Source of the DNA: Peribacillus frigoritolerans
GTDB taxonomy: Bacteria; Bacillota; Bacilli; Bacillales; DSM-1321
Assembly: GCA_030562215.1 (NCBI GenBank)
Contig: JAUPFL010000001.1
Location: forward strand, 1,538,501 to 1,602,500
Direction: 5' to 3'
DNA length: 64,000 nucleotides
Part shown: positions 1 through 64,000 of the stretch, piece after piece
How the letters are laid out: each line of letters starts with the position of its first letter
How positions within the stretch are numbered: position 1 is the stretch's first letter
Notes under the pieces: model-generated
Databases searched by the model: none
What the model was told of the DNA's origin: nothing
What the model saw: only the letters and a program-made list of their open reading frames with translations
Translations under genes and position numbers: made by a program

Positions 1-328
1 GTCAAGGTTGAAAAGGGGCATGAGAACAAATTAATAATCCATTAATCTGGGAGAAATCAAGGGTCGAAAAAAGCTGATCCAAGCCAGGAACATGTAGCTA
101 ACCATAAAAAAGGTTTAACCGGGAAGCGGTTTTGTTAAGCTAATAGCTTAGTGAAAATCAGTGCCTTTGTATGTATTAAGCTCGTTCATTGAAGAGAATC
201 TAATTTCCAAGGTAGTCTTTTTTGTTAAACCTTCAAATCTTTGAAGGATTAAATGGAATTCCATGTTACTATAGAGCAGTGAAATTAACCAATTCACATT
301 AACCATTACATAAAGGAAGGGTATAAAT
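1..328. other. Left-edge non-coding stretch
   Basis: A frame open from base 1 closes at a stop near base 45 and could be the tail of a gene lying to the left, but too little is present to identify it. The rest shows no convincing gene. A possible Shine-Dalgarno (AAGGAAGGG) sits just before the YitT start at 329. Confidence 0.4.
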
Positions 329-1167
329 ATGAAAAAGATTTCTTTAGATGTTTTCTTTATATTAATAGGAGCTTTTATTTTCGCTTTGGCAATAAATCTT
401 TTCGTCATTCCCAATGAACTTGGCGAGGGAGGGGTCACGGGGATAACCATCATTTTATTTTATCTTTTTGAATGGTCACCAGGGCTGTTAAGTTTGATCA
501 TTAATGCTTTCCTGCTTATCGTCGGTTATAAATATTTGTCGAAAATGACAACGGTATATACAATCGTAGCCGTTGCATTCAATTCACTTTTCCTTCATTT
601 AACCGAAAATTGGACGATATCTTCAGATGAATTGGTCATCAATGCGATATTTGGCGGGGTTTTTGCCGGTGCAGGAATTGGCATGATCATTCGTGTTGGA
701 GGCACTACTGCCGGTACGACGATCCTTGCCCGAATTACGAATAAGTATTTGGGGTGGAGCTTAAGCTACGGACTTCTGTTTTTCGATTTAATCGTTGCGT
801 TCTCATCTTATTTCATCATTGGTGCAGAAGGTCTGATGCTCACTATACTAATGCTTTATATTGGAACAAAAACGATGGAATTCATCATTGAGGGATTGAA
901 CCCGAAAAAAGCGATCACCATCATTTCAAAAGAAGCGGACCAGATTGCAAAACAAGTAACCGAATTGATGGACCGGGGGTCACTGTTTTTAGCGGTCATG
1001 GATACTATACAAAAGCATCCAAGGATATTTTATATATCGTTATAAGTAAGCAAGAGGTTCTGAAGTTAAAGAGAATAGTGCAGTCAACCGATAGCAATGC
1101 TTTTATAGCCATACATGACGTTCGGGACGTATTTGGTGAAGGATTCCTGGATATCTCAAAGTCATGA
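329..1167 (+). CDS. YitT family membrane protein (DUF2179), frameshifted
   Basis: Polytopic membrane protein with about five hydrophobic segments followed by a cytoplasmic DUF2179 domain. The N-terminal VFFILIGAFIFALAINLF segment and the glycine-rich GGTTAGTTILARI stretch are typical of the YitT family. The uninterrupted frame stops at 1045 with an unnatural tail. In the next frame the family-typical C-terminus continues (RGVTVFSGHGYYT, then DILYIVISKQE, then VFGEGF) to a stop at 1165-1167. The break is in a five-G run near 974, where a sixth G restores the gene. The transport substrate of the family is not established. A terminator follows. Confidence 0.85.
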
Positions 1168-1191
1168 TGTGAATAAGGTATTGGCGAAATG

Positions 1192-1214
1192 AAAAGGCCT
1201 ATTAGGCTTTTTTA
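1192..1214 (+). terminator. Rho-independent terminator after yitT-like gene
   Basis: AAAGGCC and GGCTTT arms flank a short loop and are followed by a T tract. It lies 25 bases after the restored YitT stop. Confidence 0.7.
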
Positions 1215-1320
1215 TTTTGCATTGAAAAAAATCTGTAAATTCCGAATAATTTGTTATATTATGCAAGGAAGAAACCACACACCCTGAGGAGTGCAGCCAT
1301 TAAATGTGGAGGTGTCCAAG

Positions 1321-1824
1321 ATGATCCTTTTAAAAGTGGATGACAGAAAGTTTGGGAAAAGCAATATCAAGTACAGTGGATCTGGTAAGACTACTGTTCT
1401 AATTGCTAAGTGTGGCCTACTATTGAACAAAATAGCTAAGAGTGATAAAGGGATATGTCTTATTACGCATACAAATGTTGCAGTAGATGAGATTAGGACA
1501 GGTTTAGCAAAAATGGGGATGAATGATATAGAATACCCTAACTTTATTGGAACAATTCAGGAGTTCTTTAATAATTTTTTTGCAAAGAAAGCATTCCACA
1601 TGATTTTAGGAGAAAAGAATTTTAGGGTGTTAGATGATGAAGAATAACAAGAGAAGTTTTCTGAGCTTTTTGATCAAAGGAAACCTGATTGGTATAATAC
1701 GTATAATCCAAAAGTAAACAAATGGAATCCGAAAATTTTAATCACTGATGATTTTTCATACAGTATTGTTAGTGATGTAAAGAATACAATTAAGAGTCCT
1801 TTCAATCGGAGCATAGAAATCTGA
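1321..1824 (+). pseudogene. Remnant of a UvrD-like superfamily I helicase
   Basis: Starts at an ATG behind GGAGGTG. It encodes a Walker A motif (GSGKTTVLIAKC), then LITHTNVAVDEI and YPNFIGTIQEFF, which fit the N-terminal ATPase portion of UvrD/Rep-type helicases. A TAA at 1645-1647 interrupts the frame, which then stays open to 1824 (QEKFSELFDQRKPDWY and on). Helicases of this type are 600 residues or more, so the helicase motifs beyond this point are missing. This is a truncated, decayed copy. Some such UvrD-like proteins belong to Gabija-type defence pairs, but no partner is seen here. Confidence 0.6.
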
Positions 1825-2144
1825 AGCGAATAGGAGAACAACAACACGCTATCTATCTTTACAATGGAGCACTGGAGGTACTGTCATTTGAAAATGAAGA
1901 AAGAAAATATGTCATCACAGGGAACCTAATCGTAACCTATATACAGTGTGAAGATTGGGGAAATGCGAAGAGAATTATTGATTTAGTAAACGAGAATGAA
2001 CTTTATTCGTTATCGCGAGATCACTTTTTTTACAACAAAGAAGAAGTCGAACAGAAATTTATCGAGGGAATCGATAGGGAAATAATAACGTCATCATTTG
2101 TACAAAGGGAGGATAATAGAATTGATCAAGATTTTTGCGCTTAA
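1812..2144 (+). pseudogene. Unidentified open-frame remnant
   Basis: A second open frame overlaps the end of the helicase remnant and reads HRNLKRIGEQQHAIYLYNGA, then LIVTYIQCEDWGNAKRIIDL. The helical, TPR-like composition suggests part of a real protein, but no start codon or ribosome site is present and I do not recognise the family. It may be downstream coding sequence of the same decayed locus. Its end overlaps the start of the phosphopantetheinyl transferase. Confidence 0.35.
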
Positions 2145-2806
2145 GATACCAGGAGAAATTGAACCGGAAATTTTTTTAAAATGGAGCACAAAAGTATCAA
2201 AAGAACGAATGGAGAAAGTAAGTCGATTCTTTCGAAAGGAGGATGCAATGCGCTCACTGTTCTCTGAACTATTAGTGAGAGCGGTCATAAGTAAAGAATT
2301 TAACATACCAAATGAAGAAATTAAATTTACTTATAATCAATATGGGAAACCGTCGTTAAAGAATTCAAAGTCTTTTTTTCAATGTTTCTCATTCAGGTGA
2401 GTGGGTAGTGGCAATATTCCATACAGCCCCCATAGGGATTGATGTGGAAAAAATTCGCCCTGTTGATATTCACATCGCTGAACGCATTTTTTCGGATAAG
2501 GAATATCAAGAAATTTTGAGGAAGCCAAGGGAAGAACAAGAAAACTATTTTTTTGATTTATGGAGCTTAAAGGAAAGCTATGTAAAGGCTGTGGGAAAAG
2601 GCTTGTGCCAACCTTTTCATTCGTTTTCCATAACCAAAAAAAACAACGGGGAGATTATTTTTGCATGCAATGAAAGTCCCTGTCGCTGGTTTTTTAAGCA
2701 GTATAATTTGGCAGAAGGTTATACCTTGTCAGCGTGTACTATACAGGCGCAATTTCCCGAGGAAGTAACATTAATGGACCTAGAAGCAATAGAACAAGTT
2801 ATATAA
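2122..2806 (+). CDS. 4'-phosphopantetheinyl transferase (Sfp family), frameshifted
   Basis: Transfers phosphopantetheine from CoA to a serine of carrier proteins. The TTG at 2122 is preferred because AAAGGGAGG lies nine bases upstream. The restored protein follows Sfp closely: FFRKEDAMRSLFSELLVR, QYGKPSLKN, FNVSHSGEWVVAIF, GIDVEKIRP (magnesium-binding Asp/Glu) and WSLKESYVKAVGKGL. The reading frame breaks in a T run near 2375, inside the NVSHSG motif, leaving a 303-base piece and a 399-base piece. The two carrier-protein domains encoded from 9.7 to 12 kb are natural partners, so this gene probably serves that cluster. Confidence 0.9.
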
Positions 2807-2807
2807 G

Positions 2808-2825
2808 ACTTTGTTATAATAAAGT
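2808..2825. promoter_or_regulatory. Candidate MarR operator ahead of the marR-type gene
   Basis: ACTTTGTTATAATAAAGT has ACTTT/AAAGT arms around a TTATAAT -10-like core. The central TGTTATAA recurs in the palindrome at 3298-3324, which suggests one autoregulating repressor binds both. Confidence 0.45.
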
Positions 2826-2858
2826 TAGAATTTTACTTTTTTATGAGAGGAAATCAAT

Positions 2859-3287
2859 ATGGACAAAAAAATGAAAAGTTGGATAGGATTTTGGTTAAAA
2901 AGGAATTATAGATCAATTTGTAATTATTTAGATCATGAGTTAGAACAATACAACATAACGAATTCACAATTAGGTGTATTGCTTATCTTATGGGAAAGTG
3001 ACGGTACCAGCCAGAAAGTAGTTCAACAGACTTTGGGAATTACGCCAGCGTCAATAACTAATCTCATTAAAGGACTTGAAAACAAAGGACTTATTATTAG
3101 AAGAGTGGATCCTAATGATTCAAGGGCAAATCTTATGTATTTGACGGACAAAGGAAAAGCGCTAGAGGAAAGATGCTTGACTATTGTCGAGAAAGCAGAA
3201 GTCATAGTTCGTAAGGGGTTTTCGCCTGAAGAGACTATGATACTTCGCTTATGGCTTCAGCGTGTGCATAAAAATATTGAAATATAA
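2859..3287 (+). CDS. MarR family transcriptional regulator
   Basis: Intact 142-residue winged-helix regulator. The DNA-binding core is visible as GVLLILWESDGTSQKVVQQ, then ITPASITNLIKGLENKGLI, then the wing RRVDPNDSRANLMYLTDKGK. The ATG follows GAGAGGAAATCAAT. It is transcribed in the same direction as the carboxymuconolactone-decarboxylase-like gene 110 bases downstream. Both genes are preceded by palindromes sharing TGTTATAA, so autoregulation and control of the neighbour are likely. The ligand is unknown. Confidence 0.9.
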   Translation: MDKKMKSWIGFWLKRNYRSICNYLDHELEQYNITNSQLGVLLILWESDGTSQKVVQQTLGITPASITNLIKGLENKGLIIRRVDPNDSRANLMYLTDKGKALEERCLTIVEKAEVIVRKGFSPEETMILRLWLQRVHKNIEI

Positions 3288-3297
3288 CAAAACGCTT

Positions 3298-3324
3298 ATT
3301 TACATCTGTTATAAGATTGTAAAT
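3298..3324. promoter_or_regulatory. Imperfect palindrome, candidate MarR operator
   Basis: ATTTACA and TGTAAAT arms (with inner ATCT/AGAT) surround GTTATA, immediately upstream of a TTGACA -35 at 3326-3331 and a TACCAT -10 at 3349-3354 (17-base spacer). The position suits repression of the downstream gene. Confidence 0.5.
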
Positions 3325-3397
3325 ATTGACAATCCAAAAATATTTAGATACCATAATTTATGGAAGCTAATGATTTCTATTTTTTGGAGGGATAATA

Positions 3398-4063
3398 TTG
3401 ATTAAAATGGATGATGTTTTATACAAACGGTCTAACTTGGAGCGAGTTTCTGATATTCAAAAGCTTGCGCCCAAAACAGCGAATGCTTTTTTTGGTTTTA
3501 TGAATGAGGCGTTTTCTCCTGGTTTAATTGATGCTAGAACCAAAGAACTGATCGCTGTTGCTATTACGCATGTAACAGGGTGTCCTTACTGCATCGATGT
3601 TCATACAAAAAAATTCAAAGGTCACGGCGGAACAGTAGAGGAGATTTTGGAAGCGGTTATGGTTGCGGGCGTAGTAAACGCTGAGTCCGTCATTTTAAAA
3701 AGTGTGAATGCATTAAATGCTTTCAAGGGAGAAGCAAGTGATAGCCTTTATTTGAAAACTTATATGGATAAATTCAAGGAAGTTAAGACGGCGTTACCTA
3801 AGGCAGTGGAATCTTTTGAAGTATTTAATACAGATGTACTTGTTTCAGGAAATATCGATGCAAAGACTAAGCAACTTATTGCCGTGGCAGTCGCTCAAGT
3901 GACTGGATGCGCCTATAGTATTGAGGTCCATACTCAAAACTATAAGAAACTTGGTGGGGAAATGGAAGAGATTTTGGAAGCGATTATGGTTGCGGGCGTT
4001 GCAAATGCGGGATATGTTCTCACTCACAGCGTGAATTCTTTGACGTGTTTTGAAAAGCACTAA
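3398..4063 (+). CDS. Tandem carboxymuconolactone decarboxylase-like (AhpD fold) protein
   Basis: A 221-residue protein made of two homologous CMD domains. Repeat one contains ELIAVAITHVTGCPYCIDVH, with a CxxC motif as in AhpD-type disulfide reductases. Repeat two contains QLIAVAVAQVTGCAYSIEVH, where the second cysteine is serine. Both repeats end in EEILEA(V/I)MVAGV and an alanine-rich helix. The TTG start at 3398 has TTGGAGG seven bases upstream; an in-frame ATG at 3407 is the alternative. A peroxidase-partner or stress-reductase role is plausible, but the substrate is unknown. Confidence 0.85.
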   Translation: MIKMDDVLYKRSNLERVSDIQKLAPKTANAFFGFMNEAFSPGLIDARTKELIAVAITHVTGCPYCIDVHTKKFKGHGGTVEEILEAVMVAGVVNAESVILKSVNALNAFKGEASDSLYLKTYMDKFKEVKTALPKAVESFEVFNTDVLVSGNIDAKTKQLIAVAVAQVTGCAYSIEVHTQNYKKLGGEMEEILEAIMVAGVANAGYVLTHSVNSLTCFEKH

Positions 4064-4075
4064 ACATTATTATAA

Positions 4076-4113
4076 TTAAAGAAACTTGGTCATTTAGGTC
4101 GGGTTTCTTTAAT
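4076..4113 (+). terminator. Terminator after CMD-like gene
   Basis: TTAAAGAAAC pairs with GTTTCTTTAA across a short loop beginning 13 bases after the stop. Confidence 0.7.
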
Positions 4114-4313
4114 TTGAAACTTTTCTTATATACGTCGGAGTATCGTTTACCTGTTTCCGATAATCTGTGTCAAAAACAGACCGTAGTGTAGATTATAATT
4201 TAGAAATCGAAATAAAACTCAAATATTAACCGATTAAATAAGTTGTAAAAAATATATAAAAGGATATTATTGTAATTATATAGTTAGAAAGCTAAATAAA
4301 AGGAGGGGTAATC

Positions 4314-4406
4314 TTGATTGATAAATGTGTTCGTATTTTCTCGAGATTTATGCCAAAAGTATGTATGCGTTTTTTTGCAAAGTTAATGGGGAAAAAACTA
4401 CAATGA
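4314..4406 (+). CDS. Small cationic peptide ORF (30 residues)
   Basis: TTG start with a strong AAAAGGAGGGG four bases upstream. The peptide begins MIDKCVRIFSRFMPK and ends AKLMGKKLQ. It has eight Lys/Arg against one Asp, two cysteines, and alternating hydrophobic and basic residues that would form an amphipathic helix. It stands alone between two terminators, just upstream of an exporter gene. A leaderless antimicrobial or signalling peptide is possible but is only an inference from composition. No family was recognised. Confidence 0.5.
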   Translation: MIDKCVRIFSRFMPKVCMRFFAKLMGKKLQ

Positions 4407-4479
4407 TATATTAAACGACTTGATATAGTCATATAGAAATTAAACTAAGAACTAGGTTTGTTTTCTAGAAAGATCGTGG

Positions 4480-4519
4480 AAAAAGCCCACCGAATCTAAA
4501 AAGGGTCGATGGGCTTTTT
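4480..4519. terminator. Bidirectional terminator
   Basis: A perfect AAAAAGCCCA / TGGGCTTTTT stem gives a T tract on either strand. It lies between the plus-strand peptide ORF and the convergent minus-strand small zinc-ribbon gene, and can end both. Confidence 0.85.
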
Positions 4520-4529
4520 AAAATTCTTT

Positions 4530-4669
4530 TTACTTTTTGTCACAAGGAATCTGCGGTGATTTCTTTGCATTCTTTTTGTTTTTTCTTTTCTCGTTTGCCC
4601 AAACAATAAAATCCGCCATGTAACACATAGGACATTTTAATTCAAATTCTTTTTTTCTTTGTTGCTCAT
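4530..4669 (-). CDS. Small cysteine-motif protein, frameshifted
   Basis: The ATG at 4667-4669 follows GTGAGGTGATAG. The first frame stops early, but restoring one base in the seven-base homopolymer at 4650-4656 gives about 46 residues containing EFELKCPMCYMADFIVW, a basic middle and a C-terminal PCDKK. The CxxC plus a later cysteine resembles half of a zinc ribbon. It is too short to assign a role. It converges on the shared terminator. Confidence 0.5.
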
Positions 4670-4753
4670 AACTATCACCTCACTTTATTATTTATTACAA
4701 TATTAAACAAATATTACTTTAATTTCCATATAAAAATGAAAGGTGGAAATAAT

Positions 4754-6350
4754 TTGGCTGAACTAAGCGAAAATTCATCGGGCTATGGGGGCATGAAACA
4801 AGTTTTTACTATTAGTTTAGCGCTCTTTATTATTTTCTTAGATGGAAGTATTGTAAACATTGCGTTGCCAAGCATCATCAAAGAATATAGCACTGACTTA
4901 GGAATGGCATCTTGGATAATAAATGCGTACGTCATTACTGTAGCGGTTTTTCTTGTTTTTATGGGGAAAATCGGAGATATGTTAGGGAGAGCTAAATTTT
5001 ACAACATAGGCTTGGTTATGTTTATGCTCAGTTCTTTTTTTGCGCGCTTTCCACTAATGTGGAGATGCTTATCCTTTTTCGTTTTTTTCAAGGGATTAGC
5101 GGAGCGATTGTGATACCAACCAGTATGAGTCTAGTTCGTACTGCAGTTCCTCCTGAAAAAGTAGGCTCTGCCATGGGGGTTTGGGGAGCAGTAGGTGGAT
5201 TGGCGATAGCAATTGGACCTGCTTTGGGGGAGTAATTACAGAGGTTTCTGATTGGCGTTGGATGTTTTACATTAACCTTCCTGTCATTACAATTGCTTTG
5301 TTTTTAAATAAAAGAATATTTCAACATTTAAGAGAAAAGACACAACCGCTCCATTTTGATGTTTGGGGGACAATTACATTGAGTGTTACACTCTTTGTTC
5401 TTATTTACACTGTTATTAAAGGGCCGGATGTTGGGTGGATGTCCTGGCCAATAATAGGCGGCTTTACTTTTTCCATACTAGGGGTAGGAGTTTTTTATTG
5501 GATTGAACATAAGATCTCTTATCCGTTAGTTGACTTTGAATTATTCACCAATAAGTTGTATGTAGTTGGGCTGATATCGAATTTACTAGGTGGAATTCTT
5601 TTAAGCGGTATGATGATGATTTTGCCGATCCTTCTTACGGAAGCTATGGAATTTACGTCGTTGCAAGCAGCCTATTTTATTACACCATTATCTGCAGCGA
5701 TGCTGATTACTGCTCCGGTTACGGGGAGACTGATTGATCGCTTCGGTTTTTTTGTCCCTATGATAATTGGTTATATTATCAGTGTTATCGGTTTTTATCT
5801 TTTAACAAGTCTTGAAGTAAACACACCTACACTATCCATATTGTGGAGAATTGGAGTCATTGGTGTTGGGATTGCCATGATTGCAGTTACCAGTTTAACT
5901 GTCAGCACCGTTTCTGTTCAATCTTCACAGTCTTCTGTCGCATCAGGTATTTTTGCAATGGTACGAAATGTTGGAGGGGCCATTGGTGTTTCTCTTTTTG
6001 TTAGTGTGATTATGACATCCTTTAATCATTTCTCTATGGTTTCGATACAAGATTCTATTCAACAAATTCATTCAACTTCTTTGTCAACGTATGAAAAAAG
6101 TAAACTAACAGATGCTTTAAAAGCACAACAGGTATCGTTTTTCGATAGAAATTATACATCCCATTTGGAATCGCTCGAAATCAGTAAGAATAATCTGGGA
6201 GAATCGAAAAAGATGATTTCAGATTTGCGAGATCAGGAACAGAAAAATAAGGTAACTGCTATTCATTATGCATTTATTTTCGGAATGTTATTATCCATTT
6301 TCTTTAGTATTTCAGCGATGTTTTTACTAAAAAAATCATTTCAGTTATAG
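4754..6350 (+). CDS. DHA2-type (14-TM) MFS drug exporter, two frameshifts
   Basis: Proton-driven multidrug or metabolite exporter of the EmrB/QacA type. The TTG start is chosen for AAAGGTGG seven bases upstream. Family motifs are LDGSIVNIALPSI in TM1, ASWIINAYVITVAVF, GKIGDMLGRAK (motif A), GPALGGVITEVSDWRWMF (motif C region) and a Gly-rich C-terminal half. The frame breaks in a T run at 5035-5041 and a G run at 5226-5230; adding one base to each run restores a single protein of about 530 residues. Its position beside the biosynthetic operon makes it a candidate product exporter. Confidence 0.88.
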
Positions 6351-6420
6351 CTAAAAAAGAGTGATTTTGGAGATGGATTAAATTATTTCACCAAAATTCC
6401 AATTTATTATTTACATTTTT

Positions 6421-6466
6421 TTGAAATGCAGATAATATTATCCTGTATTTAAGGAAAATAAATACA
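6421..6466 (+). promoter_or_regulatory. Promoter with overlapping palindrome for the biosynthetic operon
   Basis: TTGAAA (6421-6426) and TGTATT (6444-6449) are separated by 17 bases. The -10 is the left arm of a perfect inverted repeat, TGTATTTA-N7-TAAATACA (6444-6466), placed where a repressor would block initiation. AAAAAGGTGG and the luxE-like start follow. Confidence 0.5.
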
Positions 6467-6495
6467 AAACAGGTAAAAAAAGGTGGTTTTGATTA

Positions 6496-7695
6496 ATGGG
6501 TAGTTATTTTGCTGAAGTGGTAAAAAATATGAACAATTTGGGGATTGATCCAGTAGGGGCAGTTATCTCGTCTGTAAAAGACATTTATACACGACCAGAA
6601 AAAGAAATTGAGGAAATCAAGGCACACCTAATCTATGATAATTTCAAATTTCATTACGAAAATAATGCCTATTACCGAGGCCTCTGTGATGAACAGGGTG
6701 TGACTCCTGATGATGTGCAGACATTTAAGGATCTCGTAAAAATTCCAGGGATACACGTAGCAAGATTTAAAGATGTTAACTCTCACCAATTGTTGACCAA
6801 ATCTATTGCGTCTCTTGAACACGAACTAAGAAGTTCAGGAACAAGTGGTATTCCTAGTATCTCCAGACGGGATGAAGCAACCATCAACCGTACTGTATTA
6901 GGGATTTACGCAATGTATCGAGAGTTCTTCAAATTTTTTGACGGAGAAGCAATCTTCTTGGCACCATCCGCTGAGGAAATGCCGGAAATGGGGATGGTCA
7001 AAGTATTGAGCATGTTCTCTGGATTGATGGATGGAAGCCATAATGTAGTGAAGCAAGCGACTTTTGTTCCAGAAGAGGTAATAGAGTTATTAAATAGATG
7101 GGAAAGAATTCACACCAGACATCTTATTGGACCTCCGTTTATGATTGACCGACTGCTCAATTATCTAAGAGAAAATGATATCAGACTGAAACTGGATCGA
7201 AAAACAAAAGTAATTACTCTAGGTGGATGGAAAAGATATACGGGCGTTGAGATAGATAGAGAACAATTTAATAAGGAATGTGCTGAGTATTTAGGTATCA
7301 AGGAAGATCAAGTGAGAGATATGTATGGATTGGTTGAAACTAATTTTATGGCTATTGAGTGCGAACAACATGAAAAACATGTTCCCCCTTGGGTACATTT
7401 TTCTGTACGGGCCATGGAAGATCTCAGTAAAGAAGTAGAAGATGGGGAAGTAGGAAGACTAGTAATTTTAGACCCTACCTCCATATCGTATCCAGGATTT
7501 ATTATTACGGAAGATCTAGTTTTTCTGTCTAAAGATAAAGGCTGCTCCTGTGGTCGAAATGGACAAAGGATCAACTATTTATTTCGAATTAAAGGGGCGG
7601 AAATCGGTTGCTGTGCCATCAATTTAGAAAAGCACATGGATGAAAATGAAAAGAGCGATGGCGGAGAAGGTTTCTCTGTGAGTTGTTTTTGTTAG
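6496..7695 (+). CDS. LuxE-type acyl-protein synthetase
   Basis: Intact 399-residue member of the LuxE branch of adenylate-forming enzymes, which activate a fatty acid with ATP and pass it to a protein cysteine. Visible motifs are ELRSSGTSGIPS (phosphate-binding loop), TLGGWKRYTG, DMYGLVETNF (adenine and acid site), ISYPGFIITEDL and a cysteine-rich GCSCGRNGQR. The start is supported by AAAAAAGGTGG. It is the first gene of an operon that also holds a second, unrelated acyl activator (FAAL) and a carrier protein. The likely role is loading or transferring an acyl chain; the acceptor is unknown. Confidence 0.8.
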   Translation: MGSYFAEVVKNMNNLGIDPVGAVISSVKDIYTRPEKEIEEIKAHLIYDNFKFHYENNAYYRGLCDEQGVTPDDVQTFKDLVKIPGIHVARFKDVNSHQLLTKSIASLEHELRSSGTSGIPSISRRDEATINRTVLGIYAMYREFFKFFDGEAIFLAPSAEEMPEMGMVKVLSMFSGLMDGSHNVVKQATFVPEEVIELLNRWERIHTRHLIGPPFMIDRLLNYLRENDIRLKLDRKTKVITLGGWKRYTGVEIDREQFNKECAEYLGIKEDQVRDMYGLVETNFMAIECEQHEKHVPPWVHFSVRAMEDLSKEVEDGEVGRLVILDPTSISYPGFIITEDLVFLSKDKGCSCGRNGQRINYLFRIKGAEIGCCAINLEKHMDENEKSDGGEGFSVSCFC

Positions 7696-8107
7696 CAGAC
7701 TAAATTTGGATATATAGAACAGGGAATGCGAAAATAGAAGCATTCTAAAGCAAGGCAGCTTATTTAGAAACAGAAAAGTCAGTAGAGTAGACTGCTTGGG
7801 AACTAAGGACTAGAGCCTCCTACATCGTTGAATGACTGAATTCAAAAATGAGGAGATGATATAAGCTTTTCCGTACAGTGGGTATTTAAAATTAGAAGAG
7901 CAAGTCCTACAGAATATCGAAAAGAAAATTAGAGATCTATTAGAAGAGAAACGAGATAAAAAACGATGCACTACTTCGCGATTGGTGCTAATCGATGCTT
8001 TCACTCATCGGTATGGATTTAGGTTTCTTGTCGCGAAGAGGTGCAAAGTTCTTAGCACTTTCCAAATAAGATGATTATGGATGAAGTAGAAGTAAAGGAG
8101 GCTAAAA
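7696..8107. other. Gap between luxE-like and iscU-like genes
   Basis: About 400 bases with many stops up to 7864, then a frame open from 7865 to about 8070 (YLKLEEQVLQNIEKKIRDLL) that has no start codon or ribosome site. Its first part could be a gene remnant. The second part coincides with a strong inverted repeat, reported separately. AAAGGAGG just before 8108 serves the iscU-like gene. Confidence 0.4.
7967..8045 (+). promoter_or_regulatory. Long structured hairpin upstream of the iscU-like gene
   Basis: TGCACTACTTCGCGA (7967-7981) and TCGCGAAGAGGTGCA (8031-8045) pair at 13 of 15 positions: an 8-bp stem, a 2-base internal loop and a 5-bp stem. Inside the loop a second hairpin forms from CGATG (7993-7997) and CATCG (8006-8010). 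It begins 140 bases before the iscU-like start. There is no T tract, so it is not an ordinary terminator. It could be a leader RNA or protein-binding element; it matches no riboswitch I know. Confidence 0.45.
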
Positions 8108-8481
8108 ATGTACAACGAAATTATTACAGAACATTTTATGAATCCCCGTAATATTGGAGAGCTAGAGCATCCAAGTCGCGTTATTAAAATTGGCAACGCT
8201 GTTTGTGGAGATACTATCATCCTTCATATTGCTTACAACAATAATCAAGAAATTACGGACGTCAGATATAAAGCTTATGGTTGTGCCACATCTATCGCCA
8301 CAGTCAGTGTGTGTTTAGTGAATTTATACAGAATAAGTGTATTTCCGATTTGTCTGCCGTTTCCGAGACAGAAATCGAGGCTTTGCTTGGGGAATTAGAG
8401 CCAAATCAAATGCATTGTCTGGATATCATGAAAGAGCTCTTTAAACAACTTGGTATACCGGAAGGGACGAATGCATGTTGA
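8108..8481 (+). CDS. IscU/NifU-like Fe-S scaffold protein, frameshifted
   Basis: Small scaffold-fold protein that normally accepts sulfur from a cysteine desulfurase. MYNEIITEHFMNPRNIG, NAVCGDTI, YGCATSIAT and NQMHCLDIMKELF give the three cluster-ligand cysteines and the conserved Asp. The frame shifts in a GT repeat near 8305: the first frame continues to a false end at 8398, and the correct one ends at 8481. The end overlaps the desulfurase start by seven bases, showing tight coupling. Its presence inside a lipid/polyketide operon, rather than with suf or isc genes, suggests a dedicated sulfur-transfer role. Confidence 0.82.
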
Positions 8482-9664
8482 GAACGTACTTTGATTACAA
8501 TGCAACAACCCCTATAGATGAGAGTGTAGCAAAGGCTATGTCAAAAGAAGCATTTGAATTGTTCGGTAATCCGTCAAGCAACCATCAGTATGGAGGTAGT
8601 TCCAAGAAGAAGATAGAGAAGTCTCGTGAAGAAATCGCAGCCCTTATTGGAGCGAAACCAAATGAAATATATTTTACATCGGGAGGTTCGGAAGCTAATA
8701 ACTGGGTTTTAAAAGGATGGATTGAACAATTTCGATTTGATCCCATTCATGTAATTACATCGATGATTGAACATCCTTCTGTATTAGAAGTATGCAAATA
8801 CTTAGAAAGGTATTTCAACGCTGAAATCACTTATTTGGAAGTGGATAAAAATGGATTTGTGTCCGTGGATGATCTTGAACGCTCAATTCTCCCGCACACC
8901 CGAATCATCTCACTAATGATGTCAAATAATGAGATTGGAAGCATTCAGCCCATACAGGAATGCGCGAGTATTGCTAAGCGCTACGGTATCTTTTTTCATA
9001 CCGATGCCGTTCAGGCTGTTGGAAGAATACGTATTAATATTGAAGAATTAGGGGTAGATGCCCTTTCATTCTCTGGGCATAAATTTTACGGTCCAAAAGG
9101 AATTGGGGACTTTTTTTAAAAGAATCACGCGCACTTGAACCACTCCTTCATGGAGGATCTCAAGAGAATGGATTGCGTAGTGGAACGGAAAATGTGATTT
9201 CCATTGTTGGCTTGGGAGAAGCAAGTGCAAAAATACGTCAGGAGTTTAAAGAAGATTATGAAAGGATACAGGCATATAAAAATCTTCTTTTAAAGCAGCT
9301 CATAGAGCGGATTCCTTACACTTGCATTAACGGCTCAACTGATCAAGAGCATGTCTTGAATAATACTGTAAATATTAGTTTTGAAAATGTCAGGGGAGAA
9401 GCAGTTGCTGCTCTTTTGAATCAGATTTATGGTATTGCTGTTTCAGTAGGATCGGCATGTAGTTCGAACAAACAAGCTTCTTTGTCACATGTGCTGACCG
9501 CCATTGGATTATCAGAAGCACAAATCCGCTCATCGATCCGAATCAGTATTGGAAAATATACACAAAAAGATGATGTGTTTTTCCTGATTAATGCATTAGA
9601 GCATGTCGTTTCAAAGCTTCGTCGGATGATTCCTATTGAGCAGAACAATTTTGTACAACTCTAA
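8475..9664 (+). CDS. NifS/IscS-like cysteine desulfurase, frameshifted
   Basis: PLP enzyme that takes sulfur from cysteine as an enzyme persulfide. FDYNATTPID, FTSGGSEANNW, FHTDAVQAVG, the PLP lysine in SFSGHKFYGPKG and the catalytic loop SVGSACSSNKQ are all present. The frame breaks in the T run at 9111-9117; in the next frame it continues LKESRALEPLLHGGSQENGL and LRSGTEN. Full length is near the normal 390 residues. Its start overlaps the iscU-like gene and an ACP gene follows within 15 bases. No other Fe-S assembly gene is nearby. Confidence 0.88.
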
Positions 9665-9678
9665 CATGAGGTGAGGAT

Positions 9679-9975
9679 ATGCAAGCAAATAAGGTGCTAA
9701 CCATTGAAGATATTTCGTATGTGATAAAACAGAAAGTAATTATTGAGAATTTGGAATTAACAGGGATTACAGCGGGCGATATTCAAGATACAGAGCCTAT
9801 TTTTGGAGAAGGACTGGGTCTTGAATCAGTCGATACGTTTTATATCGTTAAAGGAATCGAAAAGGAGTTCGGGATGAAAGTAGATATTAAAAAAATCAAT
9901 TCTTTGAGAAAGCATTTTTATTCGGTTGCCACATTAGCTCAATACGTACTTTCACATCTTCAACAGACAAAGTAG
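9679..9975 (+). CDS. Free-standing acyl carrier protein
   Basis: A 98-residue ACP. The phosphopantetheine site is in FGEGLGLESVDTF, with Ser50 as the expected attachment point. The downstream helix III (LRKHFYSVATLAQYVLSHL) fits the fold. The ATG follows TGAGGTGAGGAT and lies 14 bases after the desulfurase stop. It sits directly before the fatty acyl-AMP ligase, its probable loading enzyme, and would be activated by the Sfp-type transferase at 2122. Confidence 0.85.
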   Translation: MQANKVLTIEDISYVIKQKVIIENLELTGITAGDIQDTEPIFGEGLGLESVDTFYIVKGIEKEFGMKVDIKKINSLRKHFYSVATLAQYVLSHLQQTK

Positions 9976-9997
9976 GAAAAGGTGGAGGAAATAATAC

Positions 9998-11776
9998 ATG
10001 ACAATAGTAAATATAGCTGAACAACATTCAAATCTTGTCAATTTACTGCAGTACCGTGCATTATATGATCCACATTCGTTAATGTATACATACTTAGATG
10101 ACACTGGAAAGGTAGAAAGAACGTTTACCATTGCTGATTTGGACAGAAAAGCTCGTGCTATTGCCTCAACGTTGCTTGAGATGGGAAAGCCAGGGGATCA
10201 CGTTCTTCTTCTTTATCCATCAGGTCTCGATTTTGTTGCAGCATTCTTTGGATGTCTATATGCAGGAATGATTGCTGTACCTACTTCGTTGCCTCATTTT
10301 CGTCGTCCTTCGGAAAGAATTCAAGCGATTGTTGCTGACTCTCAGGCTTCTATTGCTTTAACTACTTCTAAAATATCCGACGAAATCAAGAAGAATTCAT
10401 CTATACTACCTTATCTATCCATCTTGAGATTTAAGGCAACAGATCTTATTTCAGATATTTCAGCTAACGAATTTCAGGAAAAAGAGATTTCTGCTGACAT
10501 GATTGCTTTCCAGCAGTATACATCAGGTTCTACTTCAAAGCCAAAGGGCGTGATGGTTACTCATCGTAATTTGCTACATAATCTTTTTCTGATGGAACAA
10601 AACTTTAAACTTTCTTCTGAAACTAAAGCGGTGAGCTGGCTTCCAGCTTTTCATGATATGGGCTTGATTGGAAAAATTCTTTTGACACCTTATTTGGGTA
10701 GTCAGCTTGTTATGATGTCTCCAGTTAGCTTTATGCAACGTCCACTAAAGTGGCTACAAACAATTTCAAAATACGGTGCAACTTACAGTGGGGGTCCTAA
10801 TTTTGCTTACGAATTATGTGTTCAGAAGTTTAAACCTGAGCAGGTGACTGATTTGGATTTGAGTAGTTGGCGTGTAGCTCTAAATGGTGCGGAACCGATC
10901 CGTTTAGAAACTCTAAGAAAGTTTGCGGAGTGTTATGCTCCTTATGGTTTTAGGGAAGAAAGCATCATGCCTGGGTATGGATTGGCGGAAGGTACTTTGT
11001 ATGTATCTGCTTGTAGCAGGGATTATTTTCCGATTACGTTATTCGTCGATGCTGTAAAGTTAGAACAAAATCAAGTGAAGGTTGTTTCAGAAACAACAGA
11101 GGAAGCACGTGCGTTGATTGGCTGTGGTCACGTTTATACCGGACAAAAGGTAGCGATTGTTGATCCAGAAACATTGGTTAACTGTACTGATTTGCAAGTC
11201 GGTGAGATTTGGGTGTCTGGACCAAGTATATGCAAAGGATACTGGAACAATCCAGAGAAAACTGCTGAAACTTTTGAGGCTTACATCAAAGATACAGGAG
11301 AAGGCCCATTTTTACGAACAGGTGATTCAGGATTTATTATGGATGGAGAACTATTTGTGACGGGTAGAATGAAAGATTTGATTATCATTCGAGGACGTAA
11401 TCACTATCCGCAGGATATTGAATTAACTGTTCAAAAGAGCAGCCCGGCTATTCGAGATGAATATGTAGCAGCGTTCTCGGTAGAGGTTGATGGAGAAGAA
11501 CGATTAGTGGTAGTTGCTGAACTGAATCGTGACTACCGTCCAAGAGGCAAAAATGAAAATTTAGAGGATCAGAATGAGTCGGATGAGGCGGTTCTTTTGA
11601 AAAAAGTTGCTACTGAAGTACGCAAGAAAGTTGTGGAAGTACATGAAATTCAACTTTATAAACTCATACTGATTAAAACTGGTACAATTTCTAAGACTTC
11701 TAGTGGTAAGATACAGCGGCATGCTTCAAAAATAAAGTATCTAGAAAACAATTTTGAAGCCTATGGATGTTTCTAA
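9998..11776 (+). CDS. Fatty acyl-AMP ligase (FAAL-type)
   Basis: Intact 592-residue adenylating enzyme that activates a fatty acid as acyl-AMP and loads it onto an ACP. Motifs in order: QQYTSGSTSKPKGVMVTH (about residue 173), VSWLPAFHDMGLIG, PGYGLAEGTLYVS, GDSGFIMDGELFVTGRMKDL, IRGRNHYPQDIE and the C-terminal lysine region TSSGKIQRH. The AFHDMGLIG and IRGRNHYPQDIE wording is that of long-chain FAALs rather than acyl-CoA synthetases. GGTGGAGG precedes the ATG. With the ACP upstream and the KS downstream, it probably supplies the lipid starter. Confidence 0.9.
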   Translation: MTIVNIAEQHSNLVNLLQYRALYDPHSLMYTYLDDTGKVERTFTIADLDRKARAIASTLLEMGKPGDHVLLLYPSGLDFVAAFFGCLYAGMIAVPTSLPHFRRPSERIQAIVADSQASIALTTSKISDEIKKNSSILPYLSILRFKATDLISDISANEFQEKEISADMIAFQQYTSGSTSKPKGVMVTHRNLLHNLFLMEQNFKLSSETKAVSWLPAFHDMGLIGKILLTPYLGSQLVMMSPVSFMQRPLKWLQTISKYGATYSGGPNFAYELCVQKFKPEQVTDLDLSSWRVALNGAEPIRLETLRKFAECYAPYGFREESIMPGYGLAEGTLYVSACSRDYFPITLFVDAVKLEQNQVKVVSETTEEARALIGCGHVYTGQKVAIVDPETLVNCTDLQVGEIWVSGPSICKGYWNNPEKTAETFEAYIKDTGEGPFLRTGDSGFIMDGELFVTGRMKDLIIIRGRNHYPQDIELTVQKSSPAIRDEYVAAFSVEVDGEERLVVVAELNRDYRPRGKNENLEDQNESDEAVLLKKVATEVRKKVVEVHEIQLYKLILIKTGTISKTSSGKIQRHASKIKYLENNFEAYGCF

Positions 11777-11791
11777 TCTAAAAACACAGGT

Positions 11792-14344
11792 ATGAAAGGT
11801 AAACAAATGAGTCTAAATGTACGTACTTCATCAGATATAAAGAAATGGCTAATTGAAGAAATTGCTGCTCGATTGGAACTAGTTCCAGAGGAGATCGAGA
11901 CAGGGGAACCATTCATTAATTTTGGTTTGGATTCTGCGGAAGCGGTCATGTTGTCTGGAGACTTGGCAGAATGGTTAGGTCAAGAAGTTTCACCGACAAT
12001 TTTCTGGGATTTTCCTTGCATTGAGGAATTAGCAATTTCATTGTCAAATGGTGATAATGAAGATTGCAAAATTAATTTTACCGCCGATAAAAAAGTACAA
12101 ATATCAAAAGAACCGATTGCAATTGTAGGCATTGGTTGCCGATTTCCTAGAGCAAAAAATCCTAGAGAGTTTTGGGATTTGTTGAAGGAAGGTAAGGATG
12201 CGATTTCAGATTTCCCGATTGAACGTTTGAAGCTGATTAATCAGTATAAGGGAGAACATTTTGGGATACGTAGAGGGGGATATGTAGAGAATATTGAGCT
12301 TTTTGATTACTCTTTTTTAAGATTACTAAAAGGGAAGCGACTAGAATGGATCCACAGCAACGTATGCTGTTGGAAGTAACGTGGGAGGCTTTCGAAGACG
12401 CGGGCATTAATCCTGAGAAAATACGTGGGACGAAGACAGGTGTATTTATTGGAACCTCCAACAGTGATTATGGACGTATGCAAATCACTCAATCGCAAGA
12501 TCCTCATATTTATGCGGTTACTGGTACAGCATTAAGTATTGCTGCCAACAGGATATCATATTTTTTGATCTTCATGGTCCGAGTATGGCAATTGATACTG
12601 CTTGTTCATCTTCTCTTGTTGCCATTCATTATGCCTGCCAGAGCATTTGGCAAGGAGATTCAACATTGGCTGTTGTCGGTGGTGCTAATCTCATTTTATC
12701 TCCGGAGATTACGTCCAGTTTTGCGAATGCAGGTATGCTTGCAGGTGATGACTGTTGTAAAACATTTGATGCTCGAGCAGATGGCTATGTTCGCGGAGAA
12801 GGAGTAGGAGTGGTAATTCTTAAGTCGTTCTCCCAAGCTATATGTGATGAAGATGACATTTACGCAGTCATTCATGGAAGTGCTGTGAATCAGGATGGAC
12901 GCACAAACGGCTTAACAGCACCGAATCAACAATCACAGGAAGAAGTACTTTTAGCTGCTTATAAAAATGCTGGGATCTCACCTACAGATGTTGATTATAT
13001 CGAGGCACATGGGACTGGTACATATCTTGGTGATCCTATCGAAGCAAAAGCGTTAGGAAAAGTGTTGAGCCAAGGTAGAAATGCTGAAAATTACTGTTGT
13101 CTAGGTTCGGTGAAGACAAATATTGGGCATTTAGAATCTGCTGCTGGTATTGCGGGACTCATTAAGGTAGCTCTTTCCATTAAACATAAACAGATTCCTC
13201 CACACTTGAACTTTGCTGAACCGAATCCAAACATTCCATTTGAAGAACTTTTATTAAAAGTTCCAACAAAGTTACAATCGTGGCCTGATGTAAATAAAAA
13301 CATAGCAGGGATAAGTTCATTTGGTTTTGGTGGAACCAATGCCCATGTGGTGTTGGGAGGGGTTTTCCAGGTAATAGCTGCACGTTTTTGGATCAGACAA
13401 CCTCTGACCAACCTGTGTTATTTCCTCTTTCAGCTAAAGGAAGGGATGCGCTCGTGACTATTGCTAGTCGAATGCGTGACTATCTGTTGTATTCTTCGGC
13501 GGAGGAAGAGCGATTGGAGGATATTAGCAGCACACTTATTCATCAAAGAAAGCATCATGAGACTCGGTTGGCTGTTGTCGGGAGAAGCAAAGAAGAAGTT
13601 GCTAAGAAGCTCGAAGAATACGTGAAAAACAAAATGATAGAAAATTTAGATAACAGCAAAGAGGTAGTGTTTGTTTTTCCAACCCAGATGCCTATTTGGT
13701 CACAGGACAAAGACTTTTGGATTTTACAAGAAGCAGTTTTTCGTGAATCATTGATAGAAACAGACCGTCTCATACAAAAGCAGGTTGGCTATTCAATATG
13801 GAATCAGTTATTTGTAAATCGAAACACTACATGGGAGGGTTCATCAGAACAACTAAAGTTCACACTGTTTGCACTACAAGTAGCTTTAGTGGATTTATGG
13901 AATTACTGGGGTATAAATCCAGTATCTTTTATAGGAATCGGCTTAGGAGAAATCAGTGGTTCCTACGCAACTGGATTGTTGACGCTACAGGAGGCAATTC
14001 ATAGGGTACTATCTATGGATGATAGGGCCGTACATTCAGATTATGTTAGCCTTAGCGTTGAACAACAATTGCAGACATGGGTTAGTAAAAGGGATGCCAT
14101 TTACTTGGAAATTTCACCAGAACCTCTATTGGATCAGGAAAATATGGTAGATAGACTAGAAGGGAAATCAGCGCTTCTCCTGCGATGCTCCTTTCAAGAT
14201 AAAACGGTTATGTTGGAGAGTTTAGGTCACCTTTACACAAGGGGATATCCGATAGAAACAATTTCGCTCAATCAAAAAAGGAGAGCAAATGTTCATCTGC
14301 CTGAGTATGCGTGGCAGAGTACGAAATGTTGGTTTGGAATCTAG
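11792..14344 (+). CDS. Polyketide synthase: ACP-KS-degenerate AT, three frameshifts
   Basis: Starts at ATG 11792, or at 11807, which has the better AAAGG site. An N-terminal carrier domain has FGLDSAEAV (Ser48). The ketosynthase begins at EPIAIVGIGCRFP and retains DTACSSSL (active Cys), EAHGTGTYLGDP and KTNIGHLESAAG (both His). After the KS, an acyltransferase-like part has FIGIGLGEISGSYATG where GHSxGE is expected, and about 120 residues of the AT core are absent before the usual post-AT end VHLPEYAWQ. Frames break at T runs 12313-12318 and 12561-12566 and at G runs near 13355-13362. Ketosynthase activity is likely; acyltransferase activity is not. Confidence 0.88.
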
Positions 14345-14367
14345 ATGGATTGAGGAGTATAACGATT

Positions 14368-15462
14368 ATGATGAAAAAGATAGATATCCTAGTTATTGGA
14401 GCGGGGCAAGCTGGATTATCTTTGGGATATTATTTGCAACAACAAAATGTGTCCTTTCTCTTAATTGACAGCAGTCAAAATATTGGTGATATTTGGCGTT
14501 ATCGCTATGACTCACTTGTGTTATATACACCGAGATTTTACAGTGCCTTACCCGGATTACGCATTTCTGGCGATCAGTGGGACTATCCTACGAAGGATGA
14601 GATTGCGGATTATTTAGCAGATTATCAAAGACATTTTTCCATTCCAGTTTCTTTAAACACAAATTTATACAGAATGAAAAAAACAGCAACCGGATTTTTG
14701 GTTGAAACCAGCCAAGGGGAGTTTGAAGCTCAAAAAGTAGTCATTGCGACAGGTCCATTCCAAAATCCCTATATTCCCAGTATAGCTGAAAATTTATCAA
14801 ACGAAATTTATCAGATTCACACGTCTTCATATCATAATCCTTCGCAGTTACCTGAAGGTCCGGTGTTAGTTATTGGAGGAGGTAGCTCAGGTGGGCAGAT
14901 TGCTGTAGAATGCTCAAAAGATCGTGAAGTTTATCTTGCTATTAGTTCTAAGATTAATTATTTGCCGTATAAGTTTTTAGGAAGAAGTTTATTTTGGTGG
15001 TATGATAAATTAGGTTTGTTAAAAAAGGGGCCTGAAACAATATTAGGTAAGAGAATGAAAGGAAAACCTGATCCTATGTATGGGTTTATACTCAAAAAAC
15101 TAGTCAAATCAGGCGCTATTAAAGTAAAGCCTCGCGCAATAGAAGCGATGAATGATGAAGTGGAATTTGCTGATCAAACAAAATTGAAAATCAAAACTAT
15201 CGTCTGGGCCACGGGATTCATATCAGATTACAGTTGGGTTGAAATCCCAGAACTGTTTGACTATGATGGGAAGGTTATTCAAGATAGAGGAATAAGTAAT
15301 GTTCCTGGGTTGTATTTTCTGGGATTGCCTTGGCAGACTTCCCGCGGCTCTGGTTTGATTGGATGGGTTGGCCGGGATGCAAAGTTTATAAGTGAACAAG
15401 TAGTAAGTTCTCATGCACAACAGGTTCAGATCAAAAAAGAAGAGACTTTTTCAGCTATGTAG
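14368..15462 (+). CDS. FAD/NADPH-dependent monooxygenase-like oxidoreductase
   Basis: Intact flavoprotein of the CzcO/flavin-monooxygenase group. The FAD Rossmann motif VIGAGQAGLSLGYYL is near residue 10, the NADPH motif VIGGGSSGGQIAVE near residue 169, and the conserved IVWATGF appears in the C-terminal third. The start at 14368 (ATGATG) follows TGAGGAG; longer in-frame starts overlap the PKS end and are unlikely. As the last gene of the operon it probably oxidises the product (N-, S- or Baeyer-Villiger-type); the exact chemistry is not readable from sequence. Confidence 0.8.
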   Translation: MMKKIDILVIGAGQAGLSLGYYLQQQNVSFLLIDSSQNIGDIWRYRYDSLVLYTPRFYSALPGLRISGDQWDYPTKDEIADYLADYQRHFSIPVSLNTNLYRMKKTATGFLVETSQGEFEAQKVVIATGPFQNPYIPSIAENLSNEIYQIHTSSYHNPSQLPEGPVLVIGGGSSGGQIAVECSKDREVYLAISSKINYLPYKFLGRSLFWWYDKLGLLKKGPETILGKRMKGKPDPMYGFILKKLVKSGAIKVKPRAIEAMNDEVEFADQTKLKIKTIVWATGFISDYSWVEIPELFDYDGKVIQDRGISNVPGLYFLGLPWQTSRGSGLIGWVGRDAKFISEQVVSSHAQQVQIKKEETFSAM

Positions 15463-15560
15463 ATTAGTTTTATAGACGGTGTTGCAAAACGTATAATTTT
15501 TTGTTATTCCTTAAAGTTGTTGTTACTGGATATCCAGATAGCACAAAACATTATTAATAA

Positions 15561-16423
15561 GGTTCTGGTGCAAATACTTCAGGAGAGGTATAAAGAGGCG
15601 AAAAGTTTCTTAGTGGAATCTATTTTATGCTGGAAGGCCGAATAGTTGATGAATGAGGTTTACTTGATTTCGGACAGACTTCTCCCCTTGGAGGGTTTGT
15701 CCTTTTTCATCATATGCACAGCTTCTACTCCTGCAAGAATTTGTTTGGCAGTTCGAAAGGACTTTAATCCTAACATGGAACGAACTCGCTTTTTAATGAA
15801 GCGATTATCTTGTTCTACGATGTTATTAAGATATTTTATTTTTCTTATTTGGATGCCTAAAGGCATCTTTTTCTCCTTCTTCAGCTCTTCAATCGCCACA
15901 GGATAGGCGGGATTCCTATCAACGGTTATCACACGAGGTATTGAAACATGAAAAGACCGCAAGGCTTTCTTAAAGAATCGCTTTGCAGCCTTGGGGTCTC
16001 TTGTTTTATTTAGATAAAAATCAATGGTATTTCCTTCTGAATCAACTGCAAGATACAGATACATCCACTGTCCTTTGACTTTGATATAGGTCTCATCCAC
16101 TCGCCAAGAATCGTTGGTTTTCTTAAGATGACGACGAACTCTCTTGTCCAGCTCAGGACCATATTGATGAACCCAACGCATGATGGTTGTGTGAGCAATA
16201 GAGAAGCCTCGTTCTTCCATCATTTCCACCAAATCACGAAAACTGAGATTGTACCGTAGATACCATCTTACCGTTAATAAAATAATGTCAGGCTGATAGT
16301 GTTTCCATTTAAACAAATTTTGCTTTTCCATACTGATCGTGCCCCTTTTTTAGAGTAATAGTATCAGTATGTCCAAGTTTTAGAGATTACTTGCAATTGT
16401 CTTGAAGTTTTTGCACCAGAACC
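15561..16423 (-). mobile_element. IS6-family insertion sequence
   Basis: An 863-bp element bounded by inverted repeats: GGTTCTGGTGCAAATACTTC at the left and its near-complement ending in TTGCACCAGAACC at the right. One transposase gene lies on the minus strand. The flanking 8 bases differ (ATTAATAA and AGTACAGT), so the target duplication expected of a single insertion is absent. That suggests later recombination or a deletion next to the element. It separates the biosynthetic operon from a truncated chromosomal gene. Confidence 0.88.
15660..16331 (-). CDS. IS6-family DDE transposase
   Basis: Intact 223-residue transposase. The DDE residues are in WRVDETYIKVKG, ITVDRNPAYP and NNIVEQDNRFIKKR, and the helix-turn-helix precedes them (LSFRDLVEMMEERGFSIAHT). 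Length and motif spacing match the IS6/IS26 group, whose members move by replicative transposition and often flank acquired DNA. Because the frame is intact, the element may be active. Confidence 0.92.
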   Translation of the reverse strand: MEKQNLFKWKHYQPDIILLTVRWYLRYNLSFRDLVEMMEERGFSIAHTTIMRWVHQYGPELDKRVRRHLKKTNDSWRVDETYIKVKGQWMYLYLAVDSEGNTIDFYLNKTRDPKAAKRFFKKALRSFHVSIPRVITVDRNPAYPVAIEELKKEKKMPLGIQIRKIKYLNNIVEQDNRFIKKRVRSMLGLKSFRTAKQILAGVEAVHMMKKDKPSKGRSLSEIK

Positions 16424-16425
16424 AG

Positions 16426-16560
16426 TACAGTGTCGTTGATAAGGAAACGAATGAATTGATCATTAGTGGTGTGTTTAAAGAATTTGGACAAGCAAGCGAT
16501 AAATATTATGAATTGAAGGATGAATACGGTCCATCCAATGTGAAGATGATATTGAAGTGA
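16426..16560 (+). pseudogene. C-terminal remnant of a gene cut by the IS
   Basis: Immediately right of the IS, a frame reads SVVDKETNELIISGVFKEFG then ends DEYGPSNVKMILK before a stop and a terminator. It has no start and no matching N-terminal part on the left of the IS. It is the tail of a chromosomal gene whose remainder was lost when the element or the island arrived. The family is not recognised. Confidence 0.55.
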
Positions 16561-16594
16561 AAAGAAGGGGACCGTAGGGTTTCCCTTCTTTTCG
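16559..16594 (+). terminator. Terminator of the truncated gene
   Basis: GAAAAGAAGGG pairs with CCCTTCTTTTC, directly at the remnant stop codon. Confidence 0.75.
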
Positions 16595-16699
16595 TATAAT
16601 GCCAGGTTGAAAATGCCCGTACAATAAATAATCGGATAAAGGAATAATCAAAGGTTTCTGAATCATATAATTAGATTAAGAGAGTTCTTAACATCCTTT

Positions 16700-16776
16700 T
16701 TTACAATATACTACAATTTTATTGTAAAGTATGGAATTTGGTGGTAATATAAAGCGCATAAATGTAAACGTTTGCA
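16700..16776 (+). promoter_or_regulatory. Sugar-operon promoter with LacI-type operator
   Basis: TTTACAAT/ATTGTAAA arms (16700-16728) overlap a possible -35 TTGTAA (16722), followed after 17 bases by TAATAT (16745-16750). TGTAAACGTTTGCA (16763-16776), a LacI-family operator core, lies at about +6, where binding would block transcription. Matching sites are at 16861 and 21261. Confidence 0.6.
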
Positions 16777-16808
16777 GTGTATTTGTGAGGAGGTGATGTA
16801 AAAGAAGT

Positions 16809-16877
16809 ATGATAGACTATGAATTTTATAGAATGAAGGGCTTTTATTTTACTAATTTTATGCAAACGTTTTCTTAA
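16809..16877 (+). CDS. Possible 22-residue leader peptide
   Basis: ATG frame MIDYEFYRMKGFYFTNFM ending TFS, rich in Phe and Tyr. GAGGAGGTGATG lies upstream but at long spacing (about 15 bases). Its 3' end overlaps the second operator. Translation is uncertain; the frame may be accidental. Confidence 0.2.
   Translation: MIDYEFYRMKGFYFTNFMQTFS
16861..16874. promoter_or_regulatory. Second LacI-type operator upstream of the binding-protein gene
   Basis: TGCAAACGTTTTCT shares the CAAACGTTT core with the sites at 16763 and 21261. It is about 98 bases from the first site, a spacing that allows looping by a LacI-family tetramer or two independent dimers. Confidence 0.5.
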
Positions 16878-16919
16878 AATTGCATGAATATTATGAGAAA
16901 AAGGGGAGAGTGGGTAAGC

Positions 16920-18209
16920 ATGAGGCGTAAAAAATGGTACGGGGGAATTCTTACTGTTTTATTAATTTTTAGTGTGATTTTGGCTGGATGCTCTTCTTCA
17001 ACTGGCGGAAACAGCGACTCAAAGGATGTCGTTACGCTGGATATATTTCAATTCAAGGTAGAATTCAAGTCGCAATTCGAGACATTGGCAAAACAATATG
17101 AAAAAGAAAATCCAAATGTGAAGATAAAGGTATCGACAGTCGGCGGCGGAAATGATTATAAATCAGCCATTACTGCAAAGTTCGCTTCAGGTGAGGAGCC
17201 GGCGGTTTTTAACATTGGCGGACCCGTGGATGTCGAACAATATAAAGATAGATTAACAGATTTAAAGGACACGAAGGCCGCTGCTGCAGCACTTGACGGT
17301 ACTTTGGATGGCGTGGAAGAGGACGGGCAAGTCCTTGGACTTCCATTTAACCAGGAAGGATACGGCTTGATTTATAACAAACGGATATTTAAAGAAGCCG
17401 GAATTAATCCTGATGAAATTACAAGTTATGAAGCCTTAGAGGCGGCTGTTAAGAAAATCGATTCACAAAAAGACAAGTTGAAAATCGATGCAGTTTTCGC
17501 TTATCCGGTCAAAGAGAAGTGGGTGACAGGAAACCATTTATCCAATGTATTCTTATCTCCGGAGTTTGATGGGAATGTGTTAGAAGCAAGCAAGGCACCA
17601 ACGGTTAAATTCACGGATGGTGATAAGTTTAAACAACTGGTCGATATCCAAAATGAATATTCCGTCCAGCCGACAGCAAGCCTCGATTACTCGCAACAAG
17701 TGGAAGAGCTGTTCTCACTTGAAAAGGTTGCGATCATACAGCAAGGTAACTGGGTGTATAACACAGTCTATGATATGGACCCTGAGTTGGCTGAAAAGGG
17801 GATTGGCATCATCCCGATTCCAAATGGAGACAATGCAGGCATGCCGGTCGGCGTACCGAACTATTGGGCAGTGAACAAGAAATCGGATGAAAAGGTACAG
17901 GAAGCAGCGAAGAAGTTCCTCGATTGGATGTATACATCCGAAGAAGGGAAAAAAGCCGTTTTGGAAGATTTTAAATTCATTCCTGCTTATGAAGGATATG
18001 ATGTAGAAAAAATTGCCGATCCAATTTCAAAAGAAATTTATAAATACTCCCAAGAAGGAAACACGATTGGGTGGGTGTTTAATGGATATCCGGTCGGTTG
18101 GAATGATGATCTTGGAGCAAGTGTCCAAAAATACGTTACTGGTAAATTGACTTGGGAGGAACTTGTCCAACAGAACATTGAAAATTGGGAGAAGATTCAT
18201 AGCAAATAA
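16920..18209 (+). CDS. Sugar ABC transporter substrate-binding lipoprotein
   Basis: Extracellular lipid-anchored receptor (COG1653 type) of a CUT1-class sugar importer. The start at ATG 16920 gives a signal peptide ending in the lipobox ILAGCSSS; the longer frame start lacks a ribosome site. The mature part shows TVGGGNDYKSAITAKFASGE, QEGYGLIYNKRIFKEAGI and WNDDLGASVQKYVTGKLTWE, typical of the family. The two permease genes follow, but no ATPase gene is present, so a shared MsmK/MsmX-type ATPase is presumably used. Confidence 0.92.
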   Translation: MRRKKWYGGILTVLLIFSVILAGCSSSTGGNSDSKDVVTLDIFQFKVEFKSQFETLAKQYEKENPNVKIKVSTVGGGNDYKSAITAKFASGEEPAVFNIGGPVDVEQYKDRLTDLKDTKAAAAALDGTLDGVEEDGQVLGLPFNQEGYGLIYNKRIFKEAGINPDEITSYEALEAAVKKIDSQKDKLKIDAVFAYPVKEKWVTGNHLSNVFLSPEFDGNVLEASKAPTVKFTDGDKFKQLVDIQNEYSVQPTASLDYSQQVEELFSLEKVAIIQQGNWVYNTVYDMDPELAEKGIGIIPIPNGDNAGMPVGVPNYWAVNKKSDEKVQEAAKKFLDWMYTSEEGKKAVLEDFKFIPAYEGYDVEKIADPISKEIYKYSQEGNTIGWVFNGYPVGWNDDLGASVQKYVTGKLTWEELVQQNIENWEKIHSK

Positions 18210-18358
18210 GTGGTGGGGAAATGCAAGTGACCAATCGGCATGAAAAGTGTGTCGATTGGTTGTTCCTTATTATAGAAAAGTCGCAAAGGGAATCATCAAA
18301 TAACCCAGTCATGATCTAAACCCATTAACTATTAAATCATTCAAGGAGGTCGGTTTCG

Positions 18359-19217
18359 TTGAGAAATCGGGATGCCGCATATTGGCTGTTTTTGACACCT
18401 GTTCTTGCTGCACTCATTTTGGTTGTGATCGTGCCACTCATCTACGGTTTTTATTATTCCTTTACGAATTGGAACGGTTTAGGGACACCGGATTTCATCG
18501 GTCTTAAGAATTATATGGACTTATTTACGGATAAAGGGTTCCTTGATACATTTTGGTTCACCATTAAATTTTCCGTAGCGGCAATTGTGGTAATCAATAT
18601 CATCGGATTAAGTTTGGCTCTCATCGTGACTTCGAAAATTAAATCAAGCAACATACTGCGGACAGTTTTCTTTATGCCCAATTTAATTGGCGGCTTGATT
18701 CTCGGCTTTATTTGGCAGTTCATTTTTATTAAGGTCTTCGGTGCGATTGGTGATTTGACTGGGATCGAAGCATTTAATGGTTGGTTATCTACGACTGATA
18801 CAGGTTTTTGGGGTTGATCATTTTAACGTCCTGGCAAATGGCCGGATATATCATGATCATTTATATCGCCTATCTGCAGGCAGTTCCTGAAGACTTGATC
18901 GAAGCGGCAAAAATTGATGGAGCTAACAGTTTCCAGCGTTTTCGCCATATAACTTTTCCACTAGTGGCACCTGCTTTTACCGTCAGTTTGTTTTTGACGC
19001 TTTCCCACTCGTTCAAGATCTATGATCAAAATCTCTCTTTGACGAACGGAGCTCCCTATAATTCAACTGAAATGGTTGCGATGAACATTGTAAAATCCGC
19101 CTTCACCGAAAACGATATGGCATATGCACAGGCAAAAGCCGTTATCTTTTTCGTAATCGTGGCGGTCGTTTCGCTGACACAAGTCTATTTCAATAAAAAC
19201 GGGAGGTTGAGCTGTAA
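18359..19217 (+). CDS. Sugar ABC permease 1 (MalF type), frameshifted
   Basis: Inner-membrane permease with six predicted helices. The TTG start follows AAGGAGG. The EAA loop reads EDLIEAAKIDGANSFQRFRH and contacts the ATPase. The frame breaks in the G run at 18810-18813 (WGLIILTSW restored) and again in the A run at 19195-19199; the corrected end is KREVEL, whose stop overlaps the next gene as TAATG. Operon coupling with permease 2 is therefore translational. Confidence 0.9.
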
Positions 19218-20034
19218 TGAGGGGAAAATGGAAATTGTGGCTGATTGGATTCATCGGATTCATTTTGGCCATATTATGGCTCACCCCGTTTTATTTAATG
19301 CTTGTCAATGCTTTTAAAATGAAACGGGATATATTTGCCGATACATTGGGACTGCCTGAGACCTGGACGTTCGAAAACTTCATTCAAGCTTTCGAGCAAT
19401 TGGATTTCCTCCGGACTTTATTCAATTCTTTATTGATATCGGGCGTCAGTGTAGCCATCATCATCATTTTTTCTGCGATGGCAGCATACGCTCTTTCCCG
19501 AAACAAAAGTAAAATAAGTTCCCTGCTTTTCTTTATATTTGTAGCAGCCATGCTTATCCCGTTTCAGTCTGTGATGATACCGCTCGTTGCCCAATTCGGT
19601 CAATTTGGGATGCTGAACAAGGCGGGACTGATTTTCATGTATTTAGGTTTTGGCTGCAGTCTATCCATATTCCTATATCATGGTACCTTAAAGGGCATTC
19701 CCTCTCACTTGATGAGGCAGCAAAGATTGATGGTGCAAACCGCTTTCAAGTATTTTGGTATATCATATTTCCATTATTAAAACCGATGTCCATTACAGTT
19801 GGGATCTTAAATGTCATTTGGATATGGAACGACTATTTGTTGCCATCCCTTGTTATTGGCGGTGCGGGATCGGAGACCATTCCACTTAAATTGTTCTTCT
19901 TTTTCGGTCAATATACGAAGCAATGGCATCTTGCCTTGGCTGGACTTACTTTATCCATCATTCCAGTCATCATTGCGTACTTTTTTGCTCAAAGGCAAAT
20001 TATCAAAGGAATTGCTGATGGAGCCGTTAAATAA
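19217..20034 (+). CDS. Sugar ABC permease 2 (MalG type), frameshifted
   Basis: Second permease of the importer, starting within the stop of permease 1. MRGKWKLWLIGFIGFILAIL and six hydrophobic segments are present. The frame breaks near 19697-19708 (a CT-rich repeat); beyond it the correct EAA loop reads LDEAAKIDGANRFQVFW and the protein continues to SIIPVIIAYFFAQRQIIKGI. Restored length is about 273 residues, normal for MalG-like proteins. Confidence 0.9.
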
Positions 20035-20085
20035 CTATTTAAATATAGGGAATATTAAACCATGTGCGGTGAACGGGGAGTGTTG

Positions 20086-21125
20086 ATGAAATTGTCTGTT
20101 ACTATAAAAGACGTTGCCAAAAAAGCGAATGTCGCTCCATCAACGGTATCGCGTGTAATCCATAACAGCCCGACAATCAGTGAAAAGACCAAGCGTAAGG
20201 TACGCAAGGTATTAAAGGAAATGGGCTATCATATGAATGAAAATGCCCGGAACTTAGTCACGAAGTCAACTAAGGCAATTGGGATCGTCATGAAAAGTTC
20301 GGCAAGGGAATCACTTTATAATCCTTTTTTCCAGAAGTGATCCGAGGAATCGGGGATTTCTGTAATAAAGAAGGGTACAGTCTTTCTCTGACAACCGGAG
20401 AGACGGAGGATGCCATCTTTGAGGACGTCGTGAAAATGGTTCAGGGCAGAAGAGTGGATGGCATGATTGTTTTGTACTCTAAAAAAGACGATAAAGTGGT
20501 GCCGTATTTATTAAAGCAGGGCTTCCCGTTCGTTTTGATCGGGAAGCCAAGTACGAACATGAGCGGTATTACATTCATTGATAACGATAATGTTCAAGCG
20601 GCCAGGGAAGTATCGGAGTTTGTCATCAATCTTGGACATGAGCGCATCGCCTTTTTAGGGGGCAGCCCCGAGTTTGAAGTGATCCAGGACCGCCTGACAG
20701 GCTTTCAACAAGCGATGGAACAGGCTGGGTTGGATGTGCGGCAGGAATATATCAAATTGATTCCTTTAAATCGAACGGATGGAATAAAGGCGATTGACGA
20801 ATTGCTGGAATTGAAAGAGGCACCAACCGCTTTTTTGGTTATGGATCTTTTATTGGGTGTTCTTTTACTTGGAGTGTTAGCCGAAAAGAACTTGAAAGTG
20901 CCGCATCAAATAAGCGTCGTCTGTTTTAACCACTCAGAATTCATAGAATTTTTAAGTACGCCGCTGACAACGGTTGATATCCATACGTATCAGTTAGGGT
21001 ATGAGGCGGCAAAATGCGTGTTCGACCTAATTGCAAATCCGGAAATGATGGAAAAGAGCATCAGTATTCCTACCAAAATCATAAAGCGGGACTCGCATTT
21101 TGTTGCTGAAAAGGAAATTAAATGA
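20086..21125 (+). CDS. LacI family transcriptional regulator, frameshifted
   Basis: The DNA-binding domain is VTIKDVAKKANVAPSTVSRV, with the hinge following NARNLVTKSTKAIGIV. The sugar-binding domain includes RRVDGMIVLYSKKD, FIDNDNVQAAREV and NLGHERIAFLGGS. The frame breaks in the T run at 20325-20330; restored sequence reads YNPFFPEVIRGI. The ATG at 20086 follows GGGGAG. It lies between the transporter and the catabolic genes, and both are preceded by operators with the GCAAACGTTTGC-type core, so it most likely represses both until its sugar binds. Confidence 0.9.
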
Positions 21126-21260
21126 AAAATGTAGAAATGTTTTACCAATTAAAGCTTGATTTTTGCTAACATAAATTTACAATATAGATTATCACTATTA
21201 TTTTTGAAAATTCATACATTCTAAAATCAATAAGTATGTCCTTATATTTTGATCACGCCT

Positions 21261-21278
21261 AACGCAAACGTTTGCGTT
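21261..21278. promoter_or_regulatory. Perfect LacI-type operator ahead of the catabolic genes
   Basis: AACGCAAACGTTTGCGTT is an 18-bp perfect palindrome located just after a TATATT -10-like element (21243-21248). It is the best of three related sites in this region. A CcpA cre has a similar form, so carbon catabolite control is an alternative. Confidence 0.65.
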
Positions 21279-21351
21279 ATGAATAAAGAGGTAATAGTTA
21301 AAATACAAAGCAAGTTGCCGTGAAATGATTCTTGAATGGAGGAGGTTGTTC

Positions 21352-22080
21352 ATGAGAGTCCTTGTATGGAATGAGTTTCGCCACGAGAAAACAAAGCCTG
21401 AAGTAGCAAAAGTATACCCGGATGGTATCCATGGTGCAATTGCCGGCTTTTTACAAAGTGAACAGGTCGAGGTGACGACTGCTACTCTCGATGAAGAAGA
21501 GCACGGATTAACCGATGAAGCATTGAAACGAACCGATGTACTACTTTGGTGGGGGCATGTTGCACATGATGAAGTTCAGGATGAAATCATTGCAAGGGTC
21601 CACAAGCGAGTACTCGAGGGAATGGGCCTCATCGTCCTCCATTCTGGTCATTTTTCAAAGATCTTCAAACGATTGATGGGAACGACTTGCGATTTGAAAT
21701 GGCGGGTGGCGGATGAAAGGGAACGGCTCTGGGTTGTCGATCCGAATCACCCTATCGTTGATGGAATCGGAGAATATATAGAGCTTGAGAAGGAAGAGAT
21801 GTACGGGGAACATTTTGATATTCCTGCACCAGATCAATTAATATTCGTCAGTTGGTTTGAAGGCGGGGAGATATTCAGAAGCGGTTGCACATATCAGCGG
21901 GGAAAAGGGAGGATTTTCTATTTCCGTCCAGGACATGAAACATATCCTACCTACCATAATCCGGAGATTCAACGAGTAATTAAGAATGCCGTTGATTGGG
22001 TCAAGCCGGAATTTGGGATCATAACGAACTATGGTAAAGCCGAACTGTTGGAATCCATCTCATGCAAAGAGATGAAGTGA
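21352..22080 (+). CDS. ThuA-like (trehalose utilization) protein
   Basis: Intact 242-residue protein of the ThuA family with a class I glutamine amidotransferase-like fold. [43 protein letters not shown] and the C-terminal [17 protein letters not shown] are characteristic. The start at 21352 has GGAGGAGG in front. ThuA/ThuB pairs in rhizobia take part in 3-keto-disaccharide metabolism; here the ThuB-like role would fall to the Gfo/Idh genes downstream. It lacks an obvious catalytic cysteine triad. Confidence 0.88.
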
Positions 22081-22093
22081 AGGAGAGAACAAT

Positions 22094-23115
22094 ATGGGCA
22101 AAGTGAAGGTAGGAGTCATTGGATGCGGGAGTATCGCAAAAAACAGGCATTTTCCGGAGTATGAATCACATCAGGAAACGGAGATCTTTGCCGTTTGTGA
22201 TATTGTGCCGGACCGGGCGAATGCAGCAGCACAAAGGTATGGAGCGCAAGCATATACTGATTATATAGAACTTTTGAAGAATGAGGAGATTGAAGCGATC
22301 AGTGTATGTACACCGAATTACCTGCATGCGCGCATCACGGTTGCGGCCTTGGAAGCGGGTAAGCATGTCCTATGTGAGAAACCAATGGCTACTTCTTTAG
22401 TAGAAGCTGAAAAAATGAATGAAGCAGCAGCGAAAAGCGGCAAAATACTAATGATTGGTCATAATCAGCGTTTTGTTCGCTCACATCAAAAAGCGAAACA
22501 GCTTATTGAGAGCGGGGAGGTAGGGAAGGTCTATAGCTTCAGGACGGCTTTTGGACATTCCGGGCCGGAAACCTGGAGCGTGGACGGACTGGAAAGCTGG
22601 TTTTTAAAAAGGATCAGGCAGTCATTGGTGCAATGGGCGATTTAGGTGTTCATAAAGCTGATTTATTACGGTATATCCTTGGAGAAGAATTTGTTGAAGT
22701 GGGAGCCTTTGTGGAAACGACTGCCAAGAAAAATACAGACGTTGATGACAGTGCGGCCTGTATCCTCCGGACGGAGAGCGGTATCATCGGGACTCTTACC
22801 GCCAGCTGGTCTTATGCAAAAGAAGACAATGCTACGGTCATTTATGCGGAAAAAGCGGTATTGCGCCTTGAAGACGATCCGAAATACTCACTGATCATCC
22901 ATCATGACAATGGAAAGACCGAAACCATCCAATTAGGAAGCATCCAGACTAATGACTCAGAAGGACAACATGATTCCGAAGTGATCAGCCACTTTGTAAA
23001 ATGTGTGATGGACAATGAGGAGCCACTTGTCTCGGGAGTTGAAGGATTAAAATCATTAAAAGTCATTCTTGGCGCGATGGAATCAAATGCATCCCGAAAA
23101 ATCATCCGCTTATAA
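22094..23115 (+). CDS. Gfo/Idh/MocA oxidoreductase 1, frameshifted
   Basis: NAD(P)-dependent sugar or polyol dehydrogenase. The Rossmann motif VGVIGCGSIAKNRHFP, the EKP motif (HVLCEKPMATS) and the C-terminal domain helix GAMGDLGVHKADLLRYI (catalytic D/H) are present. The frame breaks in the T run at 22601-22605; adding one T gives SWFFKKDQAVIGAMG. It starts 13 bases after the ThuA-like stop behind GAAGGAGAG. Members of this family oxidise sugar hydroxyls, including C3 of glycosides. Confidence 0.9.
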
Positions 23116-23132
23116 AGGGGTTAAAAGTCATC

Positions 23133-24171
23133 ATGTACAAATTAAAAATGGGTATTATCGGTGCTGGCGGAATTGCTCAAAAAGGCATATCCCAGCTTTT
23201 CAAAAATTTCAAGATAAAGTGGTTTTATACGCCATTCAGGATATAGATGAAATGAAGGCGCGGGAAGTGGCGCGTGAATTTCATATCGAAAAGGTTTTCA
23301 CCAATTATAAAGAAATGTTTGCTGAAGTGGATGCTGTTACGATTGCAACGCCAAACAAGTTCCATGCGGAGATTTCCATTGCTGCCCTGCAAGCGGGTGT
23401 ACATGTGTTATGCGAAAAGCCGATGGCCATTACAACCGAGGAATGTTTAGCAATAACCGAGGCAGCGAATATATCTGGTAAAGTGTTATCGACTGCATAT
23501 CATTACCGCTTCATGAAGGAAGCCCAGGCTGCAAAGAAAATGATTCAAGCCGGTGAAATCGGTGAACCATATGTAGCGCGTGTACAGGCAATAAGGCGTC
23601 GCAAAGTCCCGGGCTGGGGGGTTTTTACAAGCAAGGAATTACAAGGCGGGGAAGCGTGATCGATTACGGCTGCCATTTGCTTGATTTGGCATTATGGCTG
23701 ATGGATGACCCAGAACCGATTGAAATCGTAGGTTCGACATATAATTATGTCAGTAAGGGTGTCGATCAAGTCAATTTATGGGGGAATTTCGATGCCTCGG
23801 TATTCGAAGTTGATGACCATGCCACGGCATATATCAAATTTGCCAATGGAGCATCTCTATTATTCGAAACATCTTGGGCCGCGAATATCCGAGAAGAAGC
23901 GACTGTTTTGAGTTTATCCGGAACGCAGGGCGGACTTGATGTGTTCCCGCTGGTCTTGAATCAGGCTAAGCACGGCATGCTTTTAAACAGTGAGGCAGTA
24001 TGGATGCCAGGGGAGGATACACCAGACCTGCAACAGGCAGAGAACTTTATTAATAGCTGCCTGGGGTTGGCAGAACCATTGGTAAAACCATCGGAAGCCA
24101 TGAAAGTTTCAAAAATAATCGAAGCCATTTATCAAAGCTCGGCAAGTGGGAAGGTCATGAGCATAAATTAA
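23133..24171 (+). CDS. Gfo/Idh/MocA oxidoreductase 2, two frameshifts
   Basis: Paralogue of the preceding gene. MYKLKMGIIGAGGIAQ (Rossmann), HVLCEKPMAITTEE and IDYGCHLLDLALWLMDD (catalytic region) are visible. Frames break in the A run at 23179-23183 and near 23653, at the GGEA/IDYG junction; restored length is about 347 residues. Two different family members side by side suggest one oxidises the intact glycoside and the other re-reduces or further oxidises the released sugar. Confidence 0.88.
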
Positions 24172-24192
24172 TGAAAAGGTGAGGTGGGGCAT

Positions 24193-25161
24193 GTGAAATT
24201 AGGGATCTTTACAGTGCTATTTGCTCAAAAATCATTCGAGGATATGCTTGATTATGTCGCGGATTCCGGATTAAAAACAGTTGAAATCGGTACAGGCGGG
24301 TATCCAGGGAATATCCATTGTCCACTCGATGAACTGCTGGAAAGTGAAGAAAAGCGCCAAAAATATCTCGAAGCCGTTCAAACAAGAGGGTTAACGATCA
24401 GTGCATTCAGCTGCCATGGCAATCCAATCTCTCCAGATGAAGCATTCGCTAAAGAAAGTGATGAAACACTGATCAAAACAATCAAGCTTGCATCCTTACT
24501 GAACGTCCCGGTCGTCAATACCTTTTCTGGTACAGCGGGTGATCACGAAGGAGCTAAATATCCAAACTGGCCCGTCGCCCCATGGCCGAATGAGTATACA
24601 GATGTGCTGAAATGGCAATGGGAAGAAAAATTGATCCCCTATTGGAAGAAAGTGGCCGCCATTGCCGATGAACACAATATAAAAATCGGCCTTGAACTCC
24701 ATGGAGGCTTTCTCGTCCACACACCCTATACCTTGTTAAAACTGAGGGAAGCTACATCTGATGCAATAGGCGCCAACCTTGATCCAAGCCATCTTTGGTG
24801 GCAGGGCATCGAACCAGTCGGGGCCATCAAGATCCTAGGGAAAGCGGGAGCAATCTACCACTTCCACGCAAAAGACACATACCTGGATCAGGATAACATC
24901 AATATGTATGGACTAACCGACATGCAGCCTTATGGAAATATCCAGAGCCGTGCCTGGAACTTTCGCTCTGTAGGATGCGGTCACAGCCTGCAAGAGTGGT
25001 CCGACATCATGAGCGCACTTCGCACATACGGTTACGATTACGTCGTCAGCATCGAACACGAAGATCCGCTGATGTCAGTTGAAGAAGGATTCCAACGGGC
25101 CGTAACCAATCTGAAAACTGTACTCATCAACGAAAGCCCAACTGATTTATGGTGGGTATAA
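24193..25161 (+). CDS. Sugar phosphate isomerase/epimerase-like TIM barrel protein
   Basis: Xylose-isomerase-like TIM barrel. LGIFTVLFAQKSFEDMLDYV, GLELHGGFLVH (metal Glu/His), GANLDPSHLWWQG (metal Asp), IYHFHAKDTYL and VSIEHEDPLMS provide the metal-binding set. GTG 24193 is the preferred start because AAAGGTGAGG lies about eight bases upstream; GTG 24184 is also possible. In keto-sugar pathways relatives act as epimerases or as lyases on 3-keto-glycosides. It is the last gene of the operon. Confidence 0.88.
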   Translation: MKLGIFTVLFAQKSFEDMLDYVADSGLKTVEIGTGGYPGNIHCPLDELLESEEKRQKYLEAVQTRGLTISAFSCHGNPISPDEAFAKESDETLIKTIKLASLLNVPVVNTFSGTAGDHEGAKYPNWPVAPWPNEYTDVLKWQWEEKLIPYWKKVAAIADEHNIKIGLELHGGFLVHTPYTLLKLREATSDAIGANLDPSHLWWQGIEPVGAIKILGKAGAIYHFHAKDTYLDQDNINMYGLTDMQPYGNIQSRAWNFRSVGCGHSLQEWSDIMSALRTYGYDYVVSIEHEDPLMSVEEGFQRAVTNLKTVLINESPTDLWWV

Positions 25162-25176
25162 CTTAGAGCCGATAAC

Positions 25177-25206
25177 GAGCAGCCTAATTCAGGGTTGCTT
25201 TTTATT
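25177..25206 (+). terminator. Terminator of the sugar catabolic operon
   Basis: AGCAGCCT and AGGGTTGCT form an imperfect stem followed by TTTTT. Confidence 0.55.
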
Positions 25207-25219
25207 TTCGCCCTTACTC

Positions 25220-25386
25220 GTGGAACTCACGAATAAAAGTATAATTCACGAGTAAAAGCGTTAAACTTACGAGTAAAGTGGAATTTATGAGTAAAAGTGC
25301 GAAATTCACGAGTAAAAGTGCGAAACTCACGAGTAAAAGTGTAAAACTCACGAGTAAAAGCGTGAAACTCACGAGTAAAGTGGAAT
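25220..25386. repeat. Tandem ~21-bp repeat array, about 8 units
   Basis: Units of 19-21 bp with the core ACTCACGAGTAAAAGTG follow one another (for example from 25305 to 25380). The variable part is two to four bases between GTG and AACTC. The last four units are nearly identical and the outer ones degenerate. The same repeat reappears at 28415-28495 on the other side of the PadR/ABC module. Confidence 0.85.
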
Positions 25387-25625
25387 TAATAATACGTCAA
25401 AATTACTTTTTTACATAAATTGTGTTGAAGACAAATATATTGTGACCCTTTCCACCCTTACGTTTAACGGTTCTTCCCTGTCAATATACTGAAATCTTTC
25501 GCCTTTCTTAACACGTGTAATCATTGTGAAAGCGCATAGGGGAAAGTAAAAGCTCCATAAAAGAAATCACCAGTATACATTGGAGATAGCTTGTTTTTTA
25601 AAAAATTAATCAATTTGCAGTCATT

Positions 25626-25664
25626 CTACTACGTGTTACAGCATACCTTGTAGTAAGTAACACG
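25626..25664. promoter_or_regulatory. PadR-type operator copy A
   Basis: CGTGTTAC (25632-25639) and GTAACACG (25657-25664) form a perfect inverted repeat. The element starts CTACTACG and includes GTAGTAAGTAACAC, shared in form with copies B and C. Confidence 0.5.
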
Positions 25665-25729
25665 GGATACCAACAGCACTGAATAGTGAAGTTGCAAAAA
25701 TATTCTTAAGAAAAAAGTTGACACATCTG

Positions 25730-25766
25730 CTACTCAGTGTTACAGTTTAGATGTAATAAGTAATAC
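25730..25766. promoter_or_regulatory. PadR-type operator copy B, overlapping the padR promoter
   Basis: CTACTCAGTGTTAC and GTAATAAGTAATAC match copy A in order and spacing, with GTGTTAC/GTAATAC as near-inverted arms. It covers the -10 region, so it is well placed for autorepression. Confidence 0.5.
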
Positions 25767-25860
25767 TAAATAGCGTGATTTCCCAAAAGCTATTCAGTAA
25801 AAATTCCCCTCGGAACTACGTTTACTTTATATAAGTCACAAAATAGAGGAGGCTCTGAAT

Positions 25861-26181
25861 ATGGAAAATTTAACTGAAATGCTGAAGGGTTCGCTGGAAG
25901 GCTGCGTGCTGGAAATCATCAGCCGCCATGAAACCTATGGCTACGAGATTACCCGCCGCCTGAACGAGCTTGGGTTTACTGAAGTCGTGGAAGGGACGGT
26001 CTACACCATCCTCGTGCGATTAGAAAAGAAAAAACTGGTGAACATAGAGAAGAAACCGTCAGATATGGGGCCGCCCCGCAAGTTTTACTCACTTAATGAG
26101 GCTGGCCGAAAGGAACTTGAATTGTTTTGGGAAAAATGGGATTTTGTATCATCGAAAATCAACGTCTTAAAGTCAATCTAG
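25861..26181 (+). CDS. PadR family transcriptional regulator
   Basis: Intact 106-residue winged-helix regulator. LEGCVLEIISRHETYGYEIT and VEGTVYTILVRLEKKKLV are the PadR recognition helix and wing region; the short C-terminal helix probably dimerises. Together with the following DUF1048 gene and ABC exporter it forms a module common in Firmicutes, where the regulator is released by the exported compound. GC content rises here relative to the upstream genes. Confidence 0.92.
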   Translation: MENLTEMLKGSLEGCVLEIISRHETYGYEITRRLNELGFTEVVEGTVYTILVRLEKKKLVNIEKKPSDMGPPRKFYSLNEAGRKELELFWEKWDFVSSKINVLKSI

Positions 26182-26251
26182 CTTCATAAGATATTCCGTA
26201 CGATATTTTTGGAGTGACTTGTTCAGCTTTATAAAAAAGGAGGAAATATAA

Positions 26252-26605
26252 ATGATGGAATTGTTCAAAAAAATGATTGGTGATAAAAAAGAGTATAAAA
26301 TGATGATGGCACGGGTTGAAGCCCTGCCAGAGGACTACCAGTTTGTATTTAAGAAGATTCAAAACTATATGTGGAATTTCTCAGCGGGCAACGGGATGGA
26401 TATGCTGCACATGCAGTATGAATTAATCGAGTTGTTCGAAGCCGGTGCGGCGGAAGGCAGACAAGTGCTGGAAATCACTGGGGAAGACGTTGCGTCCTTT
26501 GCCGACGAACTAGTGGCAAATGCTAAAACCTATTTCGCCAAGTATCGTGAAGATTTAAATGACAGTATCATGACGCGATTGGGAAAAAATAAATTCAATA
26601 AATAA
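26252..26605 (+). CDS. DUF1048 protein
   Basis: Intact 117-residue all-helical protein. The family is known mainly as a partner of PadR regulators. Recognisable parts are EYKMMMARVEALPEDYQFVF and MLHMQYELIELFEAGAAEGR. GGAGG lies nine bases before the ATG. Function is not established; coupling with PadR suggests a regulatory accessory role. Confidence 0.85.
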   Translation: MMELFKKMIGDKKEYKMMMARVEALPEDYQFVFKKIQNYMWNFSAGNGMDMLHMQYELIELFEAGAAEGRQVLEITGEDVASFADELVANAKTYFAKYREDLNDSIMTRLGKNKFNK

Positions 26606-26648
26606 TTCCGACTGAATAGCTGGTTACAAAGGTGAAATGCCACCTTCG

Positions 26649-26690
26649 CTATTCAGTTATATTTTAACCCGGTAGTAAGTTATACAGAAT
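26649..26690. promoter_or_regulatory. PadR-type operator copy C, ahead of the ABC genes
   Basis: CTATTCAGTTATA and GTAGTAAGTTATAC repeat the order and spacing of copies A and B. Its place in the gap between DUF1048 and the ABC ATPase suggests the transporter has its own PadR-controlled promoter. Confidence 0.5.
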
Positions 26691-26802
26691 ATCAGTCAGA
26701 CTAAATAGAGGAGTCTAAGCAATCTAGTTCAGCAAGGCGCTTGACCGGATAATTATGGATCTTACAAGCGGCTTTACTGCGATATTAAAAGGAGGAAAAA
26801 GT

Positions 26803-27561
26803 ATGAATAATGCAGCGATTTCTGTAAAAGGGTTAAAAAAATCATTTAAAGACAAGGAAGTCTTAAAGGGGTGGATTTTGAGGTACGGCGTGGCGAAATT
26901 TTCGCACTGCTGGGCTCAAATGGAGCGGGCAAGACGACGACGGTCAACATCCTCTCGACTCTGATGAAGGCCGATGGCGGCGAAGTAGGTATTTGCGGCT
27001 TTGACGTTCAGCGTCAACCGGATCATGTTCGCCAGAGCATCAGCCTGACAGGGCAGTTTGCAGCTATAGACGGCATGCTCACCGGGCGGGAAAACTTGCT
27101 GATGATCGCCAAGTTGCGGGAGTTTCCAATCCCGCTCAAGTCGCCGACAAACTGCTTGCAAGATTCAGTCTGACCGATGCGGCCAACCGCCGGGCGGACA
27201 AATATTCCGGCGGGATGAAGCGCCGGCTTGACATTGCCATGAGTCTGATCGGGACGCCAGCAGTCATTTTCCTCGACGAACCGACGACAGGGCTTGACCC
27301 CGAAGCGCGGATTGAAGTCTGGGATACCGTCAAGGAGCTTGCCGGCGGCGGCACGACCATCTTGCTGACGACCCAGTACCTGGAGGAAGCCGAACAACTG
27401 GCGGACCGAATCGCCATCCTTCATGGCGGAAAAATCATCTCAACCGGCACCCTTACCGAACTCAAGGAGATGTTCCCCCAGCGAAGGTGGAGTACATCGA
27501 GAAGCAGCCGACATTAGAGGAAATTTTCCTCGCGATCATCGGCAAAAAGGAGGAGATGTAA
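26803..27561 (+). CDS. ABC transporter ATPase (DrrA-like), three frameshifts
   Basis: ATPase of a drug or lipid exporter. Walker A LLGSNGAGKTTTVNIL, signature KYSGGMKRRLDIAM, Walker B VIFLDEPTTGLDP and the switch region LLTTQYLEEAEQL are intact. Frames break in the G run at 26868-26871, at TTT 27123-27125 and in the C run near 27474-27479; the restored C-terminus is AKVEYIEKQPTLEEIFLAI. The stop overlaps the permease start (TAAATG). The gene is distinctly GC-rich compared with flanking DNA. Confidence 0.9.
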
Positions 27562-28310
27562 ATGAAAAGAAAAACAGGGGTATTACTAGGGCGTTTAATG
27601 CGCAACATCATGCGCAGCCCGGATACAATTATCACGGTGGCGATTACGCCGATTATGATGCTGCTGCTGTTTGTCTACGTATTTGGCGGCGCCATAGAGG
27701 CAGGAACGGACAACTACGTCAATTATTTATTGCCGGGAATCTTGCTGATGGCTATCGCATCCGGCGTCGCTTACACATCCTTGCGGCTGTTTACGGATGT
27801 AAAGAGCGGGCTGATGGCGCGTTTCATAACCATGCCCATCAAGCGTTCGTCGATATTGTGGGCTCACGTGTTGACCTCGCTTGTTTCCAATGCGCTTACT
27901 GTCGTGGTGGTTATCCTGCTCGCGCTCTTGATGGGCTTCCGTTCCAGCGCTGATATCCTGGATTGGCTCGCGGTAGCTGGGATACTTGGGCTGTTTACGC
28001 TGGCGCTGACATGGCTGGCGGTCATTCCAGGGTTCACAGCGGGTTCTATGGAAGGGGCGACGGCCTACTCGTACCCGCTGATTTTCCTGCCGTTTATCAG
28101 TTCGGCCTTTGTCCCAACGGAAACCATGCCTAAAATTGTCCGTGCGTTCGCTGAAAACCAGCCAGTGACTTCAATCGTGAATGCGATTCGTGCCCTTTGT
28201 ATGAAGGGTCTGTTGGCAACGATATCTGGATCGCGCTTGCCTGGTGCGTCGGCATCATGGTCATCGCTTACTTCTTTGCCAGTAAAGTATTTAAACGCCA
28301 ATTAGGGTGA
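27562..28310 (+). CDS. ABC-2 type permease, frameshifted
   Basis: Six-helix permease of the DrrB/ABC-2 group, partner of the preceding ATPase. NIMRSPDTIITVAITPIMML starts it, and SYPLIFLPFISSAFVPTETM precedes the last helices. The frame breaks near 28196-28199; the correct end is GNDIWIALAWCVGIMVIAYF to KVFKRQLG. Coupled by overlap to the ATPase. Likely an efflux pump whose inducer is sensed by PadR. Confidence 0.88.
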
Positions 28311-28489
28311 GTATCGGTTTATCCATATCAATAGTCAGCCGCTGCGATGAATGCAATTGCTATCACATGGAATGCTGCTTAAATGCCGGGGCAACCATCG
28401 ATGAAATCATGGAGGCGCGAAACTCACGAATAAAGTGGAATTCACGAGTAAAAGTGCGAAACTCACGAGTAAACCAGCAAAATTCATGA
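28311..28489 (+). pseudogene. Fragment of a CMD (AhpD-like) gene truncated by repeats
   Basis: The frame reads SIVSRCDECNCYHMECCLNA then GATIDEIMEA, a recognisable internal piece of a carboxymuconolactone decarboxylase-like protein (CxxC-containing helix pair). It has no ribosome site and only a short head. At 28415 the coding match ends exactly where the tandem repeat array begins, and the frame then runs through repeat sequence. Both ends of the original gene are missing. Confidence 0.6.
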
Positions 28490-28495
28490 GTGAAA
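28415..28495. repeat. Second copy of the ~21-bp repeat array, about 4 units
   Basis: Units with AACTCACGA(A/G)TAAA, separated by GTG or GTGCG, match the array at 25220-25386 in the same orientation. The last unit is degenerate. Confidence 0.85.
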
Positions 28496-28555
28496 GCACC
28501 AAATACGTATAAAAAAGCAAATGATTGCTGAAAATTTTTCTGAAATTAAAAAAGC

Positions 28556-28580
28556 GATGCCCCCGGAATTCTGGGGCATC
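28556..28580. terminator. Terminator of rluF-like gene
   Basis: GATGCCCC and GGGGCATC arms with a short loop, placed directly after the minus-strand pseudouridine synthase. The T tract is on the minus strand (the A-rich TTAAAAAAGC on the plus strand). Confidence 0.75.
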
Positions 28581-28587
28581 TTCCTTA

Positions 28588-29295
28588 TCATCTTTTCCTT
28601 GGGGTATAATCCAATTCCTTAAATAGTTCCGTCAATTCATCCTCGGTCAGGTCGCGCCATTGTCCGATCGCCAGTCCGTCCAGATGGATGTTCATGATCC
28701 GGATTCGATGTAAATCACGGACTTCATAACCTAGTGCTGAGCACATACGGCGGATTTGTCTGTTCAGTCCCTGCATCAAAGTGATGTTAAATGTGTATTT
28801 GGTCAACTGCTCAACCTTACAAGGAAGTGTTTTCGTATCCAAAATCTCGACTCCGGAAGACATATCTTTAATGAAGGAAGCGGTAAGTGGCTTATCCACG
28901 GTTACGATGTATTCTTTTTCATGCTTGTTTTCTGCACGAAGGATTTCATTAACGATATCTCCGTCATTTGTAAGAAGGATCAGACCGCTTGAGTCTTTGT
29001 CCAGACGTCCGATATGAAAAATGCGAAGCGGATGATTTACAAAATCAACGATATTCCCTTTAATGTGTTTTTCGGTCGTACTTGTAATCCCTATCGGTTT
29101 ATTCAGTGCAATATAGACATTTTGCTGTTCCACTTTTATCGGCTTGCCGTCCACCCGAACATCATCACCGGGTTCAGCTTGACTGCCGAGCTCAGCTACA
29201 GTGCCATTAATCGTCACGCGACCCTCGGCTATCCATTTGTCTGCGCCTCGTCGCGAGGTAATTCCGGATTCACTGATAAATTTATTGATCCTCAA
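28588..29295 (-). CDS. rluF: 23S rRNA pseudouridine synthase RluF-like
   Basis: Intact 235-residue RsuA/RluF-group enzyme that isomerises a uridine in rRNA. The N-terminal S4 RNA-binding domain reads [20 protein letters not shown]. The catalytic Asp is in [20 protein letters not shown], and the conserved [20 protein letters not shown] follows. The start is TTG at 29293-29295. The RluF assignment rests on the RLDKDSSGL and QIRRM motifs and on length; the exact uridine modified is inferred. Confidence 0.85.
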
Positions 29296-29328
29296 CTAAA
29301 GCACACCTTTACATTCAGATTTTCTTCT

Positions 29329-30299
29329 TTAAAGGATAACGTAAATCATGGTACATAGACAAGGGGAAAAGACAAGAAAGCGTTCGTTGATGAGAATTAC
29401 TGGATGTTCTTCGTTGACAGCTGCCGGATATGCCTTTTTCTTTTTGCTTGTCAGGTAGACGCCAATGAAGACAAGGAGGCCACCGAGGATTTGGATGATC
29501 GTAATCGCATGACCCAAAATCAGGCTAAGAATGGCGGTAAATACAGCAATCAGATTTAGATAAATCCCAGCTTGGCCGGCATTGATATGACGTAGGGAAA
29601 TATTCCAGAAAATAAATGAGCCGACAGATGGGAAAATCCCAATATATAAGAGACCCGTAATGGCTTTATTGCTTAAAGCAAGGTTCATTCCCGAGCCAAT
29701 GGCAAATGGAGCGATGAGAATCAATCCGAGAAAAACGGAAACGGCAGTGGCTGAGATGATCGGAATGTTTTTCAGCTTTTTACCGATTATTGAATAGAAG
29801 GTCCAAACAAGAATCGCTAGGATCATCAATAGGTCGCCTTTATTATAAGTGAGCTGGAATATATCCTGAAGATGTCCTTTTGTCAAGACCAATAAAACGC
29901 CGAATAAAGATATGATAAGTCCGAGTGCATGGAGGGGTGAAATTTTCTCCTTTAACAGCAAAGCGGAAAAAAGAACAATTAAGGCAGGGTTCATGGAATT
30001 GACAAGAGCGGCATTCATGGAAGTTGTATAGCTCAGAGCCCAATAAAGGAAAAAATTATAACTGATGATTCCGAGCACACCATGACTAATAGTAATTTCC
30101 AGGCTTTCCATACACTCTTCCAGTCGGGCTTTTCAATCCATTGCGCTAAAGGAAACAATAAGAAAACGGCGATTAGCCATCGCGTAAATGTAAGTTGGAT
30201 CGGGGAAAGTTCGGTCACTACGTATTTTCCGAAAATGTAATTACCGGCCCAAAACAAATTTGCCAAGATAAGAAATAAAATAACAATAGATTTTTTCAT
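29329..30299 (-). CDS. EamA/DMT superfamily transporter, frameshifted
   Basis: Ten-helix drug/metabolite exporter with two EamA repeats. The first begins LFLILANLFWAGNYIFGKYV and the second DLLMILAILVWTFYSIIGKK. The frame breaks near 30082 where one G is missing; restored sequence is LLVMGVLGIISYNFFLYWAL. The C-terminal tail after SKKKKAYP is unusually long and ends near 29329. Substrate unknown. Confidence 0.87.
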
Positions 30300-30417
30300 C
30301 AGACTGCCTCTTCCTTAATTGATGGAATATTCACTAAATATAACAAAACAGAAGTACCTAAGCAATATAGAGGGCCTAGCAGTCAATTTTTGTACATGGA
30401 TGAACCACTGAGCAGAT

Positions 30418-30452
30418 AAAAAGGCCGTTCAACTTGAGCTGAACAGCCTTTT
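30418..30452. terminator. Terminator of the aldo/keto reductase gene
   Basis: AAAAGGCCGTTCA pairs with TGAACAGCCTTTT; the U-run is on the minus strand, right after the reductase stop. Confidence 0.75.
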
Positions 30453-30464
30453 CACACATCTATA

Positions 30465-31397
30465 TTAAGCGAAAATGGCACTGATTTCGGCGATTTCATC
30501 CATGGTTAGATCGACATCCAATGCTTGTAGGTTGCGTGTGACCTGTTCTGGCTTTTTCGCCCCGGGAATCAGTACATCTATCGAGTGCCTAGTTAAATAC
30601 CAAGCTAGTACGACATCGGCGACATCGGAATGCTTCCTGTTGGCGATCGCCCGTACTTCTTCCACTTTTTGCAGGTTGCTTACAAAGGCTTGTCCTTGGA
30701 AAAGCGGACTTTTAGCCCGGCCGTCATTGAATGTTGATTCCTGGTTATATTTGCCGCCGAGCAAACCGGAAGCAAGGGGGAAATAAGGAATGAAGGAAAT
30801 ATTATTTTCGGCTGTATATGGCAGCAGGTCTTGTTCTGCCTCCCGCTTGAATAGATTGTACTCGGATTGCAGGACATCGACATAGCCGTCTTTATTCGCT
30901 TCCTTCAATTGTTCGAACGAAAAGTTCGAGACGCCGATTGACTTTATTTTGCCTGCATCCTTCAATTCCTTTAAGGCACCTACTGCTTCATCTTTAGGGG
31001 TATCACCATCAGGGAAATGGATATAGAATAAGTCGATGTAGTCTGTTTGGAGCCTTTTTAGACTCGAGTCCACGGCATTTTTCAGAAAAGCGGGAGAGTT
31101 ATCAAAGACGATGTTGCCATCGACAAATTTGTGTGCCCCTTTAGTGGCAAGGACAATGTCCTCGCGTTTGCGACTCTCTTTAAGGATTTCACCGATAAGT
31201 TCTTCTGAGCGTTCAGGACCGTAAATGTAAGCTGTATCCCAAAAGTTGATTCCTTCTTCCAATGCCGTTCTCAAAACATCCCTTCCTGTATCCTCACTTA
31301 GATTAGGGAAAAGGTTATGTCCGCCAATTGCATTCGTGCCAAGGCCAATCGGATTTACATACAGATCTGTTTTACCAATACGGGTTTGCTTAGACAT
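30465..31397 (-). CDS. Aldo/keto reductase
   Basis: NADPH-dependent (alpha/beta)8-barrel reductase, intact at about 310 residues. [20 protein letters not shown], the tetrad Asp/Tyr in [15 protein letters not shown], Lys in [21 protein letters not shown] (His) and [11 protein letters not shown] are visible. ATG at 31395-31397 is chosen because AAAGGAG lies upstream; an extended in-frame start would add 36 residues without a ribosome site. Probably a YhdN/IolS-like general stress or aldehyde reductase. Confidence 0.9.
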
Positions 31398-31520
31398 ATT
31401 ACTTATCATCTCCTTTGACCCCATCATAACAAAAAAGTGGATGCCGATTTCCAAAATAAAGCAATGTAGGTGTGTACAAAATAAGCAGGCGATCCGTAAA
31501 ATCACCTGCTTACTTCATTA

Positions 31521-32851
31521 TTATAGTGTTTCGATTTCCAACTCCTCAGCTGGAGAGGATTCTCCGATTTGACTGAGCAGAAGGCCAAGGGCTGTACCGA
31601 CGAGAGCAGGGATGATCCACTCCATGCCGTAAGCGGAAAGGGGAAGGACATCAGTCAACTTTTGCACGGGTCCTAATTGTAGGCCGAATGCATTCAGTCC
31701 GTCCATCAAGGCGAAAACTCCTGTGAAAGTCATTGCACCGCGATAAACCTTCTTCGGGTTTTTGAAATGACGGCTGAAGAATGTCAGGACAATCAGGACA
31801 ATCGTTAGCGGATAAGCCATCACAAGGAATGGTACCGATACTTTCAGAATTTGATTCAGGCCCATATTTGAAAGGATGAAACCGACAATCGTTACAATCA
31901 GAATGACGGTTTTGTAGTTCAGCTTGGGGAAAAGTTTCGAGAAATACTGTCCACAAGCAGTCGTCAACCCGACGACGGTGGTGAAGCATGCCAAAGTGAA
32001 AATGATGCCAAGAAGGACCTTCCCGCCGGTTCCTAGTAAAAGGGTGGATGCGACAGTGAGGATGTCCGTTCCGTTTTCAAATGACCCATCGGCTGCCATG
32101 CGTGCTCCCATTACACCTAAGGAGATATAAACTAAAGAAAGCAAAACTCCAGCGATGAGACCCGCTTTTACTGTATATCTCGTCAATTGTTTTCGTTCGG
32201 AAATCCCCCTTTGCTGGATTGAATTAAGGATGACGATCCCAAAAGCCAGGGAAGCTAGAGCATCCATCGTGTTGTAGCCTTCAATGAACCCTTTCGAAAA
32301 TGCTCCTGCAGCATATGCTTCGGTTGGAGGTTGGAATGGAGCATCAAGCTTCACGAACCCAACGACACAGAGAATGACCATGGACAAAAGAAGAACGGGT
32401 GTAATCCAGCGTCCCATGAAGGTTTCCATTTTTGCTGGATTCAATGAAATGGCATAAACGACGATGAAAAATATGGTTGTGAACATGAATAGAAATAGTG
32501 ATTGATCCATTGAGTCGCCAAGATATGGCTTAAAGCCCATTTCATACGCAACATTCGCATTCCGTGGAATGGCCAGAAACGGCCCGATGCTTAAATAGAT
32601 GACCACCATGAACAACGTGCTGAATAGAGGATGTACTCGGGCACCGATGGTTTGTGCCCCGCCTTTAACAAGTGAGACAGCAAGAAGCACCAGAATTGGC
32701 AGTCCGACTCCGGTGGCGACAAAACCGGCAATGGCTGGCCAGAAGGAAGTTCCTGATGACGCTCCTAAAAATGGAGGGAATATGAGATTCCCCGCTCCGA
32801 AAAACATTGAGAAAAGCATAAGGCCAATAAATAATGTGTCTGTTTTTTCAT
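31521..32851 (-). CDS. brnQ: Branched-chain amino acid:cation symporter BrnQ, frameshifted at N-terminus
   Basis: Twelve-helix sodium-coupled importer for Ile, Leu and Val. The restored start reads TDTLFIGLMLFSMFFGAGNL, followed by IFPPFLGASSG, all typical of LIVCS family proteins. ATG 32849-32851 has AAAGGAG upstream; an A is missing in the six-base run just after it. The gene is preceded by a T-box leader, so transcription rises when the cognate tRNA is uncharged. The remainder of the protein is intact. Confidence 0.92.
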
Positions 32852-32933
32852 GATGATTTCTCCTTTTTTTAAAATGATAACTCCCGCCGACTGGCCTGAA
32901 AAAGGCTAATTAAAGTGTTTTGTGCAAATAAAA

Positions 32934-33206
32934 AACTCGCCCCTGAAAAATCAGGGACGAGTTTGTGCTCGCGTTACCACCCATATTCCGCACTTCAAAG
33001 AAGCTCGGCACTCAGTCAACGTACGAATTCATACGTGATCCATTGTAACGGCGGAAACCCGTCAAAGCCTACTGTATTTTCAGCTTTGCATCTCAGAGAT
33101 GATTTTCGGATAGGCCTTGGACATCGACTTCCACCATATGTCGACTCTCTGTGGAACAGGGTTCTCATCTTACTCTTTCTCTTCATTGATTTTATAATAT
33201 AAAGAC
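32934..33206 (-). promoter_or_regulatory. T-box leader upstream of brnQ
   Basis: On the minus strand the T-box antiterminator sequence GGGTGGTAACGCGAGCAC is followed by a terminator (AACTCGTCCCTGA / TCAGGGGCGAGTT, then T5; plus-strand 32934-32963). The stem I distal part shows CAGAGAGTCGAC and GGTGGAAGTCGA, the AG-bulge/distal-loop pattern. Two consecutive ATC triplets (plus strand 33098-33103) are in the 3' arm and may include an isoleucine specifier; this assignment is tentative. It fits a branched-chain amino acid importer. Confidence 0.88.
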
Positions 33207-33235
33207 AATTTAGCAAATTCTGATTATGAAGTCAA
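33207..33235 (-). promoter_or_regulatory. Promoter of the brnQ T-box transcript
   Basis: On the minus strand TTGACT (33230-33235) is followed after 17 bases by TAAATT (33207-33212), placing the start just ahead of the T-box leader. Confidence 0.65.
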
Positions 33236-33402
33236 CATAATTTATCATTAATCCTTTAAAAGGAGCAGGAAATTAGTCCCTGGTTGGCGAAACTTCCTTT
33301 ATCCAGAGGATTTTTTAAAGAAGAATAGGCTATTACTCCCTATTATCTTTCTAATCGCAACTATATTATAATAGAAGCAGTACACAAAAAGGAGACAACA
33401 GT

Positions 33403-33575
33403 ATGTCTGAAAATAAAAATTAAGCCTGGCGGATGCAGTCAAACAAAAACTGGCTCAAAAGCAAGCAGGATCAAGTAAAGATAAACTGGAAACAGGCGTT
33501 GTGAAGAAAACGAAACAACTTAAAAGCCAGTTGACCAAAAAGCCGAATAACCAACGTAAGCGTACAGGGGTATAA
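33403..33575 (+). CDS. Small basic protein, frameshifted
   Basis: The ATG follows AAAAAGGAGACAAC. The first frame ends after six codons; adding one A near 33416-33419 gives about 57 residues: LSLADAVKQKLAQKQAGSSK in the first half, then a Lys/Gln-rich tail ending NNQRKRTGV. Composition is highly basic and probably disordered. Similar small proteins occur in Bacillus, but I cannot name the family or a function. A terminator follows. Confidence 0.6.
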
Positions 33576-33618
33576 TCCTAATTTGTCAAAGGACAACGAC
33601 TGTTCGGAGCTTATCAAT

Positions 33619-33658
33619 GAGCAGTTACCTTTTATGAATGAGGGTACTGCTTTTTTTA
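33619..33658 (+). terminator. Terminator after the small basic protein gene
   Basis: AGCAGTTACC pairs with GGGTACTGCT and is followed by seven T. Confidence 0.75.
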
Positions 33659-34073
33659 TATGAATACAAAAATGGGGATTAAGTAATGGGACGGGGCAGA
33701 GTGATTTTGTTTTTTTACCGTTTATAGGTAAGTTGAAGGGCTGGGCTTCTGATAATTTAGAGCTAAAAAGAATGGTTCGCTCACTTCTGGCGGATATTTG
33801 GTAAAACTAGAAAAACATATTTTTTCGAATATGGAAATGACATCTTTGTATCGGTTTATTAAAAACATTACAGTTCCATTTGTTTCTGTTTTAAAATTGT
33901 AAGAGTGGTGACATGTTGTTACCATATTGTTTTGCTAAAATAATATTTTAAGGTTTTGTAAATGATTTTTTAACTAAAGGAATCTATAAATTGAATGTTA
34001 GTTCTACTAGAAGGCTTATAGGACCAGTGATTATCCTTTAATTGAAAATATGAAATATATCGGGGGAATAAAG
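33659..34073. other. Intergenic stretch ahead of the GTPase gene
   Basis: About 415 AT-rich bases. A minus-strand frame of 67 codons exists but has no ribosome site or recognisable motif. CGGGGGAAT lies shortly before the GTPase ATG. Nothing else is supported. Confidence 0.4.
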
Positions 34074-36813
34074 ATGGACGAACGGCTGATCGGAAAAAAT
34101 ATTATGAAACGATGCTTGAGGATACAAGGAAGCACCCCATTCAAGCTTTGGGTGAAATGTTCCTCGTGGAACAAAAAAAGGAAAGAGCCGATTTAACCGC
34201 AATTAGATTTGCTCAAGGTGAGGTATATTTTCAGCACAATGACTATGAAGCAGCCATTTTCAAATGGGAAAACATAGAAGGCGAACTTGGTTCATGGGCG
34301 AAGAAAAACATCGCTGATGCTTATTTTGAATTGGAAATGTATTCAACCGCAGAGGATATTTATAAATCCGTCGATACGAATGAAGCGGTCTTGAAAACAG
34401 AAGTTCTTTTGCAACTGTTTTCCCTGTACATAGTGGAATCGAGAAATGATTTGGCTTCCAAAGTCGTGAAAGAAGCAGTCGAGTTTCAACCTGACTACCC
34501 GAATGTCACGGAAATCGCACGCGCCTTTTTTGAAGAACAAAAGGATTGGAACAGTGCGGTGGTATTAGCGGCGAATGAAAGTATCCGTACAGAATCAATG
34601 GGTTGGTTCGATGTGCTGAAAACGTATATTCAGCAGGGTGTTGCCCAATCGATGGAGCCGGATTATTTTTCAACTGTCCTTGGTTCGCTATACACACTAG
34701 ACCAGGAGCGTTTCGAGAAAATGACGGTTGCCCTTTGGAAAAATTATAAATATACGGATTCTTATTTCGAATGGTTAAGAGTGATTAATAACTTGATAGA
34801 TACCATCGAATTGAACCATGCGGATGTATGGGATGAGCTTTCCTTCTATTACAGGGATGCATATGCAGGTCTGTTAGAAGGAACGCACCTAATCAAAGAA
34901 TTAAGTCCAGTCGTGCCAAGGTTGCTGGAAAACTGGCTCAAAATCGCAGACGGGGAGCTCTCGCTGTTTGCTGCGGCATCCGCGTTGTCCTGGAATGAAA
35001 TCTTCCCGGATACGATCAATGCGCTGGTCATTCAGGATGCAGAGAGTCTATTGGCGAAATCGCCTAAATTGGGAGGCGGACTGGAAGCGGGAGAGAAACT
35101 GTTCAATTCCATTATCCAGTGGGCTGAAGATAATGATTTAAGGGTTGGCAATAAGCTTAAATGGATGGTGGATGGGCTTAAGGATACCAGGAATTTCAAT
35201 CTGCTTCTTGCAGGAAGTGCAGGGAATGGCAAGACATCCTTTATTCAGTCAATCGTTGGCGAGAGCATTGCCGCTGAAGATCATTCGTCCCTAGTCAGTG
35301 TCAAAGACGGGGATGACTTGGAAATCCTTGAAATTACCGATACAGATAGCAAAGTTGTCGAGGAGCTAACTGATTTGGATGAAACACGCCGTCAGCGCGG
35401 GACTATTGTCGATGTGACGATCATCAGTGACTATTTAAGAAATAATCAGCTGCGATTATTGGATACACCGGGTTTCAATGGGGAAAAAGCGTGGAATCCG
35501 ATTTCCAAGGTTATTTACATGGCAGTGATGGCCTGATGTTCGTTCTTGACGCCCGGGCGCCTTTCACCGGCAGCGAACGGGATCTGTTATTGGAAATTCA
35601 AATGATGGCTCCGAAACTGCCGATTCATTTCCTATTAAATAAAATGGATACGATATATAGTGATCAGGTCGCAGTCCGGATGGAAGACGAAACATGGGAT
35701 AAAGTGAATGCATATTTCCCGAATGCGAAAGTATTCGCTTTCTCCAAACATTATGACAGCAGGCAGCAATTGAAGGATCTTTCAGCCTTCCTTCAATCGA
35801 ATTATCAAGATGATAATTGGAAGGAAAGAAGATCTGAAAAAATCCTGGCATTCATTCGTAAAACTTTATCTTATCTATTAGAAAAACGGGCAGCCAATGA
35901 GCGGAAATGTGAGCATTCCATCTCTTGGAATGAACAGATGGAAGTCAAACTGAATGGAGCGGTCAATCAACTGGCTGATCTGGAAAAAGAAAAAAGTGAA
36001 AATATCATACGGTCGTATCGTTCGCTTAAGGACGAAGTGAAAAATCAGCTTTATTCAAAAATTCCTGAATTACTGAGGGATTGCTCGAAATCGTTAACGG
36101 AAAGCAGTGATTTCAGTCAGGTCCATGTGCAGTTAAACGAGGAAATGAATGAGCGGATTCAAACCTTCATATCTGACAAGATCATGCCTCAATATTACCG
36201 TTCTCTTCAAGACTGGATTGCCAGTTCCCAACTGGAGTTCTCACAAAGCCAGCAGTTTATGGATGAGATGAGTTCCGGATTCAATGAATTATATAAAGAA
36301 GAACGGATAACACTGGCAGGTGACTTCAGGGTATTGGATGACTGGCGCCGTGATGCCGACCGGATGACAAGCAGTATCCGCATCGACAACGTTAATATCC
36401 TTTTGCGCAGGACTCCATCACAATTGCTGCTTAAAGGAGCAGGGAAGCTGTTTGGGGCAATACCGCAAAATAAAGCCAATATGTACAATCGTTATAAGAA
36501 ATACCTGGAAAGTGAAGATTACTTGGATGTTGCCGAAATGATTACGGAACGTTTCCTCACCCAATTTGGATTGTTTGAGAAATCATTGGATCGGGACATC
36601 TCACTTTTCTATCGCAGTTCATTTGCCTTACTTCAAAAAACGATAGAGCAGACACAGACAGAAATAAAAGACTACCAGGCTGCATTGGAGCATATGAAAG
36701 AAAATCCGGAAGTTTACCGTGATCCGATCACTTTGTTCGAAGTGAAATTAAGGCAGTTGGAGAGGCTTGAAAAAATCGAGAAAAAGCGTCTAGCCCAGCT
36801 TCAAAGAAAATAA
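34074..36813 (+). CDS. TPR-containing dynamin-like GTPase, two frameshifts
   Basis: Large protein of about 913 residues. An N-terminal TPR-like helical region (EVYFQHNDYEAAIFKWENIE, WAKKNIADAYFELEMYSTAE) spans roughly residues 20-170. The GTPase domain has G1 GSAGNGKTSF (about 379), G3 LLDTPGFNG (about 463) and G4 LNKMDT (about 521). Long helices with coiled-coil character follow to the C-terminus (IEKKRLAQLQRK), as in bacterial dynamins. The start is ATG 34074; A runs at 34094-34099 and 35484-35488 each lack one base. It probably acts on membranes or as a stress/defence GTPase; the partner is unknown. Confidence 0.82.
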
Positions 36814-36849
36814 AAATAACGGGAAAGATTTCAAATATTCAAAAATCTA

Positions 36850-36878
36850 TTGACTTTACGACTATATCCCTATAAAGT
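36850..36878 (+). promoter_or_regulatory. Promoter of the SAM-riboswitch transcript
   Basis: TTGACT at 36850-36855, then TATAAAGT at 36871-36878, giving a 15-17-base spacer. It lies about 30 bases ahead of the aptamer. Confidence 0.55.
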
Positions 36879-36906
36879 GATAATTACGAAAATGTAACAC
36901 AATATA

Positions 36907-37067
36907 TCTCTTATCAAGAGTGGCGGAGGGACTGGCCCTAAGATGCCCAGCAACCGTTCCATTAGGAATTGGTGCTAAATCCTGCAAAACAGAAATGTTT
37001 TGACAGATAAGAGAGGGATAAGTCTGCAAAACAGCCGATTAAACCTCTCTATATTAGAGAGGTTTTT
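36907..37067 (+). promoter_or_regulatory. SAM-I (S-box) riboswitch with terminator
   Basis: The P1 arms CTCTTATC and GATAAGAG enclose the hallmark GGCGGAGGGACTGGCCC and the GCAACC segment of the S-box aptamer (36907-37014). A terminator follows: AACCTCTC/GAGAGGTT with T5 at 37041-37067. High SAM should end transcription before the ABC importer genes, so the transported compound is likely linked to methionine or methylthio metabolism. Confidence 0.93.
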
Positions 37068-37113
37068 ATTTTGGGATTTACACCAACTTAACTGATAAGA
37101 CTAATAAGAAAAC

Positions 37114-38241
37114 ATGGAGGGAAACAAGATGAGAAGGTCTATTAAAGGGATATTCATTTCTGCCATCGCTTCGGCTTTGCTATTAACGGGTTGCTCTACA
37201 GGGCAGAGTTCCACAGAATCGAAGAAAGAAGAAAAAGTATCATTTGAAAATGTCCCGGAAAGATTTGCTGACGGGGATGGAGCCAAGATCAAAGTGATCC
37301 GTAAAATTGGCGGTGATGATCATACTGCCCAATACTTGGCGGGGGCGAAAGAAGAAGGAGAAGCGCTGGGGTTTCAAGTGGATACGTACACAGCCAATGG
37401 TGACACGGCTAAATTCCATGATGCGATAGCGCAGGCTTTGGAGGAAGATTATGACGGCTATATCATTTCACATGGTGATGATGCCGCAACTGTAAATGAC
37501 GTTCAAAAGTTGGTTGATGCAGGTAAAAGCGTTGTCACATTCGATTCAATAAGCGATCTATCTAAAATAGAGGGAGTGACGTTAACTTCACAAGATGATG
37601 AAGCGTTGGCCACACTGGCTTTTGATAAACTGATAAAGGAACAGAAAGGTGAAGCTGCAATTGCCTATCTTTGGGTGGACGGTTTTCCTCCGATGGTAAG
37701 AAGAAATGCAGTCTATCAGGAAAAATTAAAAGAAAATCCTGGGATTAAAGAAGTCGAAAGATTCGGAGTGGCATCTGCTGATACTTCGGTCCAGACACAA
37801 AATGCTGTGGCCGCAATGCTGAATAAATACCCTAAAGGTAAATTGGATGCCATTTTCGCAACATGGGATGCCTTTGCTATCGGTGCAGCCCGTGCGATTA
37901 AAGAAGCGGGCCGCGATGAAGTGAAGATATATGGAATTGATGTTTCGAATGCAGATCTCCAGGAAATCCAATCGGCTGATAGCTCATGGTCCTACACGGC
38001 AGCAGTCGATCCCAAGTTGATCGGTGCAGTGAATATGAGGATATTAGCTAAAAAATTAGCAGGCGAAGAAACGCCGCAAACATATGATTTGGAGGCTTCA
38101 CTTATTTCACAAAAGCAAATCCAAGCTTCAAAAGAAGCCGTAAACATGGCAAACCTGTCTGATATTGTCGATGGTTGGGGTGTATCCACGGAATTTGAAG
38201 AAGATTGGATGAAGATTTTGAAAGATCATTACAAAAAATAA
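37114..38241 (+). CDS. Ribose-type ABC substrate-binding lipoprotein (SAM-controlled)
   Basis: Intact 375-residue type I periplasmic-binding fold protein. The start is probably ATG 37129 (GAGGGAAACAAG upstream). Signal peptide with lipobox LLLTGCSTG. GDDHTAQYLAGAKEEGEALG and DAIAQALEEDYDGYIISHGD are typical of the RbsB/sugar-binding group; EIQSADSSWSYTAAVDPKLI is in the ligand cleft. It is first in an operon with RbsA- and RbsC-like genes. SAM control argues for a sulfur-linked sugar such as methylthioribose rather than ribose; this is inference. Confidence 0.9.
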   Translation: MEGNKMRRSIKGIFISAIASALLLTGCSTGQSSTESKKEEKVSFENVPERFADGDGAKIKVIRKIGGDDHTAQYLAGAKEEGEALGFQVDTYTANGDTAKFHDAIAQALEEDYDGYIISHGDDAATVNDVQKLVDAGKSVVTFDSISDLSKIEGVTLTSQDDEALATLAFDKLIKEQKGEAAIAYLWVDGFPPMVRRNAVYQEKLKENPGIKEVERFGVASADTSVQTQNAVAAMLNKYPKGKLDAIFATWDAFAIGAARAIKEAGRDEVKIYGIDVSNADLQEIQSADSSWSYTAAVDPKLIGAVNMRILAKKLAGEETPQTYDLEASLISQKQIQASKEAVNMANLSDIVDGWGVSTEFEEDWMKILKDHYKK

Positions 38242-38245
38242 AAAG

Positions 38246-38276
38246 AGACACTCTCTTTCCGGTGAAGGGAGTGTCT
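38246..38276 (+). promoter_or_regulatory. Intercistronic hairpin after the binding-protein gene
   Basis: AGACACTC (38246-38253) pairs with GAGTGTCT (38269-38276), with CTT/AAG extending the stem. No T tract follows, so it probably stabilises the upstream message or partly attenuates, raising binding-protein output over ATPase and permease. Confidence 0.55.
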
Positions 38277-38297
38277 GTTCTATAAGGGGGAATGGAC

Positions 38298-39800
38298 ATG
38301 GGCACTCAACTAGAGATGAAGAAGATTTCGATTGAATTTCCGGGAGTGAAGGCGCTGAGTGAAGTTGATTTTTCAGTACAATCAGGGACAGCCCATGCAT
38401 TGGTCGGTGCAAACGGAGCAGGGAAATCGACGTTAATGAAAGTTTTATCGGGAGCCCATGTTCATTATTCAGGTGACATTTTTATTGATGGGATGAAGCA
38501 GGATATTCGCTCGCCAAAAGCTGCTCAGGAACAAGGCATTCAAATTGTTTATCAGGAAGTGGATACCGCGCTCATCCCATATTTAACAGTTGGGGAAAAT
38601 GTAATGTTGAATGATATGGTCCAAAACATGGGGAAAAAACAGAGGGTCCAATGGAAAGAGCTGCACAACAAAGCCACTTCTATTCTTGAAGGTATGAAAA
38701 TTCGTGTCCCTTCGAAAAAGCTGGTTAGAGACCTTACCTTGGCTGAAAAACAGATGGTCCTGATAGCAAGAGCCGTTTCGACAGAATGCAAATTCCTGAT
38801 TCTCGACGAGCCAACTGCGCCGTTAAGTCATACGGAGACGACAGAACTTTTTCGAATTGTAAATGAATTAAAGCAAAAAGGCGTGGCGATTGTTTTCATT
38901 TCACATCGTCTGCCTGAGATTTTTAATATCTGTGAGGAAATTACAATCATGAGGAATGGGGAGCGTGTCACTTGTCGAAAAAGCGAGGACATAACCCGTA
39001 CCGAAGTGGTAGAGAACATGCTCGGGAAAACCATGGATGAACAGTTTCCTGAAGTGAAAGCTTTAATTGGAGACGTAATTCTGGAAGTGAACGGTTTGTC
39101 AAATGCCGAGAAAGTCAAGAATGTCAGTCTGAATATTAAAGCAGGTGAGATAATCGGCTTGGCAGGGTTGGTCGGGGCTGGGAAAACTGAGCTGTGTAAA
39201 ACCCTTTTCGGTCATGCGTCCATCACAGCCGGTGAAGTCATCCTGAATGGTCGAAAGCTTTCTTTGAAATCACCGCATGAAGCAGTAAAAAGCGGGCTGG
39301 CACTCGTACCTGAAGAACGCAGGAAAGAAGGGGTCCTTGTAAAGGAATCAGTCTCGGCCAACTTGACTGCAGCCAGTCTCGGCAAATTCTGCAAAACATT
39401 CAGTTTCGTGGATCGTAAGGCGGAAAAGGAAAAGGCGAAGGAAATGATCGCAAGTCTCGGCATTAAAACTCCTTCAGGAGAAGTGAAGGTCGAAAACCTT
39501 TCCGGTGGTAACCAGCAAAAAGTTGCCATTGGAAAGTGGCTTATGGCAGATGCGGATGTATACATATTCGATGAACCAACGAAAGGGGTCGATGTTGGAG
39601 CCAAGAAGGATATATTCGAATTGATTGCAAAGCTTGCAAGGAATGGAAAAGCGATCATTTATGCATCATCCGAGCTTTCCGAAATCATTGGCATTACCAA
39701 CCGGACATATGTGTTATATGACGGGAGCACTGTCATCGAATTAGAAACAAGCAAAACGAATGAAGAAGAACTACTATTCTATTCAACAGGAGGTAAATAG
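38298..39800 (+). CDS. Ribose-type ABC ATPase (RbsA/MglA-like)
   Basis: Intact double ATPase of about 500 residues. Domain 1 has Walker A GANGAGKSTLMKVLSG, a degenerate signature LTLAEKQMVLIARA and Walker B FLILDEPTAPLSH. Domain 2 has GLVGAGKTELCKTLFG, LSGGNQQKVAIGKWL and YIFDEPTKGVDVGAKKD. ATG 38298 is preferred over 38292 because of the distance to AAGGGGG. The degenerate first signature is normal in this class, where only one site is fully active. Confidence 0.93.
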   Translation: MGTQLEMKKISIEFPGVKALSEVDFSVQSGTAHALVGANGAGKSTLMKVLSGAHVHYSGDIFIDGMKQDIRSPKAAQEQGIQIVYQEVDTALIPYLTVGENVMLNDMVQNMGKKQRVQWKELHNKATSILEGMKIRVPSKKLVRDLTLAEKQMVLIARAVSTECKFLILDEPTAPLSHTETTELFRIVNELKQKGVAIVFISHRLPEIFNICEEITIMRNGERVTCRKSEDITRTEVVENMLGKTMDEQFPEVKALIGDVILEVNGLSNAEKVKNVSLNIKAGEIIGLAGLVGAGKTELCKTLFGHASITAGEVILNGRKLSLKSPHEAVKSGLALVPEERRKEGVLVKESVSANLTAASLGKFCKTFSFVDRKAEKEKAKEMIASLGIKTPSGEVKVENLSGGNQQKVAIGKWLMADADVYIFDEPTKGVDVGAKKDIFELIAKLARNGKAIIYASSELSEIIGITNRTYVLYDGSTVIELETSKTNEEELLFYSTGGK

Positions 39801-39801
39801 G

Positions 39802-40805
39802 ATGAGCATACCCATTCCTGTTACACAGACAGCGAAAGCGAAGAAAAAGGTGGAACTATTCGACTTTTTCTATAAATACGGCACAATATTGACGATTATC
39901 ATTCTGATTGGAATTTTCGCCGTGTCCAATCCATCTTTCATTCAGACTTCTAATCTGATAAACATCCTGCGTTCCATTTCAATCGTGACCATCATTGCGA
40001 TCGGCATTACGATATCACTGACCGTGGATGGCTTCGACCTTTCCGTTGGCTCCGTAGCATCATTGGCCAATGCCATCGTCATATCAATGTTTGTCTGGTT
40101 TTCCCAGGATACATTTATCGCCATATTAGCTGCAATCGGTGCCTCACTTTTCGTAGGGGCTTTGAATTCATTCATGATCGTTAAATTGAGAATTCCCGAC
40201 ATGCTGATGACATTGGCTACCATGTTCATTATTCAGGGAATTGCCCTTACTTATACGAAAGGGGCCACGGTTTCGCAAAATATGGTCATGCCCGACGGGA
40301 CATTCGCAACAGGACTGATCAGCCCGTTTTTCGCCAAAATTGGCCAGGTACCATGGATAATCCTGATCATGGCCGTCATTGTGATAGCGACCCATATCTT
40401 TTTGACTTATACGAAGCACGGTCGTTATATGTACATTATTGGGGGAAATAAGGAAGCGGCGAGACTTTCCGGGATATCGGTTAATAAATACAAAATCCTT
40501 GCCTATCTGCTTTCAGCTCTATTTGCTGCAATCGGGGGATAGTCCTTGCTTCAAGGGTCATGACATCGGAAATCAATTCAGGGTCCCCCTATTTAATGGA
40601 TGCCGTTGCAGCAGCCTTCATTGGTTCCTCCGTTTTAGGAGCGGGAAAACCGAATGCCTTTGGAACCTTCGTCGGTGCAGTCCTGATCGGAATCCTTCAA
40701 AATGGACTGATCATGATGTCCGTTCCGTATTATGCGATGGATATCGTCAAAGGAACAGTGCTGGCCCTTGCGCTCGCGGTAACCTATTACAAACAAAAAC
40801 ACTAA
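39802..40805 (+). CDS. Ribose-type ABC permease (RbsC-like), frameshifted
   Basis: Inner-membrane permease of the same importer. ITISLTVDGFDLSVGSVASL and the EAA-like GGNKEAARLSGISVNKYK are family-typical. The frame breaks in the G run at 40534-40538; restored sequence is AAIGGIVLASRVMTSEINSG and continues to VTYYKQKH. The ATG follows AGGAGG and lies two bases past the ATPase stop. A terminator follows at 40850. Confidence 0.9.
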
Positions 40806-40849
40806 AATGAATTCGTTACGTTACTCTACAGAAATCCAAAATCATGAAA

Positions 40850-40879
40850 AAAAATCCTGTTGGATGCAACAGGATTTTT
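40850..40879 (+). terminator. Terminator of the SAM-controlled ABC operon
   Basis: AAAATCCTGTTG pairs with CAACAGGATTTT followed by TTCCTTTTTT. Confidence 0.85.
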
Positions 40880-41025
40880 CCTTTTTTAAAAAGGGAGGGT
40901 TATATTAATTTTTGCAACTTCATCATGTTGTTTAATAATGAAATCTTCTTACTTCCGAAAATGGGGGCAGGAGGACTATAGGGGCCTTATTTACCTTTCA
41001 ATAAGATTGATAATGATCTATTGTA

Positions 41026-41052
41026 AAGTATGAACATTCATATCCTATACTT
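41026..41052. promoter_or_regulatory. Candidate HxlR operator
   Basis: AAGTAT (41026-41031) and ATACTT (41047-41052) flank a TATGA/TCATA inner palindrome just upstream of the hxlR-type ribosome site. Related AAGTAT half-sites occur at 42073-42120. Confidence 0.4.
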
Positions 41053-41074
41053 ATCTAAAGGAGAGTGTAAACTT

Positions 41075-41434
41075 ATGAGTGAAACCTGTGTTCCGACTGG
41101 CGTGAAACCAAATGATACTGGCTTTGGTTATACGTTATCCTTAATAGGCGGCAAATATAAAATGATCATAATGTATTGGCTGTCCGAAAATAAGGTTATG
41201 CGGCATAATCAACTGAAGCGAAGTATCGGTACCATTTCCTTTAAAACGCTAAGCATCATGTTAAAAGAGTTGGAGGCAGACGGCCTTATCATACGCAAGG
41301 AATTTCCCCAAATACCTCCGAAAGTAGAATATTCATTATCTGAACGTGGTCTATCTCTCATTCCATTGTTAAATATGATGTGCGAGTGGGGAGAGAAAAA
41401 CAGTTTGCCAGCTCAGGAGACTGTACAGCCGTAG
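41075..41434 (+). CDS. HxlR (DUF24) family redox regulator
   Basis: Intact 119-residue winged-helix regulator. TLSLIGGKYKMIIMYWLSEN, FKTLSIMLKELEADGLIIRK and YSLSERGLSLIPLL define the fold. A cysteine at position 5 (MSETCVPTG) is where YodB/HypR-type sensors carry their redox thiol, suggesting response to quinones or diamide-like stress. ATG 41075 follows AAAGGAGAG. The convergent flavoprotein gene is a likely target. Confidence 0.88.
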   Translation: MSETCVPTGVKPNDTGFGYTLSLIGGKYKMIIMYWLSENKVMRHNQLKRSIGTISFKTLSIMLKELEADGLIIRKEFPQIPPKVEYSLSERGLSLIPLLNMMCEWGEKNSLPAQETVQP

Positions 41435-41461
41435 GTGTAGCTATTTTGATTAAATCAAAAG

Positions 41462-41496
41462 AAAGAAGTATTTCCCTGACAAGGAAATACTTCTTT
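41462..41496. terminator. Bidirectional terminator
   Basis: AAAGAAGTATTTCC pairs with GGAAATACTTCTTT between the convergent hxlR-type and oxidoreductase genes. Confidence 0.85.
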
Positions 41497-41510
41497 AATG
41501 AAACTGCCTA

Positions 41511-42041
41511 TTAAAGGTTATCGACAAAATTTAAAAAATCTTGTGCGCTTTTTGCCAATTCGCTTGAGGACGGCTCATTTTCAGCACCATAAAACGCAAA
41601 GAATGAACGATAGTCTGCATTGCAGTATAGAAAGGTAGTTTCAAAAGGAGATAATAAATGTTCAAGTGGATAGCGATATCTTCCTTTTTCACTATAATCC
41701 TCTTTGTTAATTCCAGCAGATACAGCTAAAGCAGCCTTGCGATTCTTTAATTTATCGCCTCCATTTGAACCATATGCCCAACCATAAGTAAAAACATCGT
41801 CAAGCCATTTTTTTAGGAGGGGCGGGCAATTGAACCAATAAAAAGGGAACTGTAAAACAAGATTACTATGCGCTTCAATTAATTGCTGTTCTTTTTCCAC
41901 ATTAATGTTTCCGTCAGGATAAACTGTATTCAATTCGTGTACTGTATACTTTTCTGGATATTTCCTTAGTTCTTCCACCCATCGCTTATTTATGACGGAT
42001 GTTTCAAGACTTGGGTGTGATACGATAACAAGAGTTTTCAA
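41511..42041 (-). CDS. NAD(P)H oxidoreductase, flavodoxin-like fold (YwrO/KefF type)
   Basis: Intact 176-residue flavoprotein. KTLVIVSHPSLETSVINKRW (flavin phosphate site), FPFYWFNCPPLLKKWLDDVF and YGWAYGSNGGDKLKNRK are family hallmarks. It probably performs two-electron reduction of quinones or nitro compounds. GGAGGAG is upstream of the ATG. Next to an HxlR regulator with an N-terminal cysteine, it fits the known azoreductase/quinone-reductase pairing. Confidence 0.9.
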   Translation of the reverse strand: MKTLVIVSHPSLETSVINKRWVEELRKYPEKYTVHELNTVYPDGNINVEKEQQLIEAHSNLVLQFPFYWFNCPPLLKKWLDDVFTYGWAYGSNGGDKLKNRKAALAVSAGINKEDYSEKGRYRYPLEHLLSPFETTFLYCNADYRSFFAFYGAENEPSSSELAKSAQDFLNFVDNL

Positions 42042-42072
42042 AGATTTCTCCTCCTGGATTATTATTTATCTT

Positions 42073-42146
42073 AAGTATAAAGTGCACCCTGCAAGAACGT
42101 AAGTATGCACTTTTAGTATAGGTACTTACCTAAAGGAGAGTGTAAA
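42073..42146. promoter_or_regulatory. Divergent operator with an orphan HxlR leader
   Basis: AGTATAAAGTGCAC and TGCACTTTTAGTAT form a near-inverted repeat upstream of the flavoprotein gene. On the plus strand CTAAAGGAGAGTGTAAA (42130-42146) is identical to the leader of the hxlR-type gene at 41055-41071, but no regulator follows here. Confidence 0.5.
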
Positions 42147-43162
42147 GCAGGCATGAAATTTTTTATGTGTGATACTATACACCACGATTTAATCTTTCCC
42201 ATTCAAAACATCCAAGATAAGGTCCAGTTGTTGAAATATTTAATCATAGGCCAGATCCGTTAGGTGAGAAACGGGTGACACCAAATAATTCGTAACCCAG
42301 CGTTCATAGCCGAAAGTGGGGAAAATAGCTAAAACAAGTTTTCTTTTGAACTTGCTTAAAACAGACCCGGTAGGTTCAATCCCTTAGTGAATTGTGCCAT
42401 CGTTTGAAAATACCCCTGGTGATATCGTTTTTTTTCGTCAGTAAGTACTTTTTGATTATCCCGATGGTAAGGCATTTATTTTTTCGGGGATGCCTTCTGG
42501 AATTCCCCGAGCATTATCAACAATGGTTTTGGTCATACCATTTCCTCCTTGTTTGACAAACCTTTCGTTGATACTATAATCTATCAATTATGGGAAGGGG
42601 TGTAAAAAAATGTAAGAAAAAAAGATTGATGGTTGGAACTTTTTATGATTTGCCATTTGTGAAAGCAGTTGCAGCTGCTGCTCATGTTTTACTTCGTGTT
42701 AAAAAAGGTATATTCCTCCAGAATATTTACTAATGGTGGGTTGGACTGGATAACAGTGTTTATAACGGTTTGGATAAGATTTTTTGAATCAACGTAGCTT
42801 TATGATTCAAATGTTATTTGTCCTTATTATGACATCCAGCTTATCGGCATTTGGTAAAAGCCCTGACCAATTTACATATTGAAACTATTACTTTTAAAAG
42901 AGAACAGGGTCAGTATATACAACTATTTTATGGTATAAATTCTTTTAAAGTTTTAAAGGAAGTAAGACCCTTGTAGAGAATTTCAAGTGTTATTTAATAA
43001 AAAAGTAATAGATGGGGAATTGTTAAAAGTACAGAAAATGAATTTAATCTGAACAATAGGATGCTTGGAGTCTTCAACATAAACGTACAGAAAAAGGTTG
43101 CGAGACCATCTGGATTATTGGAGAAAAGGAAATATATCCGAATATCAATTGGAGGTAGAAGA
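42147..43162. other. Mostly decayed intergenic region
   Basis: No intact gene. A minus-strand decayed ORF is reported separately at 42385-42536. Plus-strand open frames are short and lack ribosome sites until the hydrolase at 43163. The rest is AT-rich with no recognisable feature. Confidence 0.45.
42385..42536 (-). pseudogene. Decayed small ORF
   Basis: CAT at 42534-42536 with AAGGAGGAAATG upstream gives MTKTIVDNARGIPEGIPEKI then NALPSG and a stop. A one-base shift continues DNQKVLTDEKKRYHQGYFQT and on to about 42385. Further open but disconnected frames (such as AIFPTFGYERWVTNYLVSPV) lie to the left. It looks like a decayed gene of unknown family. Confidence 0.4.
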
Positions 43163-43998
43163 ATGGCAAAAATTACTGTAGGAACAGAAAATCAAACACC
43201 TATTGAACTATATTATGAGGATCATGGCACTGGGAAGCCAGTTGTATTAATTCACGGTTGGCCATTAAGTGGTCGATCTTGGGAATACCAAGTTCCTGCT
43301 CTCGTTGAGGCTGGATACAGAGTCATAACTTATGACCGCCGGGGGTTTGGGAACTCTTCTCAGCCATGGAACGGTTACGATTATGATACATTCGCTACTG
43401 ATTTACATCTGTTACTAGAGCATTTGGATCTCCAAAATGTGACACTGGTCGGATTTTCAATGGGGGGTGGAGAAGTAGCTCGCTATATCGGAACCTACGA
43501 AACAAATAGAGTAGAGAAGGCTGTATTTGCAGGAGCTGTACCACCATTTCTTTATAAGTCAGGATATCATTCTGAGGGAGTATTAGATGATGCAGCAATT
43601 CAAGGATTTGAAAATGGAGTAAAAAATGATCGCCTAGCATTTCTTAATGAGTTTACTAGAGGATTTTTGCTGCTGGAGACCGAACTGACTTAGTCAGTGA
43701 ACCATTCCGACTTTACAATATAGATATTGCAGCGGGGGCATCGCCCAAAGGGACATTAGATTGTATCGCTGCTTTCAGCAAAACGGATTTCAGAGGAGAC
43801 TTAGCGAAGTTTAATATACCTACCCTTGTTATTCATGGTGATTCAGATGCAATTGTTCCATTTGAAAATAGTGGGAAGCTAACACATGAAGCAATTCCTA
43901 ATTCTAAAGTAGCTTTAATAAAGGGTGGTCCGCATGGGTTCAATGCAACACATGCCAAAGAATTTAATGAAGCGCTGCTATCATTTTTAAAGGGCTGA
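43163..43998 (+). CDS. Alpha/beta hydrolase (non-haem haloperoxidase-like), frameshifted
   Basis: About 278 residues restored. VVLIHGWPLSGRSWEYQVPA (oxyanion), nucleophile Ser in LVGFSMGGGEVARY, acid Asp in VIHGDSDAIVPF and His in KGGPHGFNATH form the triad. The frame breaks in the T run at 43664-43668; restored sequence reads FFAAGDRTDLVSEPFRLYNI. ATG 43163 is preferred for GGAGG eight bases upstream; a longer frame start has no ribosome site. The HGWP and GFSMGGG wording matches chloroperoxidase-like esterases. Confidence 0.9.
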
Positions 43999-44120
43999 TT
44001 AAGGCATTATTTTACTTTCGCTATACAAGACTGAAATAAAGCATAATTTGTTCTTTCTTTTTCCTCATAATTAACGTGTCTATGTATTTCTTAATGAACG
44101 AACAGAAGAGTTCTTATTAT

Positions 44121-44158
44121 AAGGTTGACCAGTAAAAATTACTGGGTGACCTTTTTTT
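44121..44158 (+). terminator. Terminator after the hydrolase gene
   Basis: AGGTTGACCAGTAA pairs with TTACTGGGTGACCT, followed by seven T. Confidence 0.8.
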
Positions 44159-44393
44159 AAATTTTAATGAAAGGTTTTTCTATATGGCCATCCGATAATA
44201 AGTGTGAACCTTTCAAATACTAAATAAGGAGACGTGATTAGGCAGAAAAACTGGAAGTGACGAGTGATACCACAAGAGACGAATATGGAGATAATTCAAT
44301 TAAAACACATCAGTGCAAAAAGCTGATGCTATCAGTCGCGATCGTTCTTTGACGTTCAGCTCTTTTTCTTACGGGTTTAAAGGTAACGGTTAG

Positions 44394-44438
44394 TTGCATA
44401 AGATTTTTTTTGCTTTATAATTAGTACCAGGTGTTAAT
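44394..44438 (+). promoter_or_regulatory. fabH promoter with FapR-like operator
   Basis: TTGCAT (44394-44399), 16 bases, TATAAT (44416-44421). TTAGTACCAGGTGTTAAT (44421-44438) overlaps the end of the -10 and resembles the FapR consensus, an inverted repeat with TTAGTACC as left arm. FapR represses fatty acid synthesis genes until malonyl-CoA accumulates. Confidence 0.65.
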
Positions 44439-44486
44439 ATCAAGTTATAAAAATGATGCAATTCATACACACGAGGTGGCTATTCT

Positions 44487-45470
44487 ATGTTCAAATCCAA
44501 AGCACGTATTACTGCGATAGGTTCGTATGTTCCTGAAAAAAGGTTAACAAATAAAGACTTAGAAAAAATGGTTGAAACCAATGATGAATGGATTGTTAAA
44601 CGTACTGGTATTAAAGAACGAAGAATTGCACATGAAGAGGAGTTTACTAGTGATATAGGTTATAAAGCTGTAAAGGATTTAATGGAACGGTATGATAAAT
44701 CTGTCGAAGATGTTGATATGATCATTGTTTGTACCTTTACACCTGATTTCAACACTCCAAGTGTAGCATCTTTAGTCCAAGCAAAGCTAGGTATTAAGAA
44801 TACTGGAGCTATTGATTTAAACGCTGCCTGTGCAGGATTTACTTATGGGTTGCATGTTGCTAATGGATTAGTAACATCTGGGTTAAATAAGAAAATCCTA
44901 GTTATTGGAGCTGATACTTTATCGAAACTTATGGACTATGAGGATCGAGCCACTTGTATTTTATTTGGAGATGGCGGAGGAGCAGTTCTTGTAGAATATG
45001 ATGAAAAACAGCCAAGTTTTATTTCTTCACATTTATATTCGGAGGGTGAAGGCGGTAAACATTTATATAGTACAAACCTTTCGACACGTATAAATGGTGA
45101 AGACTTAAATAATAGTGGCAACCTTGTACAGAATGGACGTGAGGTTTATAAATGGGCTGTCACGACCGTTCCAAAAGGAATGCAAACTGTGATGAAAAAT
45201 GCTGAATATCAATTGAATGATGTTGATTGGTTCGTACCGCATAGTGCAAATTTAAGAATGATTGAGTCAATATGTGAAAGAAGCGGCTTTCCAATTGAGC
45301 GAACTTTATATAGCTTAGTGGAGTATGGAAATACTTCTTCAGCAACAATTCCATTATCTTTAGAAATAGGAATTAAAGAAGGGAAGCTCAGTGGTGGTGA
45401 GAAGGTTTTATTATATGGTTTCGGCGGTGGATTAGCTCAAGCTGGATTGCTTATCAATTGGACCTTATAA
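44487..45470 (+). CDS. fabH: Beta-ketoacyl-ACP synthase III (FabH paralogue)
   Basis: Intact 327-residue KAS III that condenses acyl-CoA with malonyl-ACP to start fatty acid synthesis. The catalytic triad is visible: Cys in DLNAACAGFTYGLH, His in VPHSANLRM and Asn in EYGNTSSATIP. The N-terminal RTGIKERRIAHEEEFTSDIG is typical. GAGGTGG precedes the ATG. It is monocistronic with its own terminator and a FapR-like box, as for FabHB-type second copies in Bacillus. Confidence 0.92.
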   Translation: MFKSKARITAIGSYVPEKRLTNKDLEKMVETNDEWIVKRTGIKERRIAHEEEFTSDIGYKAVKDLMERYDKSVEDVDMIIVCTFTPDFNTPSVASLVQAKLGIKNTGAIDLNAACAGFTYGLHVANGLVTSGLNKKILVIGADTLSKLMDYEDRATCILFGDGGGAVLVEYDEKQPSFISSHLYSEGEGGKHLYSTNLSTRINGEDLNNSGNLVQNGREVYKWAVTTVPKGMQTVMKNAEYQLNDVDWFVPHSANLRMIESICERSGFPIERTLYSLVEYGNTSSATIPLSLEIGIKEGKLSGGEKVLLYGFGGGLAQAGLLINWTL

Positions 45471-45519
45471 AGCTATTTTCCACAACTAATAACTGAGTTT
45501 GCCCAAGGAAGGAAGCCTT

Positions 45520-45558
45520 AAGGCATGAACCCGGTAATCTACCGGGCTCATGCCTTTT
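45520..45558 (+). terminator. fabH terminator
   Basis: GGCATGAACCCGGTA pairs with TACCGGGCTCATGCC, followed by five T. Confidence 0.85.
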
Positions 45559-45579
45559 TATCGTATATTTGGTCAAAAA

Positions 45580-45606
45580 AACTGCACCTCCAATTTGGGT
45601 GCAGTT
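45580..45606 (-). terminator. NCS1 permease terminator
   Basis: AACTGCACC and GGGTGCAGTT arms; on the minus strand the stem is followed by seven T. Confidence 0.75.
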
Positions 45607-45628
45607 CATTTTACGGTCCTCTTTTATC

Positions 45629-47038
45629 TTACTTAACATTCTTCTCTGAAACGGTTGTTTTCTCTAACGAACCAATCTCTTGGTTGTTTATTGCATTTTC
45701 AGCGATATTCAACTTTTTCTCATTGGGAAGTAATACAAAACAGCTGGGACAACTAACCCAATAATCCAAGCGATATCTGCTCCTTCAAAGGCCTTGGCTA
45801 TCGGTCCAACATAAAATGATGTGTTTATAAAGGGATTTCCGCCAAGATTGATACAAGAAATGCCATACAAGTAATCCAATTTATTTTGCCATATTGGCCG
45901 TTCACATCAAAAATATCTTTTACATTGTAATGGCCATGTCGCAGCAAATAATAATCAACAAGGTTGATGGATGTCCAGGGAATTAAAAAATAACTAATGA
46001 AAAAGATGAAATTCAAGAAAAAGGATAGGAAATTACTCTGACCTAGTAAGCACAAAACGGTTCCAACTACTGTTACACAGAATATCATTCCTATTCTAAC
46101 TTTCGGTGTGACTTTTAATTTAATAAACGGTTCAATGGTTGTTATGGTTGCCATGAATGCTCCATATAGGTTGAAGACATTTATAGCAAGTTGTCCAAAG
46201 ATGATTATAAAGAACATGATTATAGCAAAATTTCCAAACAGGCTGGCCAAGTTACCGCCAGAATGATCAAGGAAGTTAGGAATCGCTATGGTTAAGGTTG
46301 CGCCTAATGTCATCATCCATATAGTCCCGATGACTGTGCCCGCGTAACTATACCAAAATGTATGGGCGGTGGGTGTGGTTATCGGTAGATAGCGAGAATA
46401 GTCTGCAACGTAGGGGGCATATGCCAATTGCCATGTAGCAACCATGCTCACAGCCAGTAAAAACACTGGTAAATCCAAATTCCCTAATGCCCAACTGCCT
46501 GCCGGAACTTGCAATTGGAAGACTATATATGTAGCTACTATATAAATGCAAAGAGACGCCCAGGACAATAATTTTTGCATTTTATGAATTAAGTTATAGC
46601 CATATATGGTGGCTACGAAACAAAGAACATTTAAAAGTATAATGCTCCATGTTTGGTCGATCTTTGTTAAGCTGCTTAAGGTTTGTGCTGCAAGCAAACC
46701 GCTGCTGGCAAAGAAGCCTAAATAGACAAACATAACGAGAAACAAGGGAAGATGGCTCCAATTACACCAAATTGGGCCCGGCTTTGGATCATTTGCGGAA
46801 TTCCGAGTTGAGGTCCTTGAGCTGAATGGGAGGCCATGAAAATGGCACCTAATAAGGTACCGACAATTATTGCAGCCAGACTCCAAAATAAATTAAGACC
46901 TAATGTAATGGGCAATGCCCCGGTCACAAGGGTGGTAATATGCATATTTGCCCCAAACCATATTGGAAATAAATCACGGGCCTTGCCATGGCGTTCATCT
47001 GCCGGAATATATTCTATACTGCGAGTTTCAACTTTCAT
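45629..47038 (-). CDS. NCS1 family nucleobase/allantoin-type permease, three frameshifts
   Basis: Twelve-helix cation symporter for purines, pyrimidines, hydantoins or related N-heterocycles. The start at 47036-47038 (MKVETRSIEYIPADERHGKA) follows GGGGG. DLFPIWFGANMHITTLVTGA and WQLAYAPYVADYSRYLP are NCS1 hallmarks. Frames break near 46750, 45838 and 45735; the restored end reads INTSFYVGPIAKAFEGADIA and on to the stop at 45629. It diverges from the GntR-led operon and shares its 20-bp operator, so it probably imports that pathway's substrate. Confidence 0.9.
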
Positions 47039-47067
47039 CAATTTACCCCCTATCAAATTTGGTATAC

Positions 47068-47087
47068 TACCATGTACCATGCAAGCT
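47068..47087. promoter_or_regulatory. GntR operator, permease side
   Basis: This is the exact reverse complement of AGCTTGCATGGTACATGGTA, which occurs again at 47350-47369. It lies about 30 bases upstream of the permease start. Confidence 0.75.
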
Positions 47088-47349
47088 ATTTTATAGAATC
47101 ACTATAATTGTAAGCGTATACAGATGTCAATATTTTCAGAAAAAATAATTTTTAAGGAAATTATCATAAAAAATCCGTTCATTCATCTTGTGAATTTCCA
47201 TAAATCAAATTGATTAATAGACTGAATGATTGAAAATATTAAACTCTAGTTTGAAAGTTGTGGAACAATATATCATCGATTAAAAAATAAAATTTTATAT
47301 TTTTGAATTGACAGTCTATTTACCATGACCTATAATTGCACTTATCAAG

Positions 47350-47369
47350 AGCTTGCATGGTACATGGTA
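47350..47369. promoter_or_regulatory. GntR operator, regulator side
   Basis: AGCTTGCATGGTACATGGTA contains two ATGGTAC direct half-sites. The identical 20 bases occur inverted at 47068-47087. Both copies face the divergent genes, as expected for a shared repressor. Confidence 0.75.
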
Positions 47370-47395
47370 CAAACTTTTAAAAGGAGGGGCTTTTC

Positions 47396-48069
47396 ATTAC
47401 AGCAATCTTAACGTTGGGGATTACGGCTCAGGTTACTAACGCTATACGTGAATCCATAGTAACTGGAGATTATGAACCAGGACAAAAATTATCGGAAACT
47501 GTTTTATCTGAATATTACAAAGTTAGTAGAACCCCTATCAGGGAAGCGTTTAAACAGCTAGAAAGAGAAGGGTTAGTCGAGATCATTCCAAGGGTTGGAA
47601 CATGTGTAACCAAACCAACGGAAAAGGAACTAGATGAGTTATTTACTTTAAAGGAAGTAATGGAAGGGCTTGCAGCGGGTCTGCTTGCAGAAAGCGGGAG
47701 TGCTGAAGATATTAATAATCTTAAGCAAGCAGTGTCCGACATGGAGATTGCTATACAAACCTCTGATAAAAAGCTATATGTCGAGGCTAATGATGTTTTT
47801 CATTCAGTCATCCAAGAAGGAGCCAATAACTCTAAATTAAGTTACATGCTAAATTTGCTGCTCAATCAAATACCTTATAGACAGTATGTCTTTTAACCAT
47901 CGAAGATCCGAATCGCCGTGAGAGATCACTAAAGGAACATCAGGCGGTCTTGATAGCTATAGAAAAAGGCAATCGGGAGGAAGCGGAAAAGGCCATGCGA
48001 GAGCATGTAAAAGCAAGTGGAATGCAACTTAAAATGGACATAGCAAAAAAACTTGGTCAAAAAAATTGA
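47396..48069 (+). CDS. GntR/FCD family regulator, frameshifted, start uncertain
   Basis: The winged helix reads LSETVLSEYYKVSRTPIREA and FKQLEREGLVEIIPRVGTCV; the FCD ligand domain begins ELFTLKEVMEGLAAGLLAES. The frame breaks in the T run at 47891-47894; restored LTIEDPNRRERSLKEHQAVL follows to the stop at 48069. AAAAGGAGGGG (47380-47389) is optimally spaced to an ATT at 47396, not to any ATG; TTG 47414 is the alternative. The luciferase-like gene follows within 20 bases. Confidence 0.85.
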
Positions 48070-48088
48070 TATGAGGGGGAATGAGTTT

Positions 48089-49233
48089 ATGAAATTTGGA
48101 ATCTTTGCAAATCTTGCAGGACAGGGAAGACATGATGAGTATCATAAAGTGCTGGATGAAGCCCGTGAGCAAGCTATTTATTGTGATGAAAATGGTTATG
48201 ATTCGATTTGGTATACCGAACACCACTTTGGTCATGAAGGAAATGAATTGATTTCCAACCCGATCTTAATGGGGGCTGATATTGCTGCACGGACAAAGAA
48301 CATCCGAATTGGACAAGCTGCGAATGTCGCCACTTTCTGGCATCCACTGCGTTTGGCGGAAGACATAGCAATGCTTGATCAGTTAAGCAAAGGACGTGTG
48401 GAGGTTGGTCTGGCACGTGGATTATACGGACGGGAAGCGGCTAATTTAAACACTTTGGCAGATCCAGCAAATCAAGAACAAAACCGTGCACTGTTTGAAG
48501 AAACATTGGAAATTCTAAAAAGGCTTGGTCAAACCGTTTCTTTTCACATCAAGGTGACATCTATCAATTTCCTCCTAAAGGTTTAAAGTGGAGTCACCCT
48601 ATGAGCCCGTCGACTTCGGAATTTATGGATATGGAAAAAGGCGAGATCGATAAAATATCCCTAATGCCCAGACCTTACCAACAATCACTCCCGCTGTGGC
48701 AAGTAATTGATTCACCGCGTTCTATTGAATGGGCAGCGGAGAACGATATACAAGGAATGTTTTGGATGCCGACCGTCAAGGAGTTAAAAGGCCGTTTTGA
48801 ACTGTACCGTGAAAGGGCTTCCAAATCCAGAGGCTATGAAGTGCCACTTGGTCAGGGGATTGCTTTAGTGCGTGATGTATATGTAGCGGAAACGATGGAA
48901 CAGGCCCGTCAAGATGCGGCAGAAGCTGTATTGAACAATTATCGCTGGATTTGTCACTGGAGAGGGCTTAGCAACCTGATGGATCCGGGCGAAAAAGTAA
49001 AAGAAGGACAGGAATTGAACTATGAATTCTTACATCCAAGAAATTTATTGTTTGGTACACCTGACTATGTAGCTGAGAAAATTCAAGAATTGAAGGAAGA
49101 ACTGAATTTAGAAACATTACTGCTTTGGGTGAACCATAATGGTTTGCCACATGAAAAAATGATGAAAAGTTTAAAATTGTTCACGGAAGAAGTCATGCCA
49201 AGATTCACAGAAACTAAATTGGGGGTAATGTAA
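48089..49233 (+). CDS. LLM-class flavin-dependent monooxygenase, frameshifted
   Basis: Bacterial-luciferase-like TIM barrel using reduced FMN and oxygen. MKFGIFANLAGQGRHDEYHK, YDSIWYTEHHFGHEGNELIS, DQLSKGRVEVGLARGLYGRE and the C-terminal LFGTPDYVAEKIQELKEEL are present. The frame breaks in the A run near 48518-48522; restored KAWSNRFFSHQGDIYQFPPK follows. ATG 48089 has GAGGGGG nine bases upstream. Probably the first ring- or C-N-attacking enzyme of the pathway, fed by the FMN reductase at 52164. Confidence 0.9.
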
Positions 49234-49812
49234 ATGTTAGATATTCGTAAAGTGTATACAGCTATTGAAGAAACACGTATTGAGGGCGGTAAAAAAGTAG
49301 AGAATCCCATCAAGATGATAACAACTATGGCCGTTATCAAAAACCCATGGGCTGGCAGAGGGTATGTAGAAAATTTAAAACCGGAAATTGATGAATTTGC
49401 ACCGCAAATTGGCGAACTATTAGTTGCTGAATTATTTAAGCACATTGATTCGGCTGATGACGTCGAAGCATTCGGCAAGGCAGCTGTCGTGGGAGTTGAT
49501 GGGGAAGTTGAACATGCATCAGCCTTTATCCATACTTTGAAATTCGGTAACAAGTTCCGGGACGCCGTGAAAGGAACGAGTATCTTAAGCTTTACTAATA
49601 AGCGTGGTGGCGCTGGATCTGCAGTGCTTATACCGATGGTACATAAGACAGATGAGTCTGAACGCTCTCATTTCATTACATTTGAAGCTTCTATACCTGA
49701 TGCACCAAGGGCCGATGAGATCGTTGTTGCCATTGGGGCTTCTACAGGAGGACGTCCTCATCCGAGAACAGGAAACAGGCATCAAGATATGGTTGAAATG
49801 GGGCTGGTATAA
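49234..49812 (+). CDS. DUF1185 (AA_synth) family protein
   Basis: Intact 192-residue protein of the family annotated amino acid synthesis. Recognisable parts are MITTMAVIKNPWAGRGYVEN, AAVVGVDGEVEHASAFIHTL and the Gly-rich GASTGGRPHPRTGNRHQDM near the C-terminus. The biochemical function of the family is not established; it often accompanies flavin monooxygenases and amidohydrolases. ATG overlaps nothing and lies immediately after the monooxygenase stop. Confidence 0.85.
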   Translation: MLDIRKVYTAIEETRIEGGKKVENPIKMITTMAVIKNPWAGRGYVENLKPEIDEFAPQIGELLVAELFKHIDSADDVEAFGKAAVVGVDGEVEHASAFIHTLKFGNKFRDAVKGTSILSFTNKRGGAGSAVLIPMVHKTDESERSHFITFEASIPDAPRADEIVVAIGASTGGRPHPRTGNRHQDMVEMGLV

Positions 49813-50624
49813 TGCCAACTACTTTGCATGGAAAAGATTCGCTACATTATGAAGAGAAAGGGATTGGTCAATCGCTTATCTTTATTCATGGTGTTGGTCT
49901 TGATCTTACGATGTGGGAAAAACAAGTTGAAGATTTGTCGAAACATTTCCGTGTTATCGTATACGACATGGTTGGGCACGGAGGATCTGGGCATCCTCCG
50001 GGTCCTTATTCCCTTTCACAGTTTGTGGAGCAGTTAGCAGAACTAATGAATCACTTACGGATTGAAAGAAGTCATATTATTGGTTTCTCCATGGGTGGTA
50101 TGGTCGCTCAGGCATTTGCATTAAAATATCCGGATAAAGTGAAAACGCTAACAATCATGAACGCAGTGGCCAATCGGACGAAGGAACAGAGGAAGGCCGT
50201 TTTAAAAAGGGTTGAAGAAGTGAAAAGAACTGGACCTTTGGCAACAATTGAACCAGCAATTAAACGCTGGTTTAATCTTGAATTCATGAATTTACAGGAA
50301 GAAAACGTCAGTAAGATCCGGGAAAGGCTTCAGACAAACGATGCTGCTTCATATTTAGCGGCCTATACACTTTTTGCAACTGCGGATGAAGAGTTGTGGC
50401 CACAGATCCACCAGATTAATATACCGACCCAAATTATAACCGGGGAGCATGATGTAGGTTCAAATCCGGAAATGGCGAGACAAATGCATGAAAAGATTGT
50501 GGATTCAGAACTAATGATAGTACCTAATATGAGGCATATGCTGCCGATTGAAGGAGCCAAAATAGTGAACGGAGCTATTAGGTCGTTTATTGAAAGACAA
50601 AAGCAAAGGGGTGACTCGATGTGA
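49812..50624 (+). CDS. Alpha/beta hydrolase (enol-lactonase or RutD-like)
   Basis: Intact 270-residue hydrolase. LIFIHGVGLDLTMWEKQVED (oxyanion), Ser in IGFSMGGMVAQAFA, Asp in ITGEHDVGSNPEM and His in PNMRHMLPIEGA form the triad. Its ATG overlaps the DUF1185 stop (TAATG) and its stop overlaps the next gene. It probably hydrolyses an amide, lactone or carbamate formed by the monooxygenase. Confidence 0.9.
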   Translation: MPTTLHGKDSLHYEEKGIGQSLIFIHGVGLDLTMWEKQVEDLSKHFRVIVYDMVGHGGSGHPPGPYSLSQFVEQLAELMNHLRIERSHIIGFSMGGMVAQAFALKYPDKVKTLTIMNAVANRTKEQRKAVLKRVEEVKRTGPLATIEPAIKRWFNLEFMNLQEENVSKIRERLQTNDAASYLAAYTLFATADEELWPQIHQINIPTQIITGEHDVGSNPEMARQMHEKIVDSELMIVPNMRHMLPIEGAKIVNGAIRSFIERQKQRGDSM

Positions 50625-52104
50625 AAGAGCTTAAGAAATATCAGATGTATATAAACGGAGAATGGGTAGAATCATCAAGTGGTGAATATTTCGATAGTTA
50701 TAACCCTGCAACCGAAGAAGCTTGGTGTCAAGTCGCCAAAGGGAATGCTGAAGATGTTAATCGTGCCGTTCAATCTGCGCATAATGCATTCTTGCATTCA
50801 GGATGGACTGATATGACATTTACAGAGCGGGGCCGTCTGGTTAGAAAGCTTGGAGAACTGATCGCCATTCACTCTGAAGATCTTGCAAAAGTCGAATCCC
50901 TGGATAATGGAAAATTAATACGCGAAATGCGTGGTCAGGTAAAATATTTACCTGAATTTTTCTATTACTATGCAGGACTGGCAGATAAAATCCATGGTCA
51001 AACCTTACCAATTGATAAAAAAGATATGTTTGCTTTTACATCCAAAGAGCCGCTGGGGGTTGTAGCCGCCATTACTCCTTGGAATTCCCCTCTTTATTTA
51101 ACAACCTTGAAGCTTGCTCCTGCACTTATAGCAGGAAATACTATAGTCATTAAACCTTCAGAAATGACTTCGGCATCACTATTGGAACTGGTGAAACTGG
51201 TTGAAGAAGCTGGTTTTCCACCTGGTGTAGTCAATGTAGTTACCGGCTTTGGAACTCCTGTAGGCGATACACTCACCTCCCATCCTCTTGTAAGGCGTGT
51301 GGCCTTTACGGGAGGTTCAGAATCAGCACGGCATATTGTTCGTAATTCGGCTCAAAATTTTGCACAGGTATCACTTGAACTTGGAGGAAATCACCCAATA
51401 TCGTGTTTGAGGATGCCAATCCGGATAATGCCGCGATGGGAATCATAGCGGGTATATTTGGTGCTTCAGGACAAAGTTGTGTGGCTGGTTCGCGTGCACT
51501 TTTACATGTCGATATTTACGATGAAGTGATGCAAAAGCTCGTGGACCGAGTATCGAAAATCAAGATTGGTGATCCTTTTCAAGATGATACAGAAATGGGA
51601 CCGCTGGCAACGCAAGCACAATTGGAGCGTGTCCAAAAATACGTAGCTATAGGGTTAGATGAAGGTGGAAAGCTTGTTTGCGGAGGTAAAAAGCCTGAAT
51701 ATTTAGATAAAGGCTGGTATTTTGAGCCCACGATCTTCGAGCATCACGATAACAATTCCCGTATTACTAAAGAAGAAATATTTGGTCCTGTGTTAAGTGT
51801 TATCCCTTTTAAAAATGAAGAAGAGGTTATTCAATTAGCAAACAGTACTGATTACGGATTGGCAGCTGGAATTTGGGTGAGTGATATTGCAAAAGCTCAT
51901 CGAGTCGCGAAAGCTATACGTGCTGGAATCGTTTGGGTGAATACCTATCGAAGTATTTCACCAATTGCTGCAATCGGCGGATCTGGCCTAAGCGGTTATG
52001 GAAGAGAAGGCGGTTATGAAGCGATTCATGAATATATGCAAGATAAAGTGGTTTGGATCAATACATCATCTGAACCGATTCCTGATCCTTTCATAATGAG
52101 GTAG
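50621..52104 (+). CDS. Aldehyde dehydrogenase 1, frameshifted
   Basis: NAD(P)-dependent aldehyde dehydrogenase of about 494 residues. The Asn/Lys motif ITPWNSPLYLTTLKLAPALI, Glu in VSLELGGKSPNIVFEDAN and catalytic Cys in IFGASGQSCVAGSRAL are present. The frame breaks at 51388-51390 (AAA lacking one A), within LGGKSP. Start GTG 50621, overlapping the hydrolase stop, with AAAGGGGTG upstream. Likely oxidises an aldehyde released by ring cleavage. Confidence 0.92.
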
Positions 52105-52163
52105 TGGAAATATTGAAGGGCAGACGCTTTTTATTGAAGGGATTTAATAAGGAGGAATAGTGA

Positions 52164-52724
52164 ATGAAATTATTGGGGATTTCAGGAACGATAATAGGAA
52201 CAAAGACGAAGGTCGTTATTGAAAAGGTTTTGGAGGAAGTGAAGAATAACCATCCTGATATCGAAGTCGAATTGCTTGATTTGAAAAAGTATGATGTTCA
52301 ATTTTGTGATGGCCGTAATCCGTCAACATACACTGGAGATACGAAAAAAGTAATTGATATTGTTACCTCGGCAGACTTTTATATTATAGGAACACCAATA
52401 TTCCAAGGGTCGATTACTGGAGCTCTTAAAAACTTATTTGACTTAATTTCCCCGAAGGATTTTCGTAATAAAGTAATGGGTCTTGTGGCTACAGGTGGGA
52501 CCTACCAGCATTATTTAGTCATTGAAAATCAGCTGAAACCTATAGCCAGCTATTTCCGTGCATTTGTTGCGCCTGGCTCTGTTTATGCCCATAACGATCA
52601 TTTCAATCCACAAAATGAACTGGTTGATGAGGAAGTTTTGGAACGTATTTCAATGCTGGGTGAAGAAGTCGTGTTTATGCAAAAAGCACTGAAAAGTACT
52701 AAACCAGAGCACCAACTAAGCTAA
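52164..52724 (+). CDS. NADPH-dependent FMN reductase
   Basis: Intact 186-residue flavodoxin-like protein. MKLLGISGTIIGTKTKVVIE carries the flavin phosphate loop, and FYIIGTPIFQGSITGALKNL and MGLVATGGTYQHYLVIENQL are characteristic. It would provide FMNH2 to the luciferase-like monooxygenase. AAGGAGG precedes the ATG. Confidence 0.9.
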   Translation: MKLLGISGTIIGTKTKVVIEKVLEEVKNNHPDIEVELLDLKKYDVQFCDGRNPSTYTGDTKKVIDIVTSADFYIIGTPIFQGSITGALKNLFDLISPKDFRNKVMGLVATGGTYQHYLVIENQLKPIASYFRAFVAPGSVYAHNDHFNPQNELVDEEVLERISMLGEEVVFMQKALKSTKPEHQLS

Positions 52725-52825
52725 AAGATAGTAAATTTACCAAAATGAAAAAACTCCAGCTGATAAATCGTTTTGGAATTGAGTACATTTCAATTAGCAG
52801 GGCTTAGTAGCAAGGAGGGGACAAA

Positions 52826-53134
52826 TTGCTATTAGATGTAGAAGAGATAATAAACTTAACTGATTTATCCTTTATTAAGGTTTGTAATGAACAGTATGGG
52901 ATTAATAGAGGGGTTTATAATACCATTGATGCTTGGTTTTATAAGCAAGGAATTAGTAACATTCTAGAACGGCGCAATAGTATATTATATTTTCTTGAAT
53001 TTATTAAGCGGAATTCCGAGAGTGGAAATAACCACTGTAAATTTGGTCACGGTGGCTTAACGACAAAATTAGAAGAGTATTATTTTCAAGGGTGGAATCG
53101 ACTGTTTCAAAAATTGCCTCTAATCTTTAGATGA
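52826..53134 (+). CDS. Unidentified 102-residue protein
   Basis: TTG start with AAGGAGGGG six bases upstream, so translation is credible. It reads LLDVEEIINLTDLSFIKVCN in the first third and NHCKFGHGGLTTKLEEYYFQ near the end. No family recognised. It has one Cys-Lys-Phe-Gly-His motif but no clear cofactor site. The abrupt Arg end may itself be a frameshift product. Position inside the catabolic operon suggests a pathway role. Confidence 0.5.
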   Translation: MLLDVEEIINLTDLSFIKVCNEQYGINRGVYNTIDAWFYKQGISNILERRNSILYFLEFIKRNSESGNNHCKFGHGGLTTKLEEYYFQGWNRLFQKLPLIFR

Positions 53135-53167
53135 AGCACATACAAAGAGTGAAGGGTGGCTGAGAAT

Positions 53168-54609
53168 GTGAATATCATAGATAAAGTGAAAAAAAACATT
53201 TACTAATTAAAGGGGAATGGGTGGAGGCGAAGGAGTATAGTTCGCTTCGATCTCCTTATTCTGGAGAAGTCATAGCTGAAATCCCCCTGGCCACAGACGA
53301 AGAAACCGACCAAGCTATTGAAGCGGCGCAAAAAGCTTCTAAGGTGATGGCAAAAATGCCTGCCCATAAACGTGCGAAAATCCTGGAAACATTGGCCGAT
53401 CTTCTTGAGGAACGCGCGGATGAAGCCGCTCAAATCATATCTATTGAATCAGCAAAGCCAGTTACAACCGCTAAGGGCGAAGTTGCGCGAACAATTGAAA
53501 CCTATAAGTTTGCCGCTGAAGAAGCGAAACGAATTCATGGTGAAACGCTTTCGCTGGATGCCGCCCAAGGCGGCGAAAACCGACTCGGTTACACTGTACG
53601 TGAACCAATTGGAGTGATTGGGGCCATTACACCTTTCAATTTCCCCATGAATCTGGTCGCTCATAAAGTAGGTCCTGCCATCGCCGCAGGAAATACAATT
53701 GTATTAAAGCCAGCAAGCCAAACACCTCTATCCTCCCTGTTCCTCGGAGAATTATTACAGGAAGCCGGATTGCCTGCAGGAGCATTAAATGTGGTCACGG
53801 GTGGAGGCAGAGTGGTTGGAGACAAGTTGGTCACTGATTCTAGAGTAAATATGATTACTTTTACCGGGAGCCCAGGAGTCGGTATTGGTATCCGCAATAA
53901 AGCCGGATTGAAACGAGTGACGCTGGAGCTGGGATCCAATGCAGCTGTCATCATTGACCGAGGTGTGGATATCGATAAGATTATATCCCGTTGTGTGACC
54001 GGAGCATTTTCCAACCAGGGACAAGTATGTATTTCTTTGCAAAGGATTTATGCTCATGAGGAAATTTACGATTGCTTTGTTGAAAAGTTTATAGAAGCAA
54101 CGAAGCTATTAAAATTAGGTGATCCGCTTGATCCAGAAACGGATGTTTCCGCTTTAATCTCCCCTAATGATGTTGAAAGAACCCTCAATTGGATTGATGA
54201 GGCGAAACAAGGTGGTGCCAAGATTGCAACAGGTGGAATCGCGGAAGGCAATATCCTTCATCCGACCGTCATCTTGGATGCTGATGCCCACACAAAGGTA
54301 TCTTGTCAAGAAGTGTTCGCCCCAATCGTTTTGATTAACAAGATTCAATCAGTAGAACAAGCAATTGATTTGGTGAATGATTCAACTTATGGCCTGCAAG
54401 CAGGGATTTATACGAACGATGTATATACAGCACTGGATGCAGCAGAAAATTTACAAGTTGGCGGAGTCATGATCAACGACATTCCGACATTCCGTGTGGA
54501 TAATATGCCGTACGGTGGAGTGAAGGAAAGTGGAACTGGCCGTGAAGGATTAAAATATGCAGTTGAAGAGATGACAGAAATGAAGCTGGTTGTCTGGAAC
54601 CGAAATTAG
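53168..54609 (+). CDS. Aldehyde dehydrogenase 2, N-terminal frameshift
   Basis: Second aldehyde dehydrogenase, about 480 residues, closer to succinate-semialdehyde or glyceraldehyde-type enzymes. Start GTG 53168 (AGGGTGG nine bases upstream); the A run at 53189-53196 breaks the frame and restored sequence reads HLLIKGEWVEAKEYSSLRSP. ITPFNFPMNLVAHKVGPAIA, LELGSNAAVII and catalytic Cys in NQGQVCISLQRIYA are intact. Two different dehydrogenases suggest two aldehyde intermediates. Confidence 0.9.
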
Positions 54610-54622
54610 GGAGTGGAAAAGC

Positions 54623-54877
54623 ATGGCTTATTATGCAGCAATGTTACATATGATTGATGCTGAAAAAAATATAGAAGTGCGTCCACATCATATCGAGTAT
54701 TTAAACGAACTTGATCGTAAAGGGAAGGTTTTTGCAAGAGGGCCTTTTGCGGATGGCTCAGGCGGTTTAGTTGTCTATATTGCAGACACATTTAAAGAAG
54801 CACTCTCATTAGCGGAAAATGATCCCCACGTTGTACATAAAGTTCGGAGACTGGAATTAAAAGAGTGGAACATTTAA
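54623..54877 (+). CDS. YciI-like protein
   Basis: Intact 84-residue ferredoxin-fold protein. The family signature is AAMLHMIDAEKNIEVRPHHI, with the conserved His, and GPFADGSGGLVVYIADTFKE. ATG 54623 follows GGGAGTGG. YciI-like proteins act as small hydrolases or dehalogenases (MLI group) in some aromatic pathways. Last gene of the operon. Confidence 0.85.
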   Translation: MAYYAAMLHMIDAEKNIEVRPHHIEYLNELDRKGKVFARGPFADGSGGLVVYIADTFKEALSLAENDPHVVHKVRRLELKEWNI

Positions 54878-54955
54878 TAACGAAACGTTATAAGTGCGTG
54901 TCAATGCAATGAATATATATCGGGAGCTGGAGACAGTTCCTTCATTAATAGGATG

Positions 54956-54978
54956 GGTTGCCGAGGCAACCTTTTTTT
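54956..54978 (+). terminator. Terminator of the catabolic operon
   Basis: GGTTGCC pairs with GGCAACC, followed by seven T. Confidence 0.8.
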
Positions 54979-55136
54979 ATGTGCAAAATTCGATAACGAA
55001 AAGATAAAGTACAAACAAAAATGAGTAACGATACCCTTACTACCTTTTGATAACTGCCATTGTGAAAGCATTAGTGAAAAAGGTTCAAGGAGTGAAATAT
55101 AAAAATGCTTCGTGTAATCAAACAAGCGGTGATTTT

Positions 55137-55164
55137 AAAAGCCTTGTCTATACAAGGCTTTTTT
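55137..55164 (+). terminator. Strong hairpin terminator
   Basis: AAAAGCCTTGT pairs with ACAAGGCTTTT, followed by T. No gene ends just before it, so it may serve a short unrecognised transcript. Confidence 0.65.
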
Positions 55165-55498
55165 GAATTAAGTTCAATTATGTGATGGGAGGATGGCTTA
55201 TTAAGTTGAAAAATTATAGAATTGAGTAACTGCTTAACTGGCTAGCCAAGAGTCCGGAAGCACTTGCTTTGATGAGGCTTGGGAGACAGTCGGCGGAAAG
55301 GGAGCGGATTTCTGAACTCAACTGGGACTTTTTGTTTTTTACTTCTGCAGCAGTTCCATAAAAATTAAAATGATACTCTTGATATATCAAGGTTTTTTTC
55401 GGTGTCACTCATAAGTTGCATAGTAATGCGCTTATTACTATCTTTACTTTGCACAATTCACTCACAATACTAGGAGTAGGAAAGGCGATGAACTCATT

Positions 55499-55950
55499 AT
55501 GATTTTTAGCGAACGGTTAAAAAAAGAACGGGAAAAAGAAAATGGTCACAAAATGATCTTGCAGAGAAGATTCATGTGAGTCGCCAATCTGTGTCCAAAT
55601 GGGAAACGGGAAAAAATTACCCAAGTATTGAAGTACTCATTAATTTAAGTGATTTATTTCAAATTACGGTGGATGAATTATTAAGGAGTGACGAGGAATT
55701 GAAAGAAAAAATAATACGGGAAAGTAAGCAGTTAGCATTTCCAAAAAGGAAAATGTTTTTTGATATCTTGTTAATGATAGGAGCATTTTTGTTAGTGTCT
55801 AAATTAATCATTTTTGGTCTTAACAAATTTGCAGGCACCGAAATTACAATTTTAAAAAGTATGCCAGTTGTATCTAATTTTTTACCATTAGCTTTGATGG
55901 TTATTGGCGGTATTGGTTCAGATTATTTGAAAGATAAATATGTAGATTGA
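55499..55950 (+). CDS. XRE family regulator with membrane tail, frameshifted
   Basis: The N-terminal HTH, restored as WSQNDLAEKIHVSRQSVSKW followed by ETGKNYPSIEVLINLSDLF, is a classic Cro/C1 domain. Two hydrophobic segments follow (ILLMIGAFLLVSKLIIFGLN and NFLPLALMVIGGIG), so the protein is membrane-anchored. The A run at 55533-55542 shifts the frame. About 150 residues. A membrane-tethered regulator could sense envelope or antibiotic stress. Confidence 0.85.
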
Positions 55951-56043
55951 AAAAACTCTGCCTATAAAACTGTATAGTGAATCACAAAGGGGAATCTTTT
56001 TATTTGGGGCATGATAACCTTTTGGTGAAACTTGATCATAAAT

Positions 56044-56074
56044 GAACAGAACCTTTGAACTTCAGGTTCTGTTC
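56044..56074. terminator. Bidirectional terminator
   Basis: GAACAGAACCT pairs with AGGTTCTGTTC between the convergent XRE regulator and the minus-strand gene. Confidence 0.8.
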
Positions 56075-56081
56075 CTATTTC

Positions 56082-56441
56082 TTATTTGAACTTTTGCACT
56101 TCTTCTTGTCCCTCGAATTTGTTATCTTTCAATATGCCAATTTCTTCAATATGATTTCGTGCCGTTTCATCCCCTAATTTATAAATTAGGGCATAAAGCC
56201 TTTTCATGGCTGCATCGTATTTATCATTTGCCCGGTCATGATGATAGAGAAGGTAAGGCACATGTGATCGGGCATATGCCTCCAGGTCATCTGTCCGGTG
56301 TTCCTCCAAGCATTGTTTCAATTTTGCAAGTTCCTCATCAGTTGCGTGTACAGTGAAGCTCGGATTCTCTTCAAGTTTTTGTCCGAGTACGTCGCCGCTT
56401 ACCAAATCGACATGATAGGTCTGTTTTTCCTGCATCATTCT
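56082..56441 (-). CDS. Conserved hypothetical protein
   Basis: Intact protein of about 119 residues starting at ATG-ATG with AAAGGGTG upstream; the longer frame start has no ribosome site. VDLVSGDVLGQKLEENPSFT and ARSHVPYLLYHHDRANDKYD are the notable parts, followed by helical sequence. It lacks membrane segments. I recognise a Bacillus-type conserved protein but cannot name the family or function. Confidence 0.65.
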   Translation of the reverse strand, partial: RMMQEKQTYHVDLVSGDVLGQKLEENPSFTVHATDEELAKLKQCLEEHRTDDLEAYARSHVPYLLYHHDRANDKYDAAMKRLYALIYKLGDETARNHIEEIGILKDNKFEGQEEVQKFK

Positions 56442-56612
56442 GCACATCACCCTTTCAAGTGTTTGTCTATTCAGTACCACTATTTGTAAAAAGTTAATCA
56501 TGAAAGTAAACATTTCCTTAATGAAAAAGATAGGAAATAGAGGTATCGGATTCCTTATTAAATGGTTTAAGATGGATTTACAGAATAATATGTAAAATTG
56601 AGGAGTGATATA

Positions 56613-57307
56613 GTGAAGAGGTCAATCATGGTCATTTTTTTTGTGTTGATTGCTTCAGGCTGCGTAACAAGGAATTATGATTCCAATATGGATTTAGGGA
56701 AAAGTCAGTTGAATGAGGAAAATTATTTAGAAGCCCACGAGGCTTTTCAATTAGCTTATAAAGAAGCAAAAACACCCGAATCAAGGGAATTAATGGATCT
56801 TTCAGGTTTGCTGGCGAGTGGAATGAAGAAATACGATGAACAGGATTTTGATTCGGCCAAAAGAGATTTTGAAGAAGCAGTCGCATATAAAGCAAAATAC
56901 CGGGAAGGTAAACAAATGGTTTCAAAGGCGGTGGAAATGCACCCGGTATCAGACTCCGCCACGATAGAAGCAGTAGTGGGAAATGATGATGTGAAACCGG
57001 CGGAGGAAACAACTGAAGACGGATCCAAAGCAGAAGAGGGGCGGCAACGGATACAAAAAGTAAAGAAGTAAGCAAGGATTCGGATAGTACATTAAGTAAA
57101 TCTCAGGCGGAGAAGCTTGTGAAGGATTACGTGGATATGGAAAACTTTTCGCATTTGCAAATCGAATATGATCATGATGCCGAAAAGGGAGATTATATTT
57201 TTCATGTTTTCGAGGCAGATGAACCTAGTCAGAAAAGCGGCCACAAAACCACTTGGGGCTGGTATGGCGTGAATAAGGAGACCAAAGAAGTTTATGAAGT
57301 CATGTAA
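56613..57307 (+). CDS. Lipoprotein with TPR-like region, frameshifted
   Basis: GTG start (TTGAGGAGTG upstream). Signal peptide with lipobox LIASGCVTRN gives a lipid-anchored protein. YLEAHEAFQLAYKEAKTPES and DFDSAKRDFEEAVAYKAKYR resemble tetratricopeptide helices. An acidic, probably disordered linker follows, then a compact C-terminal domain (YVDMENFSHLQIEYDHDAEK, TTWGWYGVNKETKEVYEVM). The frame breaks in the G run at 57038-57041. Function unknown; a surface-associated folding or assembly role is possible. Confidence 0.7.
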
Positions 57308-57329
57308 GGATAACTGAATGGTCGAATTG

Positions 57330-57352
57330 AAGGCCCCGGTTGTGGCCTTTTA
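57330..57352 (+). terminator. Terminator after the lipoprotein gene
   Basis: AAGGCC pairs with GGCCTT around CCGGTTGT, then TTT. Confidence 0.65.
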
Positions 57353-57496
57353 TTTTGTTGCGCGACAAAATGCAGGATTCGATAAAAATTTATAATTTTT
57401 TTAAAAAGGTAGCCTATTTCTTTATTTCTTAAGAATTTTTTAATATTTCCTGTTTATGATTGAGCCAAGTAAAGGACAATCATAGGAGGGATAAAG

Positions 57497-58732
57497 ATGG
57501 AGAATTATAATAGTGAGGAGCAAGTCAGAGTCAATGCAGAACGGAAAAAGGGTAAGTCTCTTTGGTTAGCTAGCCTTGTTTCCGGAACGGTTGCTTCTAT
57601 GGTTACATCGTCTGTATTTCTATTTGGCGGAGACTTTATAGATCAAGGGAAAAGTTCAGTGAATGAGTCAACCGAAACGGCAGGTGTACAGCAAACGGAC
57701 AGTGTTGAAAAGGATAAAAGTGTCACGGCGGAAAAGTTATCGACAAGTACGGATTCAAATGATAGGGCAGAGATGGTCGAATCAGCATCCAAATCGATTG
57801 TAGGGGTCGTGAATTTACAGGAGATGCAAAACCAGAACCCGTACCAGCGGCAAAGCACGGAGAGCGAAACGGTTGAGAGCGGAACCGGCTCAGGGGTCAT
57901 TTATAAAAAGGCTGATGGAAAAGCCTATATCATCACGAACAATCATGTTATTGAAGGAGCTAAGGAAGTCGAAATTTCATTGTATGATGGACAAAAGGCA
58001 ACGGCAGCTGTTGTCGGGGCTGATGCTTTGACGGATTTAGCGGTTTTGACAATTGATGCCTCGAAAGCACCGGAGGGAATTAAATTCGGGAATTCTGATA
58101 GCATGCGTCCAGGTGAAGAAGTATTGGCAATTGGCAACCCACTTGGACTTGATTTTTCACGATCGGTTACACAAGGAATCGTCAGTGCGACCGGACGCAC
58201 CATTTCAGTCGATACCTCGGATGGGGAGTGGGCACTTGATGTCCTTCAAACAGATGCAGCGATCAACCCTGGAAATAGCGGTGGTGCATTGATCAACACC
58301 GCTGGGGAAGTGATCGGCATAAACAGTCTGAAGATTTCCGAAAACGGTGTGGAAGGCTTGGGGTTTGCCATACCAAGTAATGATGTGATTCCGATTGTTA
58401 CGGAACTGATTGAAAATGGAAAGATCGCGCGCCCGTATTTAGGAGTAAGTTTGGCCAGTATAGAAGAACTGCCGCAATATTACATTCAAAATGTTCCAGA
58501 AGCTGCAGAATCCGGCGTAATGGTGACGAGTATAGAAGCGGGCTCGGCTGCGGCGAACGGAGGGCTTAAGCAACAGGATATCATTGTTGAGATTGATGGA
58601 ACGAAAATAAATACTGCCGCGGCATTAAGGAAATACTTATATACTGATAAGAAAATCGGCGATAAAGTAAAAATTAAAGTATATCGAGGTACTGAAGAGA
58701 AAACGGTAACGATAACCTTACAAAAACCATGA
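57497..58732 (+). CDS. HtrA/DegP-type serine protease with PDZ domain
   Basis: Intact 411-residue membrane-anchored quality-control protease. One N-terminal TM segment (LVSGTVASMVTSSVFLFGGD), a Ser/Thr-rich linker, then the trypsin-like domain: His150 in IITNNHVIEGAKEV, Asp180 in DALTDLAVLTID and Ser261 in INPGNSGGALIN. A PDZ domain follows (PYLGVSLASIEELPQYYIQN, then GGLKQQDIIVEIDGTKI). AGGAGGG precedes the ATG. It probably degrades misfolded exported proteins; the CssRS-type control seen in Bacillus is not evident in the promoter. Confidence 0.93.
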   Translation: MENYNSEEQVRVNAERKKGKSLWLASLVSGTVASMVTSSVFLFGGDFIDQGKSSVNESTETAGVQQTDSVEKDKSVTAEKLSTSTDSNDRAEMVESASKSIVGVVNLQEMQNQNPYQRQSTESETVESGTGSGVIYKKADGKAYIITNNHVIEGAKEVEISLYDGQKATAAVVGADALTDLAVLTIDASKAPEGIKFGNSDSMRPGEEVLAIGNPLGLDFSRSVTQGIVSATGRTISVDTSDGEWALDVLQTDAAINPGNSGGALINTAGEVIGINSLKISENGVEGLGFAIPSNDVIPIVTELIENGKIARPYLGVSLASIEELPQYYIQNVPEAAESGVMVTSIEAGSAAANGGLKQQDIIVEIDGTKINTAAALRKYLYTDKKIGDKVKIKVYRGTEEKTVTITLQKP

Positions 58733-58739
58733 AAAATGG

Positions 58740-58768
58740 TAGGCCCCTGATTATTCATCAGGGGCCTA
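58740..58768 (+). terminator. htrA terminator
   Basis: TAGGCCCCTGA pairs with TCAGGGGCCTA; the tail is T-poor but the stem is strong. Confidence 0.7.
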
Positions 58769-58815
58769 AGTTTGTGGACAAAAAAGGGTTCTATCTAAAT
58801 TCAAAGTTGATTGAA

Positions 58816-58860
58816 CGGAGGGTACGAGACTCCTGCGGGAAAAGCGAGTGCCTGGAGTGA
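58816..58860. repeat. Fragment of an interspersed intergenic repeat
   Basis: GGAGGGTACGAGACTCCTGC followed by GGGAAAAGCGAGTG is the core of an imperfect hairpin repeat found many times in Bacillus-group intergenic DNA. Only one truncated copy is seen here; the partner arm is lost after GCCTGGAG. Confidence 0.6.
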
Positions 58861-59097
58861 AAAACAACGCCCAAATTGTACAAACCCCTATTTAATAGTA
58901 TACAAAAGGGTTACTATCAAGAAAAATAGATAGTGTATTTGCACTGTTTTACAAATTATTCATATAGTCTTGAATACCTAAAAGTGAATGGTGGCGCCTT
59001 CTATTTGTCAAGGTTTTCATCGTGGATATGTTAAAAAATAGAAAAGATTTGACAAATTTGTGAAATGTCATAAAATAGAAAGAAAGGGGATGAAATT

Positions 59098-59289
59098 ATG
59101 GAAGCTAATCAGAAGATGTTAGATGCAGTGAAATGGGTATCGGGCACAGGTTGTGTAATCGGAATTATTATTTTTGCTTTAAGCTTTTTTGTAAGCGATT
59201 ACAATAAGGATTATATATTTACCGCTGTTGGAATCGCCATCACACTAAGCGCAGCTGCCATTTTTCTAGTTGGTATATTTTTGTCCTGA
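59098..59289 (+). CDS. Small membrane protein (63 residues)
   Basis: Intact. AAAGGGGATG lies upstream of the ATG. Two hydrophobic helices, VIGIIIFALSFFV and IFTAVGIAITLSAAAIFLVG, joined by a short charged loop (SDYNKDY). One cysteine precedes helix one. No family recognised; two-helix proteins of this size are often stress-induced membrane peptides. Confidence 0.6.
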   Translation: MEANQKMLDAVKWVSGTGCVIGIIIFALSFFVSDYNKDYIFTAVGIAITLSAAAIFLVGIFLS

Positions 59290-59703
59290 CAGAAGAAATG
59301 GTAATGAATACACATAAAGGTGAAAGAATTGAACCGGAAACGACTAAAATCATAAAAATGAAATCAAAGACTAAAACTCATACAAAAAGAAGTACGGAAT
59401 TCAGTAACTAAAACCAGGAATATAGCGTAATAAACTGGCTTACTATCATCAGATTCACCAACATGTTTGAACAAAACCAGCTGTTTTGTTTATCAGGGAG
59501 CCAATTTGATTCCAACCATTGAGTGCGCTTTCATATCATTTGTATCGATAAATTTTAATTCAATACAATACACGGCACTCGTTATGCATCAAAAAATATT
59601 TCAAGCAACCCTTTGTATTAAACGGAATACATAAGATGTGCTTGGATATTCAAACCAAACTGCCCGAAATGCAGAAATAACTTTACATTTCGATAACCAC
59701 GAG

Positions 59704-59733
59704 AAAAGGACATTTTTAAAAAGTCCTTTTTTT
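59704..59733 (+). terminator. Terminator-like hairpin
   Basis: AAAAGGAC and GTCCTTTT arms with a T tract; no gene directly upstream. Confidence 0.5.
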
Positions 59734-60375
59734 GTGGTTTTTTTATTGCACTTTTACTTGAAGATACAAAAGGGAAGATTTTGGGCTCCAATGGCGGGGT
59801 TGATTGAACCACCAAATGTACTTTTCTGTGAAATGGTTTCAATCCTGTCCTACTGACTGATTAACAAGACTAGTTGCAACAAGTTTGACCTTCAACGGCT
59901 GTTTAAGAATACTGACAGGGGAAAAAGTATTGCGAGGGAAAAGAAACAAATTACACACCCGGTGTTTCCTTATATATATATAATATTTGACCAGTGTTGG
60001 ATCATAAGAGTATTGAAACATGAATACAACATCGTTTCCAATGCGGCTACCAATTATCAACTTCCATGGACAAGTATGAAAAACCGTTTTAAATCATGTT
60101 TTCCAACGATAAATACATACTTGACAGGATAGGTAATATAATTCATATTCTTGAGGGGGTTGAGGCAATATACACGGTGAAAATAATGTGGAATTTTTAT
60201 TTCATTATATTAGAGTAATATTAAACGGATAGTGGATCGGTAAAAAATACAATCATGTACTGATAAGTGAATTTTCATAGGTATGTTATTAAACAATTAT
60301 TATATTTCATTTGCTGAAGATTTTCGAACATTTCAGTTCATTTACCATCTTCTTACTGCTCTTTAATGAACTTTA

Positions 60376-60391
60376 TGTGACAGATGTCACT
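60376..60391. promoter_or_regulatory. FNR/CRP-type box upstream of qoxA
   Basis: TGTGACAGATGTCACT matches TGTGA-N6-TCACT, the Bacillus FNR consensus, as a palindrome with GTGACA/TGTCAC arms. It is 119 bases before the qoxA start. Oxygen-responsive control of the terminal oxidase is the obvious reading; binding by another CRP-family protein is possible. Confidence 0.6.
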
Positions 60392-60509
60392 TTGTATTGT
60401 CTTTTTTGACTTGGGATTAATATTGGTATGTCGGGGTTTGTGAACATGGTAACACTTTGTCCGAATAATTACCAATTGGAATTTTATTATGTAAGAAAGG
60501 GGTAGTACT

Positions 60510-61439
60510 ATGAAAATAAAATGGGCTCTATTAACTATACTTTTTACTATTGCCACTGTGCTAACCGGTTGCGATAACCCATTAATGGTCTTGGACCCTA
60601 AAGGGCCAGTAGCTGCAACACAAGCAGATGTTATTATGATTTCGATATGGACAATGGCCTTTGTCGTCCTTGTCGTTATGGTACTGTATATCTTCATGAT
60701 AATGAAATATCGTGCTTCCAAACAACGTGATGATTATGAACCGCCTCATATTGAAGGAAGTAAAGTTCTTGAAATAATTTGGGTTGCGATCCCAATTTTA
60801 ATCGTCGCTTTCCTATCCGTTGTTACTGTTAAAACTACAAATGAAGTTGAGGCAACACCTAAAGGATACGGAGATCAAGAACCTTTAATCATTTACGCTT
60901 CATCTTCCAACTGGAAGTGGCATTTTAGTTATCCGGAAGAAGATATCGAAACAGTCAACTATCTGTTTTTACCTACTAACCGACCAATTGAATTTAAACT
61001 TTACTCATTCGGTCCAATCTCAAGTTTCTGGATTCCGCAACTTGGAGGACAAAAATACGCGATGTCGGACATGGTTAATACGTTGCACTTAGCAGCTGAT
61101 GTACCAGGAGAGTATATGGGTCGAAATTCAAACTTCAGTGGTTCAGGTTTTGCTCAGCAAACGTTCAACGTTAATGTACTGTCTCCAGAAGATTACGATA
61201 AGTGGGTAGATGAAATTAAAGCTACTGCTAAACCGATTACTGAGGAAAAATTCAATGAATTATTAAAACCTGGTCATGTGGGACAATCCACTTACACTGG
61301 AACTCACTTAGAGTTTTCGCCAGCTCCTGAAGGGGAAAATGCTGGTCATGACCACGGATCTTCTGATACTGAAGAAAATGATTCCAAGGATTCACACGAG
61401 GAACATTCAGAACACAGCAACATGAATCATGATCACTAA
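60510..61439 (+). CDS. qoxA: Quinol oxidase subunit II (QoxA)
   Basis: Subunit II of the menaquinol-oxidising haem-copper oxidase. Lipoprotein signal with lipobox VLTGCDNP (Cys21), two TM helices (MAFVVLVVMVLYIFMIMKY and LEIIWVAIPILIVAFLSVVT), then an extracellular cupredoxin domain (NWKWHFSYPE, FGPISSFWIPQLGGQKYAMS). The CuA cysteines of cytochrome c oxidases are absent, as expected for a quinol oxidase. The C-terminus is His/Asp/Glu-rich and may bind metal. GAAAGGGG precedes the ATG. Confidence 0.95.
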   Translation: MKIKWALLTILFTIATVLTGCDNPLMVLDPKGPVAATQADVIMISIWTMAFVVLVVMVLYIFMIMKYRASKQRDDYEPPHIEGSKVLEIIWVAIPILIVAFLSVVTVKTTNEVEATPKGYGDQEPLIIYASSSNWKWHFSYPEEDIETVNYLFLPTNRPIEFKLYSFGPISSFWIPQLGGQKYAMSDMVNTLHLAADVPGEYMGRNSNFSGSGFAQQTFNVNVLSPEDYDKWVDEIKATAKPITEEKFNELLKPGHVGQSTYTGTHLEFSPAPEGENAGHDHGSSDTEENDSKDSHEEHSEHSNMNHDH

Positions 61440-61512
61440 GAATTAATTTCGTTCGATAAAACAACTAGGTTTACAAGATAAGGAATATTTTCCTGAAAGG
61501 AGTCACAAAAGT

Positions 61513-63458
61513 ATGGATTACTTTGATCGATTTGCCGTACCTCATCCAAGTCCTGCGATTTATGCATCCATGGTTGCCATTGGTTTAACCATGATCGCGG
61601 TTGTTGCCGGAATTACCTATTTTAAAAAATGGGGTTACTTATGGCGTGAGTGGTTAACAACGGTTGACCATAAACGTATTGGTATCATGTACATCTTGGC
61701 AGCACTGCTTATGCTCTTCCGTGGTGGCGTCGATGCACTTATGATGCGTGCTCAAACGGCTATTCCAGATAACGGTCTTTTGGATGGACAGCATTATAAT
61801 GAGGTATTTACAACACACGGGGTCGTCATGATCCTATTCATGGCTATGCCATTCATCATTGGGTTAATGAACATTGTTACACCATTGCAAATTGGAGCGC
61901 GTGACGTAGCATTCCCACGTCTGAACGCAGTAAGCTTCTGGTTATTCTTCATGGGGGCAATGCTATTTAACATCTCTTTCGTAGTCGGTGGTTCCCCTGA
62001 TGCAGGTTGGACATCTTACTTCCCGCTGGCAAGTAACGATTTCAGTGAATCAGTAGGTTCGAACTATTACGCGATTGCAATTCAAATAGCTGGTATCGGT
62101 ACATTACTGACTGGTATCAACTTTATCGTAACAATCTTGAAAATGAGAGCACCTGGCATGAACTTAATGAAAATGCCAATGTTCACATGGTCTATTTTGA
62201 TCACAAACTTCATCATCGTTTTCGCTTTCCCTGTATTGACAGTGGCACTTGCGTTGATGACAATGGATCGTCTATTCGGAACTCAATTCTTTACGATGGC
62301 CAATGGCGGTAGCGATATGCTTTGGGCGAACTTGTTCTGGGTTTGGGGACATCCTGAAGTTTATATAGTAATTCTTCCAGCTTTCGGTATTTACAGTGAA
62401 ATCATTTCGACATTTGCACGTCGTAACCTGTACGGGTATAATTCGATGGTTATCTCCATGGTAGCTATTTCTACTCTATCTTTCATTGTATGGGCTCACC
62501 ATTTCTATACAATGGGTCACGGTGCAATGGTTAATGGTATCTTCTCGATTACCACGATGGCAATTGCCGTCCCAACTGGTGTTAAGATTTTCAACTGGTT
62601 GTTCACACTTTGGAAAGGTAAAATCGTATTTACCGTTCCAATGCTATACTCTTTAGCTTTCATTCCGATTTTCACGCTCGGTGGGGTAACAGGGGTAATG
62701 CTTGCAATGGCAAGTGCTGACTACCAATACCATAATACAATGTTCTTAGTAGCTCACTTCCACTACGTTTTAATCCCTGGTACTGTATTTGCCGTACTTG
62801 CTGGTTTCACGTACTGGTGGCCAAAAATGTTCGGTTTCATGTTGAGCGAAAAAATTGGGAAATGGTCGTTCTGGTTCATTACAATCGGCTTTAATGTAAC
62901 ATTCTTCCCGATGTTCATCACTGGTTTAGATGGGCAGGCACGTCGTATGTATACGTACTCTGAATCAACAGGGTATGGTCCATTGAATATGCTCTCTTTC
63001 GTTGGAGCGATTGGCTTGGCAATAGGTTTTGCACTTATTGTGTACAATATTTATTGGAGCACACGTTATGCGTCAAGAAATATTTCAAACGATCCATGGG
63101 ATGCGCGTTCTCTAGAGTGGGCTACACATACACCAATCCCTGAATATAACTTTGCAATTGTGCCAACAGTTGATTCTACAGAAGCATTCTGGGATGCAAA
63201 GAAAAAGGCTTTAAATTATTTGGCGGTAAAGTAGAAAAGATCCATATGCCAAATAACAGTGGTGTGCCGTTTATCATGAGCTGTATCTTCTTCGTTTGGG
63301 GCTTTGCGTTGGTATTCAGCATGTGGATCATTGCAATCATTGCAACGATCGGTATCTTTGCTTGTATGATTCACCGTTCATTCGAAAAAGATCACGGACG
63401 TTATATCTCTGTTGAAGAGATCGAAGAAACTGAAAATAAATTGCGAGGTGCTAAGTAA
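61513..63458 (+). CDS. qoxB: Quinol oxidase subunit I (QoxB), frameshifted near the C-terminus
   Basis: Catalytic subunit with the haem-copper centre; pumps protons while reducing oxygen. His ligands are in [25 protein letters not shown] (CuB His-Tyr), [14 protein letters not shown] and [10 protein letters not shown]. The first frame ends at 63234; one base in the A run at 63202-63206 restores [20 protein letters not shown] and the last two helices, giving about 649 residues. The stop overlaps the qoxC start (TAATG). Confidence 0.95.
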
Positions 63459-64000
63459 TGAAAATAGATAACTCGCTGCCACTAGAATATAGCACGGAAG
63501 AAAATCGCTTAAAGATTTTTGGATTCTGGATTTTCCTAGGAGCAGAAATAGCTCTTTTCGCTACACTGTTCGCAACTTACTTTGTATTAGTTGATGGAAC
63601 TGGAAATGGTCCAACAGGGGAACATCTTTTTAAACTCCCAACCCTGATGTTTCAAACAATCTTTCTTTTAACCAGTAGTTTTACCATTGGTCTTGGAATC
63701 AATGCAATGAGACTTGGAAGGCAGAAAGCAACGATTGGTTTCTTCATCATCACCCTTATTCTTGGTTTAGGCTTCTTGGGAGTCGAAATTTACGAATTCG
63801 TGGAGTATGTACATGAAGGGGCAACCATTCAAACAAGTGCTTTCTTATCTAGTTTGTTTACATTACTAGGTACGCATGGAGCTCACGTTACACTTGGTTT
63901 ATTCTGGGAACCTTCATCATCATGCAGATCAAAAAGCGCGGTATGACTCCAGAAACAACAAACAAGGCTTTCATCTTTTCACTTTACTGGCATTTCTTAG
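63458..64000 (+). CDS. qoxC: Quinol oxidase subunit III (QoxC), partial and frameshifted
   Basis: Subunit III, five-helix membrane protein. RLKIFGFWIFLGAEIALFAT, TIFLLTSSFTIGLGINAM and LGTHGAHVTLGLFWGTFIIM are typical. One G is missing in the run at 63906-63908, after which the frame continues IIMQIKKRGMTPETTNKAFI to the edge of the window. The gene continues beyond base 64000; qoxD is expected next. Confidence 0.93.

Follow-up and report, generated by a model that had tools for sequence, protein, structure and literature searches.

To our knowledge, few biological routes are known for the installation of sulfur in lipids and natural products. In the LuxCE fatty acid reductase of bioluminescence (LuxE, PDB 7xc6), LuxE carries an acyl-cysteine near its C-terminus, and PMC8301110 gives C364 as the acyl transfer site of the Photobacterium phosphoreum (P. 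phosphoreum) enzyme. The PtmA3/PtmU4 thioacid cassette of thioplatensimycin pairs an acyl-activating enzyme with dedicated sulfur transfer and, according to PMC6006322, relies on CoA activation and on sulfur-carrier proteins with a C-terminal GG. In StuS/StuJ sulfur insertion, a NifS-like desulfurase serves a polyketide product (thiotetronates), its partner being thiouridylase-like and the genes lying at a separate locus, according to PMC5518548. In Pks13/FadD32-type synthases, an ACP-KS (acyl carrier protein–ketosynthase) protein is primed by a neighbouring FAAL (fatty acyl-AMP ligase).

We analysed a window of 64,000 nucleotides from Peribacillus frigoritolerans (GCA_030562215.1, contig JAUPFL010000001.1) that holds a gene cluster with features of each. 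It shares with LuxCE the LuxE family and the acyl-cysteine position, but has IscU and NifS genes after LuxE and no full-length LuxC in 13 cluster genomes tested, and its LuxE has an extra Cys372 and a CxCG motif, three cluster members scoring 167–172 bits against the NCBIfam equivalog cut-off of 550. Like PtmA3/PtmU4 it joins acyl activation to dedicated sulfur transfer, but with LuxE, ACP and IscU/NifS; unlike StuS/StuJ, it keeps its desulfurase in the cluster beside an IscU-like partner. Pks13 is among the two best NCBIfam matches, and an ACP-KS protein likewise lies beside FAAL, but the AT (acyltransferase) is degenerate, there is no TE (thioesterase) match in the intact L015 protein, and the arrangement is limited to one type of locus (type I, below). 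The cluster is rare and occurs in Bacillus-like bacteria; judging from its genes, its probable product is a fatty acid or lipid that contains sulfur. The earlier note knew of no characterised pathway that adds a desulfurase/scaffold pair and LuxE to FAAL, ACP and KS, and we found no description of the route in the open-licence PMC literature, where no paper had 'LuxE' or 'acyl-protein synthetase' co-occurring with 'cysteine desulfurase' and no ISC-type pair with a LuxE-type enzyme was found as a sulfur-installing route.

Gene content of the window cluster

The seven functions originally named for this locus (LuxE, IscU, NifS, ACP, FAAL, ACP-KS and flavin monooxygenase, FMO) are all backed by Pfam, although the IscU, NifS and ACP-KS genes are frame-broken; four further genes lie 5' of LuxE (Table 1). 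The window PPTase is 33% identical over 138 aa (E 7e-20) to a Paenibacillus PPTase located after FMO, and MarR, PPTase and MFS genes are also present in locus L016. An IS240-type transposase adjoins the window cluster.

Table 1. Genes of the cluster, with positions in the window
Feature	Position	Strand	Evidence
Sfp-type phosphopantetheinyl transferase (PPTase)	about 2098-2806	+	Two frames: 2098-2400 (N-terminal part, read by eye) and 2408-2806 (Pfam ACPS, 9.2e-23)
MarR-family regulator	2859-3287	+	Pfam MarR 4.1e-12; 50% to L015 MarR
Two-domain carboxymuconolactone decarboxylase (CMD)/AhpD-like protein	3398-4063	+	Pfam CMD 1.5e-35, 2 stretches; 55% to L015; CxxCxxxH motif is CPYCIDVH
MFS transporter	4736-6350	+	One frame shift; Pfam MFS_1 on both pieces, both matching the intact L015 MFS
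LuxE-like acyl synthetase	6496-7695	+	Pfam LuxE 1.1e-47; Cys372-Cys373; C-terminal SCFC
IscU-like scaffold	8108-8481	+	Pfam NifU_N 4.2e-19 on 8108-8398; frame shift near 8310
NifS-like cysteine desulfurase	8475-9664	+	Aminotran_5 on 8475-9119 and 9173-9664; TIGR03402 on both pieces
Free acyl carrier protein (ACP)	9679-9975	+	PP-binding weak, 2.3e-4; conserved Ser; homologues
Fatty acyl-AMP ligase (FAAL)	9998-11776	+	AMP-binding 9.1e-68; best single-enzyme NCBIfam models FAAL-type
ACP-KS-degenerate AT protein	11792-14344	+	Pfam ACP and KS on 11792-13457; three frame breaks
FAD-dependent (FMO-like) monooxygenase	14371-15462	+	Pyr_redox_3 9.2e-33; FMO-like 6.7e-11

Conservation across loci

We opened 14 loci, each with a close LuxE (48–61% to that of the window), and scored their gene content by one uniform tblastn; as the loci were picked by LuxE similarity, the linkage counts are conditional on a close LuxE. 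The gene order that the earlier note had suggested looking for elsewhere recurs in its essentials: all 14 have LuxE, IscU and NifS in that order, together with FMO and ACP (the ACP also in loci L020 and L067), a grouping that, being complete in every locus, goes beyond chance and bears out the idea of one dedicated operon joining sulfur transfer to acyl activation. In the 12 loci measured besides the window (L020, near-identical to L019, was left out), no gap within LuxE-IscU-NifS exceeded 38 bp. FAAL, KS, CMD and others, unlike these three genes, shift position or are lost between loci, FAAL being present in 12 and KS in six of the 14. We therefore regard the sulfur part as the core and the polyketide part as optional, and lipid-primed polyketide assembly, first thought to define the locus, was rejected as its core logic given these counts and the loss of the AT catalytic motif.

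Loci with KS and FAAL were called type I, to which KS is confined, and KS-free loci with FAAL type II; both types carry the AhpD-like CxxC protein. Type III loci have a PrdB-like protein. A seven-gene type II cluster, amenable to direct expression and assay, lies on a Priestia megaterium plasmid (one opened), and its LuxE was matched on 13 more Priestia plasmids among the matches listed; phages gave one distant LuxE match.

The LuxE-like enzyme

Residue C373 of the window LuxE aligns with C364 of the LuxE in PDB 7xc6, and the residue just before this acyl-cysteine site (C372 in the window) is an extra Cys in 13/13 cluster LuxE proteins and in 0/7 ordinary ones. Cluster LuxE proteins have four invariant Cys in their last 50 residues. 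Their CxCG motif is missing in all but one of the seven ordinary LuxE proteins compared; two LuxE-like proteins from different gene surroundings (L011 and G1070) also carry it. The predicted structure had a pLDDT of 64 overall and below 50 over residues 364–399, the region of C372/C373, and structural comparison of the model gave only the PaaK/ANL fold. A C-terminal TCFC is carried by 5/5 Paenibacillus-group KS proteins, and in the window the CFC tail is on LuxE instead; a C-terminal CxC was present in three of 478 ORFs surveyed and then in 3/3 further KS proteins.

Ordinary LuxE genes of the same genus lie approximately 0.3 kb from the acyl reductase gene LuxC (6/6 genomes tested), and at two more distant LuxE loci, both on plasmids, an acyl-CoA reductase gene lies no more than 2.3 kb away. 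Full-length LuxC was found in none of the 13 cluster genomes tested, two of which gave no match and 11 partial matches (best 6e-9); such weak matches mean little either way, since the LuxC model also matches 9/14 control genomes.

The IscU–NifS pair

NifS enzymes generate a persulfide from cysteine and pass it to IscU. The cluster NifS retains HKxxGPKG and SACSS, which we take to be the PLP lysine region and the active-site Cys on the type I loop of NifS/IscS, both in the pieces of the window gene and in 7/7 aligned intact relatives. Two intact relatives did not reach the NCBIfam NifS cut-off of 530.75 (359 and 481 bits), and the L013 protein exceeds the cut-off of the broad subfamily NF002806 alone (327.5, cut-off 304). 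Eight intact relatives of the cluster IscU have three Cys, an Asp after Cys1 and a His before Cys3, with no SufU insertion, and differ in the insertion and in the Asp and His-Cys residues from five host SufU-type copies compared using features set out in PMC10216065; two scored 93 and 103 bits against an NCBIfam equivalog cut-off of 187.9. A second NifU_N protein is encoded elsewhere in 9/9 genomes tested. This, together with the LuxE linkage in 14/14 loci, led us to reject a general Fe-S pair inserted here by coincidence, the objection raised when the locus was first noted.

The FAAL and ACP-KS-AT proteins

Among NCBIfam models, the FAAL matched a broad NRPS/PKS model first, then FAAL/AMP-ligase models (486 bits and down), with the best CoA ligase at 327 bits, all of these matches being below their cut-offs. 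Intact ACP-KS-AT homologues of 816–826 aa occur in Paenibacillus-group loci. The KS Cys-His-His residues are kept as TACSSS, EAHGTG and NIGH in the window and two relatives, and in the L067 protein SIGH replaces NIGH with the His retained; the AT remnant reads GEGxG or GLGEIS where GHSxG is expected, with no GHS. An AF2 model of the protein had a pLDDT of 36. A KS search of 299 genomes of the order at E 1e-140 returned none, not even the window's own broken copy, and is hence uninformative.

Proposed chemistry and alternatives

We infer the chemical steps, the substrate and the product from gene content, and give nearly an even chance to a self-contained biosynthetic cluster that places cysteine-derived sulfur on an activated acyl chain, with a thiocarboxylate-type product. 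Persulfide formed by NifS would be passed to IscU; in types I and II FAAL would load a fatty acid onto ACP, and in type I KS might hold or extend the ACP-bound chain. As in LuxE, the acyl group would sit on a cysteine, here Cys373 of the LuxE-like enzyme; in place of LuxC, the acceptor would be a persulfide sulfur, either that of IscU or one on the adjacent Cys372, and an acyl persulfide or thiocarboxylic acid would be released. In types I and II the disulfide left behind could then be reset by the AhpD-like CxxC protein, and the monooxygenase could oxidize the product. We favour this reading because the LuxE-IscU-NifS order is kept while FAAL, KS and CMD move or drop out, because ordinary LuxE adjoins LuxC and the cluster genomes tested gave no full-length copy, because of the Cys doublet at the acyl-cysteine site, the second NifU_N protein and the C-terminal CxC on two different cluster proteins, and because thiocarboxylates elsewhere, according to PMC6006322, come from an acyl-activating enzyme plus sulfur transfer. 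Against it, the explanation does not account for the KS of type I or for the PrdB-like protein of type III, and the cluster IscU keeps Fe-S scaffold residues, so that Fe-S assembly could take the place of simple sulfur transfer. A more specific version, which we put forward as doubtful, is a new route to the acyl–sulfur bond in which LuxE has exchanged its acyl reductase partner for a persulfide relay of NifS and IscU, with a Cys-Cys active site, the type I C-terminal Cys-Phe-Cys arm as a mobile sulfur carrier, and lipid thiocarboxylates or acyl persulfides as products; if true, it would exemplify an acyl-transfer enzyme acquiring a new acceptor through a change of partner.

The scaffold residues raise the alternative that NifS and IscU are devoted to building an Fe-S cluster for one pathway enzyme, which could be LuxE, given its CxCG and Cys-Cys, or an enzyme encoded elsewhere, and that the product has no sulfur. 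The IscU/NifU-type Asp and His-Cys, the missing SufU insertion (features as given in PMC10216065) and the four invariant LuxE Cys fit this, but those cluster genes that were scanned gave no Pfam match to an Fe-S protein family, CxCG also occurs in LuxE-like proteins of other contexts and the hosts own a second NifU_N protein, and we consider it rather unlikely. Less probable still is sulfur placed on a chain carbon rather than the carboxyl, the monooxygenase making an epoxide or similar that a persulfide opens, as proposed for thiotetronates: FMO is indeed in 14/14 loci, but the same Pfam scan gave no thiouridylase-like family and the conserved LuxE acyl-cysteine site points to the carboxyl end. 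Nor did a PtmU4- or sulfur-carrier-type family appear in that Pfam scan.

Integrity of the window copy

Seven frame breaks lie in approximately 13.4 kb of the window, spread over the PPTase, MFS, IscU, NifS and KS genes; in NifS the break lies close to the T7 run at 9111, and the second half of IscU, carrying the His-Cys pair (third Cys), is in another frame. These breaks, a 412 bp gap between LuxE and IscU and the neighbouring transposase would suit a decaying pseudogene cluster, which we hold to be quite improbable, as the LuxE, ACP, FAAL and FMO frames are open with key residues retained and the source genome is broken elsewhere too: its PF00501 matches (G000) include eight places with adjacent partial pairs, counted by eye, among 30, whereas 24/25 are near full length in comparison genome G023. 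Such comparable breaks in the same assembly make assembly error likelier than decay. A plasmid search with the cluster DNA as query found none, and an Rfam scan gave one match only, under the gathering score (E 0.14). The 412 bp gap had no match in a plasmid search, is single copy in the source genome and contains a 23-nt imperfect inverted repeat.

Three architectures of the cluster

On a single strand, the window encodes LuxE, IscU, NifS, an ACP, a FAAL (fatty acyl-AMP ligase), an ACP-KS (ketosynthase) protein and an FAD monooxygenase (FMO), all seven functions that the earlier note had listed. Upstream of these genes, also on that strand, are a PPTase (phosphopantetheinyl transferase), MarR, a two-domain CMD (carboxymuconolactone decarboxylase)/AhpD-like protein and an MFS transporter, and because all four have counterparts in a Paenibacillus planticolens locus, the cluster is larger than first reported.

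Coordinates of features in the window and in related loci
Feature	Position	Strand	Remark
PPTase	window, about 2098-2806	same as cluster	upstream of LuxE
LuxE-IscU spacer	window, 7696-8107		412 bp
IS240/IS6-type transposase	window, 15660-16331	opposite to cluster	directly after cluster
PrdB/GrdB-like protein	L017:7899-8405		type III, just upstream of FMO
PrdB/GrdB-like protein	L018:7879-8388		type III, just upstream of FMO
FAAL, Priestia KF18 plasmid cluster	L012:16832-18597		annotated as two overlapping genes

By one uniform tblastn of all 14 loci opened, in which absence counts hold within the stretches covered, LuxE, IscU, NifS, ACP and FMO were common to all 14, with FAAL in 12, CMD in 11 and KS in six; LuxE shared 49-61% identity with that of the window (48% at the lowest in a separate comparison). 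Type I comprises six loci (the window and the Paenibacillus-group loci L015, L016 and L066-L068) in the order MarR, CMD, MFS, LuxE, IscU, NifS, ACP, FAAL, ACP-KS-AT (acyltransferase) remnant, FMO, PPTase, from which the window departs in the position of its PPTase; KS, MFS, two-domain CMD and PPTase were present in 6/6 and MarR in 4/6. Type II, also six loci (genomes G023 and G568, Priestia, Metabacillus and two near-identical Cytobacillus loci), runs CMD, FAAL, FMO, ACP, LuxE, IscU, NifS; in L020 the FAAL is shorter and CMD gave no match. In type III (Halalkalibacter and Mesobacillus) the place of CMD and FAAL is occupied by a protein of 168-169 amino acids with homology to a portion of D-proline reductase PrdB/GrdB (Pfam for L017 and L018, NCBIfam for L017), followed by FMO, ACP, LuxE, IscU and NifS; FAAL, CMD and KS were not found within the stretch covered, which in L018 stops 0.26 kb after NifS. 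In a LuxE tree the five Paenibacillus-group sequences grouped with support 1.0 and joined the window at 0.999, type II formed one group (0.999) and type III adjoined type II with low support (0.27 and 0.82).

In the 12 relatives measured, LuxE and IscU are separated by no more than 38 bp, compared with 412 bp in the window, where the spacer occurs once in the genome and contains a 23-nt imperfect inverted repeat.

A probable change of partner and an altered acyl site in LuxE

Ordinary LuxE of the same genus had LuxC (E 3e-91 or better) about 0.3 kb away in all six genomes tested (G032, the seventh, lay outside this test), and no IscU or NifS was found in the roughly 1.5-kb flanks of the seven loci. 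Two of the six non-Priestia rows among the plasmid LuxE matches listed were examined; an acyl-CoA reductase lay directly after LuxE in one and 2.3 kb away in the other. In contrast, full-length LuxC was not found in any of 13 cluster genomes tested, two having no match and 11 partial matches (best 6e-9; the longest, residues 88-372 of 401 in G747, below cut-off), which are not specific, as the model also matches in 9/14 control genomes. Judged by its neighbourhood, cluster LuxE has probably swapped its partner. The acyl site reads KGC or RGC in 7/7 ordinary LuxE but GCC in 13/13 cluster LuxE, the second cysteine aligning with C364 of LuxE in PDB 7xc6, given as the acyl transfer site in PMC8301110 (citing Soly and Meighen). 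The distant G1070 LuxE has KGC, with LuxC on the same contig.

A sulfur pair of its own

Each of nine genomes encodes the NifU_N protein of the cluster and exactly one more elsewhere. Five of these nine second copies were compared, and all are of the SufU type, carrying the insertion and Lys-Cys; IscU of the cluster has His-Cys and no insertion. Such features distinguish SufU from IscU/NifU (PMC10216065). This bears out the earlier proposal that the desulfurase/scaffold pair is a dedicated one. Scores below the NCBIfam equivalog cut-offs were obtained for IscU and NifS (two intact relatives) and for LuxE (three members), so that each looks like a diverged branch of its family.

The invariant LuxE-IscU-NifS order, the lack of LuxC, the two adjacent cysteines at the acyl site and the AhpD-like CxxC motif of types I and II (4/4 CMD proteins examined) would fit transfer of the LuxE acyl group onto a persulfide sulfur. 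The main alternative is that NifS-IscU assembles Fe-S for a pathway enzyme. Known cases in which sulfur is delivered to an acyl or polyketide product include a thioacid cassette (PMC6006322) and the thiotetronates (PMC5518548), and naturally occurring thiocarboxylic and dithioperoxoate termini are exemplified by the photoxenobactins (PMC9177418). In the open-access PMC literature we found no paper containing both LuxE/acyl-protein synthetase and cysteine desulfurase, and broader combinations gave nothing relevant among the papers listed.

Distribution

With LuxE as the probe, in genome samples that partly overlap, matches occurred in 9/43 family genomes at 1e-10 (the close ones being the window's own genome and G023 only); at 1e-60 in 1/398 class genomes (its own), 3/299 order genomes and 5/104 genomes of the P. 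planticolens family; and at 1e-30 in 2/398 phylum genomes (its own and G1070) and 2/36 of the genus of G695. A scan of genome contigs gave seven loci. Tblastn of plasmids gave 64 records, with 14 Priestia rows among those listed at 50-51% identity, one of which was examined as a locus. The cluster is rare, and its distribution is scattered. Recent transfer is suggested by the type II LuxE of G023, which shares 94-95% identity with its counterparts on the Priestia plasmid and in G568, a genome of a different family.

KS protein and frame breaks

The KS triad motifs are retained in the window and two relatives; no GHSxG motif was found in the AT remnant. After a variable linker, 5/5 Paenibacillus-group KS proteins end in TCFC; the window KS lacks this tail and the window LuxE ends in SCFC. 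Among 478 stop-to-stop ORFs of at least 150 amino acids (chance ORFs included) from 27 stretches, three had CxC C-termini, namely the LuxE of the window and, in L015 and L016, the KS; three KS proteins added later also end in CxC, although the tail was spotted post hoc and the KS proteins bearing it are mutually related.

The window has one frame break each in PPTase (its N-terminal half identified by eye), MFS, IscU and NifS, and three in KS. Decay of the cluster is a less likely cause than assembly indels. Frame breaks occur at many places of this assembly: a count by eye of its 30 PF00501 (AMP-binding) matches gave eight places where two partial matches lie side by side, while 24/25 matches in G023, which belongs to the same genus, are near full length. 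Non-overlapping stop-to-stop ORFs averaged 246 amino acids (seven sampled 20-kb stretches) versus 294 in G023 (10 stretches). The Priestia KF18 plasmid FAAL, given its annotation, may also be broken.
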